DNA from: an uncultured Rhodospirillaceae bacterium
GTDB taxonomy: Bacteria > Pseudomonadota > Alphaproteobacteria > Rhodospirillales > Casp-alpha2
Reading direction: 5' to 3'
Assembly: GCA_913030825.1 (NCBI GenBank)
Contig: CAJWCU010000019.1
Span: forward strand, 1 to 64,000
Length of the DNA stretch: 64,000 nucleotides
The position numbers and the translations under genes were made by a program. How positions within the stretch are numbered: position 1 is the first letter of the stretch; every line of letters begins with the position of its first letter. The notes under the pieces were generated by a model that was not told the origin of the DNA, made no database searches, and saw nothing but the letters and a program-made list of their open reading frames with translations. Shown here in pieces: positions 1-64,000 of the stretch.

Positions 1-1536
1 CACAAGCGCAAATAGGAAAATCGCGGCCAGCAAAGCCACGGCAACCCAAAGGACGGCTGGTGTGCGGGACTTGCCGTCGCCGTCGCGCAGCAGGCGGACG
101 GTCTCCGGATCCAGGGTCAGGCGGCCTTCGGCGAGGCGGCGGGCGCCGATTTCCAGGTCTTCCATGACCCGCGGCAGACGTTCCGCCGCCTGGGCCAGGC
201 CCTGCATGGTTTCGGCGATCTTGGCCTCGGGCCCCAGGTTGGCGCGCATCCAGTCCTCGATCAGCGGCCGCGCCAGGATCCACATGTTGGTGTCGGGATA
301 GAGCCGCCGGCTGACGCCTTCGGCCGTCAGCATGGTTTTCTGCAGCAACAGCAACTGCGGCTGGGCCTCCATGGCGAAGGTTTCGGTCACTTGGAACAAT
401 TGGCCGAGCAGCCGTCCGACGGAAATCTCGTGCTGCGGCTTGTCCAAAATCGGCTCGGCGATGGACCGGCAGGCCTGGGTGAAGGCGTCGACGGATTTGT
501 CGCGGGGCACCCATCCGGCCTCGAAATGCACCTCGGCGGCGCGGCGGTAATCGCGGGTCAGAAAGCCCAGCAGCATTTCGCCGAGCGTCCGCCGGGTCCG
601 CTGATCGACCCGGCCCATGATGCCGAAATCGACGGCCCCGATGGCGCCGTCTTCCATCACGAACAGATTGCCGGGATGCAGGTCCGCATGAAAGAAACCG
701 TCGCGGAAGACCTGGTTGAAGAAGGCGCGGGCGGCGTTTTCGACCACGGTGCGCGGCTCAATCCCGGCGGCGATGATCGCATCCCGGTCGTTGATCGACA
801 GGCCGTCGATGCGCTCGGTGGTCAGCACGCGGGCCCCCGTGCGCGCCCAATCGACGGCGGGCACGATGAAGGTCGCGTCGCCGTCGAAGTTGTCGGCCAT
901 TTCGGCGGCGGCGGCGGCCTCGAACCGCAGGTCCATTTCCAATTCGACGGATTGGGCGATGGTTTCGACGATCTCGCGCGGCTTCAGGCGCTTAAGGTCC
1001 GGCCGGGCGCGTTCGACGATGCGCGCGCACCAGCGGAACAGGTCGAGATCGCGGCGGAACCGCGTTTCGATACCGGGGCGCAGGATCTTGACGGCGACCC
1101 GGTCGCCCTCGGTCGTCTCGGCGAAATGGACCTGAGCGATGGACGCGGCGGCGACCGGCGTTTCATCGAAGTGGGTAAAGAGTTCTTCCAGGGGCACCTG
1201 GAATTCCTGTTCGATGGCGTCGCGGGCTTCCGAGCCCGAAAACGGCGGCAGGTCGTCCTGCAACAGGGCCAAGTCCTCGGTGATGTCCTCGCCCAGCAGG
1301 TCCGGGCGGGTCGACAGCGCCTGACCCAGCTTGATGAAACTCGGCCCCGCTTCGGACAGGGCCGCCGCCAGGCGTTCGCCGGGACGGCCGGGGGCCGAGC
1401 GCTTGGACAGCATTTTGGCGATGCGGCAGATCGCCGGGGCCACGCCCAGGTCTTCCAACGGAAACAGGGCATCGTGCCGGGCCAGCAGCCGGGCGATGGA
1501 GAACAGGCGCGAAAGATTGCCGAGGGAACCGCTCAT
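1..1536 (-). CDS. ubiB: UbiB-family protein kinase-like ubiquinone biosynthesis protein (3' end outside window)
   Basis: ABC1/UbiB atypical kinase-like protein needed for ubiquinone biosynthesis, usually membrane-anchored at its C-terminus. Reading leftwards from ATG 1536 gives MSGSLGNLSRLFS and 512 open codons with no stop before the window edge, so it is missing from the ORF track. Family hallmarks are visible: KLGQALSTRPD (the KxGQ motif), the Ala-rich loop PVAAASIAQVH in place of a Gly-rich loop, the lysine in VAVKILRPG, and the catalytic HADLHPGNLF followed by GAVDFG. The last residues in the window are strongly hydrophobic (LAAIFLFALV), fitting a C-terminal membrane helix, so only a few codons should be missing. 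It lies 18 bases after ubiE on the same strand. The long plus-strand ORF at 391-2121 is its antisense shadow. Confidence 0.93.
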   Translation of the reverse strand, partial: MSGSLGNLSRLFSIARLLARHDALFPLEDLGVAPAICRIAKMLSKRSAPGRPGERLAAALSEAGPSFIKLGQALSTRPDLLGEDITEDLALLQDDLPPFSGSEARDAIEQEFQVPLEELFTHFDETPVAAASIAQVHFAETTEGDRVAVKILRPGIETRFRRDLDLFRWCARIVERARPDLKRLKPREIVETIAQSVELEMDLRFEAAAAAEMADNFDGDATFIVPAVDWARTGARVLTTERIDGLSINDRDAIIAAGIEPRTVVENAARAFFNQVFRDGFFHADLHPGNLFVMEDGAIGAVDFGIMGRVDQRTRRTLGEMLLGFLTRDYRRAAEVHFEAGWVPRDKSVDAFTQACRSIAEPILDKPQHEISVGRLLGQLFQVTETFAMEAQPQLLLLQKTMLTAEGVSRRLYPDTNMWILARPLIEDWMRANLGPEAKIAETMQGLAQAAERLPRVMEDLEIGARRLAEGRLTLDPETVRLLRDGDGKSRTPAVLWVAVALLAAIFLFALV

Positions 1537-1554
1537 CGTTTCGTCCGGGTCCGC

Positions 1555-2364
1555 TCAGGTGCGCCAGGCGGAATGCATCGCCGCGATGCCGCCCGACAGG
1601 TTGCGGTATTCGGGGCGCGACAGGCCGGCGTCGGCGATCATCGCCTTGAAATCTTCCTGTGGCGGGAAGCGGCGGATGCTTTCGGCGAGATATTGGTAGG
1701 AATCCCGGTCGCCCGCGACCTTCTCGCCCAGTACGGGCAGGACCTTGAACGACCATTTGTCGTAAATCTCGTCCAGCAGCGGCAGCACGACCTTGGAAAA
1801 TTCCAGGCAGAGGAACCGCCCGCCCGGCTTCAACACGCGCTTGGCTTCCTTGAGCGCGTTTTCCGGATGGGTGACGTTGCGGATGCAGAAGGCGATGGTG
1901 AAGGCATCGAAGGAATTATCGGGAAAGGGCAGGTTTTCCGCATCGCCGGTGACCCAGTCGATACCGCCCTCGGCGAAGCCTTTCAGCATACCCTTGTCGA
2001 TGGCGCGGGCCTGGCCGTGACGCAGCATTTCCTCGTTGATGTCGCAGACGGCGACACCCGCCCCGCCGCGTTCCAGAAACCGGAAAGCGATATCGCCCGT
2101 GCCGCCACCGACATCCAGTAAGGTCATGCCCGGGCGCGGGCGCAGCCAATCCATCATCGCGGATTTCCACACGCGATGGATGCCCAGGCTCATCAAATCG
2201 TTCATCAGATCGTATTTCGAGGCGACACTGTCGAACACGCCCCGCACCATGCCCGCCTTCTCGTCCTCGGCGACCTCGCGGAAGCCGAAGTGAGTCGTGC
2301 CTGTGCCGCCCGGGCCGGTCGATGTCCCCGCTTTTTCAGGGCTTTTCGTCGTGTCGTCGATCAT
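1555..2364 (-). CDS. ubiE: Ubiquinone/menaquinone biosynthesis C-methyltransferase UbiE
   Basis: SAM-dependent C-methyltransferase acting on the demethyl-quinone ring in ubiquinone (and menaquinone) synthesis. The protein has the SAM-binding motif [13 protein letters not shown], the family segment [17 protein letters not shown] near the N-terminus, and a C-terminal [14 protein letters not shown] typical of UbiE. The ORF track runs to 2799, but the extra N-terminal 145 residues are antisense to mutM. The start at 2364 (MIDDTTKS) gives 269 residues, close to the usual 250-260 plus a short acidic or Gly-rich lead. It is co-directional with ubiB 18 bases downstream, so the pair is probably one operon, divergent from mutM. 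Confidence 0.94.
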
Positions 2365-2446
2365 GGCGATGGAACATAGCCTAACGCGCCCGGACAGGCT
2401 ACGGTCCTGCGTTCCCATCCGCCGATCCGTTTGCACGAGTTCCCCC

Positions 2447-3277
2447 ATGCCCGAATTGCCCGAAGTCGAAACCGTCCGCCGGGGTCTGGAGCCCGCCATG
2501 CAAGGGCAACGCCTGGACGCCGCCGTCGCCCGCCGCCCGAACCTGCGCTTCCCCTTTCCCGACGGTTTCGGCCAGCGCCTGACGGGGCGGACCGTCATCG
2601 GCATCCGCCGCCGCGCCAAGTTCCTGATCTTCGACCTGGACGGCCCCGATGTCCTGATCGCGCATCTGGGCATGTCCGGCAGCTTCCGCATCGGGGCGGA
2701 GCCGTTCCCGGAAGAAAAGCACGACCATGTCATCTTCCGGATGTCGGGCGGCGGCGAGATCCATTTCAACGACCCGCGACGTTTCGGCTTCATGGACATC
2801 TGGCCGGCCGAGGGCCTGGGCGCCTATCCCATGCTGGCCAAATTGGGGCCGGAGCCGCTGGACGACGACGCCTTCAACGGCCCTGTCTTGGCGGCGCGCC
2901 TCAAGGGCCGCAAGACGCCGATCAAGGCGGCGCTGCTGGATCAGGGCGTGGTTTCCGGCGTCGGCAACATCTATGCCTGCGAGGCCCTGTTCCGCGCCGG
3001 TATCTCGCCCAAGCGCTCGGCCCATACGGTGCAGGGGGCGCGGGCCGACCGGCTCGCCTGGGCGATCAAGGACGTGCTCAAGGCGGCCATCGAAAGCGGC
3101 GGGTCCAGTTTGCGCGACCATATCCGCCCGGACGGCGAATTGGGCTATTTCCAGCATAACTTCGACGTCTACGGGCGGACGGGCGCGCCCTGCCGCCACG
3201 CCGGTTGCGACGCCCCGGTGCGCCAGATCGTTCAGGCCGGGCGGTCGACTTTCTATTGTTCCCGCTGCCAGAGGTAG
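2447..3277 (+). CDS. mutM: Formamidopyrimidine-DNA glycosylase (Fpg/MutM)
   Basis: Base-excision-repair glycosylase/AP lyase that removes oxidised purines such as 8-oxoguanine. The true start is ATG 2447 because the mature N-terminal proline nucleophile must follow Met: [14 protein letters not shown] is the canonical opening. The longer ORF-track start (2297) adds unrelated residues. Other hallmarks are the HLGMSGSF loop, the NDPRRFG segment, the [14 protein letters not shown] helix (H2TH) and a C-terminal zinc finger with cysteines in PCRHAGC and YCSRC. At 276 residues it is full length. It is divergent from ubiE with an 82-base gap. Confidence 0.96.
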
Positions 3278-3291
3278 GGTATCACCGGGCC

Positions 3292-3660
3292 ATGAAATCG
3301 CTTGCCCGCCTTCGTGTTTTCGCCGCCGCCGGTTTGATCTGGCTGGCATTGGGGCTGCCTGCCGCCCTGGCGCAATTCGTCGGCGGGATCGACGATCTGC
3401 CGCTGATGCCGGGCCTGACCGATATTCCCGACGCGGGCGTGGTGTTCGAAACGCCCGCCGGGCGCATCGTCGAGGCCCAGGCCCTGATGGGTGCTGTCGA
3501 CCGCAAGGCGGTGCTCGATTTCTACGACGCCACCCTGCCGCAGCTCGGCTGGAGCAAGACCGCGCGGGGCCAATACGGGCGTGAGGGTGAAACCCTGAAC
3601 CTGGAATTTCCGGCTGGGCCGTTGCCCACCGTGCGCTTCCGGCTGGCCCCCGGCGGCTGA
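3292..3660 (+). CDS. Small secreted protein of unknown function
   Basis: I do not recognise a named family. From ATG 3292 the product is 122 residues: a signal peptide ([20 protein letters not shown], with cleavage likely after LPAALA) followed by a mature part of about 95 residues containing [14 protein letters not shown] and [14 protein letters not shown]. That pattern looks like a small periplasmic alpha/beta domain. The ORF track starts earlier at 3205 inside mutM; the internal ATG is preferred because the signal peptide begins there. It sits 14 bases after mutM and 55 before the enoyl-CoA hydratase, so it may be cotranscribed with mutM. Function cannot be inferred. Confidence 0.72.
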
Positions 3661-3715
3661 CCGTCGCCGGTGGGCGCTGGCCCGCCACATTACTTTGAAG
3701 AACGGACCGAACGTC

Positions 3716-4492
3716 ATGGCATACGAGAACATCTTGGTCGAAACCCGCGGCGCCGTGGGCGTGATCACCCTGAACCGGCCCAAGGCCCTGAACGCGCTGA
3801 ACAAGGCGTTGGTCGGCGAGATGCGCCAGGCGCTGGACGCTTTCGAGGCCGACGCCGACATCGGCGCCATCGTCGTCACCGGATCGGAAAAGGCGTTCGC
3901 CGCCGGGGCCGATATCAAGGAGATGCAGGGCCAAAGCTGGATGGACGCCTATACGTCGGATTTTATCACCGTCGATTGGGAACGCATCGCCAGCTGCCGC
4001 AAGCCGGTGATCGCGGCGGTCGCGGGCTATGCGCTCGGCGGCGGCTGCGAGATCGCGATGATGTGCGACATGATCATCGCCGCGGACAACGCGAAATTCG
4101 GCCAGCCGGAAATCACCATCGGCACCCTGCCGGGGGCGGGTGGGACGCAACGCCTGACCCGCGCCGTGGGCAAGGCCAAGGCCATGGAGATGTGCCTGAC
4201 CGGCCGCATGATGGACGCGGAAGAAGCCGAACGCGCGGGTCTGGTCGCCCGCATCGTGCCGGCGGCCGACCTGTTGGAGGACGCGATCAAGACGGCGGAA
4301 ACCATCGCCGGCATGTCGCGGCCCATCGCCATGCTGGCCAAGGAGGCCGTCAATCGGGCGTTCGAAACGACCCTGGCCGAAGGCGTGAAGTTCGAGCGGC
4401 GCATGTTCCACGCGTCCTTCGGGACCGAGGACCAAAAGGAAGGCATGGCGGCCTTCGCCGACAAGCGGAAGCCCGCGTTCAAGAACAAATAG
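3716..4492 (+). CDS. echA: Enoyl-CoA hydratase (crotonase superfamily)
   Basis: Hydrates trans-2-enoyl-CoA to 3-hydroxyacyl-CoA in beta-oxidation. The 258-residue product begins [12 protein letters not shown]. It shows the crotonase fold signatures: [12 protein letters not shown] (CoA/oxyanion-hole loop), the two catalytic glutamates in [14 protein letters not shown] and [16 protein letters not shown], and the C-terminal [12 protein letters not shown]. This matches short-chain enoyl-CoA hydratases rather than isomerases or dehydratases that lack one glutamate. The start at 3716 is preferred over 3695. It is followed by a hairpin terminator and then the separate rpsT promoter, so it probably ends its transcription unit. 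Confidence 0.92.
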
Positions 4493-4520
4493 GCCGCCTG
4501 CCGAAAGCCCGCCGCGAAAG

Positions 4521-4558
4521 GCCCGGAAATCAAAGGCCGGAGCCTTTCTTATCCGGGC
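4521..4558 (+). terminator. Composite hairpin after echA
   Basis: Outer arms GCCCGGA/TCCGGGC enclose an inner perfect hairpin AAAGGC-CGGA-GCCTTT followed by CTTA. It lies directly after the enoyl-CoA hydratase stop and immediately before the rpsT -35 box, which is where a terminator separating the two units would be expected. The T-tract is short, so efficiency is uncertain. Confidence 0.5.
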
Positions 4559-4587
4559 TTGACGGGGCCTATGCACCCCTCTATAAC
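4559..4587 (+). promoter_or_regulatory. Sigma-70-type promoter of rpsT
   Basis: TTGACG, 17 bases, TATAAC, starting 71 bases before the rpsT start codon. Both boxes differ by one base from the consensus and the spacing is optimal. The placement just after the echA hairpin supports independent transcription of rpsT. Confidence 0.72.
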
Positions 4588-4629
4588 CGCGCCTTCCGAA
4601 TTACCGACTTAAAGATAAAGGGTGTCCAG

Positions 4630-4896
4630 ATGGCACATCATGCCTCGGCAAAGAAACGCATTCGCCAGACCGCGCGTCGTACGCAAGTCAACCGCACGCG
4701 CCTGAGCGCGGTCCGCTCCTCGATCCGCAAGGTCGAAGAAGCCATCACCGCCGGCGATCAGGCGGTCGCGCAGGAAGCCTTCAAGCAGGCGCAGCCGCTG
4801 GTCGCGCGCGGCGCCCAAAAGGGTGTCCTGCACGGCAACATGGCCTCGCGCAAGCTGTCGCGCCTGGCGAAGCGGATCAAGGACATGGCCGCCTAA
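4630..4896 (+). CDS. rpsT: 30S ribosomal protein S20
   Basis: Small-subunit protein that binds 16S rRNA. The 88-residue product starts [17 protein letters not shown] and continues with [16 protein letters not shown] and the C-terminal [17 protein letters not shown], all typical of S20; it is lysine/arginine rich throughout. In the ORF track it is hidden as the C-terminal tail of a 408-residue ORF (3670-4896) whose first part is an out-of-frame reading of echA. It has its own promoter and terminator. Location upstream of dnaA is the usual alphaproteobacterial arrangement. Confidence 0.97.
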
Positions 4897-4930
4897 TCGG
4901 CGATCGTTTCCCGATCTCACGAATTGCCTG

Positions 4931-4965
4931 AAAAGGCCGCGCTTCGAAGCGCGGCCTTTTCTTTT
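4931..4965 (+). terminator. Rho-independent terminator of rpsT
   Basis: AAAAGGCCGCGC-TTCG-AAGCGCGGCCTTTTCTTTT: a long GC-rich stem with a UUCG-type loop flanked by an A-run and a T-rich tail, 34 bases after the rpsT stop. The A-run makes it potentially bidirectional. Confidence 0.9.
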
Positions 4966-5723
4966 GTCCGACTTCCAACGGGCACGCCCGACAACCGGTC
5001 GCGCAGGCGCCAAACCGCCGATCGGAATTCCGCTGGCGGGCTCATTGATGGGACTCTGTTTCGGCGTCCCGGCGCCCGTACGCAGAGCGTTGCCACCTAT
5101 TGGAAAAGAAGGGCCGAGGGGACTCTCGGGCCGATTTTTGTCAAGGGAAATATTTTGCAATTTTGTGCTGCGTTCGCGATTCGTCTCATTGCCATCGGCG
5201 GACCACCTCCGTAATATCCCCGTCGCCGCTGGGGGCATCGACGGCCCTCCGGTCCTACCAAACCATCCCCGGCCGACTTCGGGCCAAATAAAAGAGAAAG
5301 GATCATCGCGGAACGGATCAGCCTTTTTCTCATGAAAATCGCGCACCCAATTTTCTATTCAGTATTTTTCAAATAAAAATTCGCCTTTTTGTATTCGTTA
5401 TTTAATAAATGGCTAAAAAGCCAAAGCTTAGGGGGGTGTGTCGCGGTTCGTATCTGAGTTTTTTGCCGTTGCGGCGGCGTTGTCTCTTGCGGCTCTAGAG
5501 AGATGGCGGCGACCCGGGGGCCGAAGGTCCCATCAAACGGCGGACAGCACAGAACGCCCCGTGACAACGCCAGCCGGCAGGCACGCGAAGACGCAACGCC
5601 TTCGGCTCTCAAGCGCCTCCCTTGATAACCCAGGGAGGGGGATCAAAGGTCGTTCGACCGCCGGTTCCCCTGAAAATTAAAACGACCTCCCGCCTTAAGC
5701 GGCGGACGAACGTTGGTGGCGAA
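4966..5723 (+). promoter_or_regulatory. Long spacer upstream of dnaA, probable dnaA promoter/leader region
   Basis: About 760 bases without a convincing gene; the short ORFs in the track lack family features. Composition is unlike the flanks: 5330-5425 is strikingly AT-rich (runs such as TTTTTCAAATAAAAATT and TTATTTAATAAATGG) inside a GC-rich chromosome, and is followed by the palindrome GGCTAAAAAGCC and a G-run. Such an AT island next to dnaA could be a promoter/UP element or a duplex-unwinding element. I found no TTATNCACA DnaA box on either strand, so I do not call an origin. No promoter with two good boxes was found. Confidence 0.45.
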
Positions 5724-7157
5724 ATGACGGAACAGAACGGCCGCGATCTAGAGCCTGGCCAGGACCTACAGGATACTTGGTCCGAAATTTGTGAATCCCT
5801 GCGCGCCGAAATCGGCGAAGCCTCTTACCAAAGTTGGATCAAACCCATGCGCCTGATCGGGCATGGCGACGACGCCCTGCAGGCCGGCGTGCCGACCCGC
5901 TTCATGCGCGATTGGATCCAGGCCCATTATCAGGATCGCCTGGCACAGTTGCTCGACGACCGCGGATTGACCGGCGGCCTGGATGTCGTCATTCATCAGG
6001 ACCATGGCCCGACAGCCCGCGCCGACAGCAAGCCGGCCGAGGCCCGCAAGGACGATGCCCCGACCGCCCCGTCGCAAGGCGGCAACGGCAACGGGAATGG
6101 CAGCGGTCTGATCGGCGGCGTCGGCAGCGACGAGATCGGCGCGCCTTTGGATGCCCGCTACACCTTTGACCGTTTCGTCGTCGGCAAGCCCAACGAATTC
6201 GCTTATGCCGCCGCGCGCCGCGTGGCCGAGGCCGATGTGGTGCCGTTCAACCCGCTGTTTCTCTATGGCGGCGTCGGGCTCGGCAAGACCCACCTGATGC
6301 ACGCCATCGCCTGGCATCTGCGCAAGACGCGGCCGGACCGTTCGGTGATCTATCTGTCGGCGGAAAAGTTCATGTACCGTTTCGTCCGCGCGCTGCGCGA
6401 ACACAATACGGTCGATTTCAAGGAACAGTTCCGTTCCGTCGACGTGCTGATGGTCGACGACGTGCAATTCATTTCCGGCAAGGAATCGACCCAGGAAGAG
6501 TTCTTCCACACCTTCAACGCCCTGGTCGATCAGGGACGCCAGATCGTTATTTCCGCCGACAAGTCTCCGAACGACCTGGAAGGCATGGAAGAGCGCCTGA
6601 TCTCGCGCCTCAATTGCGGCCTTGTCGCGGACATTCATGCGACGACCTACGAATTGCGCCTCGGCATTTTGCAGGCCAAGGGCGAGCAGATGGGCGTCGA
6701 CGTGCCGGTAAAGGTTCTGGAATTCCTCGCCCACAAGATCACGTCCAACGTGCGCGAGCTCGAAGGTGCCCTCAACCGAGTGGTCGCCCACCATCAATTG
6801 GTCGGCCGCGACATCACGCTGGAGACCAGCCAGGACGTGCTGCACGACCTGTTGAAGGCGTCCGAACGCCGGGTCACCATCGAGGAAATCCAGAAACGGG
6901 TTTCGACCCATTTCAACATCCGGGTTTCCGACATGCATTCGGCCCGCCGGGCGCGTTCCGTCGCGCGGCCGCGTCAGGTCGCCATGTACCTGTCCAAGCA
7001 ATTGACCTCCCGCTCGCTGCCCGAGATCGGCCGCAAGTTCGGCGGCCGCGATCACACCACGGTGATGCACGCGGTGAAGAAGGTGGAGGAACTGCGCGAG
7101 CAGGACACCAGCTTCAACGAAGACGTCGAGCTGCTGCGCCGTATGCTGGAGGGCTGA
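5724..7157 (+). CDS. dnaA: Chromosomal replication initiator protein DnaA
   Basis: AAA+ ATPase that binds DnaA boxes and opens the replication origin. The 477-residue protein (start MTEQNGRDLEPGQ at 5724, preceded by GGTGG) has the N-terminal DnaB-interacting domain (TWSEICESLRAEIGEASYQSWIKP in overlapping pieces), a Gly/Asn-rich linker (GGNGNGNGSGLIGG, about residues 125-138), a Walker A YGGVGLGKTHLMH, a Walker B VLMVDDVQFISG, and a C-terminal DNA-binding domain with GGRDHTTVMHAVKKV. The ORF-track start at 5622 adds residues that do not resemble DnaA. It is separated from dnaN by a 373-base leader containing its own promoter-like element. Confidence 0.97.
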   Translation: MTEQNGRDLEPGQDLQDTWSEICESLRAEIGEASYQSWIKPMRLIGHGDDALQAGVPTRFMRDWIQAHYQDRLAQLLDDRGLTGGLDVVIHQDHGPTARADSKPAEARKDDAPTAPSQGGNGNGNGSGLIGGVGSDEIGAPLDARYTFDRFVVGKPNEFAYAAARRVAEADVVPFNPLFLYGGVGLGKTHLMHAIAWHLRKTRPDRSVIYLSAEKFMYRFVRALREHNTVDFKEQFRSVDVLMVDDVQFISGKESTQEEFFHTFNALVDQGRQIVISADKSPNDLEGMEERLISRLNCGLVADIHATTYELRLGILQAKGEQMGVDVPVKVLEFLAHKITSNVRELEGALNRVVAHHQLVGRDITLETSQDVLHDLLKASERRVTIEEIQKRVSTHFNIRVSDMHSARRARSVARPRQVAMYLSKQLTSRSLPEIGRKFGGRDHTTVMHAVKKVEELREQDTSFNEDVELLRRMLEG

Positions 7158-7311
7158 CGCCCGCGAGGGGCCGCCGGGCCAATTCCCGGCCCGCCCGACG
7201 CCTTTTTCGCCGCATTCCCACAGGCTGAATTTCGCCGCGGCCGACGCGCTGCCGCCGGGCCCGTCGCGGACCCCGAATTTCGGGGAAAAGGCTTCGGAAT
7301 CCAAGGGCCTC

Positions 7312-7320
7312 TGCTATAAT
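7312..7320 (+). promoter_or_regulatory. Extended -10 element, probable dnaN promoter
   Basis: TGCTATAAT is a perfect TATAAT with the TGN extension; there is no good -35 at the expected distance. It lies 155 bases after dnaA and about 210 before dnaN, so dnaN-recF can be transcribed separately from dnaA. Confidence 0.55.
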
Positions 7321-7530
7321 AACGGTTAAGTTTGGGGGCGCCCGTACGGGCGCCTTCATGCTGCTCTCGGTGGGGTGGTTCGAGCGGTTATTCGATGCCT
7401 GGATCGGGGGTGCGTCCGCACCCCGTCCAACCGCCGCCCGGGAGGCCCGGGACGGTCCGATGGGCCGTCCGGAAGGGTTCTTGAGGAAACGTCAAACGAC
7501 ATGAATTTTGAACGGCGATAGACGGCACAT
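7321..7530 (+). promoter_or_regulatory. Structured leader of dnaN
   Basis: Gene-free region between the candidate promoter and dnaN. It contains the perfect 18-base palindrome GGCGCCCGTACGGGCGCC (7337-7354) close to the predicted transcription start, then a second GC-rich dyad around CCCGGGAGGCCCGGG and GGACGGTCCGATGGGCCGTCC. The first could be an operator or the start of a stable 5' stem; there is no T-run to call it a terminator. A good ribosome-binding site directly before ATG 7531 is not obvious. Confidence 0.4.
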
Positions 7531-8646
7531 ATGAAACTGACAATCGAGCGGGCCGCCTTGCTGAAGTGCCTCGGGCACGTGCAAAGCGTTGTGGAGCGCC
7601 GCAATACCATCCCCATCCTTTCCAACGTGAAGATCGAAGCCGGCGACGGCAAGCTGGCGTTGAACGCCACGGACATGGATCTGGACATCGTCGAAAGCGT
7701 CGCGGCCGAGGTCGCCGATCCCGGCGCCACGACGGCCCCCGCCCATACGCTCTACGACATCGTCCGCAAGCTGCCCGAAGGGGCGCAGGTGGTCATGGAA
7801 AAGGAGCCCGAAGGCCAGTTGGTCATCAAGGCCGGGCGGTCCCGATTCGCGCTTTCCTGCCTGCCGACGGAAGATTTTCCCGTTCTCGGCTCGGGCGAGC
7901 TGCCGAACCAGTTCAAGCTGCCGGTGCATGACCTGAAGACGCTTCTGGACCGCACCCGCTTCGCCATTTCGACGGAAGAAACGCGGTACTACCTGAACGG
8001 TATCTACCTGCACGTCGCCGAACGGGACGGCACCAAGATCATGCGCGCCGTCGCGACCGACGGCCACCGTCTGGCCTCCGCCGAAGTGCCGCTGCCCGAT
8101 GGGGCCGACGGCATCCCCGGCGTGATCCTGCCGCGCAAGGTGGTGACGGAGCTGGGCAAGGTGATCGACGAAAGCGTCGGCGAGGTCCTGGTCGGCCTGT
8201 CCGAGACCAAGGCGCGCTTCGCCATCGACGAGATCGTCATCACGTCGAAGCTGATCGACGGGACCTTCCCCGATTACGAGCGGGTGATCCCGCGCGACAA
8301 CGACAAGATGCTCGACGTCGACCGCAAGCTGCTGGCCGACGCCGTCGACCGCGTTTCGGCGATCTCGTCCGAAAAGTCGCGGGCGGTCAAGCTGACCCTG
8401 GGGGCGGGCGTGCTCAAGCTTTCGGCCTCCAGCCCCGAACACGGCCTGGCCGAGGAAGAGATCGAAGTCGACTACAACGGCGACGGTTTGGAGATCGGCT
8501 TCAATGCAGCCTATCTGCTGGACATCACCCGCCAGATCGAAGGCGACACCGCGTCGCTCGCCATGGCCGATGCGGCCTCGCCGACGGTCCTGCGCGAGAC
8601 CGCCGACGACAGCGCGCTGTTCGTTCTCATGCCCATGCGTGTTTAA
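7531..8646 (+). CDS. dnaN: DNA polymerase III subunit beta (sliding clamp)
   Basis: Ring-shaped processivity clamp that tethers DNA polymerase III to DNA. The 371-residue product opens MKLTIERAALLKCLGHVQ and contains the conserved segments ERRNTIPILSNV, KAGRSRFALSCLP and EDFP, ATDGHRLA, and the C-terminal LFVLMPMRV that closes most beta clamps. Length and domain order (three similar folds) are typical. recF follows after 89 bases, giving the classical dnaN-recF-gyrB order. Confidence 0.97.
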   Translation: MKLTIERAALLKCLGHVQSVVERRNTIPILSNVKIEAGDGKLALNATDMDLDIVESVAAEVADPGATTAPAHTLYDIVRKLPEGAQVVMEKEPEGQLVIKAGRSRFALSCLPTEDFPVLGSGELPNQFKLPVHDLKTLLDRTRFAISTEETRYYLNGIYLHVAERDGTKIMRAVATDGHRLASAEVPLPDGADGIPGVILPRKVVTELGKVIDESVGEVLVGLSETKARFAIDEIVITSKLIDGTFPDYERVIPRDNDKMLDVDRKLLADAVDRVSAISSEKSRAVKLTLGAGVLKLSASSPEHGLAEEEIEVDYNGDGLEIGFNAAYLLDITRQIEGDTASLAMADAASPTVLRETADDSALFVLMPMRV

Positions 8647-8735
8647 CCCTGGTCCCAAGGATTTAGGTAACGGCCCTGTACGCCCAACGCACATATGCCG
8701 ACGACAGCACCCCGCCGGATGCCGGCGGCGCGCCC

Positions 8736-9935
8736 GTGGCTGAGGCCGACCCCAATGCCGCGTCCGGGGCCGCGCCCGGCCAACCGGGGTTGTGCCTCGC
8801 CGTTCGCCGCCTGACCCTGACCGATTTCCGCTGTTACGACAGCTTGCGCATCGATGTGCCGCCGGGGCCGGTCGTCCTGGCCGGGCCCAACGGGGCGGGC
8901 AAGACGAACATTCTGGAGGCCCTTTCGTTTCTCATTCCGGGTCGCGGTCTGCGCCGCGCGCGCCTGGGCGAGGCCGCCCGGCGGGAGCCGGATGAGGCGC
9001 CGGACACCGTTCACCGGCCCTGGGCCGTGGCGGCGACCGTCACCGGGCCCGACGGCGAAACGGATCTGGGTACCGGCCTGGACATCGAGGCGGACAAGCG
9101 CGTGGTCCGCGTCGACGGCGAGGCCCAGCGGGCCCAGGCCGTGCTGTCCCGGCACATGTCTCTGCAATGGCTGACGCCCCAGATGGACCGCCTGTTCCTG
9201 GATGGCGCCTCGGCGCGGCGGCGGTTTCTCGACCGGCTCGTCTACGGCCGCGACGCGGCCCATGCGGGGCGCATCAACGGCTATGAACAAGCCATGCGCG
9301 AACGCCTGCGGTTGTTGACGTCACGCGGCGGTGCCGATGCCGGATGGCTCGACGCGCTGGAAGCGACCATGGCGGAGAAGGGCGTCGCCATCGCGGCGGC
9401 GCGCCTGGACATGGCGGGACGTCTGGCCGGTCAATTGGACGCCGCCGGGGACGGTCCTTTCCCGGCCGCCGACCTGGCGGTCGAAGGCGAGGCCGAAGCC
9501 TGGCTCGCCGAAGGATCGGCGCTGGATGCCGAGGATCGATTGAAGCAGGCGTTCAAGGATGCCCGCGGCCGAGATGGCGAGATCGGACGCACGGCTCACG
9601 GCCCACACCGGTCGGACCTTTATGTCGAATACAAAAGCCGGGGCCGTCCGGCGGCCGATTGTTCCACCGGCGAGCAAAAGGCGCTGTTGATTTCCCTGGT
9701 CCTGGCCCAGGCGCGGCTGCAAGCCGCCGAACGGGGTCGGGCGCCGATCCTGTTGCTGGACGAAGTGGCGGCCCATCTCGACGCCGACCGGCGCGCGGCC
9801 CTGTTCGACGAGATTTTACGCCTTGGCCTGCAGGCCTGGATGACCGGCACGGACGCCGATCTGTTCCAGCCGATGGCCGGCCGGGCGGCCGTGTTCCATG
9901 TCGCCGACGCGGGCCTTGCCCTGGGCGACCCATAG
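8736..9935 (+). CDS. recF: DNA replication and repair protein RecF
   Basis: SMC-like ATPase that loads RecA at single-strand gaps. The protein (399 residues, GTG start at 8736) has an N-terminal LRLTDFRCY-like segment (VRRLTLTDFRCYDSL), Walker A GPNGAGKTNILEALSFL, the QWLTPQMDRLFLDG region with GASARRRFLDRLV, the signature CSTGEQKALLISLVL and Walker B ILLLDEVAAHLD. The N-terminal 25 residues ahead of the conserved start are Ala/Gly/Pro-rich and could be an over-extension; no better in-frame start is closer. gyrB begins 82 bases downstream. Confidence 0.93.
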   Translation: MAEADPNAASGAAPGQPGLCLAVRRLTLTDFRCYDSLRIDVPPGPVVLAGPNGAGKTNILEALSFLIPGRGLRRARLGEAARREPDEAPDTVHRPWAVAATVTGPDGETDLGTGLDIEADKRVVRVDGEAQRAQAVLSRHMSLQWLTPQMDRLFLDGASARRRFLDRLVYGRDAAHAGRINGYEQAMRERLRLLTSRGGADAGWLDALEATMAEKGVAIAAARLDMAGRLAGQLDAAGDGPFPAADLAVEGEAEAWLAEGSALDAEDRLKQAFKDARGRDGEIGRTAHGPHRSDLYVEYKSRGRPAADCSTGEQKALLISLVLAQARLQAAERGRAPILLLDEVAAHLDADRRAALFDEILRLGLQAWMTGTDADLFQPMAGRAAVFHVADAGLALGDP

Positions 9936-10011
9936 ACGACCGACGATCATCGACCGACCGGGCCGCGACCGGCGGCCCTCTTTGAAACAAGACCACCTGA
10001 ATAGAGTGTGA

Positions 10012-12501
<2,490 letters not shown>

Positions 12502-12587
12502 CGACACCGGGCCGCCGGTCCATCATGGCGGCCTAATCCCCCCTTCGGCGGGCGGCGCAAGGCGGCCTTGGGGAGGGCTCCCCGTGG

Positions 12588-12617
12588 TTTACTCACCCAC
12601 AGGCTTGCGCCTATGAT
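12588..12617 (+). promoter_or_regulatory. Candidate promoter of the pentapeptide-repeat gene
   Basis: TTTACT, 18 bases, TATGAT, ending 72 bases before the start at 12690. This suggests transcription independent of gyrB. The -35 box is only a moderate match. Confidence 0.48.
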
Positions 12618-12689
12618 CGCCGCAAACCCGGGCCAACCGGGGGCACCTGACGGGTGCCGGGGAAGGCGGGGCAGACAAGAGGACACGCC

Positions 12690-13133
12690 ATGGCGGATAC
12701 GGTGAATTCTGTCGCCGATATGATCGAAGCGCATGAAACCTGGCTGCGCGGCGGCGGCGATACGGGTCAGCGCGGTGAATTGTTGCGTCTTAACATGCGG
12801 GATATGGATTTGCGGGGAGCCGCTCTCGCCAATGCCAATATCCGAGAATGCGATCTGACCGGCGCGGACCTTTCCGGTGCCGATCTGCGCGGCTCGTCCC
12901 TGGTGTCCTCGGTCATGGTCGGTGTGAATTTCACCAACGCCCTGATCGACTTCGCCGATATGACGGACACCGACTTGCGCGGCGCCAACTTTACGGGGGC
13001 CTCGCTCAATGGTGCAGATATGTGGCGGGCCAACCTGAAGGGCGCGGTGATCGATCCGATCGTCCTGCATACCCTGCTCGATTGCCGCGAGCCGGACGAA
13101 ACTTCCGCTTATTTCGCTCTCACCAAATCCTGA
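12690..13133 (+). CDS. Pentapeptide-repeat protein
   Basis: The 147-residue protein (start MADTVNSVADMIEAHE; AAGAGGA ribosome-binding site just upstream) has a short helical N-terminus including HETWLRGGGD, then tandem pentapeptides of the A(D/N)LXX type: RDMDLRGAALANANI, CDLTGADLSGADLRG, DTDLRGANFTGASLNGADM. These should form a right-handed quadrilateral beta-helix of about three turns. The family is functionally diverse; some members (Qnr, MfpA) mimic DNA and bind gyrase. Its position directly after gyrB makes a gyrase link worth considering, but the helix is shorter than in Qnr and nothing in the sequence proves it. The ORF-track start at 12654 lacks a good ribosome-binding site. Confidence 0.85.
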   Translation: MADTVNSVADMIEAHETWLRGGGDTGQRGELLRLNMRDMDLRGAALANANIRECDLTGADLSGADLRGSSLVSSVMVGVNFTNALIDFADMTDTDLRGANFTGASLNGADMWRANLKGAVIDPIVLHTLLDCREPDETSAYFALTKS

Positions 13134-13171
13134 CGGGGCCCCGGTAATGGCCGGTCCCCACAACAGGCCCC

Positions 13172-15199
13172 ATGGCTGACAAGAAGAAAACCAAACCGGC
13201 TTCCCGATCCCGTGCCCGCGCCAAGGCACCGAAGGCGTCTCCATCGGGCGGCCGCAGCCGCCCCAGCGGCGCGCGCCCCCCTGTTCAGCCACGCCGTCTT
13301 TGGCCGACGCTCGGGAAATGGCTCGGCGTTGCCGCCGTCTGGTTTATCATCGCGGTCCTAGCGGCGGGGGTGTGGGTTTCCGTCGGACTGCCCGACCTGG
13401 ACGAGGCGCTGAAGACCGAACGCCGCCCGACCGTCATCATTCGAAGCGCCGACGGCACGGAAATCTATCAAGGCGGCGATCTGGTTGGGGAAACGGTCAC
13501 CCTGGATCAACTGCCGCCGGCACTGGCCCAGGCCGTCCTGGCGACCGAAGACCGCCGGTTCTACGACCACTTCGGGATCGACCCAATCGGTCTCGCCCGG
13601 GCCATGGTCCGCAACATCAGGGCCGGGCGCATCGTCGAGGGCGGATCGACCATCACCCAACAGTTGGCCAAGAACCTATTCCTGACGCACGAGCGCACCT
13701 ATGTCCGTAAACTGCAGGAGGTCGTCGTGGCCTTCTGGCTGGAACTGGAATTCACCAAGGACCAGATCCTGACCTTGTATCTCAACCGGGTATACCTGGG
13801 GGCGGGCACCTATGGCGTCGATGCGGCGGCGCGTCGGTTTTTCCGCAAGCCGGCATCGCGGATCAATACCTATGAAGCAGCCGTCCTGGCGGGTTTGTTG
13901 AAGGCGCCGTCCCGCTATAACCCGGTGTCGTCCCCTAAACGCGCTCATGCCCGGGCCAAGGTCGTGCTCGCCAATATGGTCGCGGCGGGCTATTTGACGG
14001 ACAAGAAAGCGGGCGAGGCGGCGCGCGGAATCCAGGTCACCCTGGTCGCTGCGCCGACAGGCCGGGCACGCCATTTCGTCGATTGGGTGTTGGACGCCTT
14101 GTCCGATTACGTCACCACGGGCGGGCGCGATCTCGTCGTCACCACGACCCTGGACGCGGGCCTGCAACGCATGGCCGAAGTTGCGATGGCAACCTCCTTC
14201 GCCCGCGCAGATAAGGCCGGGTTGAAGGCCGGTGAGGGTGCCTTGATCGCCATGGCGCCCGACGGTGCGGTACGCGCCATGGTCGGCGGCCGGGATTACG
14301 GAAAAAGCCAGTTCAACCGGGCGACCCAGGCATTGCGCCAGCCGGGATCGGCGTTCAAGCCCTTTGTTTATCTTTCTGCGATCGAGGCCGGGATGATGCC
14401 CGACACCCGGGTTGTCGACCGCCCGGTAAAACTGGGGGATTGGCAGCCTTCGAATTTCTCCGGCAAGTACGAAGGCCCGATGACCTTGCAGCGGGCCCTG
14501 GCCAATTCGGTCAATTCGGTTGCCGTGCAGTTGGCGCAAAAGGTCGGCCCGGCGAAAATTTTGGAGACGGCCCGCGCATTCGGCATCACGTCGGATCTGC
14601 CCAAAGACGCCGGCCTGGCCCTCGGCACCGGGGAGGTCAACCTGCTCGAACTCACGGCGGGGTACGCCGCTCTGGCGCGGGGCGGTATCGGGGTATGGCC
14701 GCATGCCATCACCGAGATCAGGGACAGCGCAGACAAGATTCTTTATACCCGCCAAGGCTCCGGCCCCGGCCGGGCCGCGCCCGAGGACGCCGTCGAAACC
14801 CTGGTCGGCATGATGACCAAGGTGATCGATGGCGGCACGGGCCGCAACGCCGCCATCGGCCGCCCGGCGGCGGGCAAGACGGGGACCAGCCAGAATTACC
14901 GGGACGCCTGGTTCGTCGGGTTCACGGCCCAATTGATCACCGGCGTTTGGTTCGGCAACGACGACGGCGCGCCGATGAACCACGTTACCGGCGGCGGCCT
15001 GCCCGCCCGGACCTGGGCCCGGTTCATGGGCCCGGCCATGGAAGGCAAACCGGTCCTGGCCCTGGGCGATGTCGATGCCGACGGCAAGCCTGGCTCGGGA
15101 TCGTTCTGGAGCCGCCTGAAGAACCTGATCGACTCAACCGCGCCTTCGGGCGCCACGGAAGGCTTGCCGCCGGTCGGTGAAAACCGCGGCGGCGATTGA
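13172..15199 (+). CDS. Class A penicillin-binding protein (PBP1A-type transglycosylase/transpeptidase)
   Basis: Bifunctional peptidoglycan synthase anchored in the inner membrane. The 675-residue protein has a Lys/Arg/Ser/Pro-rich cytoplasmic tail (about residues 1-48), one membrane helix (LGVAAVWFIIAVLAAGVWV), the GT51 glycosyltransferase domain (TEDRRFYDHFGID, GGSTITQQLAKNLFL, RKLQEVVVAFWLE) and the transpeptidase domain with the three active-site motifs SAFK (PGSAFKPFVY), SVN (ANSVNSVAVQ) and KTG (AAGKTGTSQNY). The basic tail with KKKTKPASRSRARAKAPKAS is notable. It is 38 bases after the pentapeptide gene and converges on hldE. Confidence 0.93.
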   Translation: MADKKKTKPASRSRARAKAPKASPSGGRSRPSGARPPVQPRRLWPTLGKWLGVAAVWFIIAVLAAGVWVSVGLPDLDEALKTERRPTVIIRSADGTEIYQGGDLVGETVTLDQLPPALAQAVLATEDRRFYDHFGIDPIGLARAMVRNIRAGRIVEGGSTITQQLAKNLFLTHERTYVRKLQEVVVAFWLELEFTKDQILTLYLNRVYLGAGTYGVDAAARRFFRKPASRINTYEAAVLAGLLKAPSRYNPVSSPKRAHARAKVVLANMVAAGYLTDKKAGEAARGIQVTLVAAPTGRARHFVDWVLDALSDYVTTGGRDLVVTTTLDAGLQRMAEVAMATSFARADKAGLKAGEGALIAMAPDGAVRAMVGGRDYGKSQFNRATQALRQPGSAFKPFVYLSAIEAGMMPDTRVVDRPVKLGDWQPSNFSGKYEGPMTLQRALANSVNSVAVQLAQKVGPAKILETARAFGITSDLPKDAGLALGTGEVNLLELTAGYAALARGGIGVWPHAITEIRDSADKILYTRQGSGPGRAAPEDAVETLVGMMTKVIDGGTGRNAAIGRPAAGKTGTSQNYRDAWFVGFTAQLITGVWFGNDDGAPMNHVTGGGLPARTWARFMGPAMEGKPVLALGDVDADGKPGSGSFWSRLKNLIDSTAPSGATEGLPPVGENRGGD

Positions 15200-15233
15200 T
15201 GTCTCAATCGATCATAAGGCTTGGTGGTGCGGC

Positions 15234-16703
15234 TCAGCTTTGCCCGGCGAGCCTTGCGATGGTGGCCGTGGTGCTGTGCCCCGCTTCCAAATCGGCCAGG
15301 AAGACACGGCCGCCGGCGGCCTCGACCACGTCGCGGCCGACGACCTGATCGACGCGGTAGTCGGCCCCTTTGATCAGCACGTCGGGCGTCAGCGTTTCGA
15401 TGAGGGCGAGCGGCGTGTCTTCGGAAAACAGCACGACGGCGTCCACCCCGGCGAGGGATGCCAGCACCGTCGCCCGCGCGGTTTCGTTCTGAACCGGGCG
15501 GTCCTCGCCCTTCAGCCGTTTCACCGAGGCATCGGAATTCAGCCCGACCACAAGCCGGTCGCATTGGCCCCGCGCCTGGCGCAACAAGGACACATGACCG
15601 GGGTGAAGCAAATCGAAACAGCCGTTGGTGAACCCGACCTTGAGGCCCCGGCGCCGCCACCCGGCGACCCGGTCAACCGCTTGTTCGCCGGTCAACAGTT
15701 TGGCTTCCGCTTCACTCAGGTCCTGGTGATGCAATTCGGCAATCAGGTCGCCCGCATAGGCCACCGCGGTGCCGACCTTGGCGACGACGATGCCCGCGGC
15801 AAGATTGGCAAGGGCGGCGGCTTGGTCCAATGGCGCCCCGGCGCCAAGGGCGGCGGCCAGGGTCGCGACGACCGTGTCGCCCGCGCCGGAGACGTCGAAG
15901 ACCTCCTGCGCCTCGGCGGCCAGATGGCTGACCGCGCCGTTCTTGGGCACGATGGTCATGCCGTCACGCGATCGCGTCACAATCACGGCGTTCAAATTCA
16001 AATCGCCGATCAGGCTCCGTGCGGCGGCGATCACGTCGTCGTCGGACGAAACCGGCTTGCCCGTGGCGGCGGCCAATTCGGACAGATTGGGGGTCAGTAT
16101 CCCCGCACCCTTATACCGGCCGTAATCGGTACCCTTCGGGTCGACGATTACCGTTGCTCCAGCATCGGCGGCAGCTTTGATCACACGCGCCAGCGTTGCA
16201 TCGGCAAGCACGCCCTTGCCGTAATCGGACAGCACCACGACCGGGTGTTCGCGCACGGCGGCTTCGGCTTCGGCGGCGATCTCGTCCTGCAGGTCGTCGG
16301 CGGTCGCCTGCGCCGCTTCGCGGTCGGCGCGTAACATCTGCTGCGTGCCGGCGATAAAGCGGGACTTGATTGTCGTCCGGCGGCCGGGCGCGGTCTTCAA
16401 TTCACCGGAAACACCCGGCTCCTTGGCGAGCAAGTCGCGGATGGCCGTCCCCGCATCATCGTCGCCAACCAGGGATAGAAACCGCGTCCGAGTGCCGAGC
16501 GCCGCCAGATTGCGGACGACATTGCCGGCGCCGCCCAGCATGCTGACTTCGTCGGTGACGCGCAGCACGGGGATCGGGGCTTCAGGAGAAATTCGTTCGA
16601 CCCGGCCGTAGACGAAGGTGTCCAGCATGACGTCTCCCAGGCAAAACACCTTGGCATCCGTCAACGCTTCGACCAGGGGAATGAGTTTCGCGCGATCCGT
16701 CAT
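15234..16703 (-). CDS. hldE: Bifunctional heptose-7-phosphate kinase / heptose-1-phosphate adenylyltransferase HldE
   Basis: Phosphorylates D-glycero-D-manno-heptose 7-phosphate and later adds AMP, giving ADP-heptose for the LPS inner core. From ATG 16703 (MTDRAKLIPLVEAL) it has 489 residues: an N-terminal ribokinase-like domain (GDVMLDTFVYGRVERISPEA, GGAGNVVRNLAALG, DVSGAGDTVVATLAAAL) and a C-terminal nucleotidyltransferase domain (FTNGCFDLLHPGHVSLLRQA, LIKGADY). The ORF-track start at 16778 has an N-terminal tail without family similarity. It forms a minus-strand operon with gmhA (43-base gap) and the UXS-like gene. Confidence 0.95.
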   Translation of the reverse strand: MTDRAKLIPLVEALTDAKVFCLGDVMLDTFVYGRVERISPEAPIPVLRVTDEVSMLGGAGNVVRNLAALGTRTRFLSLVGDDDAGTAIRDLLAKEPGVSGELKTAPGRRTTIKSRFIAGTQQMLRADREAAQATADDLQDEIAAEAEAAVREHPVVVLSDYGKGVLADATLARVIKAAADAGATVIVDPKGTDYGRYKGAGILTPNLSELAAATGKPVSSDDDVIAAARSLIGDLNLNAVIVTRSRDGMTIVPKNGAVSHLAAEAQEVFDVSGAGDTVVATLAAALGAGAPLDQAAALANLAAGIVVAKVGTAVAYAGDLIAELHHQDLSEAEAKLLTGEQAVDRVAGWRRRGLKVGFTNGCFDLLHPGHVSLLRQARGQCDRLVVGLNSDASVKRLKGEDRPVQNETARATVLASLAGVDAVVLFSEDTPLALIETLTPDVLIKGADYRVDQVVGRDVVEAAGGRVFLADLEAGHSTTATIARLAGQS

Positions 16704-16746
16704 CGTCACTTGTCCGCCGCCGTAGGGATCACGTCGGGTTGCGGCA

Positions 16747-17325
16747 TTATACCAGGCCCAACTCGATCTCGAGGGCACCGCAAAGCATCTGGCCCAGGGT
16801 GATGTGCATTTCCTGAATGCGCGCCGTGGTGTCGGACGGGATGATCAGAAGAGGGTCGGCCAGACCGACCATCTGCCCGCCGCCTTTGCCGCTGAGGCCT
16901 ACCGTGGCGATGCCCATCTCACGGGCGATCCGAAAGGCTTCCAAAATGTTGGAGCTTTGGCCCGACGTCGAAATGCCAAGCGCGACATCGCCGGACCGGC
17001 CAATTGCCGCAATCTGGCGGGCGAACAATTGATCGAAGCCCAAATCGTTACCGCACGCGGTCAGCGCCGACGTATCCGTGGTCAAGGCGACGGCGGCGAT
17101 GGGGGCTCGGTCGGTTTTGTACCGGATCGTCAATTCAGTCGCCAAGTGTTGGCAATCGGCAGCGCTGCCGCCGTTGCCGAAGAACATGATTTTCCCACCT
17201 TTTTTCAATGAATTGGCGCAGATTGTTACAAGTTGTTGGAAGGCATCGGCCAAGCCCGCGTGGGTTGCCGCCGCCACCGCCGCATGTTCTTCCATCTCAT
17301 TGTTAAAAAAAGCGTTCAAATCCAT
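16747..17325 (-). CDS. gmhA: Phosphoheptose isomerase
   Basis: Converts sedoheptulose 7-phosphate to D-glycero-D-manno-heptose 7-phosphate, the first step towards ADP-heptose. The 192-residue SIS-domain protein contains KKGGKIMFFGNGGSAADCQH, ELTIRYKTDRAPIAAVALTTD, GISTSGQSSNILEA and QEMHITLGQMLCGALE, all characteristic of GmhA. Next to hldE it supplies two consecutive steps of the same pathway. The gap to the upstream UXS-like gene is 39 bases, which supports cotranscription. Confidence 0.95.
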   Translation of the reverse strand: MDLNAFFNNEMEEHAAVAAATHAGLADAFQQLVTICANSLKKGGKIMFFGNGGSAADCQHLATELTIRYKTDRAPIAAVALTTDTSALTACGNDLGFDQLFARQIAAIGRSGDVALGISTSGQSSNILEAFRIAREMGIATVGLSGKGGGQMVGLADPLLIIPSDTTARIQEMHITLGQMLCGALEIELGLV

Positions 17326-17364
17326 GATTCGTCACCGTTTTTGGGGCTTGGGCCGGCCGTCGCG

Positions 17365-18306
17365 TTAGAGCACGCTGCGGAAATAGGCGATGGTTTTTTC
17401 GAGGCCGTCCGCAAGGTCGATCGTCGGCGCCCATCCCAGTTTGTTTTTCGCCAGCGTAATGTCCGGGCAGCGCTGCATGGGGTCGTCCTGAGGCAGGGGC
17501 TTCTTGATGATCTTGGATTGAGCACCGGTCATCTCGATGACTTTTTCCGCCAGTTCCAGGATCGTGAACTCGCCGGGATTGCCAAGATTGATCGGTCCCG
17601 TCACCTCGTCCGGCGCGTTCATCAAGCGCATCAATCCGTCGACAAGGTCGTCCACGTAACAGAACGACCGCGTCTGCGTGCCCTCGCCGTAGACCGTCAG
17701 GTCCTGACCCTGTAGCGCCTGGACGATGAAGTTGGAGACCACCCGCCCGTCGTTCGGGTGCATGTTCGGCCCATAGGTGTTGAAGATGCGGGCGACGCGG
17801 ATGTTTGTTTCGTGCTGGCGGTAATAATCGAAGAACAGCGTCTCGGCGCAGCGTTTGCCTTCGTCGTAGCAGCCGCGCGGACCGATGGGGTTGACCTTGC
17901 CCCGGTAATCCTCGGTCTGCGGATGGATTTCCGGGTCGCCGTAAACCTCCGAGGTCGATGCCTGGAGAATCTTGGCGTTCGTCCGCTTGGCCAGGCCCAG
18001 CATGTTGATGGCACCATGGACCGACGTCTTGGTCGTTTGCACGGGATCGTACTGGTAATGCACGGGCGAGGCCGGGCAGGCCAGGTTGTAGATTTCATCG
18101 ACCTCGACATACAGCGGGAAGGTCACGTCGTGGCGCATGACCTCGAAATGGGGATGATCCAGCAGGCCCAGAATGTTGTCCTTGGAGCCCGTATAGAAAT
18201 TGTCGGCGCAGATTACGCCGGCGCCCGATTCCAACAGACGCGCGCAAAGATGCGAGCCGATAAATCCCGCCCCGCCGGTGACGAGGATGGTCTTGCGTAG
18301 GGCCAT
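17365..18306 (-). CDS. UDP-glucuronate decarboxylase-like nucleotide-sugar epimerase/dehydratase (extended SDR)
   Basis: Extended short-chain dehydrogenase with the NAD-binding [12 protein letters not shown], the UXS-type [18 protein letters not shown], the catalytic YxxxK in [14 protein letters not shown] and the [18 protein letters not shown] loop. This set closely resembles UDP-xylose synthases, which turn UDP-glucuronate into UDP-xylose, although dTDP-glucose dehydratases and GDP-sugar enzymes share parts. The start at 18306 ([12 protein letters not shown]) gives 313 residues; the ORF-track extension to 18429 is unlikely. It is first in the operon with gmhA and hldE, so its sugar probably goes to LPS or capsule. 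A TATAAA-like -10 lies near 18368-18373 on the minus strand. Confidence 0.88.
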
Positions 18307-18830
18307 GAATGGGTCACCCGTCCTGGTATTGCCGTGATCGAGGCGAAAAACCGCCGCCGCCGCGATTTTTATAGCGCGGCAAGGGTTAAGAAACCGTCGC
18401 TTATGGCCCTCTCGGGGGCCTGAGGTCAAGGCGCGTGACGGCGGGGTACGCCGGGAACGACCGGTCCGGCCCAGAAGACGCCGCCCCGACGTGGGCGCCT
18501 TTTCGTCCCGGCATCCGGCCTGGTCGTTCCGAATTCGTAATGAGGCATGGCGCCCGGCGCATGCCCGTGCAAGGAGAGGGCCGTGGCCCCGGGATCGTCA
18601 TGGTGCCTCCTTGTGTCGTCATCGCCCGCCGTGGCGCCCGGAATTTGCCGCCGGATTTTGGAATAAGTCCCGGAAATGGACTGACTTTTTTAACGATTTC
18701 ATTTTAGCATGGCGTGAACTGGCCGTTATGGGCGGCGCGGATGGACCGGGGAGTTGCCCCGGCTCCGGCCGGCCCGGCGGTTCGCATGCCGGAGCGCCTC
18801 GGGCGTTTCGGGGGGTAAATTGGGAGTATC
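18307..18830. other. Intergenic region between the UXS operon and the EAL-like pair
   Basis: 524 bases between divergent genes. The short ORFs (90, 73 and 68 residues) show no recognisable motif or good ribosome-binding site. The left end carries a weak minus-strand -10 (TATAAA) for the UXS operon. A distinct AT-rich patch at about 18660-18715 (ACTTTTTTAACGATTTCATT) stands out from the GC-rich surroundings and is the most likely promoter area for the plus-strand pair, but I could not match a -35/-10 set. No RNA gene was recognised. Confidence 0.4.
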
Positions 18831-20105
18831 ATGGCCGAGATTCCGTCACCGGATACCCTCGAAGAGAAGCTGTTGCTGGACCGCCTGAACCGGATGGAGC
18901 AGGGGGGCACCGGCTATTACGCCGTGCACATGCACCTATCGGATCTTAAGGCCACGAACCGCAAGCCCCATTTCATCCGCCTGGCCGCCCGCAATTTCGA
19001 CAACATCATCAACCAGCACGACGCAACGCTGTTCCAAATGAAGAACGCGGATCAGATCATTCTGTGCCGCAACGTGCCGGTGAACGAAACCGAGGCCCCG
19101 GTCGAAAAGATCCGCTCGCTGTTTTCCGAGGACCCGTTGACCCATGTCGACGAGACGGGTCTGGGAGAGGACCGCTTGTCCACCTGGTACGACCTGTCGG
19201 AACAGGACGATTTCCGCGCCTTCGTACGGGTCGTCGGCTCGCTGGTGCTGGAGGCCGAGGAAACGGCCAAGCGCGAAGCCCAGGAAGCGGCGGCGCAGCA
19301 AAAGGCCGTCGGCCAGCCGTTGACGGCGCAGCACTTGACGGCGCTCAGCCAGGTTCTGCCGCGTATCCCGATCGACGACCTGATCCGCGAGCAGCTCTGC
19401 CTGCACATCGGCGCCAACGGACCCGAGGGCGTGATTTTCCGCGAATATTTCATCTCGATCGGCGACCTCAAGCAGCGGGTGGCCCCGGGGGTGAATCTGT
19501 TCTCGTCGATCTGGCTGTTCCAGTATCTGACCGAGGCGCTGGACCGGGTGATCCTTGCCAACATGGCCGGCCGAAACTTCGAGCAGATCAACGAGCCGAT
19601 CTCGCTCAACCTCAATATCGGCACCGTGCTGTCCCGTGATTTCCAGAATTTCCATCGCGCCGTGGGCGGCCATGCCGACAACGTCATCATCGAGATGCAG
19701 GTGATCGACATCTTCTCCGACGTCGACGCCTTCACCATCGCCCGCAACATGTTGCAACAGAACGGATATCGTGTGCTGGTCGACGGCATCTCGCCTGTCT
19801 CGATGCAGTTCTTCGACCCGGCCATCCTCGAGGCCGATTTCATCAAGATCGGTTGGGGCAAGGAATTCGAGAACGAAGAAGAAGACGACAGCAAGGTCGA
19901 GGACCTGCGCCGCATCATCCGCGATGCCGGTGCGGAATCGATCATCATGTCGCGCGTCGATTCGGAATTCGCCATTCAATGGGGCCTGAATCTGGGGATC
20001 ACCCGGTTTCAGGGCTTCCTCATGGACCGGCTGATCGACACCGTGCGCTCGCAGGGGCGGCGCGCACGGATCAAGAAGGACCGCGCCCGCAGCGCCGCGC
20101 AATAG
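18831..20105 (+). CDS. Degenerate EAL-like domain protein, copy 1 of a tandem pair
   Basis: A 424-residue soluble protein (ATG 18831, GGGAG ribosome-binding site). The C-terminal half (about residues 180-410) follows the layout of an EAL phosphodiesterase fold: EYFISIGDLK in the EAL-strand position, SLNLNIGTVLSRDFQ, NVIIEMQVIDIF, GYRVLVDGISP where a catalytic DDFG would be, and FQGFLMDRLI for the terminal strand. The metal-binding E/D/K residues are absent, so it should not hydrolyse c-di-GMP. The N-terminal part (HMHLSDLKATNR, LFQMKNADQIILCRN) looks like a small alpha/beta domain, perhaps a decayed GGDEF-like fold. An acidic insert (EFENEEEDDSK) lies near the end. Function unknown; likely a binding or scaffold protein. 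Confidence 0.72.
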   Translation: MAEIPSPDTLEEKLLLDRLNRMEQGGTGYYAVHMHLSDLKATNRKPHFIRLAARNFDNIINQHDATLFQMKNADQIILCRNVPVNETEAPVEKIRSLFSEDPLTHVDETGLGEDRLSTWYDLSEQDDFRAFVRVVGSLVLEAEETAKREAQEAAAQQKAVGQPLTAQHLTALSQVLPRIPIDDLIREQLCLHIGANGPEGVIFREYFISIGDLKQRVAPGVNLFSSIWLFQYLTEALDRVILANMAGRNFEQINEPISLNLNIGTVLSRDFQNFHRAVGGHADNVIIEMQVIDIFSDVDAFTIARNMLQQNGYRVLVDGISPVSMQFFDPAILEADFIKIGWGKEFENEEEDDSKVEDLRRIIRDAGAESIIMSRVDSEFAIQWGLNLGITRFQGFLMDRLIDTVRSQGRRARIKKDRARSAAQ

Positions 20106-20145
20106 CGCGCAGCGGGACGAGAGAAAGCAGGCATAGGCAAGACAG

Positions 20146-21456
20146 ATGGCGACCGCGCCCGACGCACAGAAATCGATCCCCAGCCAGGAAAACCTGTTGC
20201 TGGATTACGTGCGCCGCCTGGAAAAACACCGGGACGGCCGCATGGTCGTGCACGTCCACTTGTCCCAGTTGCGCCCCTTCAACCGGCGGGAACAGCACAT
20301 CAGGGCGGCGACCTCCAGCTTCGATCCGCTGGTCAGTGCCATGTCCGGCCAATTGTTCGCCTTGCGCAACGCCGACCTGATCTTCGTGTTCAAGGCCGAA
20401 GCCCGGCCGCAGGTCGAAACCGTGGTACAGAAGGTCCGTTTTCTGTTCTCGGACGACCCCCTGATCGCCGAGGCCGATACCCACGAAAAGCCTTTCGCCA
20501 GTTGGTACGACGCCGAAGACAATTACGACGAGGTCCTGCATCTGGCCCGCGACCTGGCGGATGAGGAAGAGGAGCGCCTGACCAAGGTACGTTCGCGCAT
20601 GGATGCGCGTTCGGCCCTTCGCGCCAAGCAGCAGCAAGGCGAACCCCTGACCCCGGATGTCCTGGCCCGGGTCGAAGACGCGTTGGGCCGTGCCGATCTT
20701 TCCAACTATGTGCGCCGCCAGTTCGTCTGCCGGGTCGATTCCAAGCTGGTTCCGGAACAGGAATTTTCCGAACTGTTCATCTCGATCTCGGACCTGCGGG
20801 AAACCCTGATGCCGGGGGTCAACCTGACCTCCAACCGCTGGTTGTTCCATCACCTGACCGAGACCTTGGACAAACGCATGCTGTCCATGTTGTCGAAGAC
20901 GGACGCCATCACCATCACCGGCGAGATCTCCATCAACGCCAACGTCAAGACGCTGCTTTCGGACGATTTCCAGGTCTTCGACGACAACGTCTCGGCGTCG
21001 CGTCGCGGCGCCATGGTCATCGAGTTGCAGAAGGAAGACATCTTCTCCGACCTGCCGGCCTTTTTGATCGCCCGCGAATTCGTTCAGGAACGGGGCTACC
21101 GGGTGTTGCTCGACGGCCTGACCATGCAGACCATGTTCCTGGTCGACCGGGAAAAATTGGGCTGCGACCATGCCAAGTTGATCTGGACCCCGGCCCTCGC
21201 CGATGCCGGTGAGGAGGTCAAGGAACGGCTCCGCGAATTGGCCGCGCAAAGCGGCGGCGGCAAGATGATTCTCTGCCGTTGCGATACGCGCGAGTCCGTG
21301 GAATTCGGCCGCTCCGTCGGGATCGACCGGTTCCAGGGCCGTTTCGTCGAGGGCCTGATCGCCGAAGATGGACGCCGCCGCGATCTGTTGAAGTTGAAGC
21401 ACCGTATTCAGCGCGGCACCGCCGCCGACGATGAAGACGAGGAAATGGTCGAATAG
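20146..21456 (+). CDS. Degenerate EAL-like domain protein, copy 2 of a tandem pair
   Basis: A 436-residue paralogue of the preceding gene, 40 bases downstream and so surely in the same operon. Aligned blocks include HVHLSQLRPFNRRE with HMHLSDLKATNRK, LFALRNADLIFVF with LFQMKNADQIILC, FISISDLRETLMPGVNL with FISIGDLKQRVAPGVNL, EDIFSDLPAFLIAREF with IDIFSDVDAFTIARNM, and RFQGRFVEGLI with RFQGFLMDRLI. It too lacks EAL catalytic residues (GYRVLLDGLT replaces the DDFG region). The C-terminus is acidic (DDEDEEMVE) where copy 1 is basic (RARIKKDRARSAAQ), which suggests the two could form a complementary complex. No transmembrane segment or signal peptide is seen. Confidence 0.72.
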   Translation: MATAPDAQKSIPSQENLLLDYVRRLEKHRDGRMVVHVHLSQLRPFNRREQHIRAATSSFDPLVSAMSGQLFALRNADLIFVFKAEARPQVETVVQKVRFLFSDDPLIAEADTHEKPFASWYDAEDNYDEVLHLARDLADEEEERLTKVRSRMDARSALRAKQQQGEPLTPDVLARVEDALGRADLSNYVRRQFVCRVDSKLVPEQEFSELFISISDLRETLMPGVNLTSNRWLFHHLTETLDKRMLSMLSKTDAITITGEISINANVKTLLSDDFQVFDDNVSASRRGAMVIELQKEDIFSDLPAFLIAREFVQERGYRVLLDGLTMQTMFLVDREKLGCDHAKLIWTPALADAGEEVKERLRELAAQSGGGKMILCRCDTRESVEFGRSVGIDRFQGRFVEGLIAEDGRRRDLLKLKHRIQRGTAADDEDEEMVE

Positions 21457-21484
21457 CCTTCGGCCCGCGCCTCAATCCTTGGCG

Positions 21485-22504
21485 TCAATTCTTATCCGAA
21501 ATTCCCGCCTGCTCGAAGGTCGCCATCCCGGAATGACAGGCCAGCGCCGCGCGCACCAGGCCGACCGCCAATACGGCGCCCGACGCCTCGCCCAGGCGCA
21601 TCCCCAAATCCAATAGGGGCGGCAGGCCCAGGTTGCCCAGCAACTGATCATGTCCCGGTTCGGCCGAGCGGTGCGCCGCCCGGCAATGATCCAATGCGCC
21701 CGCGACCGCCCGCTCCAAACAGGCCGCCGCGGCGCCGGAAACGAAGCCGTCCAGCAACACGGGCACATTTTTATGCCGGGCCGCCGCGACCGCCCCCGCC
21801 ATGGCCGCCAATTCCCGCCCGCCGAGGGCGCGCAACACACCAAGTCCGTCCGCCGGATCGACGCCATTCGCCGCCACCGCCCGTTCGATCACCCGCGCCT
21901 TGAGCGAGATCCCGTCCGCCGCCAGACCCGTGCCCGGCCCGGCCCATTCGGCCCCCGTGCCGCCGTATAGGCCAAGGCAGACCGCCGCCGCCGCCGTGGT
22001 GTTGCCGATGCCCATTTCGCCGACGCACAGAAGGTCGGTGCCGTCGGGCAGGGCCGCCGCCCCGGCGGCGAAGGCATCGCTGAATTCAGCCTCCGACATG
22101 GCGGGGCCGTGGGTGAAATCGGCGGTCGGCTTCTCTAGGTCCAGGGCCGTCACGGCGAGTTCCACCCCAAAGGTTCGGCAGAGCTGATTGACCGCGGCGC
22201 CGCCGGCCTGAAAATTGCCGACCATCTGGGCCGTGACGTCCGGCGGATAGGCGGAAATACCCTGCGCCGTGACGCCGTGATTGCCGGCGAAAACCAGGGC
22301 CTGCACCTTGTCCGCTTTGGGCGTGGCGCGTCCCTGCCAGGCCGCCATCCAAGCGGTGACCTCCTCCAACCGGCCGAGCGATCCCGGCGGTTTGGTCAGC
22401 ATGCCTTCGCGGGCGGCGGCGGCATCCGCGGCGGCGCGGTCCGGGCCGGGAAGGTCCGTCAGCAGATCGATTGCGGGGGGCGTCGGGTCGGTCGGAACTG
22501 TCAC
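21485..22504 (-). CDS. cobT: Nicotinate-nucleotide--dimethylbenzimidazole phosphoribosyltransferase
   Basis: Transfers phosphoribose from nicotinate mononucleotide to dimethylbenzimidazole, making alpha-ribazole phosphate for the lower ligand of cobalamin. The 339-residue protein (GTG start at 22504 with GGAGGAAAC upstream) contains LTKPPGSLGRLEE, VFAGNHGVTAQGISAYP, NFQAGGAAVNQLCR, VGEMGIGNTTAAAA, and DGFVSGAAAACLERA. The catalytic glutamate is expected near the C-terminus, in the segment after LLDLGMRLGE. It is divergent from cobS with a 91-base gap, too short for a B12 riboswitch. Confidence 0.95.
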   Translation of the reverse strand: MTVPTDPTPPAIDLLTDLPGPDRAAADAAAAREGMLTKPPGSLGRLEEVTAWMAAWQGRATPKADKVQALVFAGNHGVTAQGISAYPPDVTAQMVGNFQAGGAAVNQLCRTFGVELAVTALDLEKPTADFTHGPAMSEAEFSDAFAAGAAALPDGTDLLCVGEMGIGNTTAAAAVCLGLYGGTGAEWAGPGTGLAADGISLKARVIERAVAANGVDPADGLGVLRALGGRELAAMAGAVAAARHKNVPVLLDGFVSGAAAACLERAVAGALDHCRAAHRSAEPGHDQLLGNLGLPPLLDLGMRLGEASGAVLAVGLVRAALACHSGMATFEQAGISDKN

Positions 22505-22595
22505 GGTTCTTGTTTCCTCCTGTATTGCAGGTCACATATAACCCAATCATTCTTGCGCCGCGCCGCTAAATCATCCACCGCCGGAGAGCCTTTTC

Positions 22596-23408
22596 GTGTC
22601 CGACGCCCCCGACGACCCAGCGATCGAAAACCAGACGGCGGGTACCGCCCAGCCGATCTGGGCGGACGTTCCCCTCGCGGTCGCGTTTCTCACGCGCCTG
22701 CCCGTTCCCGCCCGCCACGATGCGGGGCCGGGGGCGCTGGCCCGTGCCGGTTGGGCTTTTCCCCTGGCGGGTCTGCTGGTCGGCGGGCTGGGGGCGGCGG
22801 TCATCATGGCGACGGCGGGCACGGGCCTGCATCCCATCGCGGCGGCCTTGTTGGCGCTTGCCGTCATGGCCGTGATCACGGGCGCATTGCACGAAGACGG
22901 TCTCGCCGACTTTGCCGACGGTCTCGGCGTGCATGGGCGCGAGCGGCGGTTGGAGGTCATGCGCGATTCCCGGACCGGCGCCTTCGGCGTGCTGGCCTTG
23001 GTCTTCGCGACCGGGTTGAAGGCGACGGCGTTGGCCTCCGTCCCCGGGCCGGGGTCGGCGGCGCTGGCCCTGATTGCGGCAGCGGCCCTGTCCCGCGCGG
23101 TCATGGTCCCGGCCATGGCGATGCTGGCCCCGGCGCGGGCCGATGGTTTATCAAAGGGCGCCGGGCGTCCGCCGATCTGGGCGGCGGGCTTGGCGGTCGC
23201 ACTCGGCTTGGCCGCATTCGGTTTGCTTTGGCCGCTGTTCGGTGGCGGCGCGATTGCCGCGGCGGCGGCGGGATTGGCGGCGGCGCTGTTCATGTGCTGG
23301 GCGATGCATGCGGCGGTCGGTGGCCAGACGGGCGACACGCTCGGCGCGCAGCAGCAGGTGACGGAACTTGTGATCTATTTGACGGTCGCGACCTTAGAGA
23401 TCGCGTAA
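22596..23408 (+). CDS. cobS: Adenosylcobinamide-GDP ribazoletransferase (cobalamin synthase)
   Basis: Joins adenosylcobinamide-GDP and alpha-ribazole to give adenosylcobalamin, an inner-membrane step. The 270-residue protein starts at GTG 22596 (CGGAGAG ribosome-binding site). It has FLTRLPVP near the N-terminus, the family motif HEDGLADFADGLG followed by RRLEVMRDSRTGAFG, and several hydrophobic Ala/Gly-rich segments consistent with a polytopic protein. It begins the plus-strand cob run. A 20-odd-residue N-terminal extension (SDAPDDPAIENQTAG) precedes the usual start. Confidence 0.94.
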   Translation: MSDAPDDPAIENQTAGTAQPIWADVPLAVAFLTRLPVPARHDAGPGALARAGWAFPLAGLLVGGLGAAVIMATAGTGLHPIAAALLALAVMAVITGALHEDGLADFADGLGVHGRERRLEVMRDSRTGAFGVLALVFATGLKATALASVPGPGSAALALIAAAALSRAVMVPAMAMLAPARADGLSKGAGRPPIWAAGLAVALGLAAFGLLWPLFGGGAIAAAAAGLAAALFMCWAMHAAVGGQTGDTLGAQQQVTELVIYLTVATLEIA

Positions 23409-23439
23409 CGATAAGAAACCGAACGACGGAGGACATGCG

Positions 23440-24135
23440 GTGACGAAACGAAAAGACATGCCCGGGGTGACCCGATGGTGGTGGGTGCGCCATGCCCCGG
23501 TGCCCAGCGTCGTCGGCACGATCTACGGCGGCAACGACGTCCCCTGCGATGTCTCCGACCGGGAAAGCTTCCGCCACCTGGCGTCGGCCCTGCCCCAGGA
23601 CGCGCTGTGGCTGTCCAGCCATCTCAGCCGCACCCATAAGACCGCCGAGGCGATCCGCCAGGAAGCGGCGGGCCTGGACCCGGCGCCCGCGTTTCCCGAC
23701 CCGGTCGCCGAGGAACATCTAGGCGAACAATCCTTCGGCGATTGGCAGGGCCATACCTGGGACGAGATGGAAACCATGGACCCGGTGGGCTTCGCCAAGT
23801 TCTGGGAGACCCCGGCGCGATCGCGCCCGCCCGGCGGCGAAAGTTTCGCGGATCTGGTCGCCCGCGTCTCGGGCGTCATCGACCGCTATACGGAAAGCCA
23901 CGCCGGGCGCGACATCGTCGCGGTGACCCATGGCGGCACCATCCGCGCCGCCATGGCGCATTCGCTGGGGCTGGAGCCCGAGGGCGCCATGTCCTTCACC
24001 ATCTCGACGCTCTCGGTGACATGCCTGGAGCACGTCGCGGGCGGCTTGCTGCGCGGCAAGGGCGGGGCCTGGCGCGTCGTCCGGGTCAACGCGCCGCCCC
24101 ATGGCGTCGACACCCTGGTCAAAGGGGGCCATTGA
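23440..24135 (+). CDS. Histidine phosphatase family protein, probable alpha-ribazole phosphatase
   Basis: Phosphoglycerate-mutase-like phosphatase of 231 residues (GTG 23440 with CGGAGGA upstream). The catalytic histidine motif reads WWVRHAPVP, the second conserved stretch is LSSHLSRTHKTAEAI, and the second histidine is in VTHGGTIRAAMAH. The position between cobS and cobU, with a TGATG stop/start overlap to cobU, suggests a CobC-type alpha-ribazole-5'-phosphate phosphatase that completes the nucleotide loop. The RHAP motif rather than RHGE is common in CobC-like members. The exact substrate is inference from context. Confidence 0.85.
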   Translation: MTKRKDMPGVTRWWWVRHAPVPSVVGTIYGGNDVPCDVSDRESFRHLASALPQDALWLSSHLSRTHKTAEAIRQEAAGLDPAPAFPDPVAEEHLGEQSFGDWQGHTWDEMETMDPVGFAKFWETPARSRPPGGESFADLVARVSGVIDRYTESHAGRDIVAVTHGGTIRAAMAHSLGLEPEGAMSFTISTLSVTCLEHVAGGLLRGKGGAWRVVRVNAPPHGVDTLVKGGH

Positions 24136-24668
24136 TGGACGGCGGGCTTCCCCCGATCACCTTGATCCTCGGCGGGCAACGCTCGGGCAAGAGCCGGCTT
24201 GCCGAAACATTGATCGAGGATGCCGCCGGCGGCGGGCTATATCTCGCCACCGCCGAGGCGCGGGACGGCGAAATGACCGACCGCATCGCCGCCCATCGGG
24301 CGCGCCGCGGCCCCGATTGGGAAACGGTCGAGGAGCCCTTGGACATTCTGGAACAGATCGTCGAGCACGCGGCCCCCGACCGCCCGATCCTGGTCGATTG
24401 CCTGACGCTCTGGCTGTCGAACGTCATGGCGGCGGGCCGCGACCCGGGCCGCGCGGTCGAGGACTTGGCGGCCGGGCTCGAGGGCCTCGCCGGGCCGGTG
24501 GTTTTCGTATCGAACGAGGTCGGCCTGGGCGTGATCCCGGCCAACGCCTTGGCCCGCGCCTTCGCCGACGCGGCGGGGATCGCCAATCAACGGCTGGCCC
24601 AGCGGGCCGACCGTGTGCTATTCACGGCGGCCGGGTTGCCCATGGTCTTGAAGGGCCGCCCGCTATAA
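24135..24668 (+). CDS. cobU: Bifunctional adenosylcobinamide kinase / adenosylcobinamide-phosphate guanylyltransferase
   Basis: Phosphorylates adenosylcobinamide and transfers GMP to it. From ATG 24135 the product has 177 residues: Walker A LILGGQRSGKSRLAE, ATAEARDGEMTDRIAAHRARR with the guanylylated histidine region, VDCLTLWLSN, and VSNEVGLGVIPANALAR. All are typical of CobP/CobU. In the ORF track it is the tail of an over-extended ORF (23742-24668). Its ATG overlaps the stop of the upstream phosphatase gene, so translation is probably coupled. A TATAAT occurs at 24664, across its stop, without a clear -35. Confidence 0.95.
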   Translation: MDGGLPPITLILGGQRSGKSRLAETLIEDAAGGGLYLATAEARDGEMTDRIAAHRARRGPDWETVEEPLDILEQIVEHAAPDRPILVDCLTLWLSNVMAAGRDPGRAVEDLAAGLEGLAGPVVFVSNEVGLGVIPANALARAFADAAGIANQRLAQRADRVLFTAAGLPMVLKGRPL

Positions 24669-24699
24669 TTCGCCACGCAGTCAAAGGTCCCCCGCATTC

Positions 24700-25722
24700 A
24701 TGAAAATCCCCGCCACCGTCATCACCGGCTTTCTCGGCGCCGGTAAAACGACCCTGATCCGCCATTTGTTGCAGAACGCGGGGGGGCGGCGGATCGCGTT
24801 GGTCATCAACGAATTCGGGGACCTGGGCGTCGACCGCGAGGTCATCAACGGCTGCGCCATCGAAGGCTGCGCCGAAGACGACGTGGTGGAACTGGCCAAC
24901 GGCTGCATCTGCTGCACCGTCGCCGACGATTTCCTGCCGACCATGGAAATGCTGCTCGACCGGCCGGAGCCGCCGGACCATATCGTGATCGAGACTTCGG
25001 GCCTGGCGTTGCCCAAGCCCCTGGTCAAGGCCTTCACCTGGCCGGAGATCCGTGCCCGCGTGACCGTCGACGGCGTGATCGCCGTGGTCGACGCGCCCGC
25101 CGTCGCCGCCGGGACCTTCGCCCATGATCCGAACGCCGTCGCCGAACAACGCGAAGCCGACGACAACCTGGACCATCATTCGCCGCTGGAAGAAGTCTTC
25201 GAAGATCAGCTGCTGGCCGCCGACATGGTGCTGCTGAACAAGGCCGATCTGGTCGATGCCGACGCCATGGCGGGGGTGCGCAAACTGGTGGAAAGTGAGT
25301 TGCCGCGCGCGGTCAAGATCGTCGAAACCCGGCACGGCACGTTGGATGCCTCGGTCCTGCTGGGACTGCAGGCCGGGGCCGAGGACGACCTGGACGCCCG
25401 CCCGTCCCACCACGAAGACCACGACGAACACGATCACGACGATTTCGAAAGCTTCGAAGTGGTGATCGGGGGCTCGGCCGACCCGGACGCCCTGAAATCC
25501 CGGATCGAGGCCGCTGCCCGCGACCACGGCATCCTGCGGGTGAAAGGCTTCGTTCATGTCGAAGGCAAGCCGCGCCGCCACGTGATCCAGGGCGTCGGGG
25601 CCCGCATCGACGGCTATTACGACCGCCCCTGGGCGGACGGCGAAGCCAAGGAAAGCCGTTTGGTGGTTATCGGGCTGCACGGCCTGGACCGCGCCGCCGT
25701 GACCCGCGCGCTGGCGGGCTAA
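24700..25722 (+). CDS. cobW: CobW-family GTP-binding metallochaperone
   Basis: G3E GTPase of 340 residues, inferred to deliver cobalt to the CobNST chelatase. It has Walker A GFLGAGKTTLIRHLL, the metal-binding CxCC motif in ELANGCICCTVADDF, the NKADLVDADAM guanine-specificity motif, and a histidine/aspartate-rich stretch (RPSHHEDHDEHDHDDFE, around residue 238) that probably binds metal. The C-terminal CobW_C domain includes LRVKGFVHVEGK. Position directly before cobN supports a CobW role rather than a zinc chaperone (ZigA/YciC type), though the His-rich loop is shared by both. Confidence 0.92.
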   Translation: MKIPATVITGFLGAGKTTLIRHLLQNAGGRRIALVINEFGDLGVDREVINGCAIEGCAEDDVVELANGCICCTVADDFLPTMEMLLDRPEPPDHIVIETSGLALPKPLVKAFTWPEIRARVTVDGVIAVVDAPAVAAGTFAHDPNAVAEQREADDNLDHHSPLEEVFEDQLLAADMVLLNKADLVDADAMAGVRKLVESELPRAVKIVETRHGTLDASVLLGLQAGAEDDLDARPSHHEDHDEHDHDDFESFEVVIGGSADPDALKSRIEAAARDHGILRVKGFVHVEGKPRRHVIQGVGARIDGYYDRPWADGEAKESRLVVIGLHGLDRAAVTRALAG

Positions 25723-25808
25723 TCCCCGCCCGTCATTCCGGGGTTCGCCCGGGCCCCTGCCTCTCCTATATATAAGACCGCCATCTCAAGAGACCCGCGG
25801 AGCAACCT

Positions 25809-28800
25809 TTGCACCTTCTTGCCGCCCAACCCGGCACAGTCGACGACGGATCGGAGGCCCTGGACCTGGGGCAGACGCCGGGCGACATCGTCGTGCTCTC
25901 GGCGGCGGATACGGAACTGGCGGCCCTGGCCCAGGCCCAGGCACGGCGCCTGACGGACGATCCCTCTGGACCCTCGCTGCGGCTCGCCAACGTCATGCAC
26001 CTCGCGCACAACATGAGCGTCGATCTTTACGTCGATGCGGTGATCCGCCATGCGCGGCTGGTCGTCGTGCGCCTGTTGGGTGGGCGGGCCTATTGGCCCT
26101 ACGGCGTCGAACAGTTGGCCGAGGCGGCGGCGGCCCGTGGCATCCCGCTCGCCTTCCTGCCGGGCGACGACGCGCCCGATGCCGAACTCGCCGATTGGTC
26201 CAACCTGCCGCGCCCGGCGCAGCATCGTCTTTGGCAGTATCTGGTGCAGGGCGGGCCGACCAACGCCGACCGGTTCCTCGATTATGCGGCGGCGCTGATC
26301 TCGGGCGGCGACGACGACGCGCTCGACCCGGAACCACTGCTCGCCGCAGGGCTTTATTGGCCGGGTGAAGAGGCGACCGATCTCGACGCCCTTCGCACCT
26401 ATTGGACGGCGGGCGCCCCTGTCGCGGCGTTGGTGTTCTACCGCGCGCTGATGCAGGCCGGGAACCTGGACGCCGTCGATGCCCTGGTCGCGTCTTTGGT
26501 GCGGGCCGGGCTCAATCCCCTGCCGGTCTATGTGAAGAGTTTGAAGGACCCGGTCTCGGCGGCGACCTTGGAAGGTTTGTTCGCCGACGCCCCGCCCGCC
26601 GTCGTCCTGAACGCGACGGGTTTCGCCGTCACCGCGCCGGGCACCGACCGCATTGGCGGCGCCCGCGATCCCGGGCCGCTCGACCGCGCGGGCGCGCCGG
26701 TGCTGCAGGCCGTGTTCTCCGGCGGTGCTTTGGCGGGCTGGCGGGACGGCACCCACGGACTCGGCCCCCGCGACATCGCCATGAACGTCGCCCTGCCGGA
26801 AGTCGACGGCCGCGTCTTCACCCGCGCCGTCTCGTTCAAGGGATCGGCCCGGCGGGACGAGGCGACCCAGACCGACATCGTGCGGTACGAGCCCGTCCCA
26901 GACCGCGTCGATTTCGTCGCCGACCTGGCGGCCGGCTGGGCGCGGCTTGCGGGCAAGCAGACGGAAGACCGCCGCGTCGCGCTGGTCCTCGCCAACTATC
27001 CCAATCGCGACGGGCGCATCGGTAACGGCGTCGGCCTGGATACACCGGCGGCGGCGGTCAACCTGTTGGGCGAAATGCAAGATGCGGGATACGCCGTCGA
27101 TGGCGTTCCGGCGGACGGCAACGCGTTGGTTCGCCGATTGCTGGCCGGGCCGACCAACGATCACCGTGCGCTGCATGAGCGGGAATGGGACGAAACGCTC
27201 TCGTTCGCCGACTATCAGATGTTTTTCGCGGACCTGCCAAAGGCCGTGCAGACGGCAGTGCTGGACCGTTGGGGCCCGCCCGAAGGCGATCCCTTTTACC
27301 GGGCGGGCGACGTCGATTGCGGGCGGTTCGCCGTCGCGGCGTTCCGCCTGGGCAAGGTCGCGGTCTGCCTGCAACCGGCGCGCGGCTACAACATCGATCC
27401 GAAATCCAGCTACCATGACCCGGACCTGGTGCCGCCGCATGCCTACCTCGCGTTCCATGCCTGGATGCGCCGCGAGTTCCGCGCGGACGCCGTCATCCAC
27501 ATGGGCAAGCACGGCAATCTGGAATGGCTGCCCGGCAAGTCGCTGGCGCTGTCCGAAGACTGCTTCCCGGAAGCGGCGCTCGGCCCCCTGCCCAACGTCT
27601 ATCCCTTCATTGTCAACGACCCCGGCGAAGGCACGCAGGCCAAGCGGCGCGCCGCCGCCGTCATCGTCGATCACCTGACCCCGCCGCTGACCCGCGCTGA
27701 AAGCTACGGACCCCTGAAAGACCTGGAAGCCCTGGTCGACGAATATTACGAAGCGGCCGGCGTCGACCGGCGGCGGCTGAAGGTGCTGGAAGGCGAGATA
27801 CTTTCCCTCTGCCGGGCGACCGGGATCGACGCCGACTGCGGCATCACCGATGACGACGGGACCGAAGACGCCCTGGCGCGGCTCGACAATTATTTGTGCG
27901 AGCTGAAAGAACTTCAGATCAGGGACGGCCTGCACATCCTCGGCACCGCGCCGGAAGGACAGGAGTTGACCGACCTTCTGGTCGCCCTGGCCCGCGTGCC
28001 GCGCGGCGGCAAGGCCGAGGATGCCTCGCTCCTCCGCGCTCTCGCGTCTGACCTGGACCTGACCGGCGCGGGCGAGGACGCTTTCGACCCGTTGGCCTGC
28101 GACATGGCGACCCCTTGGTCCGGCCCGCGCCCGGACGTGCTGGCGACCCTGTCCGATGCCCCCTGGCGTACGGCGGGCGACACGGTCGAACGTCTGGAAT
28201 TGCTCGCTGGCCAACTCGTCGCGGACGAGGCGGCGGCCCCGGACGCCTGGGCGGCCAGCGCGCCGGTCCTGGCCTTTGTTGAGAATGCCCTGCGTCCCGC
28301 CGTCCGGGCTTCCGGCCAGGCCGAGACCAAGGGCGTGCTGACCGCGCTCGACGGCCGCTTCGTCGCTCCCGGGCCTTCCGGCGCGCCGACGCGCGGGCGG
28401 CCCGACGTGCTGCCGACCGGGCGCAATTTCTATTCCGTCGATACCCGCACGGTGCCGACGCCCGCCGCCTGGCAACTGGGGTGGAAGGCCGCGTCGTTGT
28501 TGGTCGAACGCCACGCCCAGGATCATGGCGATTGGCCGAAATCCATCGCCGTTTCGGCCTGGGGCACGTCGAACATGCGGACAGGCGGCGACGACATCGC
28601 CCAGGCGCTGGCGCTGTTGGGGGTGAAGCCGCAATGGGATGGCCCGTCGCGCCGCGTCACCGGGTTCGAGGTTCTGCCCGTATCGGTCCTGGGCCGCCCG
28701 CGCGTCGATGTGACGCTGCGCATTTCCGGTTTCTTCCGTGATGCCTTTCCGGGGCTGATCGATCTGTTCGATAGCGCCGTCCGCGCCGTCGCGGCATTGG

Positions 28801-29591
28801 ACGAAGGCGAAGACGACAATCCGTTGGCCGCCCGCGTCAAGGCGGACGTGGCGCAAATGGGCGGCGACGACGCGATGCGGATGGCGACGCATCGGGTCTT
28901 CGGCTCCATGCCGGGGGCTTACGGTGCGGGTCTGCAGGCGTTGATCGACGAAAAAGGCTGGGAGACGGAAGACGACCTTGCCAAGGCTTACGTCGCCTGG
29001 GGCGGCTATGCTTATGGGGCGGGGGCCGAGGGCAAACCGGCGCACGGCCTGTTCGAACGGCGGTTGAAATCCGCCGACGCGGTCCTGCAGAACCAGGACA
29101 ACCGTGAACATGATCTGTTGGACTCCGACGACTACTATCAGTTCCAGGGTGGCCTGACCGCCGCCGTGCGGTCCCTGAAAGGCGAACAGCCCGCCGTCTA
29201 TTTCGGCGATACCTCGCGCCCGGAAACGCCCCGAATCCGGACGCTGGAGGAAGAGATCGGCCGCGTGGTTCGTGCAAGGGCGGCCAATCCGAAATGGATC
29301 AAGGGCGTCATGCGCCACGGTTACAAGGGGGCCTTCGAAATGGCGGCGACGGTCGATTACCTGTTCGCCTTCGCCGCCACGGCGCGCTGTGTCGCCGGCC
29401 ATCATTTCGACATGCTGTTCCAGGCTTATTTGGAAGACGACGACGTGCAGGCGTTCCTGGCGGACAACAACCCTGACGCCATGCGAGACATGGCGGCGCG
29501 GTTCCTGGAGGCCCAGGATCGGGGGCTCTGGCAGACGCGTTTGAATTCCACGCGGCCCCTATTGGAGCGTCTTGCCACCGGGGCGCGATGA
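25809..29591 (+). CDS. cobN: Cobaltochelatase subunit CobN
   Basis: Large subunit of the ATP-dependent aerobic cobaltochelatase that inserts cobalt into hydrogenobyrinic acid a,c-diamide. The 1260-residue product starts at TTG 25809 (MHLLAAQPGTVDDGSEA; CGGAG ribosome-binding site), and this N-terminus is the family-typical one. Conserved segments include LRLANVMHLAHNMSVDLY, VRLLGGRAYWPYGVE, MGKHGNLEWLPGKS, PFIVNDPGEGTQAKRRA and WGTSNMRTGGDDIAQAL. Length matches CobN. The small ATPase subunits CobS/CobT of the chelatase are not in the window (the genes cobS and cobT called here are the nucleotide-loop enzymes). The minus-strand ORF at 25719-29405 is its shadow. Confidence 0.96.
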   Translation: MHLLAAQPGTVDDGSEALDLGQTPGDIVVLSAADTELAALAQAQARRLTDDPSGPSLRLANVMHLAHNMSVDLYVDAVIRHARLVVVRLLGGRAYWPYGVEQLAEAAAARGIPLAFLPGDDAPDAELADWSNLPRPAQHRLWQYLVQGGPTNADRFLDYAAALISGGDDDALDPEPLLAAGLYWPGEEATDLDALRTYWTAGAPVAALVFYRALMQAGNLDAVDALVASLVRAGLNPLPVYVKSLKDPVSAATLEGLFADAPPAVVLNATGFAVTAPGTDRIGGARDPGPLDRAGAPVLQAVFSGGALAGWRDGTHGLGPRDIAMNVALPEVDGRVFTRAVSFKGSARRDEATQTDIVRYEPVPDRVDFVADLAAGWARLAGKQTEDRRVALVLANYPNRDGRIGNGVGLDTPAAAVNLLGEMQDAGYAVDGVPADGNALVRRLLAGPTNDHRALHEREWDETLSFADYQMFFADLPKAVQTAVLDRWGPPEGDPFYRAGDVDCGRFAVAAFRLGKVAVCLQPARGYNIDPKSSYHDPDLVPPHAYLAFHAWMRREFRADAVIHMGKHGNLEWLPGKSLALSEDCFPEAALGPLPNVYPFIVNDPGEGTQAKRRAAAVIVDHLTPPLTRAESYGPLKDLEALVDEYYEAAGVDRRRLKVLEGEILSLCRATGIDADCGITDDDGTEDALARLDNYLCELKELQIRDGLHILGTAPEGQELTDLLVALARVPRGGKAEDASLLRALASDLDLTGAGEDAFDPLACDMATPWSGPRPDVLATLSDAPWRTAGDTVERLELLAGQLVADEAAAPDAWAASAPVLAFVENALRPAVRASGQAETKGVLTALDGRFVAPGPSGAPTRGRPDVLPTGRNFYSVDTRTVPTPAAWQLGWKAASLLVERHAQDHGDWPKSIAVSAWGTSNMRTGGDDIAQALALLGVKPQWDGPSRRVTGFEVLPVSVLGRPRVDVTLRISGFFRDAFPGLIDLFDSAVRAVAALDEGEDDNPLAARVKADVAQMGGDDAMRMATHRVFGSMPGAYGAGLQALIDEKGWETEDDLAKAYVAWGGYAYGAGAEGKPAHGLFERRLKSADAVLQNQDNREHDLLDSDDYYQFQGGLTAAVRSLKGEQPAVYFGDTSRPETPRIRTLEEEIGRVVRARAANPKWIKGVMRHGYKGAFEMAATVDYLFAFAATARCVAGHHFDMLFQAYLEDDDVQAFLADNNPDAMRDMAARFLEAQDRGLWQTRLNSTRPLLERLATGAR

Positions 29592-29673
29592 GGCGACGGG
29601 CGACGCCGGAGTTGACGGCGAGGCCCGGAAGCCGGGATAAGTGAAGACTGGCCCAAAGGAGGGGGATGCCCCC

Positions 29674-30306
29674 ATGACCGTGAAAACCAAGGACACCATG
29701 ACCGAGGCGGAGCTCGACGCCCGTCATGCGGAGAAAATGCGCAAGAAGAAGGCGGCGCGGGACAAGATCCTGGCCACCAAGACCGAAGAGCGCGGCCTGC
29801 TGATCGTCCATACGGGCAAGGGCAAGGGCAAATCCACCGCCGCCATGGGCATGGCCATGCGCGCCGTCGGCCACGGCATGCGCATCGCCATCGTGCAGTT
29901 CGTCAAGGGCGTCTGGGATACGGGCGAGCGTGACGTGCTGGCCAAATTCCCCGATCAGGTCACCATCCGGGCCATGGGCGAAGGCTTTTCCTGGGAAACC
30001 CAGGATCGCCAACGCGATCTGGCCGCCGCGCGCCAGGCCTGGGACGCGGCCAAGGAGCTGATGGCCGACCCGAGCTACAAGATGATCATCCTGGACGAAT
30101 TGAACATCGTCCTGCGCTACGACAACCTGCCGCTGGACGAAGTCGTCGAAACCCTGCGCAACAAGCCCCGCGACCTGCACGTCGTGGTCACCGGGCGTAA
30201 CGCCAAGGATGAATTGATCGACGCCGCCGACCTGGTCACCGAAATGACCATGGTCAAACATCCCTTCCGCGCGGGCGTGAAGGCCCAGGCGGGCATCGAG
30301 TTCTGA
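29674..30306 (+). CDS. cobO: Cob(I)yrinic acid a,c-diamide adenosyltransferase
   Basis: Adds the 5'-deoxyadenosyl ligand to the corrinoid cobalt. The 210-residue protein has the P-loop HTGKGKGKSTAAMGMAMRA, VQFVKGVWDTGE, and ILDELNIVLRYDNLP, typical of CobO/BtuR. ATG 29674 is chosen over GTG 29641 because a strong AAAGGAGGGGG lies at 29655-29665, eight bases before it. The N-terminal Lys/Glu-rich helix (EAELDARHAEKMRKKKAARD) is usual for this family. It sits between cobN and the SYLF lipoprotein gene. Confidence 0.95.
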   Translation: MTVKTKDTMTEAELDARHAEKMRKKKAARDKILATKTEERGLLIVHTGKGKGKSTAAMGMAMRAVGHGMRIAIVQFVKGVWDTGERDVLAKFPDQVTIRAMGEGFSWETQDRQRDLAAARQAWDAAKELMADPSYKMIILDELNIVLRYDNLPLDEVVETLRNKPRDLHVVVTGRNAKDELIDAADLVTEMTMVKHPFRAGVKAQAGIEF

Positions 30307-30326
30307 TCGGCACCGGAGGACGAAAG

Positions 30327-31019
30327 ATGGCGACGCGCATGAAAGGGTTTCTGGTTCTTGTCTTCGCCGTCACGGCCTTGGCCGGTTGCGCCCGTTTGGA
30401 ATCCGAACCACCGGTCGCCGCCCGTCACGTGGTCAACGCCGCGACGGCGACGGTCGAACGGTTCACCACCGTCCCGCAATTGGCTGAATCCGCGAAACAC
30501 ATCCCGACGGCGCGTGCCGTCGTCGTCTTCCCCGATCTGGTCAAGGCCGGGTTCATCGCCGGCGGCGAAGGCGGCAACGGCGTGCTGGTGGCCCGTGCGG
30601 ACGACGGGTCCTGGTCGGCGCCGGTGTTCCTGTCCCTGGGCGTCGCCAGCTTCGGCATCCAGGCGGGCATCCAGCAGACCGAGGTCATCCTGACCATCCG
30701 CTCCGAGGAAGCCTTGCAGGCCGTGTTGAAGAACCAGGGATCGATCGGCGCCGATTCCGGCATCACCGTGGCCGTCTACGGCGCCGGGATCGAAGGCGCG
30801 ACGACGACCAACATCGGCGCCGATATCCTGGCCTTCGCCAATTCGAAATCGGGGCTTTACGCCGGGGCGTCGTTCGAAGGGGCCGTGTTCATCCGGCGCC
30901 GCGATTTGAACGAAGCCTTCTATGGCGCCGGTGCCACGCCCGACGCGATTCTGGCCGGCAATTTTTCCAACCCCGCCGCCCAGCCGTTGATCCAGGCCCT
31001 TGCCGCCGCCAAACGATAA
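30327..31019 (+). CDS. SYLF (Ysc84-type) domain lipoprotein
   Basis: The 230-residue product starts at ATG 30327 (CGGAGGA ribosome-binding site). It has a lipoprotein signal peptide ending in the lipobox LAGC, so it should be lipid-anchored in the periplasm or outer membrane. The mature part has the SYLF/Ysc84 pattern: IPTARAVVVFPDLVKAGFIAGG, GSWSAPVFLSLGVASFGIQAG, and the C-terminal AGASFEGAVFIRRRDLNEAFYG. SYLF domains bind phosphoinositides or other lipids in eukaryotes; the bacterial role is unknown. It is inserted between cobO and cobQ, with short gaps (20 bases to cobO, 4 bases to the chosen cobQ start). Confidence 0.88.
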   Translation: MATRMKGFLVLVFAVTALAGCARLESEPPVAARHVVNAATATVERFTTVPQLAESAKHIPTARAVVVFPDLVKAGFIAGGEGGNGVLVARADDGSWSAPVFLSLGVASFGIQAGIQQTEVILTIRSEEALQAVLKNQGSIGADSGITVAVYGAGIEGATTTNIGADILAFANSKSGLYAGASFEGAVFIRRRDLNEAFYGAGATPDAILAGNFSNPAAQPLIQALAAAKR

Positions 31020-31023
31020 TCCC

Positions 31024-32505
31024 GTGCCGAACGGCGGCGGGCCCGCCAAGGCCCTGATGTTCCAGGGTACGGGTTCGGACGTCGGCAAATCGCTGGTGGT
31101 CGCCGGGCTTTGCCGCCTGTTCGCGAACCGGGGCGAAACGGTCCGTCCCTTCAAGCCGCAGAACATGTCCAACAACGCGGCCGTCACCGATGACGGCGGC
31201 GAGATCGGGCGCGCCCAGGCGCTACAGGCCCTGGCCGCGCGCCAGCCGCTGACCGTCCACATGAACCCGGTCCTGTTGAAACCGCAGACCGACATCGGAT
31301 CCCAGGTCGTGGTCCAGGGCAAGGTGCGTGGCAACGTCAAGGCGCGGGATTATCACACGATGAAACCGGAATTGCTGGCCGCCGTGCGCGATAGCTTCGC
31401 GCAGGTCCGGGACGGCGCCGATCTGGTTCTGGTCGAAGGGGCCGGCAGTCCGGCCGAGGTTAACCTGCGGGCCGGCGATATTGCCAACATGGGTTTCGCG
31501 CTGGACGCCCAAGTGCCCGTGGTGCTGGTCGCCGACATCGGGCGGGGCGGGGTGATCGCGTCGCTGGTCGGCACCTGGGATTTGTTGCCGGACGACGAAC
31601 GGGCGCTGATCCGGGGCTACGTCATCAACAAATTCCGGGGCGATGTATCGCTGTTCGACAACGCAATTTCGATCATCAAGGACCGCACGGGCATGGATTG
31701 CCTGGGCGTGGTGCCGCACTTCCCCGACGCCCGCCTGCTGCCGGCGGAGGACGCGGTGGCGCTGGACGACCGTTCGGCCGGTGCGCCGCGAAAAGACGCG
31801 ATCCGCATCGCCGTGCCGCGTTTGCCGCGCATCGCCAACTTCGACGATCTCGATCCGCTGGGTGGCGAGGACGGGGTCACGGTTTCGATCATCGAGGCGG
31901 GCACGGCGATCCCCGGCGACGCCGACGTGATCCTGCTGCCCGGATCGAAAGCGACCTTGGGTGACCTGGCGGCCCTCCGGGCGGAAGGATGGGATATCGA
32001 CGTCCTGGCCCATCACCGGCGGGGCGGCCTGATCGTCGGGCTTTGCGGCGGTTATCAGATGTTGGGTCGCACGCTGGCCGATCCGGGCGGTATCGAAGGC
32101 CCGCCAGCCATCGTCGAAGGGCTCGGTCTGCTTGCCGTCGATACGGTGATCGGCCAGGCCAAGACCCTGCGCCCTGCCGCCGGAACGGACACGGTCCATG
32201 GCGAGGCGATCGCGGGCTATGAAATGCACATGGGCGAGACGACGGGTGATGGGCTCGCACGGCCCTGGCTGACCCTGGCGTCGGGGACCGACGGCGCCTT
32301 GTCCGAAGACGGCCGCGTCATGGGTGCTTACGTCCACGGCCTGTTCGCGGCCGACGGGTTCCGCCGCGCGTTCCTGTCGGCGATCCGGCAAGGCGACTAT
32401 GCAATGGCGTCGTACGATGCCCGGGTCGAGACGACCCTGGACCGGCTGGCCCGGCATCTTGAGGCGCATCTCGAAATGGCGGCGCTGGACGCGGCGTTTT
32501 CCTAG
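31024..32505 (+). CDS. cobQ: Cobyric acid synthase
   Basis: Glutamine-dependent amidation of the b, d, e and g carboxylates of adenosylcobyrinic acid a,c-diamide. It has the N-terminal dethiobiotin-synthetase-like P-loop FQGTGSDVGKSLVVAGLCR, KPQNMSNNAAVTDDGGEIGRAQ, VEGAGSPAEVNLR, and a C-terminal class I glutamine amidotransferase domain with the nucleophile in VGLCGGYQMLG and the partner histidine in GAYVHGLF. GTG 31024 is chosen (493 residues) because the track start TTG 31000 overlaps the SYLF gene and lacks a ribosome-binding site; ATG 31057 is a shorter option. The 3' end carries the first copy of a 15-bp tandem repeat. Confidence 0.95.
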   Translation: MPNGGGPAKALMFQGTGSDVGKSLVVAGLCRLFANRGETVRPFKPQNMSNNAAVTDDGGEIGRAQALQALAARQPLTVHMNPVLLKPQTDIGSQVVVQGKVRGNVKARDYHTMKPELLAAVRDSFAQVRDGADLVLVEGAGSPAEVNLRAGDIANMGFALDAQVPVVLVADIGRGGVIASLVGTWDLLPDDERALIRGYVINKFRGDVSLFDNAISIIKDRTGMDCLGVVPHFPDARLLPAEDAVALDDRSAGAPRKDAIRIAVPRLPRIANFDDLDPLGGEDGVTVSIIEAGTAIPGDADVILLPGSKATLGDLAALRAEGWDIDVLAHHRRGGLIVGLCGGYQMLGRTLADPGGIEGPPAIVEGLGLLAVDTVIGQAKTLRPAAGTDTVHGEAIAGYEMHMGETTGDGLARPWLTLASGTDGALSEDGRVMGAYVHGLFAADGFRRAFLSAIRQGDYAMASYDARVETTLDRLARHLEAHLEMAALDAAFS

Positions 32506-32565
32506 CCGTCGTTTTCCTAGCCGTCGTTTTCCTAGCCGTCGTTTTCCTAGTCGTCGTTTTCTGGG
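32491..32565. repeat. 15-bp tandem repeat across the cobQ / DUF1232 convergent boundary
   Basis: Five consecutive 15-base units of the form CCGTCGTTTTCCTAG: GCGGCGTTTTCCTAG, three identical CCGTCGTTTTCCTAG, then the diverged TCGTCGTTTTCTGGG. The first unit ends cobQ (its TAG at 32503-32505); the last unit encodes the C-terminal end of the minus-strand DUF1232 gene, whose TAG is the CTA at 32547-32549. CTAG is self-complementary, so the units with CTAG carry a stop on both strands, and 15 is divisible by three, so repeat gain or loss would keep both gene ends intact. Confidence 0.93.
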
Positions 32566-32915
32566 GCCGATCCGGTTTCCTTCAACAGAAACGCCCGCGC
32601 CTTTTCGGTGTGGGCGGGTTTCAGGTGCGGCGACAGAAGCCGCCAGGCGCCGTAGAACACGGTCGCGTCGTCCGTATAGCCGAGCGCCGCGATGAAATCG
32701 GGGACCAGGTCCGTCGGTACGATGAAATAGGCGAGGGCCGCCATGACGGCGGCTTTGACCCCGGCCGGGGTCTGCGGATCGCGGGCCGCGTAGAACGAGG
32801 CGACGGCTTCGTCGATGAAGGGCACGCGGCCGGCGGTGCGGCGCAGCTTGGCGCCCAGGTTCTCGACCACCAGGGCTTCGTCGTCGTCGAAACGGTCGTC
32901 CGGTTTGCGGGCCAC
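32547..32915 (-). CDS. YkvA/DUF1232 family protein
   Basis: A 122-residue protein (GTG start at 32915, MARKPDDRFDDDE). The family core is visible: AGVKAAVMAALAYFIVPTDLVPDFIAALGYTDDATV in overlapping pieces, a short hydrophobic segment with the I/V-P-x-D-L-x-P-D motif. Members are small, probably membrane-associated proteins of unknown function. It is divergent from the SDR gene (93-base gap) and convergent with cobQ through the 15-bp repeat array that supplies its last codons. Confidence 0.88.
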   Translation of the reverse strand: MARKPDDRFDDDEALVVENLGAKLRRTAGRVPFIDEAVASFYAARDPQTPAGVKAAVMAALAYFIVPTDLVPDFIAALGYTDDATVFYGAWRLLSPHLKPAHTEKARAFLLKETGSAPENDD

Positions 32916-33008
32916 GTTGTTCCCTTTCGCGGGCTTTGCTAGAAGTCGTCCGGGCGTTCAATCAATCATCAGAAACCCAAACGGCGCCCCCAACGACGGA
33001 GGACATTC

Positions 33009-33770
33009 ATGGATATTGCCGGTCACGCGGCGCTGGTCACCGGCGCGGCATCGGGTCTGGGCGCCGCCACGGCCAAGGCCCTGGCGGATGCGGGGGCGAA
33101 GGTCGCCTGTCTCGATCTTAATTTGGAAGGTGCGGAGAAAGTTGCAAGCGCCATCGGCGGCAAGGCGTTTCAGGCCGACGTGACGCAGGCGGACTCGCTG
33201 GAAAAGGCCGTGGCCGATGCCGCCGCCGCCCACGGCGCCGCCCGCGTCGCGGTCTCCTGCGCGGGCATCGCCCCGCCCAAGCGGATCGTCGGGCGCGACG
33301 GGCCGCAGGCGCTCGACACCTTTGCTCAGACGATCCAAGTCAACCTGGTCGGGACCTTCAACCTGCTGCGTCTGGCGGCCCACGGCATGCAGGGGTTGGA
33401 GGCGCTGGAAACGGGCGAACGCGGCGTCATCGTCAATACGGCCTCGGTCGCGGCCTTCGAAGGCCAGATCGGCCAGGCCGCCTATTCGGCGTCGAAGGGC
33501 GGGGTTGCGTCCATGACCCTGCCGGCGGCGCGCGAATTCGCGAAATCGGGCATCCGCGTGATGACCATCGCGCCCGGCGTGTTCAAGACGCCGATGGTCG
33601 CGGCCCTGTCGGATGAGGTTCAGGCCAGCCTGGCGTCGGGCATCCCGTTCCCGTCGCGCCTGGGCGACCCGGCGGAATACGCCGATCTGGTCCTGGCGAT
33701 CTGCGGCAACGCGATGTTGAACGGCGAAGTCATCCGCCTGGATGGTGCGATCCGCATGCAGCCGATTTAA
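33009..33770 (+). CDS. Short-chain dehydrogenase, HSD17B10-like (3-hydroxyacyl-CoA dehydrogenase type 2)
   Basis: Classical SDR of 253 residues (ATG 33009, CGGAGGA ribosome-binding site). Motifs: [18 protein letters not shown] for NAD binding, [32 protein letters not shown] with the catalytic serine and YxxxK, and [12 protein letters not shown]. The [17 protein letters not shown] and APGVFKTPM blocks are typical of the type-2 3-hydroxyacyl-CoA dehydrogenase subgroup, so an NAD-dependent role in fatty-acid or branched-chain oxidation is likely. It is followed by a strong hairpin terminator. Confidence 0.88.
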
Positions 33771-33778
33771 AGGCATTT

Positions 33779-33872
33779 CACCACTGAGACGGTGAGACTG
33801 TGAGACGGCAGGAATGAGAAGATGATCCGTTCTCTTCTCACCGTGTCATCGCCTCAGTGGTGTTTTCTTTTA
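33779..33872 (+). terminator. Long hairpin terminator after the SDR gene
   Basis: CACCACTGAG pairs with CTCAGTGGTG across about 60 bases; the interior adds GGTGAGA/TCTCACC and GAGAAGA/TCTTCTC pairings. The stem is followed by TTTTCTTTTA. The T-tail overlaps the stop codon of the convergent phhB gene. It terminates the plus-strand SDR transcript; the A-tract needed for the other direction is missing. Confidence 0.82.
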
Positions 33873-34160
33873 TTCCGCCGCCCTGTCCATGAAGGCGGCG
33901 AGGTCAATGTCCTTCTGCGTCACGCCGCCGGCATCGTGGGTCGACAAGGTGACCTCGACGCGGTTGTAGACGTTGAACCATTCGGGATGGTGGTCCATCT
34001 TTTCGGCGACCAGGGCCGCCCGCGTCATGAAGCCGAAGGCGGCATTGAAGTCCTTGAACTGGAAGGTCTTCGAAATGGCGTCACGGCCGTCCACGTCGGT
34101 CCATCCGTCCAGCCCGGCGATCGCCTGGGCGCGGGCGTCGCCGGTCAATTTGTCGGTCAT
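33870..34160 (-). CDS. phhB: 4a-hydroxytetrahydrobiopterin dehydratase (pterin-4-alpha-carbinolamine dehydratase)
   Basis: Recycles the pterin cofactor of aromatic amino-acid hydroxylases and has other roles where such hydroxylases are absent. ATG 34160 ([20 protein letters not shown] ribosome-binding site) gives 96 residues; the ORF-track ATG at 34181 lacks one. Family motifs are [19 protein letters not shown], the catalytic [19 protein letters not shown] and the closing [15 protein letters not shown]. No phenylalanine hydroxylase gene is in the window. It is divergent from the zincin gene by 54 bases. Confidence 0.95.
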
Positions 34161-34214
34161 AATCTGCCTCCCTGTTTGCATTTGATCCTGGTGCGATTCC
34201 CGCTAGCCTAACGC

Positions 34215-34634
34215 ATGATCCGGACCGCACCCAACCTTGCCGATTTCGAGATCATGGCCGAGGATGCCCTCGCCCTGATCCCCGAAGACCTGCGCCGTCT
34301 CGCCGCCGACGTGGTGATCCGCATCGAGGATTTCCCCGACGAAGAGACCGAACGCGAAATGGAATTGGCCAGCCCCTTCGACCTGTTGGGTCTTTACCGG
34401 GGGATCGCCCTGACGGAAAAAAGCGTCAGCCACCCCGGCGATCAGCCGGACATGGTCTTTCTCTACCGCCGGCCGATCCTGGATTACTGGTGCGAGACGG
34501 GCGAGGATCTGCAGCACCTGATCCGCCATGTCTTGATCCATGAGATCGGTCATCATTTCGGATTTTCCGACGACGACATGGAGGCGCTTGAGGCCATGGC
34601 GGCGGAAGAAGCCGCCGCCGCGGGATCGCGTTAG
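34215..34634 (+). CDS. Zincin-like metallopeptidase family protein (DUF1025)
   Basis: The 139-residue protein carries the minimal zincin motif VLIHEIGHHFGFSDDDM: HExxHxxGxxD with a nearby acidic ligand. The remainder (IRIEDFPDEE, LLGLYRGIALTEKSV, PDMVFLYRRPILDYW) matches the small cytosolic predicted metallopeptidases of the Zincin_1 family (PF06262). No signal peptide or membrane segment. The substrate is unknown. It starts at ATG 34215, divergent from phhB, and is 102 bases upstream of the mechanosensitive channel gene. Confidence 0.9.
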   Translation: MIRTAPNLADFEIMAEDALALIPEDLRRLAADVVIRIEDFPDEETEREMELASPFDLLGLYRGIALTEKSVSHPGDQPDMVFLYRRPILDYWCETGEDLQHLIRHVLIHEIGHHFGFSDDDMEALEAMAAEEAAAAGSR

Positions 34635-34736
34635 CCGTTTCCGCTTTCCTCCTTTTCGTGGTGTGGATTTGGGCTATGCTGCGGTCGGATCGGGTGACCC
34701 GCCGCCGGGCGGGCCCGCATGAACAGGGGGACCCGC

Positions 34737-35633
34737 ATGGGCGACGTCGAAAAAACCTTGGTGCAGAACGTGGATCAGGTCGCCAAATGGGCCGACGTGC
34801 TGATCGAATTCGGCGTGACCTACGGGTTCCAGATTCTGGGCGCCCTGCTGTTCCTGTTCGTCGGCCTGAAAGCCGGCGGCTGGCTGTCCCGGCGCATTCA
34901 GGGCTTGTGCGAAGCCAAGGGCATCGACGTCACCCTGTCTAAATTCATCGGCAACACGGTCAAGTTCCTGATCCTGACCGTGCTGGCGATCATCACGCTG
35001 GGCAACTTCGGCATTTCCATCGCGCCGCTGATCGCCCTGGCGGGAGCCTCGGCCTTCGGTGCCACGATGGCGTTGCAGGGGCCGCTGTCCAACTATGGTG
35101 CCGGGCTGTCGATCATTCTGGCCCGGCCGTTCATCGTCGGGAATACGATCACCGTGGGCGAGACCTCGGGCGTCGTGGTCGAGGTCAAGATGGCCTACAC
35201 GCAGTTGTTGGGTGAGGATGGTGAGCGCATCACGATCCCCAACAAGGACATCGTCGGCCGCGTCATCGTCAATTCGGAAACCCGCCGGGTGGTCCAGACC
35301 AAGATCGCGCTGACCGCCGACGCCGACATCGACCGGGCCGTCAAAGCCGCCAAGACCGCCGTCGCCAAGGCCCTGCCCAAGGCCGACGCCGAGGCCGGCG
35401 GCGCCGACCCGCAGGTCGGCCTGCACGATTTCACCTATGGCGGATTGATCCTGGGCGTGCGGTTCTGGGTGCCGTCGAGCCAGTATTACGACCTGCGTTA
35501 CAAGGTGAACCAGGCCGTTCTGGCGGCGCTGCGCACGGCCGGGGTGCCGCTGCTGACCGGCGTGCAGCCGGCGGTCATGGCGGAATCGCTGTCCGGTGAC
35601 GGCTTTCAGGAAGGCAAGCGGGAAGACGCCTGA
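34737..35633 (+). CDS. MscS-family small-conductance mechanosensitive channel
   Basis: Inner-membrane channel that opens under membrane tension to release solutes. The 298-residue protein has three hydrophobic segments in the first 125 residues (FQILGALLFLFVGL, KFLILTVLAIITLGNFG, IAPLIALAGASAFG), the pore-lining Gly/Ala-rich helix ASAFGATMALQGPLSNYGAG, the beta domain RPFIVGNTITVGETSGVVVEV with TIPNKDIVG, and a cytosolic C-terminal domain ending in a charged tail. ATG 34737 is preferred because CAGGGGG sits just before it; ATG 34719 is the alternative. Confidence 0.93.
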   Translation: MGDVEKTLVQNVDQVAKWADVLIEFGVTYGFQILGALLFLFVGLKAGGWLSRRIQGLCEAKGIDVTLSKFIGNTVKFLILTVLAIITLGNFGISIAPLIALAGASAFGATMALQGPLSNYGAGLSIILARPFIVGNTITVGETSGVVVEVKMAYTQLLGEDGERITIPNKDIVGRVIVNSETRRVVQTKIALTADADIDRAVKAAKTAVAKALPKADAEAGGADPQVGLHDFTYGGLILGVRFWVPSSQYYDLRYKVNQAVLAALRTAGVPLLTGVQPAVMAESLSGDGFQEGKREDA

Positions 35634-35664
35634 GCCGGCGGGCGGCGGACGGGCCGGCCCCTGG

Positions 35665-36060
35665 TCAGGCCGGTTGCGCGGCGGAGTCGCCGTCGTCCCC
35701 CAATAGGGCCCCGACCGCGGACAACAGGTCATAGGCCGTGAACGGCTTGGCCAGGGTCTTCTTGGCGCCGACCTTGGTCGCCATGCCCAGGGAAGACGTG
35801 GGATTGGTGCGCGGATCGGCGGAGACGGCGACGATCGGTAAATCCGGGTCGCTCTCCAGCAGGGATCGGATCAGGCCGATGCCCTCGCCCTCGGTCATCA
35901 AAATGTCGGTGACAACGACCTGATGGCGGTGGGCTTTGAATTTTTCCAACGCCTCATGGCCGCCCGATGCGGTTTCGACGGAAAATCCGACTTCCGACAA
36001 GGGCATCGCGATCAGATTGCGCGCCAATTCATTGTCGTCGACGACAAGCACTGCGGGCAT
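35665..36060 (-). CDS. Single-domain response regulator
   Basis: A 131-residue stand-alone receiver (ATG 36060, MPAVLVVDDNELARNL). Acidic pocket in VLVVDDN, phospho-acceptor aspartate in VVVTDILMTEGEG, signalling Ser/Ala in PIVAVSADP and the conserved lysine in TLAKPFTAYDLLSA. There is no output domain, so it acts as a phosphate sink or by protein contact. A strong promoter lies 67 bases upstream and separates it from the cyclase gene, so it may be expressed independently of the kinase operon. The leader contains a hairpin (CACCCCG...CGGGGTG, 36076-36103). Confidence 0.92.
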   Translation of the reverse strand: MPAVLVVDDNELARNLIAMPLSEVGFSVETASGGHEALEKFKAHRHQVVVTDILMTEGEGIGLIRSLLESDPDLPIVAVSADPRTNPTSSLGMATKVGAKKTLAKPFTAYDLLSAVGALLGDDGDSAAQPA

Positions 36061-36126
36061 TTCGTTCTCCACTCGCACCCCGATGCCGTTTCACGGCGGG
36101 GTGCCCCAAGCGTTCTTAACAGACAC

Positions 36127-36155
36127 ACTATATTGCACTTGCGAAGAGTTCTCAA
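36127..36155 (-). promoter_or_regulatory. Sigma-70-type promoter of the single-domain receiver gene
   Basis: On the minus strand TTGAGA, 17 bases, TATAGT; both boxes are close to consensus with ideal spacing. It lies 67 bases before ATG 36060 and downstream of the cyclase stop. Confidence 0.75.
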
Positions 36156-36247
36156 ATAGGCCGAAAGTCAGGGGTGAGGATAATGATGTGCGGGCCCGCC
36201 GATGGCGCGGGTCGACGCAGCGGCCCCTCGACCGGGGGCCATCGCCC

Positions 36248-38305
36248 CTAGGCGCTGACGCCCAGGCCGTCGGCGCCGTCGCCTTCCATCGTGTCGGCGC
36301 CGAGGCGTTGGATGATACGCTCCAGTTCAACCCACATCACCGGCTTGCGCACGAAGGCGTTCATGCCGGCGTTCAGGCAACGCTGCGCGCATTCCTTGGT
36401 GTCGTTCCCGGTCATCGCGATGATCGACATATGCTTGCCGGTGGCGCGTTCGTCCTGGCGGACCATCTCCGCCAGCTCGAACCCGTCCATGATCGGCATT
36501 TCGCAATCGGTGATCAAAAGGTCGAACGGACGCTTGCGCAGCAGGTTCCAGGCCTCGGCCCCGTTGGGCACGACCGTCGCGTCCCAGCCGCGCCGCCTGA
36601 TCCGCTGCGCCATCAGTTCCTGCAAGGCGACATCGTCGTCGGCGATCAAGACACTCATCGCCTTTTCCGTGGGAAGCGGGGCGCCGTCATGACCGACCTG
36701 GAACAGGTCTTCCTTCCGTCCGGTCAGGAAGAACGTCTGCACATCGCCGAGCCCGCGCATGGTCATGACGCCCCGGTTGGTCAGATCGAACCGGTCTTCC
36801 AGCAGGGCGGCCGTTTCCTTCGACAGATGAATATGCTGCGGCAGGCTGTAGGACTCGTGCCGCGCCGCGGCATTCACCGTATGCCCCCAGACGTCGTAGG
36901 CGAACTTGTGCGCGCCGATTACGCCGGCGACGACCGGTCCGGAATGAAGGCCGATGCGGATTCTCAGATTGATGCCGAAGCGTTTGTTGACGGCCTTGAG
37001 CGCTTCAAGCATGCCGAGCGCCATGTCGGCGGCGATCTCTGCGTGATCCGGGCGTTGGACCGGCAGGCCGGCCACCGCCAGATAGCCGTCGCCGATGGTT
37101 TTGATCTTCTCGACGCCCAGGTCGAGCGCCAGATCGTCGAAATCCGTGAACACACGGTTGAGAACCTCGACCACCTGGCGGGCTTCGTGTTCCATGGCGA
37201 AGGACGTGAAGTTGGCGAAGTCGCTGAACAGGACGGTGACCTCGTCGTAGGAATCGGCGATCGCCTTTTCCCCCGACGCCAGGCGCTGAACGACGAGGGC
37301 GGGCAGGGTATTGAGCAGCAGTGCCTCGGATTTGGTCTTCTCCGCCTCCAAATGCATGCGATAGGTGCGTTCCTCGTCCCGCCATTGCTTACGTGCCAGG
37401 CTGGCGCCGATCCGTGCGCGCAAGAGGACCGTATTGACCGGCTTGGGCAGGTAGTCCTCGGCGCCCAGACCGATGCTCTTGATGGCGTTCTCTTCCTGGT
37501 CCAGGCCGGAAATCACGATGATCCCGACACGCCGCAGGGACCCGCTCTTGCGCATCTTGGCCATGACGTCGAACCCGTTCATGCCGGGCATCATCAGATC
37601 CAGGAGCGCGACGTCGAATTCCTTGTGGCGCATCCGGTCGAGCGCCGCCGCCCCATTACTCGCCTGTTCGACCTCATGGCCGTCCCGTTCCAGGCGGGCG
37701 GCGATCAATTCTCGGCTTGCCGGGTCGTCGTCGACCACCAGAATGCGGCCCTTGATCAACATGCGCGCGCCCTCTTCTCCGGCGTTGTTTCTTCCGTCGG
37801 CCCGAGGGGCGCTGCCGGGGGTCGCGGCCCCCGTATCGGCATCCGCGGAGACGGAGCCCGGCATCTGCGACGGGGCTTCACCGTCCAGGTAGACGATCTC
37901 GCCGACCAACCGTTCCAACCCGACGACCCGGGACAACAGGTCGGAGACGCCCAGCAGGTCGGGGTCGTTGCCGCTTTCGCGAATGTCCTCTTCCGCCATC
38001 TCCAGATACCCGGCGATCGCGCCGATGGCGTTCCTCAGGTCGTGGCGGATTTTGCGTCCGGCACCCCGCAGGTCGACATCCGGCCCCCGAAACGCCTCGG
38101 CGCGCGGGTCGATCAAATTGTCGATCCTCCGGACCAACTCGTTCGCCGCGAAGGCGACGCGCTGCATCGTGTCCAAGTGATCTTCCAGGCCGAAGGTCGT
38201 CGCCTGATCGGCAAGGTCCTGGCAGGCGTTGTTGAGATCGCGCGCCGGAACGGAAAGATCGACGCGGATCGTTGTCAGGGTGTCGTGCAATGTTCGGACG
38301 GTCAT
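36248..38305 (-). CDS. Adenylate cyclase with two receiver domains
   Basis: A 685-residue signalling protein (ATG 38305 with CCGGAG upstream; the track start at 38347 overlaps the preceding receiver gene). Domain order: an N-terminal helical region with a histidine-kinase dimerisation-like segment RKIRHDLRNAIGAIAGYLEM (His about 88), receiver 1 (RILVVDDD, LLDLMMPGMNG, about 186-300), a class III nucleotide cyclase (about 350-520) and receiver 2 (SVLIADDD, LITDCEMPIMDG, about 550-670). Cyclase residues are intact: VLFSDFANFTSF and IGDGYLAVAG for metal, EKIK for adenine selectivity, and DVWGHTVNAAARHES. It should make cAMP under phosphorelay control. No ATPase domain follows the His segment. 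Confidence 0.9.
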   Translation of the reverse strand: MTVRTLHDTLTTIRVDLSVPARDLNNACQDLADQATTFGLEDHLDTMQRVAFAANELVRRIDNLIDPRAEAFRGPDVDLRGAGRKIRHDLRNAIGAIAGYLEMAEEDIRESGNDPDLLGVSDLLSRVVGLERLVGEIVYLDGEAPSQMPGSVSADADTGAATPGSAPRADGRNNAGEEGARMLIKGRILVVDDDPASRELIAARLERDGHEVEQASNGAAALDRMRHKEFDVALLDLMMPGMNGFDVMAKMRKSGSLRRVGIIVISGLDQEENAIKSIGLGAEDYLPKPVNTVLLRARIGASLARKQWRDEERTYRMHLEAEKTKSEALLLNTLPALVVQRLASGEKAIADSYDEVTVLFSDFANFTSFAMEHEARQVVEVLNRVFTDFDDLALDLGVEKIKTIGDGYLAVAGLPVQRPDHAEIAADMALGMLEALKAVNKRFGINLRIRIGLHSGPVVAGVIGAHKFAYDVWGHTVNAAARHESYSLPQHIHLSKETAALLEDRFDLTNRGVMTMRGLGDVQTFFLTGRKEDLFQVGHDGAPLPTEKAMSVLIADDDVALQELMAQRIRRRGWDATVVPNGAEAWNLLRKRPFDLLITDCEMPIMDGFELAEMVRQDERATGKHMSIIAMTGNDTKECAQRCLNAGMNAFVRKPVMWVELERIIQRLGADTMEGDGADGLGVSA

Positions 38306-38333
38306 CGCCTTTGTCTCCGGTGGTCGATTGGGG

Positions 38334-38711
38334 TCAGGCAACGTCACGAGCGGCGAGGCAGGCCGCCATCGTTTCCAACAATTGGGGCAGGTTGACGGGT
38401 TTGGTCTCGAACGCGTCGCAGCCGGCGGCCATGGCGTCGTCTCGGTCGTTGGTCGTCGCGTTCGCGGTCAGCACGACGACCGGCACGCCGCCCAGCTCGG
38501 GGTGCGTTTTGATCCGGCGGGTCGCTTCCAGGCCGTCCATGCGCGGCAGGCTCATGTCCATCAGGACGATGTCCGGTTTGACGTCGCCGATCTTGTCGAC
38601 GGCTTCCTGGCCGTCTTCGGCGGTTGTGACGTCGTATCCTTTTTTCGTCAGGCGCCGGGTCAGCATGTCGCGATTCATTTCGTTGTCTTCGACGAGAAAT
38701 ACGGTAGGCAT
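38334..38711 (-). CDS. Single-domain response regulator (CheY/DivK-like)
   Basis: A 125-residue receiver (ATG 38711, MPTVFLVEDNEMNRDML). Acidic pocket FLVEDNE, phospho-acceptor in DIVLMDMSLPRMDGLEATRRI, VVVLTANATTNDR and the lysine in AFETKPVNLPQLLET. The MNRDML and LPxMDG pattern is the DivK or hybrid-kinase receiver type. It sits between the hybrid kinase (8-base gap) and the cyclase (28-base gap), so it is very likely a shuttle in the same phosphorelay. The track start at 38903 reads into the kinase gene. Confidence 0.92.
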   Translation of the reverse strand: MPTVFLVEDNEMNRDMLTRRLTKKGYDVTTAEDGQEAVDKIGDVKPDIVLMDMSLPRMDGLEATRRIKTHPELGGVPVVVLTANATTNDRDDAMAAGCDAFETKPVNLPQLLETMAACLAARDVA

Positions 38712-38719
38712 GGTCCTGT

Positions 38720-41700
38720 TCAACTCCCTTGTGGCGTGGTCGGTTTCGGCCGCTTCCGCAGCTCCTTGGCGAGATCCCGGATCACCCGATCGATGGACTG
38801 TCCGTCGCGACAGACCACCTGTTGGGCGGCCGAGGAAAGAATCTCGCGTTCCTCGGGCGTCAGTGTTTTCGCGGTCACTACGAAGACGGGGACGTCGGCC
38901 CATTTTTCCTCGCGGCGGAACCGTTTGAGAAACTCGAAGCCGTCCATTTCCGGCATCATCAGGTCCAGCATGACGCAGCGTAGGGTGCCGATATCCGCCA
39001 GCCGGTCGAGTGCCACGCGCCCGTTTTCCGCTTCGACGAAGCGATGGCCCAGGCCGCCGAGCTGCCGGCGGATGATCTCGCGGTTCTCCGCCAGGTCGTC
39101 GACGACGAGGATGTCACCGGCCGCCGCGCCGTCGCCGTCCGCCCGCATGTGGCGGCGGATCGCGCCGAGATAGGCCTCGCGGCGCACCGGTTTGGTCATG
39201 AATTCGACCGCGCCCAGGGACAGGAAGGCTTCCTTGTCGTCCGAGATCGAACACATGATCACGGGAATGTCCTGAAGGTCCGGGTCGGATTTCACCGCGG
39301 CCAGCACGGCCCAGCCGTCCAGTCCGTCCATGAAGACGTCCAGGGTGATCGCGTCCGGCCGAATCTCGCGGGCCCGGTCCAATCCGTCCTGCCCGGAAGC
39401 GGCGGTCGTTACCTGCATGCCGCCCGATGTGATGTGGCGGGCCAGAAATTCGCGCGAACTCGGATCGTCGTCGATGACCAGGACCAACGGCTCGGCGCGG
39501 CCGTGAGACGTCGCCGGGATCGGGGTCACGGGCCCGTCCGAAGGCCCGCCCGTTTCCGTCTCTCTGGCCAAGGGCATGCGCAAGGGAATGCGCAGGCTGA
39601 AGGTCGATCCCTCGCCTTCCCGGCTTTCGACCTTGATGTCGCCGCCCAGCAACAAGGCCAGCCGTTTACAGATCGCGAGCCCCAGGCCCGTGCCTGCGAA
39701 CCGCTTGGTGATGGATGAATCGGCCTGGTGGAATTCCTCGAACAGATTGGCGAGCTGCTCCGGGGTCATGCCGATGCCGGTGTCGCTGACGGCGGCCCGC
39801 AGGAACGGCCCGCCGGGTGCATCCTCGACGGCGGCCCGCAGGGTCACCTTGCCGTTCGATGTGAACTTGCCGGCGTTGCCGACCAGGTTCAGGAGAATCT
39901 GGCGCAGGCGGGTCGGGTCGCTCATGGCCAGGGCGCCGCCGGTGGCGCAATCGATTTCGAAGACGTTGTCGTTCTTTTCGATCAGCGGCGTCGATGTGGC
40001 GGCGACGGATTGGATGAGTTCGTCGACGGAGAACTCCTCGATCGCGACGTCCATTTTTCCGGCCTCGATCTTCGACAGATCGAGGATGTCGTTGATCAGC
40101 GACAACAGGTGCTTGCCGGCGCCCAGGATCCGCTGAATGTCGTGGCGGTACTCCTCAAGGCCGTCGTCCTCGGCTTCCTCGTCGAGGATTTCCGCATAGC
40201 CGATGATCGCATTGAGCGGCGTCCGCAGTTCGTGGCTCATGTTAGCGAGGAATTTCGATTTCGCCTGGCTGGCTTCGACGGCGTCTTCCTTGGCCAGGAG
40301 CAGGGCCTGCTCCGCCTGCTTCATATCGGTGATGTCGGGGGCGATGACGCCGATGCCGATCATCTCGCCGTCGTGGTTGCGCAAGGGGAAGCGATTGGCG
40401 AGGTAGGTCCGGTCTTCGCCGTTCACCTGATAGGTTCGCTCGGTGGTGACCGGGGCGTTGGTCTCGATCACCTGTCGGTCGGCGCTCTTGATGGCGTCCG
40501 AGGAAGCGGGGCGATGAATCTCGTCCGACGTCAGCGCCGCGGATTTGTCCCGGGCGATGCCGTTCATGGCCTCCCAATGGCGATTGACGATCAGGTAATG
40601 GCCTTGCAGGGATTTGATGGCGATCTGTGCATCGGCATTGTCGATCAGGTCCTGGATCATGCGCCGGTGGTCGGCGACCTGATGGCGGGCCCGGGCCAGG
40701 ACCGCCCATTCGCGGGCGAGCAGGGCCGAGACGGCCAGGGCGATCAGGACGGCGAGCCAGGTGCCGGGTCGTTCAAGGACGCCCGGCGGGCGCGGTATCG
40801 ATTCGACGATTTTCCAGAACGCCACGGGGCTGCTCAGGGACATCTGCCCGGGCGAGGCCCCCGCGCGCAGGCGAAATTCGCCACCCGCCTTGACCGTCGC
40901 GAAAGCATACAGCCGGTCGTTTTCCGCGATGGCACCGGCGGCTACACGGGTCATTTCGTTCCAGGTCTTCGGATGTTCCTTGGCGAAGCTATGGGTCCCG
41001 CCGAACATGAAGCCCCAGAGCTTCTCCTTCGGCGCGCCGGTGATCCAGGAGCCGTCGTCGGCCAGCAGGAACGCCCGGGTGCCGTCCGCGGCGGCGCCCC
41101 GCGCGGTTTGCAGCGGTTTCAGAAGGAATTCCGCCAGGACATTGATGATGACGATCCCCGCGCGGTTGCCGCCCTTGTCGAACACCGGCGTCGCGACGCG
41201 CAGCATGGGTTTCCAAGGGACCTCGATCTCGCCCCGTTCGACGTTCAGATCCAGGCGCGATACATAGATGTCGGAAATCGGCAGATCGACGGCGCTCTTG
41301 AAATAGCCGCGGCCGCTCTTGTCCTGAAGATCCGATCGGGGGATCGCTTTCGCGCCCAGGTTCGTTTGATCGACCCGCACCCGTTCCATGCCGTCGGCAT
41401 CCAGATAGCGGACCTGGGCGAAGGCGGGCCAAGTTTCGGCGGTCGCCAGGAAGGCGCGTTCGACTTCTTCGCGGTCGGCTTCCCGGCCCCCGGCGACGAA
41501 ACGGTCAAGCGACGGCATGCGGGCCAGCATCATCAAATCGATGGCCAATGCCTCGACGGTATTGCGAAAGGTCTCGGCGGCTTTCGTCGTGGCGGCCGTC
41601 CCGGCGGCGCCGATGCGGTTGCTTGTCTGCGTCGATTGGAAATAGCCGATCCCGAAAGCCGTCGACAGGGCCAGCACCGCGACGGCTAGGAAGCGTGGGG

Positions 41701-41827
41701 CGAAATTACTGAACGTAAGGCGGTCGGACTTACCGGGGGCGTCGGCTGCCGTCGGCCGTTCGGGTGGGGGCGTGCCCCCGGGTTTCTGTGACCGGATATG
41801 CGTCTCTTCGCTTAATCGGCCTTCCAT
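38720..41827 (-). CDS. Membrane hybrid sensor histidine kinase (dCache-PAS-HisKA-HATPase-REC-REC)
   Basis: A 1035-residue kinase (ATG 41827, GGGGGAGG ribosome-binding site). Order: Pro-rich cytosolic tail, TM1 (about 43-63), a periplasmic sensor of about 290 residues that resembles dCache domains ([36 protein letters not shown]), TM2 (about 356-372), PAS (about 385-505), HisKA with His532 in [18 protein letters not shown], HATPase ([30 protein letters not shown]), then receivers at about 781-895 and 905-1020 (Asp in TLDVFMDG and [11 protein letters not shown]). A short C-terminal tail ends PKPTTPQGS. It heads the operon with the receiver and cyclase genes. Confidence 0.95.
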
Positions 41828-41919
41828 GCGTGGCCTCCCCCAGAATGAGGCCCCCCTTCCTTCATCTTAAGCACCTGTTCGACGACGCGGTCGGCGGGTT
41901 CAACCCCGCACTGGCGCCG

Positions 41920-41972
41920 AAAAAGCAACTAAAAAGTGTCCGAATTGTTCGTGTAGCGAACAGATCTGACAC
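41920..41972 (-). terminator. Strong rho-independent terminator downstream of the tRNA-Ala repeat unit
   Basis: Reading the minus strand: GTGTCAGATCTGTTCG, loop CTACA, CGAACAATTCGGACAC, then TTTTTAGTTGCTTTTT. The 16-base arms pair with only a few mismatches and are followed by two T-runs. No protein gene on the minus strand ends just before it; the nearest minus-strand transcript is tRNA-Ala with its repeat array. It is about 95 bases upstream of the kinase gene. A smaller dyad ACCTT-CAACAT-AAGGT overlaps its upstream side. Confidence 0.7.
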
Positions 41973-42207
41973 CTTCAACATAAGGTTCAGCATTCCCTAA
42001 TGCTAGGCCTATCGCTTGAAAAGCAGCAAGATGGCCGGAAGTTTATGGTCGAATTTTTGCATACTCATCCATATCCGGTTGCCTTGTCCGGTTCATGGAT
42101 GCGCCAAATATCGGTCTAGTTTTCGACCTTAAGTTGAGAGGTTCCGGCAAGATGGGCTTGCGCGAAAAGGTGCGGAACGGCGAAAAAAAGGTGTTCCCGA
42201 TGGCGGA

Positions 42208-42455
42208 ACGGAAGCTGAGCGGCATCGAACCGTCCCGCGCGCATGCGCGGGCAGACGAATGATTCAGGGTTTTGGGATGTGGGGGGATTTGGTGGAGCCG
42301 AGGGGAATCGAACCGTCCCGCGCGCTTGCGCGGGCAGACGAATGATTCAGGGGTTTGGGATGTGGGGGGATTTGGTGGAGCCGAGGGGAATCGAACCGTC
42401 CCGCGCGCTTGCGCGGGCAGACGAATGAATCAGGGGTTGGGGATGTGGGGGGATT

Positions 42456-42456
<1 letters not shown>
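42208..42456 (-). repeat. 83-bp tandem repeats carrying copies of the tRNA-Ala 3' end
   Basis: Two near-perfect 83-base units start at 42291 and 42374, and a degenerate third starts at about 42208. Each begins (plus strand) with GGTGGAGCCGAGGGGAATCG, identical to the 3' end of the adjacent tRNA-Ala including its encoded CCA, then a hairpin CCCGCGCGCTTGCGCGGG, then GATTCAGGGGTTTGGGATGT. The first tRNA-identical block of the real gene starts at 42457, exactly 83 bases on, so the array is in register with the tRNA. Between 41973 and 42207 there is nothing else recognisable. The small ORFs with a GCGGIWWSRGESN pattern are artefacts of the repeat. Confidence 0.93.
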
Positions 42457-42531
<75 letters not shown>

Positions 42532-42631
42532 TTGAAATCCCGGCGGGACCGGCGCGCGGTCCTTGGGCTTCCCTCGGGCGGCGGTCCGGGTTCGGCGGGT
42601 GCCGGGCCGGGCGGCCGGTTTGGGAGGCCGG

Positions 42632-42660
42632 ATAATGCTTCCGGCGATGCCGGGTGTCAA
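42632..42660 (-). promoter_or_regulatory. Sigma-70-type promoter of tRNA-Ala
   Basis: Minus strand TTGACA (perfect), 17 bases, CATTAT; about 100 bases upstream of the tRNA 5' end. It is the best -35 match seen in the window. Confidence 0.75.
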
Positions 42661-42746
42661 GCCGCCGTTTCACCCTTAAAGCCTTGCGGCGCCGGGAGCT
42701 TGCGCCTAGGTTTGTGCGGCCTGTGCCCGCTATCTCGGAGACCCCC

Positions 42747-43046
42747 ATGGACGTCATTACCGGCCCCGTCATTTCGATCCTGCTGATCGCGCTGAACCTT
42801 TATATGTGGGTCGTGCTGATCGGCGTGATCCTCAGCTGGCTCGTCGCCTTCAACGTGGTCAACACGTCGAACCGCTTCGTCTACATGGTGGGGGATTTCT
42901 GCTATCGCGCGACGGAGCCGATCCTGGGGCGGATCCGGTCGTTTTTGCCCAACCTGGGCGGCCTCGACATTTCGCCGGTGGTCCTGATCCTGGCGATCAT
43001 CTTCCTCAAGGAATTCCTGGTCCGCCTGGCGTACAAGATCGCCTGA
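42747..43046 (+). CDS. YggT family membrane protein
   Basis: A 99-residue integral membrane protein with two hydrophobic segments (ISILLIALNLYMWVVLIGVILSW in pieces, and ISPVVLILAIIFLKEFLV) separated by the family loop FVYMVGDFCYRATEPILGRIRSFLPNLGG. ATG 42747 with CGGAG seven bases upstream is chosen over the longer track start at 42654. YggT proteins are linked to cell division and membrane organisation and typically sit beside DUF167 genes, as here (4-base gap). Confidence 0.93.
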   Translation: MDVITGPVISILLIALNLYMWVVLIGVILSWLVAFNVVNTSNRFVYMVGDFCYRATEPILGRIRSFLPNLGGLDISPVVLILAIIFLKEFLVRLAYKIA

Positions 43047-43050
43047 CGCC

Positions 43051-43386
43051 GTGGCGGGGCCCTTTGCCCCCACGGCCGGCGGATTGTCCGTTCGCTTGCG
43101 CCTGACCCCGGGCGGTCGGGCCAATCGCATTGAGGGCGTCATCCCCGATGCCGACGGCGGCCGGGTTCTCAAGGCCCAGGTCACGGCGGCCCCCGAAAAG
43201 GGCAAGGCCAACCAGGCTTTGGTCAAGATGTTGGCCAAGGAATGGGGGATCGCAAAATCAGGTATCGAGGTCGTCCAGGGTCAGACGGCGCGCAACAAGA
43301 CCCTGTTGATCCGGGGCGATGGCGCGGCGTTGGCCGAGGCGATGACAAATTGGTGCAAAACGAAAGGATGGAGTTTCAATGACTGA
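43051..43386 (+). CDS. DUF167 (YggU) family protein
   Basis: A 111-residue protein starting at GTG 43051. The family core is visible: [38 protein letters not shown], and [16 protein letters not shown]. These are small cytosolic proteins of unknown function that commonly follow yggT. Its last 8 bases overlap the folD start, so yggT, DUF167 and folD form one operon. Confidence 0.92.
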
Positions 43387-44278
43387 CGCAGCCCTGATCG
43401 ACGGCAAGGCCCATGCGGCGCGGCTTCGCGAGAACGTCGCGGCCGAGGTGGCGCGGCTCAAGGCCGATCACGGCCTGACCCCGGCGCTGGCCGTGGTCCT
43501 GGTCGGCGAGGACCCGGCGAGCCAGGTTTACGTCGGCGCCAAGGGCCGCCAGACGACCGAGGCGGGCATGGACTCCATCGAACACCGCCTGCCGGCGTCG
43601 GCGTCGCAGGACGAGTTGCTGGACCTGATCGCGACCCTCAACGCCGATCCCGCCGTCCACGGCATCCTGGTGCAACTGCCGCTGCCGGATCAGATCAACG
43701 AAGGCGCCGTCATCGACGCGATCGAGCCGGCCAAGGACGTCGACGGATTTCATCCGGTCAACGTCGGCCGTCTGTGGTCGGGCGATCCGCGCGCGCTCGT
43801 GCCCTGCACGCCGTTCGGCTGCCTGTTGATGTTGCGCGAAACGCTGGGCGATATGACCGGCAAGCGGGCGGTGGTGCTCGGCCGCTCCAACATCGTCGGC
43901 AAACCCATGGCGGCCTTGTTGATCGGCGAGAGCTGCACGGTCACCGTCGCCCATTCGCGAACCGCGGATTTGGCCGAGCGTTGCCGCGAGGCCGATATCC
44001 TGGTCGCCGCCGTCGGCCGCCCGCGCATGGTTCCCGGTGACTGGATCAAGCCGGGGGCGACCGTCATCGACGTTGGGATCAACCGCATCGACGCGCCGGA
44101 AAAAGGCCCCGGCAAGACGCGCCTGGTCGGCGACGTCGACTTCGACGCGGCGGTCAAAACCGCCGGTGCGATCACGCCGGTGCCGGGCGGCGTCGGGCCG
44201 ATGACCATCGCCTGCCTGCTGCGCAATACGGTGGTCGCCGCCTGCCGTCAGGCGGGTCTTCCCGAACCGGCGATCTAG
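43379..44278 (+). CDS. folD: Bifunctional methylenetetrahydrofolate dehydrogenase / methenyltetrahydrofolate cyclohydrolase
   Basis: Interconverts 5,10-methylene-THF and 10-formyl-THF. The 299-residue protein contains [17 protein letters not shown] with the catalytic YxxxK-type region, [12 protein letters not shown], the NADP-binding [16 protein letters not shown] and the C-terminal [16 protein letters not shown]. Start ATG 43379 overlaps the DUF167 stop by 8 bases, indicating translational coupling. Length is typical. Confidence 0.96.
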
Positions 44279-44548
44279 GCCGCTTTCACTTCTATTTTCC
44301 ACCCCGTGAAAACGCATATGATGCCGCTACGGCTTCTGCGGGTTTCGGTTGCGTTTGTGACCTACCCGTATGATGATGGTGGTGGCATCGCTTCAGGGGG
44401 TCCCGGTGAACGGGTGGCGAAGGGGGGTATTCTTCGTTGGGCCGTGTACCGGCTTCCCGAGGCGCGCCGGCCACGTTACGTGGCGCGGCCTCAATAGGGC
44501 GAAGATCCTGGGGGCCTTTTCTCAGCCAAAAAAGGAAGTTGATAAACG
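44279..44548 (+). promoter_or_regulatory. Long leader of the cold-shock gene
   Basis: 270 bases between folD and the cold-shock gene. Small ORFs overlap it but none has a family motif. The length fits the long, structured 5' untranslated regions of csp mRNAs, which control expression by temperature-dependent folding. AAGGAAG near 44532 is the ribosome-binding site. I could not identify a -35/-10 pair with confidence or a cold-box. Confidence 0.42.
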
Positions 44549-44758
44549 ATGCCTACTGGAACCGTAAAGTGGTTCAATGTGACCAAGGGATTTGGCTTCA
44601 TTACCCCCGACGAGGGCGGTAAAGACGCATTCGTACATATTTCGGCTGTTCGGGATTCGGGGATGGAAAGCCTCGCCGAAGGGCAAAAGCTGGAATATGA
44701 ACTGGTACCTGGGAGAGATGGCCGGGAAGCGGCCGCAAACCTCAAGTCCGCCGAATAA
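44549..44758 (+). CDS. Cold-shock family nucleic-acid-binding protein
   Basis: A 69-residue OB-fold protein, MPTGTVKWFNVTKGFGFITP, with the RNA-binding motifs KGFGFI (RNP1) and DAFVHIS (RNP2). It binds single-stranded RNA or DNA and acts as an RNA chaperone. Single domain, standard CspA length. The 5' leader is long and a strong hairpin follows the stop, so it is probably monocistronic. Confidence 0.96.
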   Translation: MPTGTVKWFNVTKGFGFITPDEGGKDAFVHISAVRDSGMESLAEGQKLEYELVPGRDGREAAANLKSAE

Positions 44759-44776
44759 CAATCTCGCAAATTCCGA

Positions 44777-44815
44777 CCCGATCATCCCGGGCCTGACGGC
44801 TTCGGGGTGATCGGG
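44777..44815 (+). terminator. Hairpin after the cold-shock gene
   Basis: CCCGATCATCCC pairs with GGGGTGATCGGG (11 Watson-Crick pairs and one G-U) around a 15-base loop, 18 bases after the stop. The downstream sequence CGGTTTGCC is not a clear T-tract, so it may be a 3' stabiliser as much as a terminator. Confidence 0.5.
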
Positions 44816-44940
44816 CGGTTTGCCGTGCCGTGCTTGTTGTGCGGCCCGGTCGAGGGTGATTGACCGACGGCCCGTGTCTTCGGCGCGCGGCCGGACAGAA
44901 AGAGGCCCCGCGGGCGTCAAGTCCGACGGGACGATTGGTG

Positions 44941-45168
44941 ATGGCGAAATCCTTGTACCCGGTGCCTTGTCCGCGATGCGACGAGGCGCAGAACGTCCTG
45001 CCCGGCGGCTTCGATCCCGAACAGGCCCCCTTCGGCCCGGTCACCTGCATGGTTTGCGGCCATTCCTTTACCCAGGACGAATATCGTCAGGGCATGGCCG
45101 AAATCGCGGCCAAGCGTAATGCCGCCCAGGGGGGCGCTTCGAACGTCGTGCCGCTGCGCCCGAACTGA
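44941..45168 (+). CDS. Small zinc-ribbon protein of unknown function
   Basis: A 75-residue product from ATG 44941 (MAKSLYPVPCPRCDEAQNV). Two CxxC knuckles, CPRC and CMVC, separated by 28 residues, form a zinc ribbon; the C-terminus is helical and basic, ending VVPLRPN. No named family recognised. GTG 44938 is an in-frame alternative and the track start at 44860 is less likely. Neighbours (cold-shock protein and a LysE exporter) do not indicate function. Confidence 0.68.
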   Translation: MAKSLYPVPCPRCDEAQNVLPGGFDPEQAPFGPVTCMVCGHSFTQDEYRQGMAEIAAKRNAAQGGASNVVPLRPN

Positions 45169-45188
45169 TCCCTTCCGATCTGTTTATC

Positions 45189-45821
45189 TTAGTTGCGCCG
45201 GACCAGGGCCAGGCCCAGGCCCGCGGCAACCAATAGTCCGCCGGTGACCCGGTTGCGGATGCGCTGCGCCCGCGCGCTTTTCAGCTTGCCCAGCAGGCGT
45301 CCGCCGACCACGGCATAGCTGCTGTCCAACGCCACGGCGATGGCCAGGAAGGCGGCGCACATGGTCCAAAGCTGCGGGCCCGTCGGCAGCGCCGGGTCGA
45401 TGAACTGCGGAAAAAACGCGGCGCAGAAGCCCAGAACCTTCGGATTGGTCCAGGACACGACGAAGGCCTGCCAAAACATCTTCGACGTTTTCATGGCGGG
45501 CGCCTGTGGGGCCGCGCCGTCGCCGGCCGCCGGAACCGGTTTCTCGCGAAACGCCTGAATGCCCAGGTAGATCAGGTAGGCGACGCCGACCCAGCGCAGG
45601 ATTTCGAACCCGTCGGCCAACACCGCCATGACCGAGGCCAGGCCCAGCGCCGTAATGACCAGTTGCTGCGCCTGGGCGAAGGCCGTTCCGGCGACGGTCA
45701 CCAACCCGGCCCGCACGCCGTAGCGCATGGATCGTGAGACGATCAGCAGCACGTTCGGCCCCGGAATGACGATCAGCACGACCGTGGCCAGCAGAAAGGC
45801 GGTGAAGAGGGCGCTGTTCAT
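45189..45821 (-). CDS. LysE/RhtB-family amino-acid exporter
   Basis: A 210-residue inner-membrane exporter with about six hydrophobic segments. It begins MNSALFTAFLLATVVLIVIPGPN with the family motif PGPNVLLIVSRSMRYGVRAG, and includes RWVGVAYLIYLGIQAFRE and SWTNPKVLGFCAAFFPQFI, the usual RhtB signatures. Substrates of the family are amino acids such as threonine, homoserine or lysine; specificity cannot be told. It is monocistronic on the minus strand, divergent from lepA. Confidence 0.93.
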   Translation of the reverse strand: MNSALFTAFLLATVVLIVIPGPNVLLIVSRSMRYGVRAGLVTVAGTAFAQAQQLVITALGLASVMAVLADGFEILRWVGVAYLIYLGIQAFREKPVPAAGDGAAPQAPAMKTSKMFWQAFVVSWTNPKVLGFCAAFFPQFIDPALPTGPQLWTMCAAFLAIAVALDSSYAVVGGRLLGKLKSARAQRIRNRVTGGLLVAAGLGLALVRRN

Positions 45822-45949
45822 GATCTCAGGTCCTTATTCATTCCGGGTGTTCACTTAATCGCTTTAGCACCGGCTGCCGGGCCCGTAAATGCGCATGGAT
45901 CAAGCAAATACATTGAAGGCGGGCCCGCCCAGTGCTACATGACCGCGCC

Positions 45950-47752
45950 ATGAGCACCGACCTTTCCCATATCCGCAATTTCGCGATCATCGCCCATATC
46001 GACCACGGCAAGTCGACGCTTGCCGACCGGTTGATCCAGGCGACGGGTGGCCTGTCCGACCGCGAGATGTCGGAACAGGTCCTCGACAACATGGAGTTGG
46101 AACGCGAACGCGGCATCACGATCAAGGCGCAGACCGTGCGCCTGGACTACACCGCCGCCAACGGCGAGAAATACGTGCTCAACCTGATCGACACGCCGGG
46201 CCATGTGGATTTCACTTATGAGGTGTCGCGCTCGCTCTCGGCCTGCGAAGGCTCGTTGCTGGTCGTCGACGCCTCGCAAGGGGTCGAGGCGCAGACGCTG
46301 GCCAACGTGTATCTGGCGTTGGACGTCGATCACGAAATCATTCCCGTGCTCAACAAGGTCGACTTGCCCGCCGCCGAGACCGAACGCGTCAAGGCGCAGA
46401 TCGAGGAAGTCATCGGCCTGGACGCCTCCGACGCCATCGAGATTTCCGCCAAGACCGGCCTGAACATCGACAAGGTTCTGGAAGGCATTGTCGAACGCCT
46501 GCCGCCGCCCAAGGGCGACCCGGACGCGACCCTGTCGGCGCTCCTGGTCGACAGCTGGTACGACCCGTACCTCGGCGTCATGATCCTGGTCCGCGTCGTC
46601 GACGGCACGCTGAAGCGCGGCCAGAAAATCCGCATGATGGCGACCGACGCGACCTACCAGGTCGATCAGGTCGGCTACCTGCGTCCGAAACCGACCAAGG
46701 TCGATGAATTGGGTCCGGGCGAGGTCGGTTATATCACCGCCGCCATCAAACGCGTCGCCGATACCAACGTGGGCGATACCATCACCGACGACCGCAAACC
46801 GGCGGAAAAGCCGCTGGCCGGGTTCAAACCTTCGATTCCGGTGGTGTTCTGCGGCCTGTTCCCGACCGACGCCGGCGATTACGAAGATTTGCGCGACGCC
46901 CTGGAGAAGCTGCATCTCAACGACGCCAGCTTCCATTACGAAGCCGAAACGTCGGCCGCGTTGGGCTTCGGCTTCCGCTGCGGGTTCCTGGGTCTTCTGC
47001 ACTTGGAAATCGTCCAGGAACGCCTGGAGCGCGAATTCGATCTCGACCTGATCACCACGGCCCCCAGCGTCGTCTACAAGGTCTATATGACCAACGGCAC
47101 GATGAAGGAGCTCCACAACCCGGTCGACATGCCCGATCCCGTGGCCATCGACTATATGGAAGAGCCCTGGATCACCGCCAACATCATGGTGCCCGACGAA
47201 TATCTGGGCGCGGTGTTGCAGTTGTGTACCGAACGGCGGGGCGAACAGGTCAACCTGACCTATGTCGGCAACCGGGCCTTGGCGGTCTATCGCCTGCCTT
47301 TGAACGAAGTCGTCTTCGATTTCTACGACCGCCTGAAATCGGTGTCGCGCGGCTACGCCAGCTTCGATTACGAGATCGAGGGCTACCGCGAAGGCGATCT
47401 CGCCAAGGTCTCGATCCTGGTCAACAACGAGGCCGTGGACGCCCTCGCCTTCATCGTCCACAAGACCCATGCCGAAAGCCGCGGTCGGCAGATCTGCGAG
47501 AAGCTCAAGGACCTGATCCCACGCCAATTGTTCAAGATCGCCATCCAGGCGGCCATCGGCGGCAAGGTCATTGCCCGCGAAACGCTGGGCGCCATGCGCA
47601 AGGACGTCACCGCCAAATGCTACGGCGGCGACATTACGCGGAAAAAGAAGCTTCTGGAAAAGCAGAAGAAGGGCAAGAAGCGGATGCGCCAGTTCGGCAA
47701 CGTGGAAATTCCGCAGACCGCCTTTCTTGCCGCGCTCAAGACCGGCGAATAG
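45950..47752 (+). CDS. lepA: Elongation factor 4 (LepA) back-translocating GTPase
   Basis: Ribosome-binding translational GTPase. From ATG 45950 ([13 protein letters not shown]) the product has 600 residues, the normal LepA length; the track start at 45932 adds six residues. Motifs: [14 protein letters not shown] (G1), the [11 protein letters not shown] switch, [16 protein letters not shown] (G3), NKVDLP (G4), and the LepA-specific C-terminal [20 protein letters not shown] and [16 protein letters not shown] 17-residue-longer minus-strand reading (45935-47527) is a shadow. Confidence 0.97.
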
Positions 47753-47773
47753 CCCTCGGGTCGGGATGCCGGC

Positions 47774-48061
47774 ATGCTGATCAATCCGACCGCCCCCGTT
47801 CGTTCCTTCCTCACCGGCTGCCTGTTCCTGGCGGCGGTGGTCACGGCCGCGTTGATGGTCTGGACCCTGAAACAGGAAAGCGGTGCCGCCTATTGCGCGC
47901 CCGGTGGGGGGGCGCTTTATGGTGTCTGCATGCCGACGGCGGATTTCCTGATGACGGCGGTCGTCTGGTATCTGTTGATTTTCGGTGCCCTGGCCATGCC
48001 GATCGTCTCGATCCTGGCCCTGCGCTGGTTCGCCAAGCGGCGCGGTGGCGGCGGGTCTTAG
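47774..48061 (+). CDS. Small two-helix membrane protein
   Basis: A 95-residue product starting 21 bases after lepA. Two hydrophobic segments (SFLTGCLFLAAVVTAALMVW and MTAVVWYLLIFGALAMPIVSIL in pieces) flank a short periplasmic loop with two cysteines (AYCAPGGGALYGVCMP). It ends in a basic, Gly-rich tail (FAKRRGGGGS). No family was recognised. It is likely cotranscribed with lepA. Confidence 0.62.
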   Translation: MLINPTAPVRSFLTGCLFLAAVVTAALMVWTLKQESGAAYCAPGGGALYGVCMPTADFLMTAVVWYLLIFGALAMPIVSILALRWFAKRRGGGGS

Positions 48062-48085
48062 GCGGCCCCGAACGGCGCCGGTGCC

Positions 48086-48628
48086 TTATCGGCCGCCCAC
48101 GCCCGGTGGCGGCAGATTGTCCATGTCGATGTCGTAGTCGTCTTCCGACTCGGCATAGGTCAGGCCCGCCTCGTCCATGAAATGCTGGTCCTCGTGGCTC
48201 GGCGCCATGTCGTCGTCCTCGCCGTAGCCGTCGAGCATGGCTTGCTCCGCCAACTGGTCGTAGAGAAAGACCGATTCCTCGCGTTCGCGCAAATCCTGCT
48301 GTTCGTCGGCGGTCAGGGGCCGCCGGGTGCGGCAGAACCAGGTCAGGGCCGCACCGGGCAGGCCGGTCAGCGCCCAGGCGGGGAGTTCCAGGATCGGGCG
48401 GATGACATGCGTCCACAGTTCCGGCGACAGGCGCTCGACCTTGATCTGGGTGACCACCAGGTTGCCGGGCGCGATCGTGTACCAAAGGTCATGGGCGGAT
48501 ACCACGAACAGTCCGCGCCCCGGATCGGCGCGCACCAATGCCTCGGCCGCGCCCGCGGCGAAGGCCGACAGCAACAGGGCCCATCCCAGATAGAACAGGA
48601 CGCGCCGCAGGGTCATACCCTTGCTCAT
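48086..48628 (-). CDS. Hypothetical membrane protein with acidic C-terminal tail
   Basis: A 180-residue protein. The N-terminal helix (VLFYLGWALLLSAFAAGAAEAL) is followed by a periplasmic or loop region (DLWYTIAPGNLVVTQIKVE) with a conserved look, a second hydrophobic stretch (LELPAWALTGLPGAALTWF), then a highly acidic tail (YGEDDDMAPSHEDQHFMDE, ESEDDYDIDMDN). I do not recognise the family. Start ATG 48628; MTLRR at 48616 is an alternative. Monocistronic, divergent from tRNA-Ser. Confidence 0.68.
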   Translation of the reverse strand: MSKGMTLRRVLFYLGWALLLSAFAAGAAEALVRADPGRGLFVVSAHDLWYTIAPGNLVVTQIKVERLSPELWTHVIRPILELPAWALTGLPGAALTWFCRTRRPLTADEQQDLREREESVFLYDQLAEQAMLDGYGEDDDMAPSHEDQHFMDEAGLTYAESEDDYDIDMDNLPPPGVGGR

Positions 48629-48772
48629 GGCCTCATCTTATGGGCCCGCGCCCGGTGGCGGGCAATGATATTCAACACACCTTGCCGTGATCCGTTCCGG
48701 CGCTTGGATCGGGCCATTTGCCTCGTGGGGGCGTCCGGTCGAAAGAACCTTTGCCGTCGGGCGCTTTAACCG

Positions 48773-48801
48773 TTGCAAGCCACCCCGCCGCCCGCTATTT
48801 T
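48773..48801 (+). promoter_or_regulatory. Sigma-70-type promoter of tRNA-Ser
   Basis: TTGCAA, 17 bases, TATTTT, about 50 bases upstream of the tRNA-Ser 5' end. A GC-rich hairpin AGGGGCGC-TTC-GCGCCCCT (48817-48835) lies between it and the gene, so the tRNA leader would be structured. Confidence 0.65.
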
Positions 48802-48849
48802 CCGCCCCCTATTCCCAGGGGCGCTTCGCGCCCCTTTGCCGGAATATGC

Positions 48850-48939
48850 GGAGGGGTGGCCGAGTGGCTGAAGGCGCACGCTTGGAAAGCGTGTATAGGG
48901 GCAACTCTATCGGGGGTTCGAATCCCCCTCCCTCCGCCA
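48850..48939 (+). tRNA. tRNA-Ser (anticodon GGA)
   Basis: Class II tRNA. GGAGGGGTGGCCGAGTGGCT opens the gene; the anticodon arm is CACGC-TTGGAAA-GCGTG (anticodon GGA, codon UCC), followed by a long variable arm (TATAGGGGCAACTCTATC), the T arm GGGGG-TTCGAAT-CCCCC, acceptor CCTCCG and encoded CCA. All parts pair well. Confidence 0.97.
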
Positions 48940-48962
48940 AATTCCCTTAACAGCCCGCATCA

Positions 48963-49880
48963 TCATTCCCATTCCATCTGCTGGAACGCCGTCTGGGCGT
49001 TTCGCCGCGCCAGGCCGTCGAACAGCTCGATATGGGAGAACGCCGACTGGTCGACCTCGACCGAGCCGATGATGTCGCCGCCGGCGTCGATATGGGCCTT
49101 CATTTTCGACCGCAGGTTCATCAGGTAGTCGTAGGTCTCGGCCTTGGCGCGGGCCAGGGTGGTCGGCCCGCCGTGGCCGGGGACAAGGTGTTCGGGTTTT
49201 AGGGCGGCAATCGCTTCGAAGGCCTTGGGCCATCCGGCGATCGAGCTGAATTCCAGCACGCCGAGCAGCCGTTCGACGTAGACGATGTCGCCGGTGAAAA
49301 CGGTCTTCTTCTGCGGCAGCCAGACGAAACTGTCGCCCGGCGTATGGGCCGGGCCCGGGTGGACGATTTCGAACCGCGTTCCGCCGACCTCGAGCACGTG
49401 GCGATCTTCGAAGGTGACGTCGGCGTAGGCCGGTTCCGTGCCGGCCAGTTCGGGGCCGAGGAACATGCCGAGCGCCGTCATCTGCAGGCTGCCGCGCGAT
49501 TTCTGATCGGCGACGGCCGCCGCCGCCGCGATCACCGTCGCCCCCTGGGCCTTCCAATAGCCGTTGCCGAGCCAGCGGTGGTCCTGCCCGCCGGTGTCGA
49601 TCACGAATTTCACGGGTTTATCGGTAAGTGCACGGATCTTCGCGTGAATCGCCGCCGCCCCTTTCCACGATCCGCCGGGATCGATCAGCACCACGCCGTC
49701 GCCGGTTTCGACCACGCCGAAGGTCGCGTTATTGGCGAGGTTCTCCTTGTTGCGCTGGGCTTTTTCACCGACCAGCGCCCAGACGCCTTCGGTGACCGGT
49801 TTGATCTCCAACGCATGGGCGGCGAAGGCAAGGGATAGGACGAAGATGAAAGACAAGGTCGCGGGATAGAAGCGGGCCAT
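48963..49880 (-). CDS. Secreted MBL-fold metallohydrolase-like protein (SoxH/quinoprotein-associated type)
   Basis: A 305-residue protein from ATG 49880 (GGAG eight bases upstream) with a signal peptide MARFYPATLSFIFVLSLAF cleaved near AHA-LE. The metallo-beta-lactamase fold is seen in GVVLIDPGGSW, HPGPAHTPGDSFVWLP, TVFTGDIVYVERLLG and LVPGHGGPTTL. The usual HxHxDH zinc motif is replaced by DTGGQDHRWLGNGYW, so the first two histidines are missing and only one metal site may remain. Such variants occur among SoxH-like proteins. Substrate unknown. Monocistronic; it ends 24 bases from tRNA-Ser. Confidence 0.87.
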   Translation of the reverse strand: MARFYPATLSFIFVLSLAFAAHALEIKPVTEGVWALVGEKAQRNKENLANNATFGVVETGDGVVLIDPGGSWKGAAAIHAKIRALTDKPVKFVIDTGGQDHRWLGNGYWKAQGATVIAAAAAVADQKSRGSLQMTALGMFLGPELAGTEPAYADVTFEDRHVLEVGGTRFEIVHPGPAHTPGDSFVWLPQKKTVFTGDIVYVERLLGVLEFSSIAGWPKAFEAIAALKPEHLVPGHGGPTTLARAKAETYDYLMNLRSKMKAHIDAGGDIIGSVEVDQSAFSHIELFDGLARRNAQTAFQQMEWE

Positions 49881-50007
49881 CGGCGGCTCCTTCAAAAATG
49901 TGGCGAACGGTTCTTTCTGCCCCAATCTTCCCGCCAAGGCCATGACCTGGATCAGATCGACCTGGATCAGATCGTCGGCGCGCCCGTGCTCTCTATAGGT
50001 GGCACCC

Positions 50008-50589
50008 TTAGGCGGATTTCTTCACGAACTCGGTCAGGATCACGATCACTTGGCCGTTGACCCGGCCTTCGATCTGGCCCGCGTTGTCGGGCACCAGGGA
50101 AATCCCCCGCACGGCCGTGCCGCGTTTGGCCGTGAAACCGGCGCCCTTCACGTTCAAATCCTTGATCAACGTCACCGTGTCGCCGGCGGCCAACGGCGCG
50201 CCGTGGCAGTCGCGATGTTCGCCCGCGGCGTCGGCCGCTCCCTGGTCGGCGCCCGATTGCGCCCAGGCCAGGGTTTCCTCGTCCAGATACAATTGATCCA
50301 GCAGATCCACCGCCCAGGCTTCGCCGTCGAGGCGCGTGAGCATGCGCCAGGCCATGACCTGCACCGCCGGAACGGGGGTCCACATGCTGTCCGCGAGGCA
50401 GCGCCAATGGTCGGACGCCATGGCGGCGGTCCCGTCCGCCTGGTCCCGGCAGGTGGGGCAGAGCAGCACGCATTGATCGGCGGAGCCGTCCGACGACGGC
50501 GGCACTTCGTAAACGGCAAGGTCAGAGGTGGCGGCGCAAAGTTCGCAGGCGGACCCGCTGCGCTCGAAAAGGTCGGTTTCGGTGGTCAT
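50008..50589 (-). CDS. PhnA/YjdM-family zinc-ribbon protein
   Basis: A 193-residue protein (ATG 50589, MTTETDLFERSGSACE). The N-terminal zinc ribbon uses CELC and CPTC; the C-terminal half is the conserved PhnA domain with DCHGAPLAAGDTVTLIKDL, NVKGAGFTAKRGTAVRGIS and VNGQVIVILTEFVKKS. PhnA was named for phosphonate context but the family is mostly of unknown function. Between the MBL gene and the nitrilase locus it appears to be alone. Confidence 0.92.
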   Translation of the reverse strand: MTTETDLFERSGSACELCAATSDLAVYEVPPSSDGSADQCVLLCPTCRDQADGTAAMASDHWRCLADSMWTPVPAVQVMAWRMLTRLDGEAWAVDLLDQLYLDEETLAWAQSGADQGAADAAGEHRDCHGAPLAAGDTVTLIKDLNVKGAGFTAKRGTAVRGISLVPDNAGQIEGRVNGQVIVILTEFVKKSA

Positions 50590-50724
50590 GACGGGCTTTC
50601 TTTGTGTCGGGGCTCCGACCGTTTAGCCGAATGGCCCCGGAAAAGAAAGCGGCCGGGCGAGATGGCGGGCCACCCTTCGGACGCGCCGGAGGAAGGGCGC
50701 CGGTACTCTCCGGCGCTTAAACGA

Positions 50725-50744
50725 ATCCCCCCGCGCGGGGGGAT
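50725..50744 (-). terminator. Perfect GC-rich palindrome at the nitrilase stop
   Basis: ATCCCCCCGCGCGGGGGGAT, a 20-base perfect palindrome that begins within the nitrilase stop codon (TGA complement at 50744-50746) and is followed on the minus strand by TCGTTTAAG. It fits a terminator for the TRAP/nitrilase operon, though the T-tract is imperfect. Confidence 0.5.
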
Positions 50745-51820
50745 CAGCCGTCGGTGCCGACCATCGCCAGTTCCGGGCCGCCCATGCGGGCGGCTTCGAT
50801 GGCTCCGGCGTCGTCGTCGGTTTCGCCGGCCAGGCTGTCGGCGCCGTCGAAATAGACGGGCTGCGGCCGGCGGCGGTCGACCTGCAGGCGGTAGATGTCC
50901 ATGCGGTTGTAGTAACCGGCCATGTCGTGGTGCTGCTTCAGTTCCAGCAGTGATCCCAGATCGACGTCGGCGACGACCAGGCCCTCTTCGTCGGTCAGGG
51001 GCGTGCCCAGAACCTCGCCCGAGGGCGTGACGATCATCGAGGTCGACCGAGGGCTGGCGCGGAGGATGGCCTCGCGCTCGGCGTCGCCTTCAGCCAGCAC
51101 CTCGTACCCGGCGTCGTCGAGGAACCCGGCGCTGACCACCACGAAGACCTTGGCTTCGAAGGCATGGGCGGCGGCACGGGTGCGGATGGCGTCGGCCAGG
51201 TCGAAGGGCGGCGCGCCGACTGGGTTCTTGAACGGCCAGACGGGCGGATAGTTGGCGGCATGCAATTCTTCGTTCTGGGCCATCAGCATATAGCGCGACA
51301 GGGGGTTGCCGTTCTCGCCGCAGATCAGGCCGCCGATCCGGCCGATCGGCGTTTCGACCACGCGCAGGCCCGCGGCGTCGCCCGCGTTCCAGGTCAGCTT
51401 TTCATAGAATGTCGGCACCAGCTTGCGGTGATGGTTCAACAAGCGTCCGTCGGCGCCGATCAGCACCGTCGAATTCCACAGCGCCCCGTCGCTGACCGGC
51501 GACAGTTCGCTGAACCCCAGCGAGACCGTGACGCCGTGGCGGGCCGCCGCGTCGGCGATGGTCTTCATTTCCGGGCCGTCGACGCGCAGCGAATTGCGCG
51601 CCATGCGTACGAACCACTCATGCCCGTCGATCGGCCGCACCAGGGCGTTCCACATGGGAAAGCCGGGGATGAAGCTTTCCGGGAAGACGAGGAACCGGGC
51701 GCCGTCGGCCGCCGCATCGGCGATCAGGGCGCAGGCCTTGTCGACGCAGGCGTTCTTGTCCAGAAGCGGCGATGCGGCATGGGCGGCGGCGACGCGGACG
51801 CGGCGGTTGGGGTCGGTCAT
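50744..51820 (-). CDS. Nitrilase-superfamily carbon-nitrogen hydrolase
   Basis: A 358-residue protein from ATG 51820 (GGAG upstream; MTDPNRRVRVAAAHAA). The catalytic Glu-Lys-Cys triad is in FPESFIPGFPMWN, HHRKLVPTFYEKLTW and GGLICGENGNPLSRY, and the C-terminal NRMDIYRLQVDRR is nitrilase-like. The length and the EKLTW/NPLSRY pattern point to the nitrilase branch (nitrile to acid plus ammonia) rather than amidase or carbamoylase. In the ORF track it is the tail of a false 674-residue ORF. It follows the TAXI-TRAP permease by 41 bases, so the transported compound may be its substrate or product. Confidence 0.9.
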   Translation of the reverse strand: MTDPNRRVRVAAAHAASPLLDKNACVDKACALIADAAADGARFLVFPESFIPGFPMWNALVRPIDGHEWFVRMARNSLRVDGPEMKTIADAAARHGVTVSLGFSELSPVSDGALWNSTVLIGADGRLLNHHRKLVPTFYEKLTWNAGDAAGLRVVETPIGRIGGLICGENGNPLSRYMLMAQNEELHAANYPPVWPFKNPVGAPPFDLADAIRTRAAAHAFEAKVFVVVSAGFLDDAGYEVLAEGDAEREAILRASPRSTSMIVTPSGEVLGTPLTDEEGLVVADVDLGSLLELKQHHDMAGYYNRMDIYRLQVDRRRPQPVYFDGADSLAGETDDDAGAIEAARMGGPELAMVGTDG

Positions 51821-51861
51821 TCGGGGTTCTCCAGGTTGTTGTCTATGCGAATGCGGGCCGA

Positions 51862-53784
51862 TCAGGGCCCATAAGAAAGCGGCGCGGGCGTGCCTCGGCG
51901 CCGGCTGAAGGCGATCCATAGGGCCAGAGCGGCGGGCCCGATCAGGCCCAGCACCGTCCAGCCGGTCGCCAGAAAGGCCACCAGGCTGACCGGCCCGGCC
52001 AGGGCGAACAGGCCGCGTTCGATGGGGGCGAGCCGTCGGCTGAAGGCGCCATAGGTCGCGCCGGCCATCATCACCGTGGTCGCCGCGAAGGCGGCGAAGG
52101 CGACGAAGGTCTCGGACGTCGTGTTCTCGAAATCCAGGAAGCCGTGAACGATGACGAAGACGTAGGGCACGGCGAAACAGATGCCGCCCAGTTTCAGGCA
52201 TTCCCAGGCGGTGCCCAGGAACGAGCCGCCGGAAATCCGCACGGCGGTCAGCACACCGACGGCGATGGGCGGCGTCAGGGCCGAGAAGATCGCGAAGTAG
52301 AAGCCGAACATATTGGCCTGCAGCGCCGAAAGCCCGACGTCGACCAGCGCGGGCACGACGACGATGGCGATCAGGGCATAGGCCGCCGGTGTCGGCAGGC
52401 CCATGCCGATGATCAGCGAGACGACCATGCCGACGGCAAGACCGATCCAGAGCGAGCCGCCCGCGGCCATGCCGACGGCGCGGCCGAGGGCAACGCCCGT
52501 GCCGGTCGTCGTCAGGGTCTGCACGACGATGCCGATGGCCGCCAGGATCAACGCCAGCTGCACCGCCGTGACGATGCCTTCGCGCAGGCCATGCAGGAAT
52601 TCTGAAATCGTCGGCCGGTGTTCGGCGGGCCGCAGCACCGTGCCGGCCAGCAGCAGGACGATGCCCCAGAACCCGGCCATGGCCGGGGAATAGCGCATAT
52701 AAAGAAGAACCAGCAGCACCGTGAACGAGGCGACGAAGGAGGGCGCGATCCATCGTACCTTGGTCCAATCGACCTCGACCCGGACATGGGGAATGCTGTC
52801 CGACCGGCAGATCATGGCATAGACGCCGATGGTCACGGCGATCAGGTACATGATCCCGGGGATCAACGCGGCGAGCACGATCTCGATGTAGGACACGCCC
52901 AGGATCACCGCCATCAGAAAGGCGCCCAGGCCCATGATCGGCGGCAGAAGCTGGCTACCGGTCGAGGCGAGGATTTCCACCGCCCCGGCCTGTTCGGCGG
53001 TGAAGCCGTTCCGCTTCATGGTCGGGATGGTCATGATACCGGAAAGCGCGATGTTGCTGACCGCCTGACCGGTGACCATGCCGATCAGGGTCGAGGCGGC
53101 GATGGCGGAAAAGGCGACGCCGCCGCGAAACAGGTTGCCGATGGCGCCGCCGATTTCGGCGAACATGTCGATCACCTTGCAGCCGTGCATCAGGCCGCCG
53201 AACACCAACAGCAAAAAGATCACGTCCGCCGACAGCGGCGCGTAGCTGAGCACCCCGCGCGGCCCGCCGATCCCGGCCAGGAAGCTGACGACCACGTTGC
53301 CGGGCTGGCTTGAGGTGGTCAGCGGTTCGGGCAGCAGATGGCCGTAGGCAAAGTATAGGGCGGCCGTGCCGCAGATCAGCGCCAGGCCCGCCCCCCAAAC
53401 CCGCCAGGCGATCGCCAGCACGGTCAGGACCAGGACGACCCCCATGACCATGGTTGGCGTTTCGATGAACGGCTGGATGATCTCCAGGTTCTCGGCCTCG
53501 CCGTAGAAATAGATGCCGCAGGCGACCGCCGCCGCCAATCCGGCCCCGGCGACGATCAGCGAGACGGTCCGGCCCAGCGGGGTTTTCGCGTCACCCGCCG
53601 TGGCGCCGACCAGGATCGCGCCGAGGCAAAGAACCAACGCCAGATGCGTGAGGTAGTGCAGCAAGGCGCCGTGCAGGCTGTACCAGACCATGACCGCCTG
53701 ATAGGCGAACAGGATCAATCCGGCGGGAAGCAGGGCGCGGTCGAACAGACGGATCAGGCGGTGTGAAATGTCCACGGGCGTCAT
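51862..53784 (-). CDS. TRAP transporter permease, fused 4TM/12TM (TAXI type)
   Basis: A 640-residue polytopic inner-membrane protein with about 16-18 hydrophobic helices, the fused DctQM-like permease that partners TAXI receptors. Characteristic blocks include LLVFGGLMHGCKVIDMFAE, GGVAFSAIAASTLIGMVTGQ, NIALSGIMTIPTMKRNGF and LPTPAAYALIAIVVVPALV. It uses the sodium or proton gradient to import carboxylates or similar anions. The receptor gene lies upstream, across a 214-base spacer with a strong dyad; the nitrilase gene follows. Start ATG 53784. Confidence 0.94.
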   Translation of the reverse strand: MTPVDISHRLIRLFDRALLPAGLILFAYQAVMVWYSLHGALLHYLTHLALVLCLGAILVGATAGDAKTPLGRTVSLIVAGAGLAAAVACGIYFYGEAENLEIIQPFIETPTMVMGVVLVLTVLAIAWRVWGAGLALICGTAALYFAYGHLLPEPLTTSSQPGNVVVSFLAGIGGPRGVLSYAPLSADVIFLLLVFGGLMHGCKVIDMFAEIGGAIGNLFRGGVAFSAIAASTLIGMVTGQAVSNIALSGIMTIPTMKRNGFTAEQAGAVEILASTGSQLLPPIMGLGAFLMAVILGVSYIEIVLAALIPGIMYLIAVTIGVYAMICRSDSIPHVRVEVDWTKVRWIAPSFVASFTVLLVLLYMRYSPAMAGFWGIVLLLAGTVLRPAEHRPTISEFLHGLREGIVTAVQLALILAAIGIVVQTLTTTGTGVALGRAVGMAAGGSLWIGLAVGMVVSLIIGMGLPTPAAYALIAIVVVPALVDVGLSALQANMFGFYFAIFSALTPPIAVGVLTAVRISGGSFLGTAWECLKLGGICFAVPYVFVIVHGFLDFENTTSETFVAFAAFAATTVMMAGATYGAFSRRLAPIERGLFALAGPVSLVAFLATGWTVLGLIGPAALALWIAFSRRRGTPAPLSYGP

Positions 53785-53914
53785 CCCAAAAGCTCATCGG
53801 TTACCGGGGGACGGGCGGCGCGGGGGCCAGGATAGCACGGCATCGGGTCAGGAGGACGATGGCCGGGCGGCGACGCGCGCGAGTCCGGTGTGGTGAAGGA
53901 GAGGGGGGCGAGGC

Positions 53915-53977
53915 CGCCGGAAGCGGCGGGTGGTGCGGAAACGACCGGGGGGATTGGCCGTTCCGCCGCTTCCGGCG
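53915..53977 (-). promoter_or_regulatory. 15-bp perfect inverted repeat between TAXI receptor and permease genes
   Basis: CGCCGGAAGCGGCGG (53915-53929) and CCGCCGCTTCCGGCG (53963-53977) are exact complements with a 33-base loop, and sit in the 214-base operon spacer 22 bases after the receptor stop. This is a good candidate for a processing or mRNA-stability stem that raises receptor output relative to permease, as is common in transporter operons. It has no T-run. Confidence 0.62.
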
Positions 53978-53998
53978 TGGGGTAACCCTCCGTCCGGA

Positions 53999-55015
53999 TT
54001 ACTCCTTGAGCAATCCGGCCTCGATATAGGCGCGGCGGGCCCCGGGATGCAGGCGTTCCGGCGCGATCTTGGCGACGGCGCCGATGGTTTCCGGGTTCCA
54101 GATCTGCCCGATGGCGCTGTACTTGCCGATTTCCGGGCCCATCTTCAGCCAGGTCTTGACGAACTCGTAGGCCAGGTCTTCCGGGAACGACTTATGCACG
54201 GACAGCAAGGTGTGGTTGCCGAAGGTGGTGATCGCCTTGGGCTGGTTGCTGAAGGTGTTCGCCTTGACCTCGCGGATCATGAAGGGCGCACCCGTGTCCT
54301 TGATGTACTTTTCGATCGTCGGCTTGGGCACGTCGACGTAGAACCAGGGGCGCTGCGCGCTTTCCAGCTTCTTGAACGGGCCGGGCTCCAGGTTGTAGGC
54401 GAAGTTCAGCGACGAATGGACGACCAGGGTGCCGACATCCGACCGACCGTCGAGCAGGGCGTCGATATTCTGGCCCGGGCCCAACGCGTCGAAGGATTTC
54501 AATTTCGGCGTGATGCCCCAGGTGTCCAGCATCATGCGCTGGTGCATGCCCCATTCGTTCTGCGTCAAAAGCCCAACGGCGACCCGCTTGCCGGCGAAAT
54601 CGGCGGGGGCCTTGATGTCCGGATCCAGGGTGACGAAGACGTTGCTGGTCTGGCTCATGGAGCCGAGGACCCGGAAGTCCTTGGCCACGGCCATGGGTTT
54701 GGGGAAGAACGGCTTGACGCCTTCGGCGGCGGCCCATTCAACGACCTCGCCGGAACCGATCACCGTGGTCTTCCACTTGTCCGGCGTTTGGGCCAGAAAG
54801 CGGACGTTATAGGTAAAGCCCGGGGTTTCGACGGCGACCGGCGCCATCTTGTCGGTGTATTTGGGGGCGTAGTTCTGAAACGTCGCCCAGGCCAGATAAG
54901 GTCCGGACCCGGACGGCGACATCAGGATTTCGACTTTCGGCGGCTCGGCCTGGGCCGGGGCCGAGGCCAGAACGGCGGCGACGGCGGCGGCGCCGATAAG
55001 AGATAACTTCTTCAT
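53999..55015 (-). CDS. TAXI-family TRAP transporter solute-binding protein
   Basis: Periplasmic receptor of 338 residues with signal peptide MKKLSLIGAAAVAAVLASAP cleaved near AQA-E. The mature protein has the TAXI layout: VEILMSPSGSGPYLAW, GSGEVVEWAAAEGVKPF, FAGKRVAVGLLTQN, and the C-terminal FVKTWLKMGPEIGKY. It binds the ligand for the fused permease encoded downstream. The GGGAGAGG ribosome-binding site is strong. It is divergent from the LysR gene across 212 bases with two dyads. Confidence 0.92.
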   Translation of the reverse strand: MKKLSLIGAAAVAAVLASAPAQAEPPKVEILMSPSGSGPYLAWATFQNYAPKYTDKMAPVAVETPGFTYNVRFLAQTPDKWKTTVIGSGEVVEWAAAEGVKPFFPKPMAVAKDFRVLGSMSQTSNVFVTLDPDIKAPADFAGKRVAVGLLTQNEWGMHQRMMLDTWGITPKLKSFDALGPGQNIDALLDGRSDVGTLVVHSSLNFAYNLEPGPFKKLESAQRPWFYVDVPKPTIEKYIKDTGAPFMIREVKANTFSNQPKAITTFGNHTLLSVHKSFPEDLAYEFVKTWLKMGPEIGKYSAIGQIWNPETIGAVAKIAPERLHPGARRAYIEAGLLKE

Positions 55016-55103
55016 GAGATCCTCTCCCTGTACGTGAGTGGCGTGAAGGATGCTCCTTGTTTGCCCGCTGCGGGTGGTTGATTTCTATGCAAACGGGCTT
55101 TTT

Positions 55104-55197
55104 GCTCATTTATTGAGCTTGCCATCCCGACTCTGTCCCTGGACCATTGTTAGGAAAAGAATTATTTTTCTCAGAATTACCTCGGAAATCCCGAGGT
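55104..55197. promoter_or_regulatory. Divergent control region with two inverted repeats (candidate LysR operators)
   Basis: In the divergent gap between the TAXI receptor and LysR genes: GCTCA-TTTAT-TGAGC (55104-55118) and ACCTCGG-AAATC-CCGAGGT (55179-55197), both perfect dyads. The second is immediately upstream of ATG 55198 and 31 bases before ATG 55228, and an AT-rich tract (TTATTTTTCTCAGAATTAC) lies beside it. LysR regulators typically bind such dyads between themselves and the gene they control. Confidence 0.55.
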
Positions 55198-55227
55198 ATG
55201 GTCAACGGCCCGGGGGCCGCCGGTTTC

Positions 55228-56121
55228 ATGGATATTCCCATCCGCGTCCTGCGCTATTTCACCGCCGCCGCCCGCCTGGGCAGCATCACGGCGGCGGCCG
55301 AGTACCTGAACATTTCCCAGCCCAGCGTCTCCGCCGCGATCACCCGGATCGAGGAGGACCTGAACGTGCAGGTCTTCATCCGCCGCCCGTCCCAGGGCGT
55401 GCGCCTGACCCCGGCGGGCCAGCGCGTTTTCGAGGAGGCGCGCCAGCTTCTGGGGCAGGTCGATGCCTTCCACGACACGGTCGCAAGCCTGTCCTCGGAC
55501 CTGTCCGGCGAGATATCCGTCGCCTGTTTCGTCAATCTGGCGCCGATGTTCATGGCCGGGCTGCTCGACAGTTTCCGCCGCGTCCATCCGTCGATCCATG
55601 TGGCTTTCACGGAGTTGAACCACAGCGACCTGATCGACGGGGTGATGGACGGCACTTATGAGATGGCGATCGGCTTCGACCTGGACGGGCCCCAGGACGT
55701 GACCGTCGAAACCATTTCCGAACATGCGCCGCAATTCGTCCTGCGCCCCGATCACCCGCTCGCCGAGCGGGACAGCATTCACATGGCGGAGCTGATCGAC
55801 GAGCCCTATGTCCTGATGGATCTGCCTTACACCAACGCCTATTTCCTGTCCCTGTTCGATGGCCAGGACCTGCACCCCGACATCGCCTACCGGGCGCGGT
55901 CGTTCGAAATGGTCCGTTGTCTGGTCGGTGCGGGGCTCGGTTACGGCATTCTGAACATCTTTCCCAAGGCCGATCGAACCTATGAGGGCGATCAGGTCAT
56001 CGCCGTGCCGATCGCCGATGCCGTGCGGCCGTTGAACCTGATCCTCATGCGTCATCCGCGCGTCCGCCCGCGCCTGATCGCCTCGTTGTTCGCGGAACAT
56101 CTGCGGCGCGAGCTCCTCTGA
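55228..56121 (+). CDS. LysR-family transcriptional regulator
   Basis: A 297-residue regulator from ATG 55228 (MDIPIRVLRYFTAAARLG). The winged helix-turn-helix is clear: LGSITAAAEYLNISQPSVSAAI with TRIEEDLNVQVFIRRPSQGVRLT; the rest is a PBP-like effector domain (ISVACFVNLAPMFMAGLL, IDGVMDGTYEMAIGFD). ATG 55198 is the alternative start, but it directly abuts an operator-like palindrome, so 55228 is favoured. It is divergent from the TAXI receptor gene, which it probably regulates; the effector is likely the transported compound or its product. Confidence 0.9.
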   Translation: MDIPIRVLRYFTAAARLGSITAAAEYLNISQPSVSAAITRIEEDLNVQVFIRRPSQGVRLTPAGQRVFEEARQLLGQVDAFHDTVASLSSDLSGEISVACFVNLAPMFMAGLLDSFRRVHPSIHVAFTELNHSDLIDGVMDGTYEMAIGFDLDGPQDVTVETISEHAPQFVLRPDHPLAERDSIHMAELIDEPYVLMDLPYTNAYFLSLFDGQDLHPDIAYRARSFEMVRCLVGAGLGYGILNIFPKADRTYEGDQVIAVPIADAVRPLNLILMRHPRVRPRLIASLFAEHLRRELL

Positions 56122-56230
56122 CATTGCCCTGGCGCGGCCTTGGTTGATAGTCTGCTGGCCGTTCCACACGGCCGCCCCGTACTTAGTCGGGTTATGCGCG
56201 GCCCAAACAACATTCTTGAGGACATCATTC

Positions 56231-57118
56231 ATGGCGAACATCGCATTCATCGGCGTCGGCAACATGGGCAATCCCATGGCGCGCAACCTGATGGCGGCCG
56301 GGCATGCCGTCACCGCCTTCGATATCTCGGCCGATTTCCTGGCCCGGATCGCGGACGCCGGGGCGAAAACGGCGGCCAGCGCCGGCGAGGCCGTTGCCGG
56401 GGCGGAGGTCGTGATCACCATGCTGCCCGCCGGCAAGCACGTGAAGGACGTTTATCTGGGCGGCCTGTTCGATGCTCTTGAGCCCGGCACGCTGCTGATC
56501 GATTGTTCGACGATCGACGTCGCGGCGGCGCGCGAGGTTCATGCCGCGGCGGCGGAGAAGGGCTTTCCCATGGTCGACGCGCCCGTATCCGGCGGCGTCG
56601 GCGGGGCCGAGGCCGCGACCCTGACCTTCATGGTCGGCGGGGCGGACGATGCAGTGGCATCGGCGCGCCCGTTTCTGGAAAAGATGGGCAAGACCATCGT
56701 TCATTGCGGCGGCGCCGGTAACGGCCAGGCCGCCAAGATCTGCAACAACATGATGCTGGGCATTCAGATGGCCTCGGTCGCCGAGGCCTTCGTGCTGGCC
56801 GAGAAACTGGGCCTCGACGCGCAGCGCCTGTTCGACGTTTCGTCGACGGCGTCGGGCCAATGCTGGTCGCTGACCACCTATTGCCCGGTGCCCGGGCCGG
56901 TGCCGACCTCGCCCGCCAACCGAGATTACGAGCCCGGCTTCGCCGCCGCCCTGATGCTGAAGGACATGGGCCTCGCCCTCGCCGCCGCCAAGGACACGGG
57001 CGCCGACGTTTCCGTCGCCGAAAAGGCGGCCTCGCTCTATCAGGATTATTCCGACGCCGGCCAGGCCGGAAAGGACTTTTCCGGCATTATCAATCTGATC
57101 CGCGACCGCGCGGAATAA
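56231..57118 (+). CDS. mmsB: NAD-dependent beta-hydroxyacid dehydrogenase (3-hydroxyisobutyrate dehydrogenase family)
   Basis: A 295-residue enzyme from ATG 56231 (MANIAFIGVGNMGNPMARNL); the track start at 56144 is upstream noise. Hallmarks: Rossmann GVGNMGNPMARNL, DAPVSGGVGGAEAATLTFMVGG for substrate binding, and GNGQAAKICNNMMLGI with the catalytic lysine. The C-terminal domain includes CPVPGPVPTSPANRDYEPGF, typical of 3-hydroxyisobutyrate dehydrogenase (valine degradation), although tartronate semialdehyde reductases are close relatives. It starts 110 bases after the LysR gene and is in line with the following plus-strand genes. Confidence 0.88.
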   Translation: MANIAFIGVGNMGNPMARNLMAAGHAVTAFDISADFLARIADAGAKTAASAGEAVAGAEVVITMLPAGKHVKDVYLGGLFDALEPGTLLIDCSTIDVAAAREVHAAAAEKGFPMVDAPVSGGVGGAEAATLTFMVGGADDAVASARPFLEKMGKTIVHCGGAGNGQAAKICNNMMLGIQMASVAEAFVLAEKLGLDAQRLFDVSSTASGQCWSLTTYCPVPGPVPTSPANRDYEPGFAAALMLKDMGLALAAAKDTGADVSVAEKAASLYQDYSDAGQAGKDFSGIINLIRDRAE

Positions 57119-57167
57119 TCCGTTCCAACGAACACCAACCAAAGATCACCCCAAGGAGACCATCCAG

Positions 57168-57653
57168 ATGACCATCACCACCGGCGACCGCCTGCCGTCC
57201 GCGACCCTGTTCAAATTCGGCGCCGACGGCGGCCCCGAAGCCGTCTCGACCGACGATTTCTTCAAGGGCCGCAAGGTCGTCGTCTTCGCCCTGCCGGGGG
57301 CCTTCACCCGGACCTGTTCGGCCAAGCACCTGCCGGGCTTCGTCGCCCAGGCCGACGCGATCCTGGCCAAGGGCGTGGACGAGATCGCCTGTATCTCGGT
57401 CAACGACGCCATGGTGATGAACGCCTGGGGCCTGGCCCACGAAGCGCCCGGTAAGGTCACCATGCTGTCCGACGGCAACTGCGATCTGACTGCCGCCCTG
57501 GGCCTGGACAGCGATATGTCGGCGCGTGGCTATGGCCGCCGTTCCAAACGCTATGCCATGATCGTCGAAGACGGGGTGGTTACGCATTTCGCGTTGGAGA
57601 CGGAGCCCGGGCTCAACGTTTCATCGGCCGAAGAGATCCTGGCCGCCCTTTAA
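57168..57653 (+). CDS. Peroxiredoxin (AhpC/Prx5-like, atypical 2-Cys)
   Basis: A 161-residue thiol peroxidase (ATG 57168, AAGGAG ribosome-binding site). The peroxidatic motif is FALPGAFTRTCSAKHLPGF, followed by GVDEIACISVNDAMVMNAWG and MLSDGNCDLTAALGL, the usual Prx5 set; the second cysteine region is GNCD. It uses glutathione or glutaredoxin to reduce H2O2 and organic hydroperoxides. The gene is 49 bases after the dehydrogenase gene and 49 before the MBL gene, so may be part of a longer transcript. Confidence 0.93.
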   Translation: MTITTGDRLPSATLFKFGADGGPEAVSTDDFFKGRKVVVFALPGAFTRTCSAKHLPGFVAQADAILAKGVDEIACISVNDAMVMNAWGLAHEAPGKVTMLSDGNCDLTAALGLDSDMSARGYGRRSKRYAMIVEDGVVTHFALETEPGLNVSSAEEILAAL

Positions 57654-57702
57654 CAGGGCAGCCAGGCCGACCACGAACAAGACGATCAAGGAGACCACGA
57701 CT

Positions 57703-58614
57703 GTGAACGACGGCGGAAACATGCGCCCCTTGGAATTCACCCATTTCGGCGCCGCCGGGTGGAAGATCACCGACGGCGAAACGGTGATCCTGCTCGACCC
57801 CTATCTTTCCCGCGTGCGGTTTCAGGGCCGCAAATACGGCCCCCACGACGCGACCGACATCGCCGACGACCCGCGCCCGGTGGTCAAGATGGACGAAGTC
57901 GCCGGCCACGATACGGAGACCATCGACAAAAACGTGCCCAAGGCCGATTTCATCATGCTGTCCCATTCGCATTTCAACCATGCGATGGACGTCCCCTACA
58001 TCGCCAAAAAGACGGGTGCGGTGGTCATCGGCACGGAAAGCACCTGTAACATCGCGGCCAACGGCGGCGTGCCGGACGAACAGATTCACGCCGTGCGCGG
58101 CGGCGAGGATTTCCAATACGACGAACTGTCGGTCCGCGTGATCCCGAGCCTCCATTCGGCCCTGTCCTGCAAGCTCTACAAGGACTTCGGCACCGTCCCG
58201 GTGAAGGATGACCCGCTGACCCTGGACGAGTATGTCGAGGGCGGGACGCTGGCCTACCTGCTGCGCTTCGCCGGGCGGGAAATCCTGCTGTTCGGGTCCA
58301 TGAACTATATCGAACGCGAGGTCGATGGCCTGCGCCCCGACGTCGTCTTCGTCGCCTCGGCGCCGCCGCGCCTGGATATCCACGACTACACCGGCCGCCT
58401 GATGCGCTGCCTGGGCAAGCCGCCCCTGGTCGTGGCGACCCATTGGGACGATCAGGGCCTGCCCTTCGGCGCGTCGCAGGAACATGCGCTGAAGCACACG
58501 CCCGCCTTCATCGAGGAAGTCAAAGCCGTCTCGCCGAATTCGGAGGTTTTCGTGCCGCTGCATTTCCAGACCCTGGTGCTGGACGGTAAGGGCAACATGC
58601 GGGTCGCCGAATAG
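57703..58614 (+). CDS. MBL-fold metallohydrolase (UlaG/lactonase-like)
   Basis: A 303-residue protein, GTG 57703 (MNDGGNMRPLEFTHFGAAG; AAGGAG upstream) or ATG 57721. It has a UlaG-like start (FTHFGAAGWKITDGETVILLDPYL), a zinc motif in LSHSHFNHAMDVPYIAKKTG with HxHxNH in place of HxHxDH, IPSLHSALSC, LLFGSMNYIEREVDGL and VVATHWDDQGLPFG. Asn replacing the conserved Asp is notable. The absence of a signal peptide puts it in the cytosol. The substrate is unknown; the neighbouring dehydrogenase, peroxiredoxin and MetE-like genes suggest small-molecule catabolism. Confidence 0.82.
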   Translation: MNDGGNMRPLEFTHFGAAGWKITDGETVILLDPYLSRVRFQGRKYGPHDATDIADDPRPVVKMDEVAGHDTETIDKNVPKADFIMLSHSHFNHAMDVPYIAKKTGAVVIGTESTCNIAANGGVPDEQIHAVRGGEDFQYDELSVRVIPSLHSALSCKLYKDFGTVPVKDDPLTLDEYVEGGTLAYLLRFAGREILLFGSMNYIEREVDGLRPDVVFVASAPPRLDIHDYTGRLMRCLGKPPLVVATHWDDQGLPFGASQEHALKHTPAFIEEVKAVSPNSEVFVPLHFQTLVLDGKGNMRVAE

Positions 58615-58707
58615 GCGCAGTTTATTCGACGCCGGACGGTTCACCGGCGGCGGCGATGTGCTACCCTCCCGGCCAAATCAACAATCATGTCTGGGAGGAC
58701 AGATCGC

Positions 58708-59748
58708 ATGACCACCATCAACACCCTGCTGCCCACGTCCCTGGTCGGTTCCTACGCGCAACCCAACTGGCTTTTGGACCGCGCCAAGCTGGCGGGCCGG
58801 TTCCCGCCGCGCACGCGGGCGAAGGAACTGTGGCGCGTCGACGAGGCATTCCTCGAAGAAGCGCAGAACGACGCGACCCTTTTGGCGATCCGCGATCAGG
58901 AACGGGCCGGCCTCGACATCATCACCGACGGCGAAGCCCGCCGGGAAAGCTATTCCAACCGCTTCGCGACGGCACTGGAAGGCGTCGACATCGACAATCC
59001 GGGCACGGCGCTGGACCGTTCCGGCCATCCGAACCCGGTGCCGCGCATCACCGGCAAGATCAAGCGCATGCATCCGGTCGAGGTCGAGGACGTGAAATTC
59101 CTGCGCGCCAATACGGACCGTAAGACCAAGATCACCGTCCCCGGTCCCTTCACCATGTCGCAGCAGGCGCAGAACGATTTCTATGAATCCGAGGCCGAAC
59201 TGGCCATGGACTACGCCGCCGCCGTGAACGAAGAGATCAAGGACCTGTTCGCCGCCGGCGTCGACGTGGTGCAGATCGACGAGCCCTACATGCAGGCCCG
59301 CCCGGAAAAGGCCGAGGAATATGGCCTGCAGGCGCTGAACCGGGCGCTCGACGGGGTCGAAGGCGAAACCGCCGTGCATATCTGTTTCGGCTACGCCGCG
59401 ATCATCCACGACCGGCCGGAAGGCGGCTATTCCTTCCTGCCGCAGCTGGCCGATTGCACGGTCTGCGACATTTCCATCGAAACGGCGCAGTCGAACCTGG
59501 ACTGCACGGTCCTGGAAAGCCTGCCGGAGAAGAAGATCATCCTGGGCGTTCTGGACCTGTCGACCCACGATATCGAAACGCCGGAAACGGTGGCCGACCG
59601 CATCCGCCGGGCCCTGCCGCATCATCCGGCGGAAAAGATCATCGTGGCCCCCGATTGCGGGCTGAAATACCTGCCGCGCGACGTCGCCTTCGGCAAGATG
59701 AAGGCCATGGCCGATGGCGCAGCCATCGTCCGGGCGGAAGTCTCCTGA
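58708..59748 (+). CDS. MetE C-terminal-domain-like methyltransferase (cobalamin-independent methionine synthase family)
   Basis: A 346-residue protein from ATG 58708 (strong CTGGGAGGA); only the catalytic half of MetE is present. The opening LPTSLVGSYAQPNWLLDRA and GLDIITDGEARRESYSNRF are MetE-core features, and the zinc ligands are kept in AVHICFGYAA (His, Cys) and VAPDCGLKYLP (Cys), with IDEPYMQA between. It may transfer methyl groups to homocysteine or other thiols from a donor other than 5-methyl-THF-glutamate, as stand-alone MetE-core proteins do. It is 93 bases after the MBL gene and 48 before the MDR gene. Confidence 0.86.
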   Translation: MTTINTLLPTSLVGSYAQPNWLLDRAKLAGRFPPRTRAKELWRVDEAFLEEAQNDATLLAIRDQERAGLDIITDGEARRESYSNRFATALEGVDIDNPGTALDRSGHPNPVPRITGKIKRMHPVEVEDVKFLRANTDRKTKITVPGPFTMSQQAQNDFYESEAELAMDYAAAVNEEIKDLFAAGVDVVQIDEPYMQARPEKAEEYGLQALNRALDGVEGETAVHICFGYAAIIHDRPEGGYSFLPQLADCTVCDISIETAQSNLDCTVLESLPEKKIILGVLDLSTHDIETPETVADRIRRALPHHPAEKIIVAPDCGLKYLPRDVAFGKMKAMADGAAIVRAEVS

Positions 59749-59796
59749 CGGAGACTTCCCAACCCACCCCAACATCAAGAAGAAACGGAACCACAC

Positions 59797-60810
59797 ATGA
59801 CCGACCACAACACCCAGGTCCTGTTCAATTCATCGCCGGAGGGCATGCCGACGCCGGACAATTTCCGTATCGCCGAGGCACCGATGCCGGTGCCCGGCGA
59901 CGGCGAGTTTCTGTTGAAGAACCTTTATCTCTCGCTCGACCCCTATCAGCGCATGCTGATGGGCGGCGGTTGGACCTATAGCCCGAACGTCTTGAAGCCG
60001 GGCGACCTGATGGTCGGCCGCGTCCTGGGCGAGGTGGTGGAAACCAACAATCCGGACTTCCCTGTCGGCACCCACGTGGTCGGGCGGCTGGGCTGGCAGA
60101 CCCATGTGGTTTCCGACGGCACGAACCTGGATTTCGTCGTCAATCCTAAGGACGGCGTGCCGCTGTCGGCCTATCTGGGGGTTTGCGGGTCGACCGGGGT
60201 GACGGCCTGGGTCGGGCTCAAGATGACGGGCCAGCCGAAGGCCGGGGAGACGGTGGTGGTATCCGCCGCCGCCGGGTCGGTCGGGTCCTGCGTCGGGCAA
60301 CTGGCCAAGGACATGGGCTGCCGCGCCGTCGGCATCGCCGGCGGGCCCGACAAATGCAAACTGGTCGAAGACGAATTCGGCTTCGACGCCTGCATCGACT
60401 ACAAAGCCCCGAACCTGGCAGGGCAGTTGGCCGAAGCCGCACCCGACGGCGTCGACGTCTATTTCGACAACGTCGGCGGCGAAATCCTGGATACGGTCAT
60501 GGGCCAGTGCAACCGCCTGGCGCGCATTCCCGTCTGCGGCGTGCTGTCGCGCTACAACGACGCGGGCGAGCCTTATGGCAACAAGAACATGCATCTGTTC
60601 TTCGACAAATCCCTGAAGATGGAAGGCTTCGTCCTCAGCCACCACAAGGAAATCTGGCCCCAGGCCCGGGCAGAGCTGGAAGACATGGTGGCCGACAGCC
60701 GCATGAAATACCGCGAGACCGTCGCCGACGGTATCGCCGCCGCGCCCGACGCCTTCATCGGCATGCTTCAGGGTAAGAACCTGGGCAAGCAGCTGGTCAA
60801 ACTGGCCTAA
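59797..60810 (+). CDS. NADP-dependent medium-chain reductase (quinone/enone reductase-like MDR)
   Basis: A 337-residue zinc-free medium-chain dehydrogenase/reductase. It shows LSLDPYQRMLMGGG with the family DPYxR segment, LGVCGSTGVTAWVGLKMTG, the nucleotide-binding AAAGSVGSCVGQLAKDMGCR, GGEILDTVMGQCN and a C-terminal KMEGFVLSHHKEIWPQ. These match NADP-dependent leukotriene B4 dehydrogenase/alkenal reductase types (curA-like). It probably reduces enals, enones or quinones. It lies in line with the preceding genes and ends before the convergent secreted-protein gene. Confidence 0.92.
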   Translation: MTDHNTQVLFNSSPEGMPTPDNFRIAEAPMPVPGDGEFLLKNLYLSLDPYQRMLMGGGWTYSPNVLKPGDLMVGRVLGEVVETNNPDFPVGTHVVGRLGWQTHVVSDGTNLDFVVNPKDGVPLSAYLGVCGSTGVTAWVGLKMTGQPKAGETVVVSAAAGSVGSCVGQLAKDMGCRAVGIAGGPDKCKLVEDEFGFDACIDYKAPNLAGQLAEAAPDGVDVYFDNVGGEILDTVMGQCNRLARIPVCGVLSRYNDAGEPYGNKNMHLFFDKSLKMEGFVLSHHKEIWPQARAELEDMVADSRMKYRETVADGIAAAPDAFIGMLQGKNLGKQLVKLA

Positions 60811-60822
60811 GCGCCGCCGGGG

Positions 60823-61365
60823 TTAGACGCAGGTGGCACCCCGTAGGTGCGCCTTGCCGTCGGCGCCGAAGGTCCCGCGCGCCTTGGCTTCGCCGATTTG
60901 CGGATGGGTCAGCAGGCCGAGCACCGTGGTGCCCTGGATTTCCTCGCCGGTCACATAGGCCTGGCCCATGTCCGACATCGGCAGGCGGTCGTCCAGGTCG
61001 ATGGAAAAGGTGAACTCCCGCCCCCGTTCGAAATTGGCGAAGCTCAGGGAAAGCTCCTCCGCCCCGTCGGCGACGACCGGTGCGGCCATCAGGCCGACCT
61101 CGCCTTCGACGGGTTCGAACTGTTGTGGCTCGGACGCACCGGCCCCGCCGAAGTCCGTGTCGAACACGACATGCCCGGCGGAGGTCTTGGTCCGAAATTC
61201 CAGCGTCAGCAGCGTCCAGGGCTCCTGACTTTTATTTTCGATGATGAAGATATCGGGGGCGCTGTCGATAAACCGGATGACGACTTCCGGCCCGCAGGCG
61301 CGCGCCGCGGGGGCCAGAACCAGGCCGATCAGACAAACCGTGAAACCGAAAAACGCCCGTCCCAT
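60823..61365 (-). CDS. Secreted protein of unknown function
   Basis: From ATG 61365 (MGRAFFGFTVCLIGLVLAPA; GGGAGG ribosome-binding site) the product has 180 residues with a signal peptide ending near ARA-CG. The mature part (VVIRFIDSAPDIFIIENKSQ, LLTLEFRTKTSAGHVVFDTDF, FEPVEGEVGLM, LSLSFANFERGREFTFSIDL) looks like an all-beta periplasmic domain with alternating hydrophobic strands and two cysteines at its ends. The ORF-track extension to 61473 is rejected. No family recognised. Confidence 0.66.
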   Translation of the reverse strand: MGRAFFGFTVCLIGLVLAPAARACGPEVVIRFIDSAPDIFIIENKSQEPWTLLTLEFRTKTSAGHVVFDTDFGGAGASEPQQFEPVEGEVGLMAAPVVADGAEELSLSFANFERGREFTFSIDLDDRLPMSDMGQAYVTGEEIQGTTVLGLLTHPQIGEAKARGTFGADGKAHLRGATCV

Positions 61366-61403
61366 GACGCCGCCTCCCTGAGACGGGAAGGATGACGCAA
61401 GTC

Positions 61404-62384
61404 TCAGCCGGCGGCAAGCAGATGGATGGAAAACAATCCCTGCGCATCGGTCCAATGGCGGGTCGCCCGCCACCCGGACGACGCGGCGACGCGGGCGAAA
61501 TCCTCAAGACCGTATTTGTAGGAATTTTCCGTATGGATGGTTTCGCCTTCCTTGAAATCGAAGGCGTGGCCATCGATGCGGACGGTCTGGTCGCGTCGGC
61601 TTTCCAGGTGCATTTCGATACGGCCTTCGTCTTCGTCGTAGCGGACAGTGTGGGCGAAGGCTGCCCGGTCGATGTCGCCGTCCAATTCGCGGTTGATGCG
61701 GTCCAGCAGGTTCAGGTTGAAATCCGCCGTCACGCCCTTCGCGTCATCATAGGCGGCGATCAGAATGTCCCGGTCTTTCTTCAAATCGACGCCGACGACC
61801 ATGAAGCTGCCGTCGCCCAGCAGGCGGCGCTTACGCTTCAGGAACTCGATGGCCTTCGCCGGCTCGAAATTGCCGATGGTCGATCCCGGGAAAAAGCCAA
61901 CCTTGGGTGCTCCCGTCATTTCGGCGACCAGGGCCGCCGGCAGATCGATATCGGCGGTGAAGTCGGCGGTAACGGGGCGGACCTTCAGGTCCGGCAGGCG
62001 CCGGGCGATCGCGGCGGCGGCGGCCTCCAGGAAATCGGCGGCGACGTCGATGGGCACATAGCCGCCCAGGTCGACCAGCGCGTCCAGAAACAAATCCGAT
62101 TTGCGAGACGAGCCCGACCCGAATTCGATGACCCAGGCGCCGGCCGGAAGGGCATCGCCCAGGTCCGGCGCGATCTCACCCAAAAGGGCGAGTTCCGTGC
62201 GTGTCGGATAGTACTCGTCGAGATGGGTGATCTCCTCGAACAGGGCCGATCCGCGTACGTCGTAAAGCCATTTACAGGGCAACGTCTTGGGTGTCGCGGA
62301 CAGGCCCGCGATCACGTCGCCGGCGAAGGCGGCGCGGCCGTCGTCGTCCAGGCCGCTGTCTTCCACATCGGCAAAGGCGTCCAT
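61404..62384 (-). CDS. egtD: L-histidine N(alpha)-methyltransferase EgtD
   Basis: SAM-dependent enzyme that trimethylates histidine to hercynine, the first step of ergothioneine synthesis. The 326-residue protein has LPCKWLYDVRGSALFEEIT, YYPTRTELALL, IEFGSGSSRKSDLFLDAL for SAM binding, and FFPGSTIGNFEPAKAIEFL, a combination specific to EgtD. Its start ATG 62384 is five bases from the egtB stop, and the ribosome-binding site (GGAGGG) lies in the end of egtB, so the two are translationally coupled. Confidence 0.96.
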   Translation of the reverse strand: MDAFADVEDSGLDDDGRAAFAGDVIAGLSATPKTLPCKWLYDVRGSALFEEITHLDEYYPTRTELALLGEIAPDLGDALPAGAWVIEFGSGSSRKSDLFLDALVDLGGYVPIDVAADFLEAAAAAIARRLPDLKVRPVTADFTADIDLPAALVAEMTGAPKVGFFPGSTIGNFEPAKAIEFLKRKRRLLGDGSFMVVGVDLKKDRDILIAAYDDAKGVTADFNLNLLDRINRELDGDIDRAAFAHTVRYDEDEGRIEMHLESRRDQTVRIDGHAFDFKEGETIHTENSYKYGLEDFARVAASSGWRATRHWTDAQGLFSIHLLAAG

Positions 62385-62389
62385 GGTCG

Positions 62390-63739
62390 TTACCCTCCGT
62401 TGGGTTTCGCATCACCGTCGTCGGCCAGGCGCAAGCCCGTGAACTGCCAGCGTTGGTGGGGATAGAAGAAATTGCGGTAGGTCGCGCGCACATGTCCCGG
62501 CGGTGTCGCGCAGGACCCGCCGCGCAACACGTTCTGACCCGACATGAATTTGCCGTTGTATTCGCCGCCCGCGCCGTCCGTCGCGCGGAACCCCGGGTAG
62601 GGCTGATAGGCGCTGGCCGTCCATTCCCAGACATCGCCGAACATTTGGCGCAGGCCGGGCGCCGACGGATCCTCGGCCGGGGCGGGACGCAGGCGGCCGC
62701 TTGCGGCCATGTTGCCCGTGATCGCCAAATCCGCTGATGCGACTTCCCATTCCGCCTCGGTCGGGAGGCGCTTGCCGGCCCAACGGGCATAGGCGTCTGC
62801 CTCGTACAGGCTGACGTGACAGACCGGTGCGTCGCGGTCGACAGGTTGCGGTCCCTTGAGTGTCATCGTCCACCATTCGCCGTTGCGGTCTTCCCAATAC
62901 AGAGGGGCGTTCCAGCCTTCTTCCTGAACCGTGCCCCAGCCGTCGGACAGCCAGAGCAGCGGATCGCGATAGCCGCCGTCCTCGATGAAGGCGAACCAGT
63001 CGCCGTTGGTCACCGGACGGTCGGCCAGCCGGAAGGAATGGATCAAGGTTTCGTGGTTGGGCGTTTCGCAGTCGAAGGAGAAGGTCTCGCCGCTCCCGTC
63101 ATAAGGTGCCGCGTCAAATCGGTCGGCGCCGATGCGACGGATGCCGCCCGCGAAGTCGATCCAGCCGACGGACCCGACGGCGGCACCGGTGGCCAGTGGT
63201 TCAGGGGATCGGTACGCGGGCTTCAACGGGTTTTGCGCGAAGAGATGCAGGATATCGGTCAGCATCAATTCCTGATGCTGCTGTTCGTGGTGCAGGCCCA
63301 GTTCGATGGTCCGCAGAAGATCGTCATCGGCGCCGCCGCCGTTCAGAAGCCTGTCCAGCGCCGCATCCACATGGTGGCGATAGGAGACGACGTCGTCCAG
63401 CGGCGGGCGGGTCAGCAGGCCGCGCATGGGCCGCGGCTGACGCGGGCCGACGCTTTCGTAATAGGAATTGAACAGGAAGGCGTAGCGATCGTCGTAAACC
63501 CGGTATCCGGGCAGGCCGGGCTGCAGCACCAAAGCCTCGAAGAACCAGGTGGTATGGCCCAGATGCCATTTTGCCGGACTGGCGTCGGGCATGGATTGGG
63601 CGGTGGCGTCGGCGTCGGAGAGGCCCGATGCCAGGGATAGGGTCTGGGCGCGGACCGCCTGAAGGCGGGGCAGCAAGGTTTCCGATATCTCTGCCACCGG
63701 CGTTTCGGCCGGTCCGGCGCGTCGGTTCGCGGAAGTCAT
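62390..63739 (-). CDS. egtB: Ergothioneine biosynthesis sulfoxide synthase EgtB
   Basis: Iron-dependent oxygenase that links hercynine to a thiol (gamma-glutamylcysteine or cysteine). The 449-residue protein from ATG 63739 has an N-terminal DinB-like domain with the iron-binding histidines WHLGHTTWFFE and LGLHHEQQHQELMLTDILH, and a C-terminal formylglycine-generating-enzyme-like domain (DRPVTNGDWFAFIEDGGY, GKRLPTEAEWEVASAD, DVWEWTASAYQPYPGF, NVLRGGSCATP). The track start at 63811 adds an Arg-rich stretch that is unlikely to be translated. It is the first gene of the egtBD operon. Confidence 0.95.
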   Translation of the reverse strand: MTSANRRAGPAETPVAEISETLLPRLQAVRAQTLSLASGLSDADATAQSMPDASPAKWHLGHTTWFFEALVLQPGLPGYRVYDDRYAFLFNSYYESVGPRQPRPMRGLLTRPPLDDVVSYRHHVDAALDRLLNGGGADDDLLRTIELGLHHEQQHQELMLTDILHLFAQNPLKPAYRSPEPLATGAAVGSVGWIDFAGGIRRIGADRFDAAPYDGSGETFSFDCETPNHETLIHSFRLADRPVTNGDWFAFIEDGGYRDPLLWLSDGWGTVQEEGWNAPLYWEDRNGEWWTMTLKGPQPVDRDAPVCHVSLYEADAYARWAGKRLPTEAEWEVASADLAITGNMAASGRLRPAPAEDPSAPGLRQMFGDVWEWTASAYQPYPGFRATDGAGGEYNGKFMSGQNVLRGGSCATPPGHVRATYRNFFYPHQRWQFTGLRLADDGDAKPNGG

Positions 63740-63849
63740 GGGTTCGGGGGAGCGGCCTTTCCGTTGCACGGGCCGCCGGGGCGTGCCCGGGCGGCGGTTC
63801 CTGACCGGCACCTTATCGGTTCGGTCCCCGCCTGTGGAAATTATTTGTT

Positions 63850-63863
63850 CACAGTCTTGTGAC
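63850..63863 (-). promoter_or_regulatory. Dyad upstream of egtB
   Basis: TCACA-GTCT-TGTGA, a perfect 14-base palindrome 111 bases ahead of the egtB start, beside the AT-rich GAAATTATTTGTTC. It is the reverse order of a CRP-type site, so a different regulator would be involved if it is an operator. Nearby CTGTGGAAAT and TTGTTCACA resemble imperfect DnaA boxes but are isolated. Confidence 0.42.
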
Positions 63864-63958
63864 GAATCAATGGCATCGGCGGCGGCGGGCCGCCGTCGTC
63901 ACGATATGGGTCAGGATATGGAAGGGGGGTGAAGACGGAAAATAGGACGGACTGGATA

Positions 63959-64000
63959 TCAGATCTGGTCGTCGCGGAAATATTCGTCGTCGCGGCCGCC
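63959..64000 (-). CDS. C-terminal tail of an unidentified gene (5' part beyond window)
   Basis: On the minus strand, 13 open codons reading GGRDDEYFRDDQI run from the window edge to a TGA at 63959-63961. The composition (acidic/basic repeats RDDEYFRDD) is unlike random GC-rich frames, and an open frame on the minus strand fits the orientation of egtBD, but such a short stretch is weak evidence. The product cannot be named. Confidence 0.3.
   Translation of the reverse strand, partial: GGRDDEYFRDDQI

Follow-up and report, generated by a model that had tools for sequence, protein, structure and literature searches.

A tandem pair of EAL-like genes, here called A and B, raised the question of what two adjacent paralogues with altered active sites do and whether they work together. 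The genes lie in a 64,000-nucleotide stretch of DNA from an uncultured Rhodospirillaceae bacterium, the whole of which was analysed and is referred to as the window. A first-pass annotation made from the sequence had described two open reading frames on the same strand separated by 40 bases from stop to start, and both were found as described (Table 1). The colinear blocks that it quoted as evidence of paralogy fell in register in a near full-length BLASTP alignment of A and B (35% identity, 54% positives, E = 1e-74). B was more conserved than A. Comparison with three genomes of the same genus gave a dN/dS of about 0.1 for A and B alike (dN about 0.06, dS about 0.6), indicating purifying selection on both. 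Neither protein contained a hydrophobic segment (maximum 19-residue hydropathy 1.34 for A and 1.06 for B). The opposite charges of the two C-terminal tails, also pointed out in the first-pass annotation, were present in the window but were not a conserved property. In an alignment of 146 relatives the charge of B tails was bimodal, from -8 to +6, while A tails were mostly mildly basic, and complementary tails as an A-B interface were rejected because the charges vary among relatives.

Table 1. Coordinates of genes A and B, their domains and the active-site residues mapped in A (positions in the window; residue counts are conservation among 146 relatives).
Feature	Coordinates	Strand	Evidence
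Gene A: degenerate GGDEF-EAL tandem protein, 424 aa	18831..20105	+	ORF; AF2; Foldseek; dN/dS
A pseudo-GGDEF domain, residues 11-121	18861..19193	+	AF2 secondary structure, Foldseek coverage, column counts
A long inter-domain linker helix, residues 125-159	19203..19307	+	DSSP on AF2 model
A pseudo-EAL domain, residues 166-401	19326..20033	+	Pfam EAL, AF2, Foldseek
A Asn260: EAL catalytic Asn, first-metal ligand	19608..19610	+	146/146; PMC5301497
A Glu288: EAL first-metal acidic ligand	19692..19694	+	146/146; PMC5301497
A Asp318: first Asp of DDFG (D323 in B)	19782..19784	+	145/146; PMC5301497
A Lys339: EAL catalytic Lys	19845..19847	+	146/146
A Gln394 (of QG): EAL conserved Gln	20010..20012	+	146/146
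A-B intergenic gap, 40 bases	20106..20145	+	
Gene B: paralogue of A, same fold, 436 aa	20146..21456	+	ORF; AF2; Foldseek; BLASTP against A
B pseudo-GGDEF domain, residues 14-122	20185..20511	+	AF2, Foldseek
B pseudo-EAL domain, residues 170-404; N264, E293, D323, K344, Q397 kept	20653..21357	+	includes AF2, Foldseek

To assign a fold, both proteins were modelled with AF2 using 62-row alignments. The pLDDT was 93.5 for A and 90.5 for B, and the pTM values of 0.68 (A) and 0.63 (B) suggest that the relative placement of the domains is less certain. In Foldseek searches of the PDB, the highest-ranking matches of A and of B were GGDEF-EAL tandems, aligned over about 430 columns (best E 4.1e-13 for A and 1.9e-12 for B), with PA0861, MorA, LapD and PA0575 as the top tandems and the EAL half of FimX among the top fold matches. 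TM-scores were about 0.6 against EAL-only targets and about 0.4 over the whole chain, the latter expected if the domain orientation differs. These full-length matches indicate degenerate domains in both halves, GGDEF at the N-terminus and EAL at the C-terminus, and an unrelated fold was rejected. The proposal of an EAL-like C-terminal half joined to a decayed GGDEF-like N-terminal half therefore holds for the models of both A and B. At the sequence level, Pfam EAL (PF00563) matched residues 233-398 of A with an E-value of 8.7e-7 and a score of 29 bits, short of the 31.3 cut-off, and B was unmatched. Several relatives exceeded the cut-off, and at E-values up to 1 EAL matches were obtained for 32/33 A members, 33/35 B members and 20/21 members of a third paralogue group, C. 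Pfam GGDEF (PF00990) did not match A, which lacks a GG[DE]EF motif; inspection of the alignment showed N72-x-D74-x-x at the motif position.

We then asked what is left of the EAL active site. Residues of A were mapped by profile alignments to genuine EAL domains, and conservation was scored in an alignment of 146 relatives comprising A, B, single copies and group C. The first-pass annotation took the metal-binding and catalytic residues to be lost. It was right that LVDGISP or LLDGLT occupies the DDFG position, but nearly every relative retains five securely mapped residues of the active site. Eleven columns were at least 99% conserved, and five of them are the EAL active-site positions N260, E288, D318, K339 and Q394; the chance that at least five of the eight mapped positions would be so conserved is P = 2e-7. 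Trp342, an additional residue next to Lys339, was 97% conserved. According to the PA3825 structure (PMC5301497), Glu39, Asn98, Asp130 and Asp160 coordinate the first metal, while Asp161 and Asp183 coordinate the second, joined by Glu217 in the calcium form. The equivalent of Asp161, the second Asp of DDFG, is Gly or Ala in the A/B family. The Asp183 equivalent (column 341, the Asp of KID) is mostly hydrophobic or small, Asp not being a common residue there, and the Glu217 equivalent (the Glu of AEG) is Ala, Cys or Ser. Glu205, conserved in 145/146 relatives and placed by the AF2 model in a plausible strand, may be the Glu of the EAL motif, an assignment kept tentative because the profile alignment is ambiguous across that segment. 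By the same mapping, most members have Ser, Ala or Gly where the phosphate-binding Arg of EALxR would be. Across the A/B family the sequences thus consistently point to a first metal site that is kept, its EAL Glu presumptively, and a second that is erased. The set expected of an active phosphodiesterase, namely DDFG, the EALxR Arg, the AEG Glu and both metal sites, is incomplete in A and B. This pattern predicts proteins that do not hydrolyse c-di-GMP but have a conserved pocket.

To determine how regularly the two genes occur together, we tallied by hand 61 genomes from the window's order and closer relatives. A was present in 54, B was also present in 52 of these, and in 50 the genes were adjacent on the same strand with A upstream. 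The A-bearing genomes without an adjacent B were all cases in which the gene lay at a contig end, and A was never alone on an intact contig. Seven of the 61 genomes had neither gene, three of them showing a weak family match. In nearly all relatives A and B overlapped or were closely spaced, and strand and order were fixed across families. The pairing put forward in the first-pass annotation, which homologues occurring singly would have undermined, survives this survey, and the 50 adjacent pairs led us to reject the pair as a local oddity. In one genome (L076 in G054, with 18 GGDEF matches) the pair is split into four ORFs by apparent frameshifts, apparently through sequencing error or decay of the pair.

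A tree of the family gave separate A, B and C clades. Members of the tandem pairs in families f62, f65, f84 and f100 split into the A and B clades, and single-copy genes of other orders fell with B; deep placements are provisional given the quick tree method and the long branches. In other orders the family is mostly represented by a lone B-type copy, which indicates that B does not need A. In two genomes of family f26, within the order (G283 and G412; L128 and L129), the A-like and B-like genes are at two separate loci, so both have been retained without linkage. The family was present in 107 of 387 sampled alphaproteobacterial genomes (about 28%), a count that covers the whole family as the B-profile search used at class level also detects C proteins. 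A single-sequence scan of named genomes returned only three near copies. Contig C10 of genome G000 carries three tandem C-type pseudo-EAL paralogues (L078:8242-12045, minus strand). On that strand an OmpR-type response regulator gene and a histidine kinase gene lie immediately upstream of the three paralogues, and after them comes a conserved protein of about 270 aa with no NCBIfam match.

Genomes with the family also encode c-di-GMP signalling domains. GGDEF matches were found in 107/107 family-positive genomes as compared to 175/280 family-negative genomes when the lists for the 387 genomes of the class were compared by hand, an association (uncorrected log10 p about -18) for which genome size and phylogeny are confounders. 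The association extends to small genomes: GGDEF was present in each of the family-positive genomes of 1.3-2.4 Mb given a separate check. In the window's own genome, canonical EAL was matched five times and GGDEF about ten times. At two of its loci (L170 and L171) the EAL domain of the encoded protein is intact (EALSRF and EALARF), and the L170 protein also has a degenerate GGDEF-like N-terminal half.

Recurring neighbours suggest an envelope or polysaccharide output. A nucleotide-sugar SDR lies divergently upstream of A with gmhA and hldE further on, and in the window a convergent cobalamin gene follows B. A divergent upstream phosphoesterase found in many relatives is absent from the window. 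At about ten order-level loci B is followed on the same strand by a DrrA/NodI-type ABC ATPase and permease; such DrrAB/NodIJ-type ABC-2 exporters directly follow B or a single gene at L055, L060, L061, L062, L064-L068, L073 and L156. A search of the window's own genome gave no match to the ABC permease, and this exporter was rejected as an obligate output partner. Single B-type genes of other orders often adjoin polysaccharide export genes or the redox regulators RegA/RegB (identified as NCBIfam ActR_PrrA and ActS_PrrB), the latter being convergent with the B-type gene at L133, L146, L148, L153, L155, L158 and L162. In other genera a single C-type gene is preceded, 53-159 bases upstream on the same strand, by a gene whose product, about 815-855 aa long, resembles an FAD-dependent sarcosine/dimethylglycine dehydrogenase (L083, L085, L086, L089, L090, L092 and L094-L097). 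No flagellar genes were identified among the neighbours examined.

The explanation that we favour, at a probability of roughly 0.5, is that A and B make up a cytosolic, catalytically dead GGDEF-EAL pair that is linked to c-di-GMP and works like a soluble LapD or FimX. As part of this explanation, the two genes come from an old duplication and form an obligate pair in the window's alphaproteobacterial order. With one half of the active site near-invariant and key residues lost, a receptor or scaffold is more likely than an enzyme, and judged from the sequences a heteromeric receptor appears to be the best-supported reading. The retained pocket would still bind one metal ion together with a ligand, for which c-di-GMP and its product pGpG are the likeliest candidates. 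A would contact B through the GGDEF or EAL domains, and ligand binding would alter the A-B complex and thereby switch an output protein, a mechanism in which the job of a soluble LapD or FimX would be shared between two partners. The weakest step is the output, for which the recurring neighbours make envelope polysaccharide or export functions probable. Against this reading, the EALxR Arg, which as R450 lies at the centre of the c-di-GMP site of LapD (PMC3032553), is replaced in most members. In addition, LapD has lost the metal-binding Glu (KVL; PMC3032553) and the DDFGTG motif, which metal binding requires, is missing from FimX (PMC5301497), so the retained-metal pattern of A and B is not the usual receptor pattern.

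The loss of the second metal site in essentially all members, and of the EALxR Arg in most, would also fit a pure protein scaffold like YdiV or CsrD, in which the domains provide a surface for docking, nucleotides do not bind, and conservation reflects structure or contact with a protein partner. Degenerate GGDEF/EAL proteins of E. coli do work via protein contacts (PMC5635695). We consider this doubtful for A and B, as the residues with the highest conservation sit in the pocket and not in a surface patch, and the pocket residues are identical in A, B, the single copies and the distant C group. That A and B instead form two independent homodimers, their adjacency being a relic of tandem duplication and co-transcription with no contact between them, we judge improbable. 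Single B-type genes with similar invariant residues do occur in other orders and the EAL domains of active enzymes and of LapD homodimerize (PMC3032553), but A is found without B only at contig ends, f26 keeps both genes after their separation, and strand and order do not vary across families. The invariance of the first metal site and of the catalytic Lys and Gln, together with the conserved Trp342, would be explained if the proteins were not dead and had residual one-metal activity on another phosphodiester or phosphate ester. This is very improbable, as known EAL enzymes use two and perhaps three metals (PMC5301497) and every ligand of the second metal has been lost. A more speculative and rather unlikely proposal is that the pair is a heterodimeric pseudo-phosphodiesterase representing a class of one-metal nucleotide sensors across Alphaproteobacteria, the ancestral sensor being B-type and A having joined it as a regulatory partner; evolution would have removed the second metal site and the substrate Arg and frozen the first site in both partners.

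The receptor reading for A and B can be set against known systems. Literature searches found no description of the A/B family, which is unnamed and is a variant within the known class of degenerate GGDEF-EAL proteins. Pfam scores at or below threshold mean that annotation misses the family, and copies on Azospirillum plasmids are unannotated or labelled hypothetical protein. A and B share their two-domain fold with MorA, PA0861 and the EAL proteins of their own genome, but active GGDEF-EAL phosphodiesterases keep DDFG, EALxR and the AEG Glu and A and B do not. CsrD and YdiV (RflP) are likewise degenerate EAL proteins and act by protein contacts, CsrD being membrane bound and YdiV consisting of an EAL domain only; no link to RNase E or FlhD was seen for A and B. 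TipF is the product of a single gene, functions in flagellar assembly and has membrane segments, which by hydropathy A and B do not. It is an alphaproteobacterial EAL-domain receptor for c-di-GMP, from Caulobacter (PMC10519070). FimX resembles A and B in being a cytosolic, inactive GGDEF-EAL protein, and has a PilZ protein as its partner; no PilZ gene was noticed in passing near A and B among their conserved neighbours.

LapD of Pseudomonas fluorescens and Vibrio cholerae, like A and B, has a doubly degenerate GGDEF-EAL module and was matched over the full length by Foldseek; the V. cholerae protein was also the best PDB sequence by profile (E = 0.022). Its ASRVET and FQGFIVDK segments correspond to (L)xRVDSE and FQGxxxDK in the A/B family, and the AEG Glu is lost in both (the V. 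cholerae protein has ASR). A and B are soluble and paired, whereas LapD acts alone as a transmembrane HAMP receptor whose transmembrane, periplasmic and HAMP domains are absent from A and B, of 424 and 436 aa. LapD has KVL in place of EAL and retains the Arg that binds c-di-GMP, while A and B keep the first metal site and have lost that Arg. The signature residues of A and B make their function directly testable by point mutants. Dead GGDEF-EAL proteins are already known as receptors, but the examples compared here are single-gene systems, whereas A and B are an obligate pair within one order and keep exactly one of the two metal sites.
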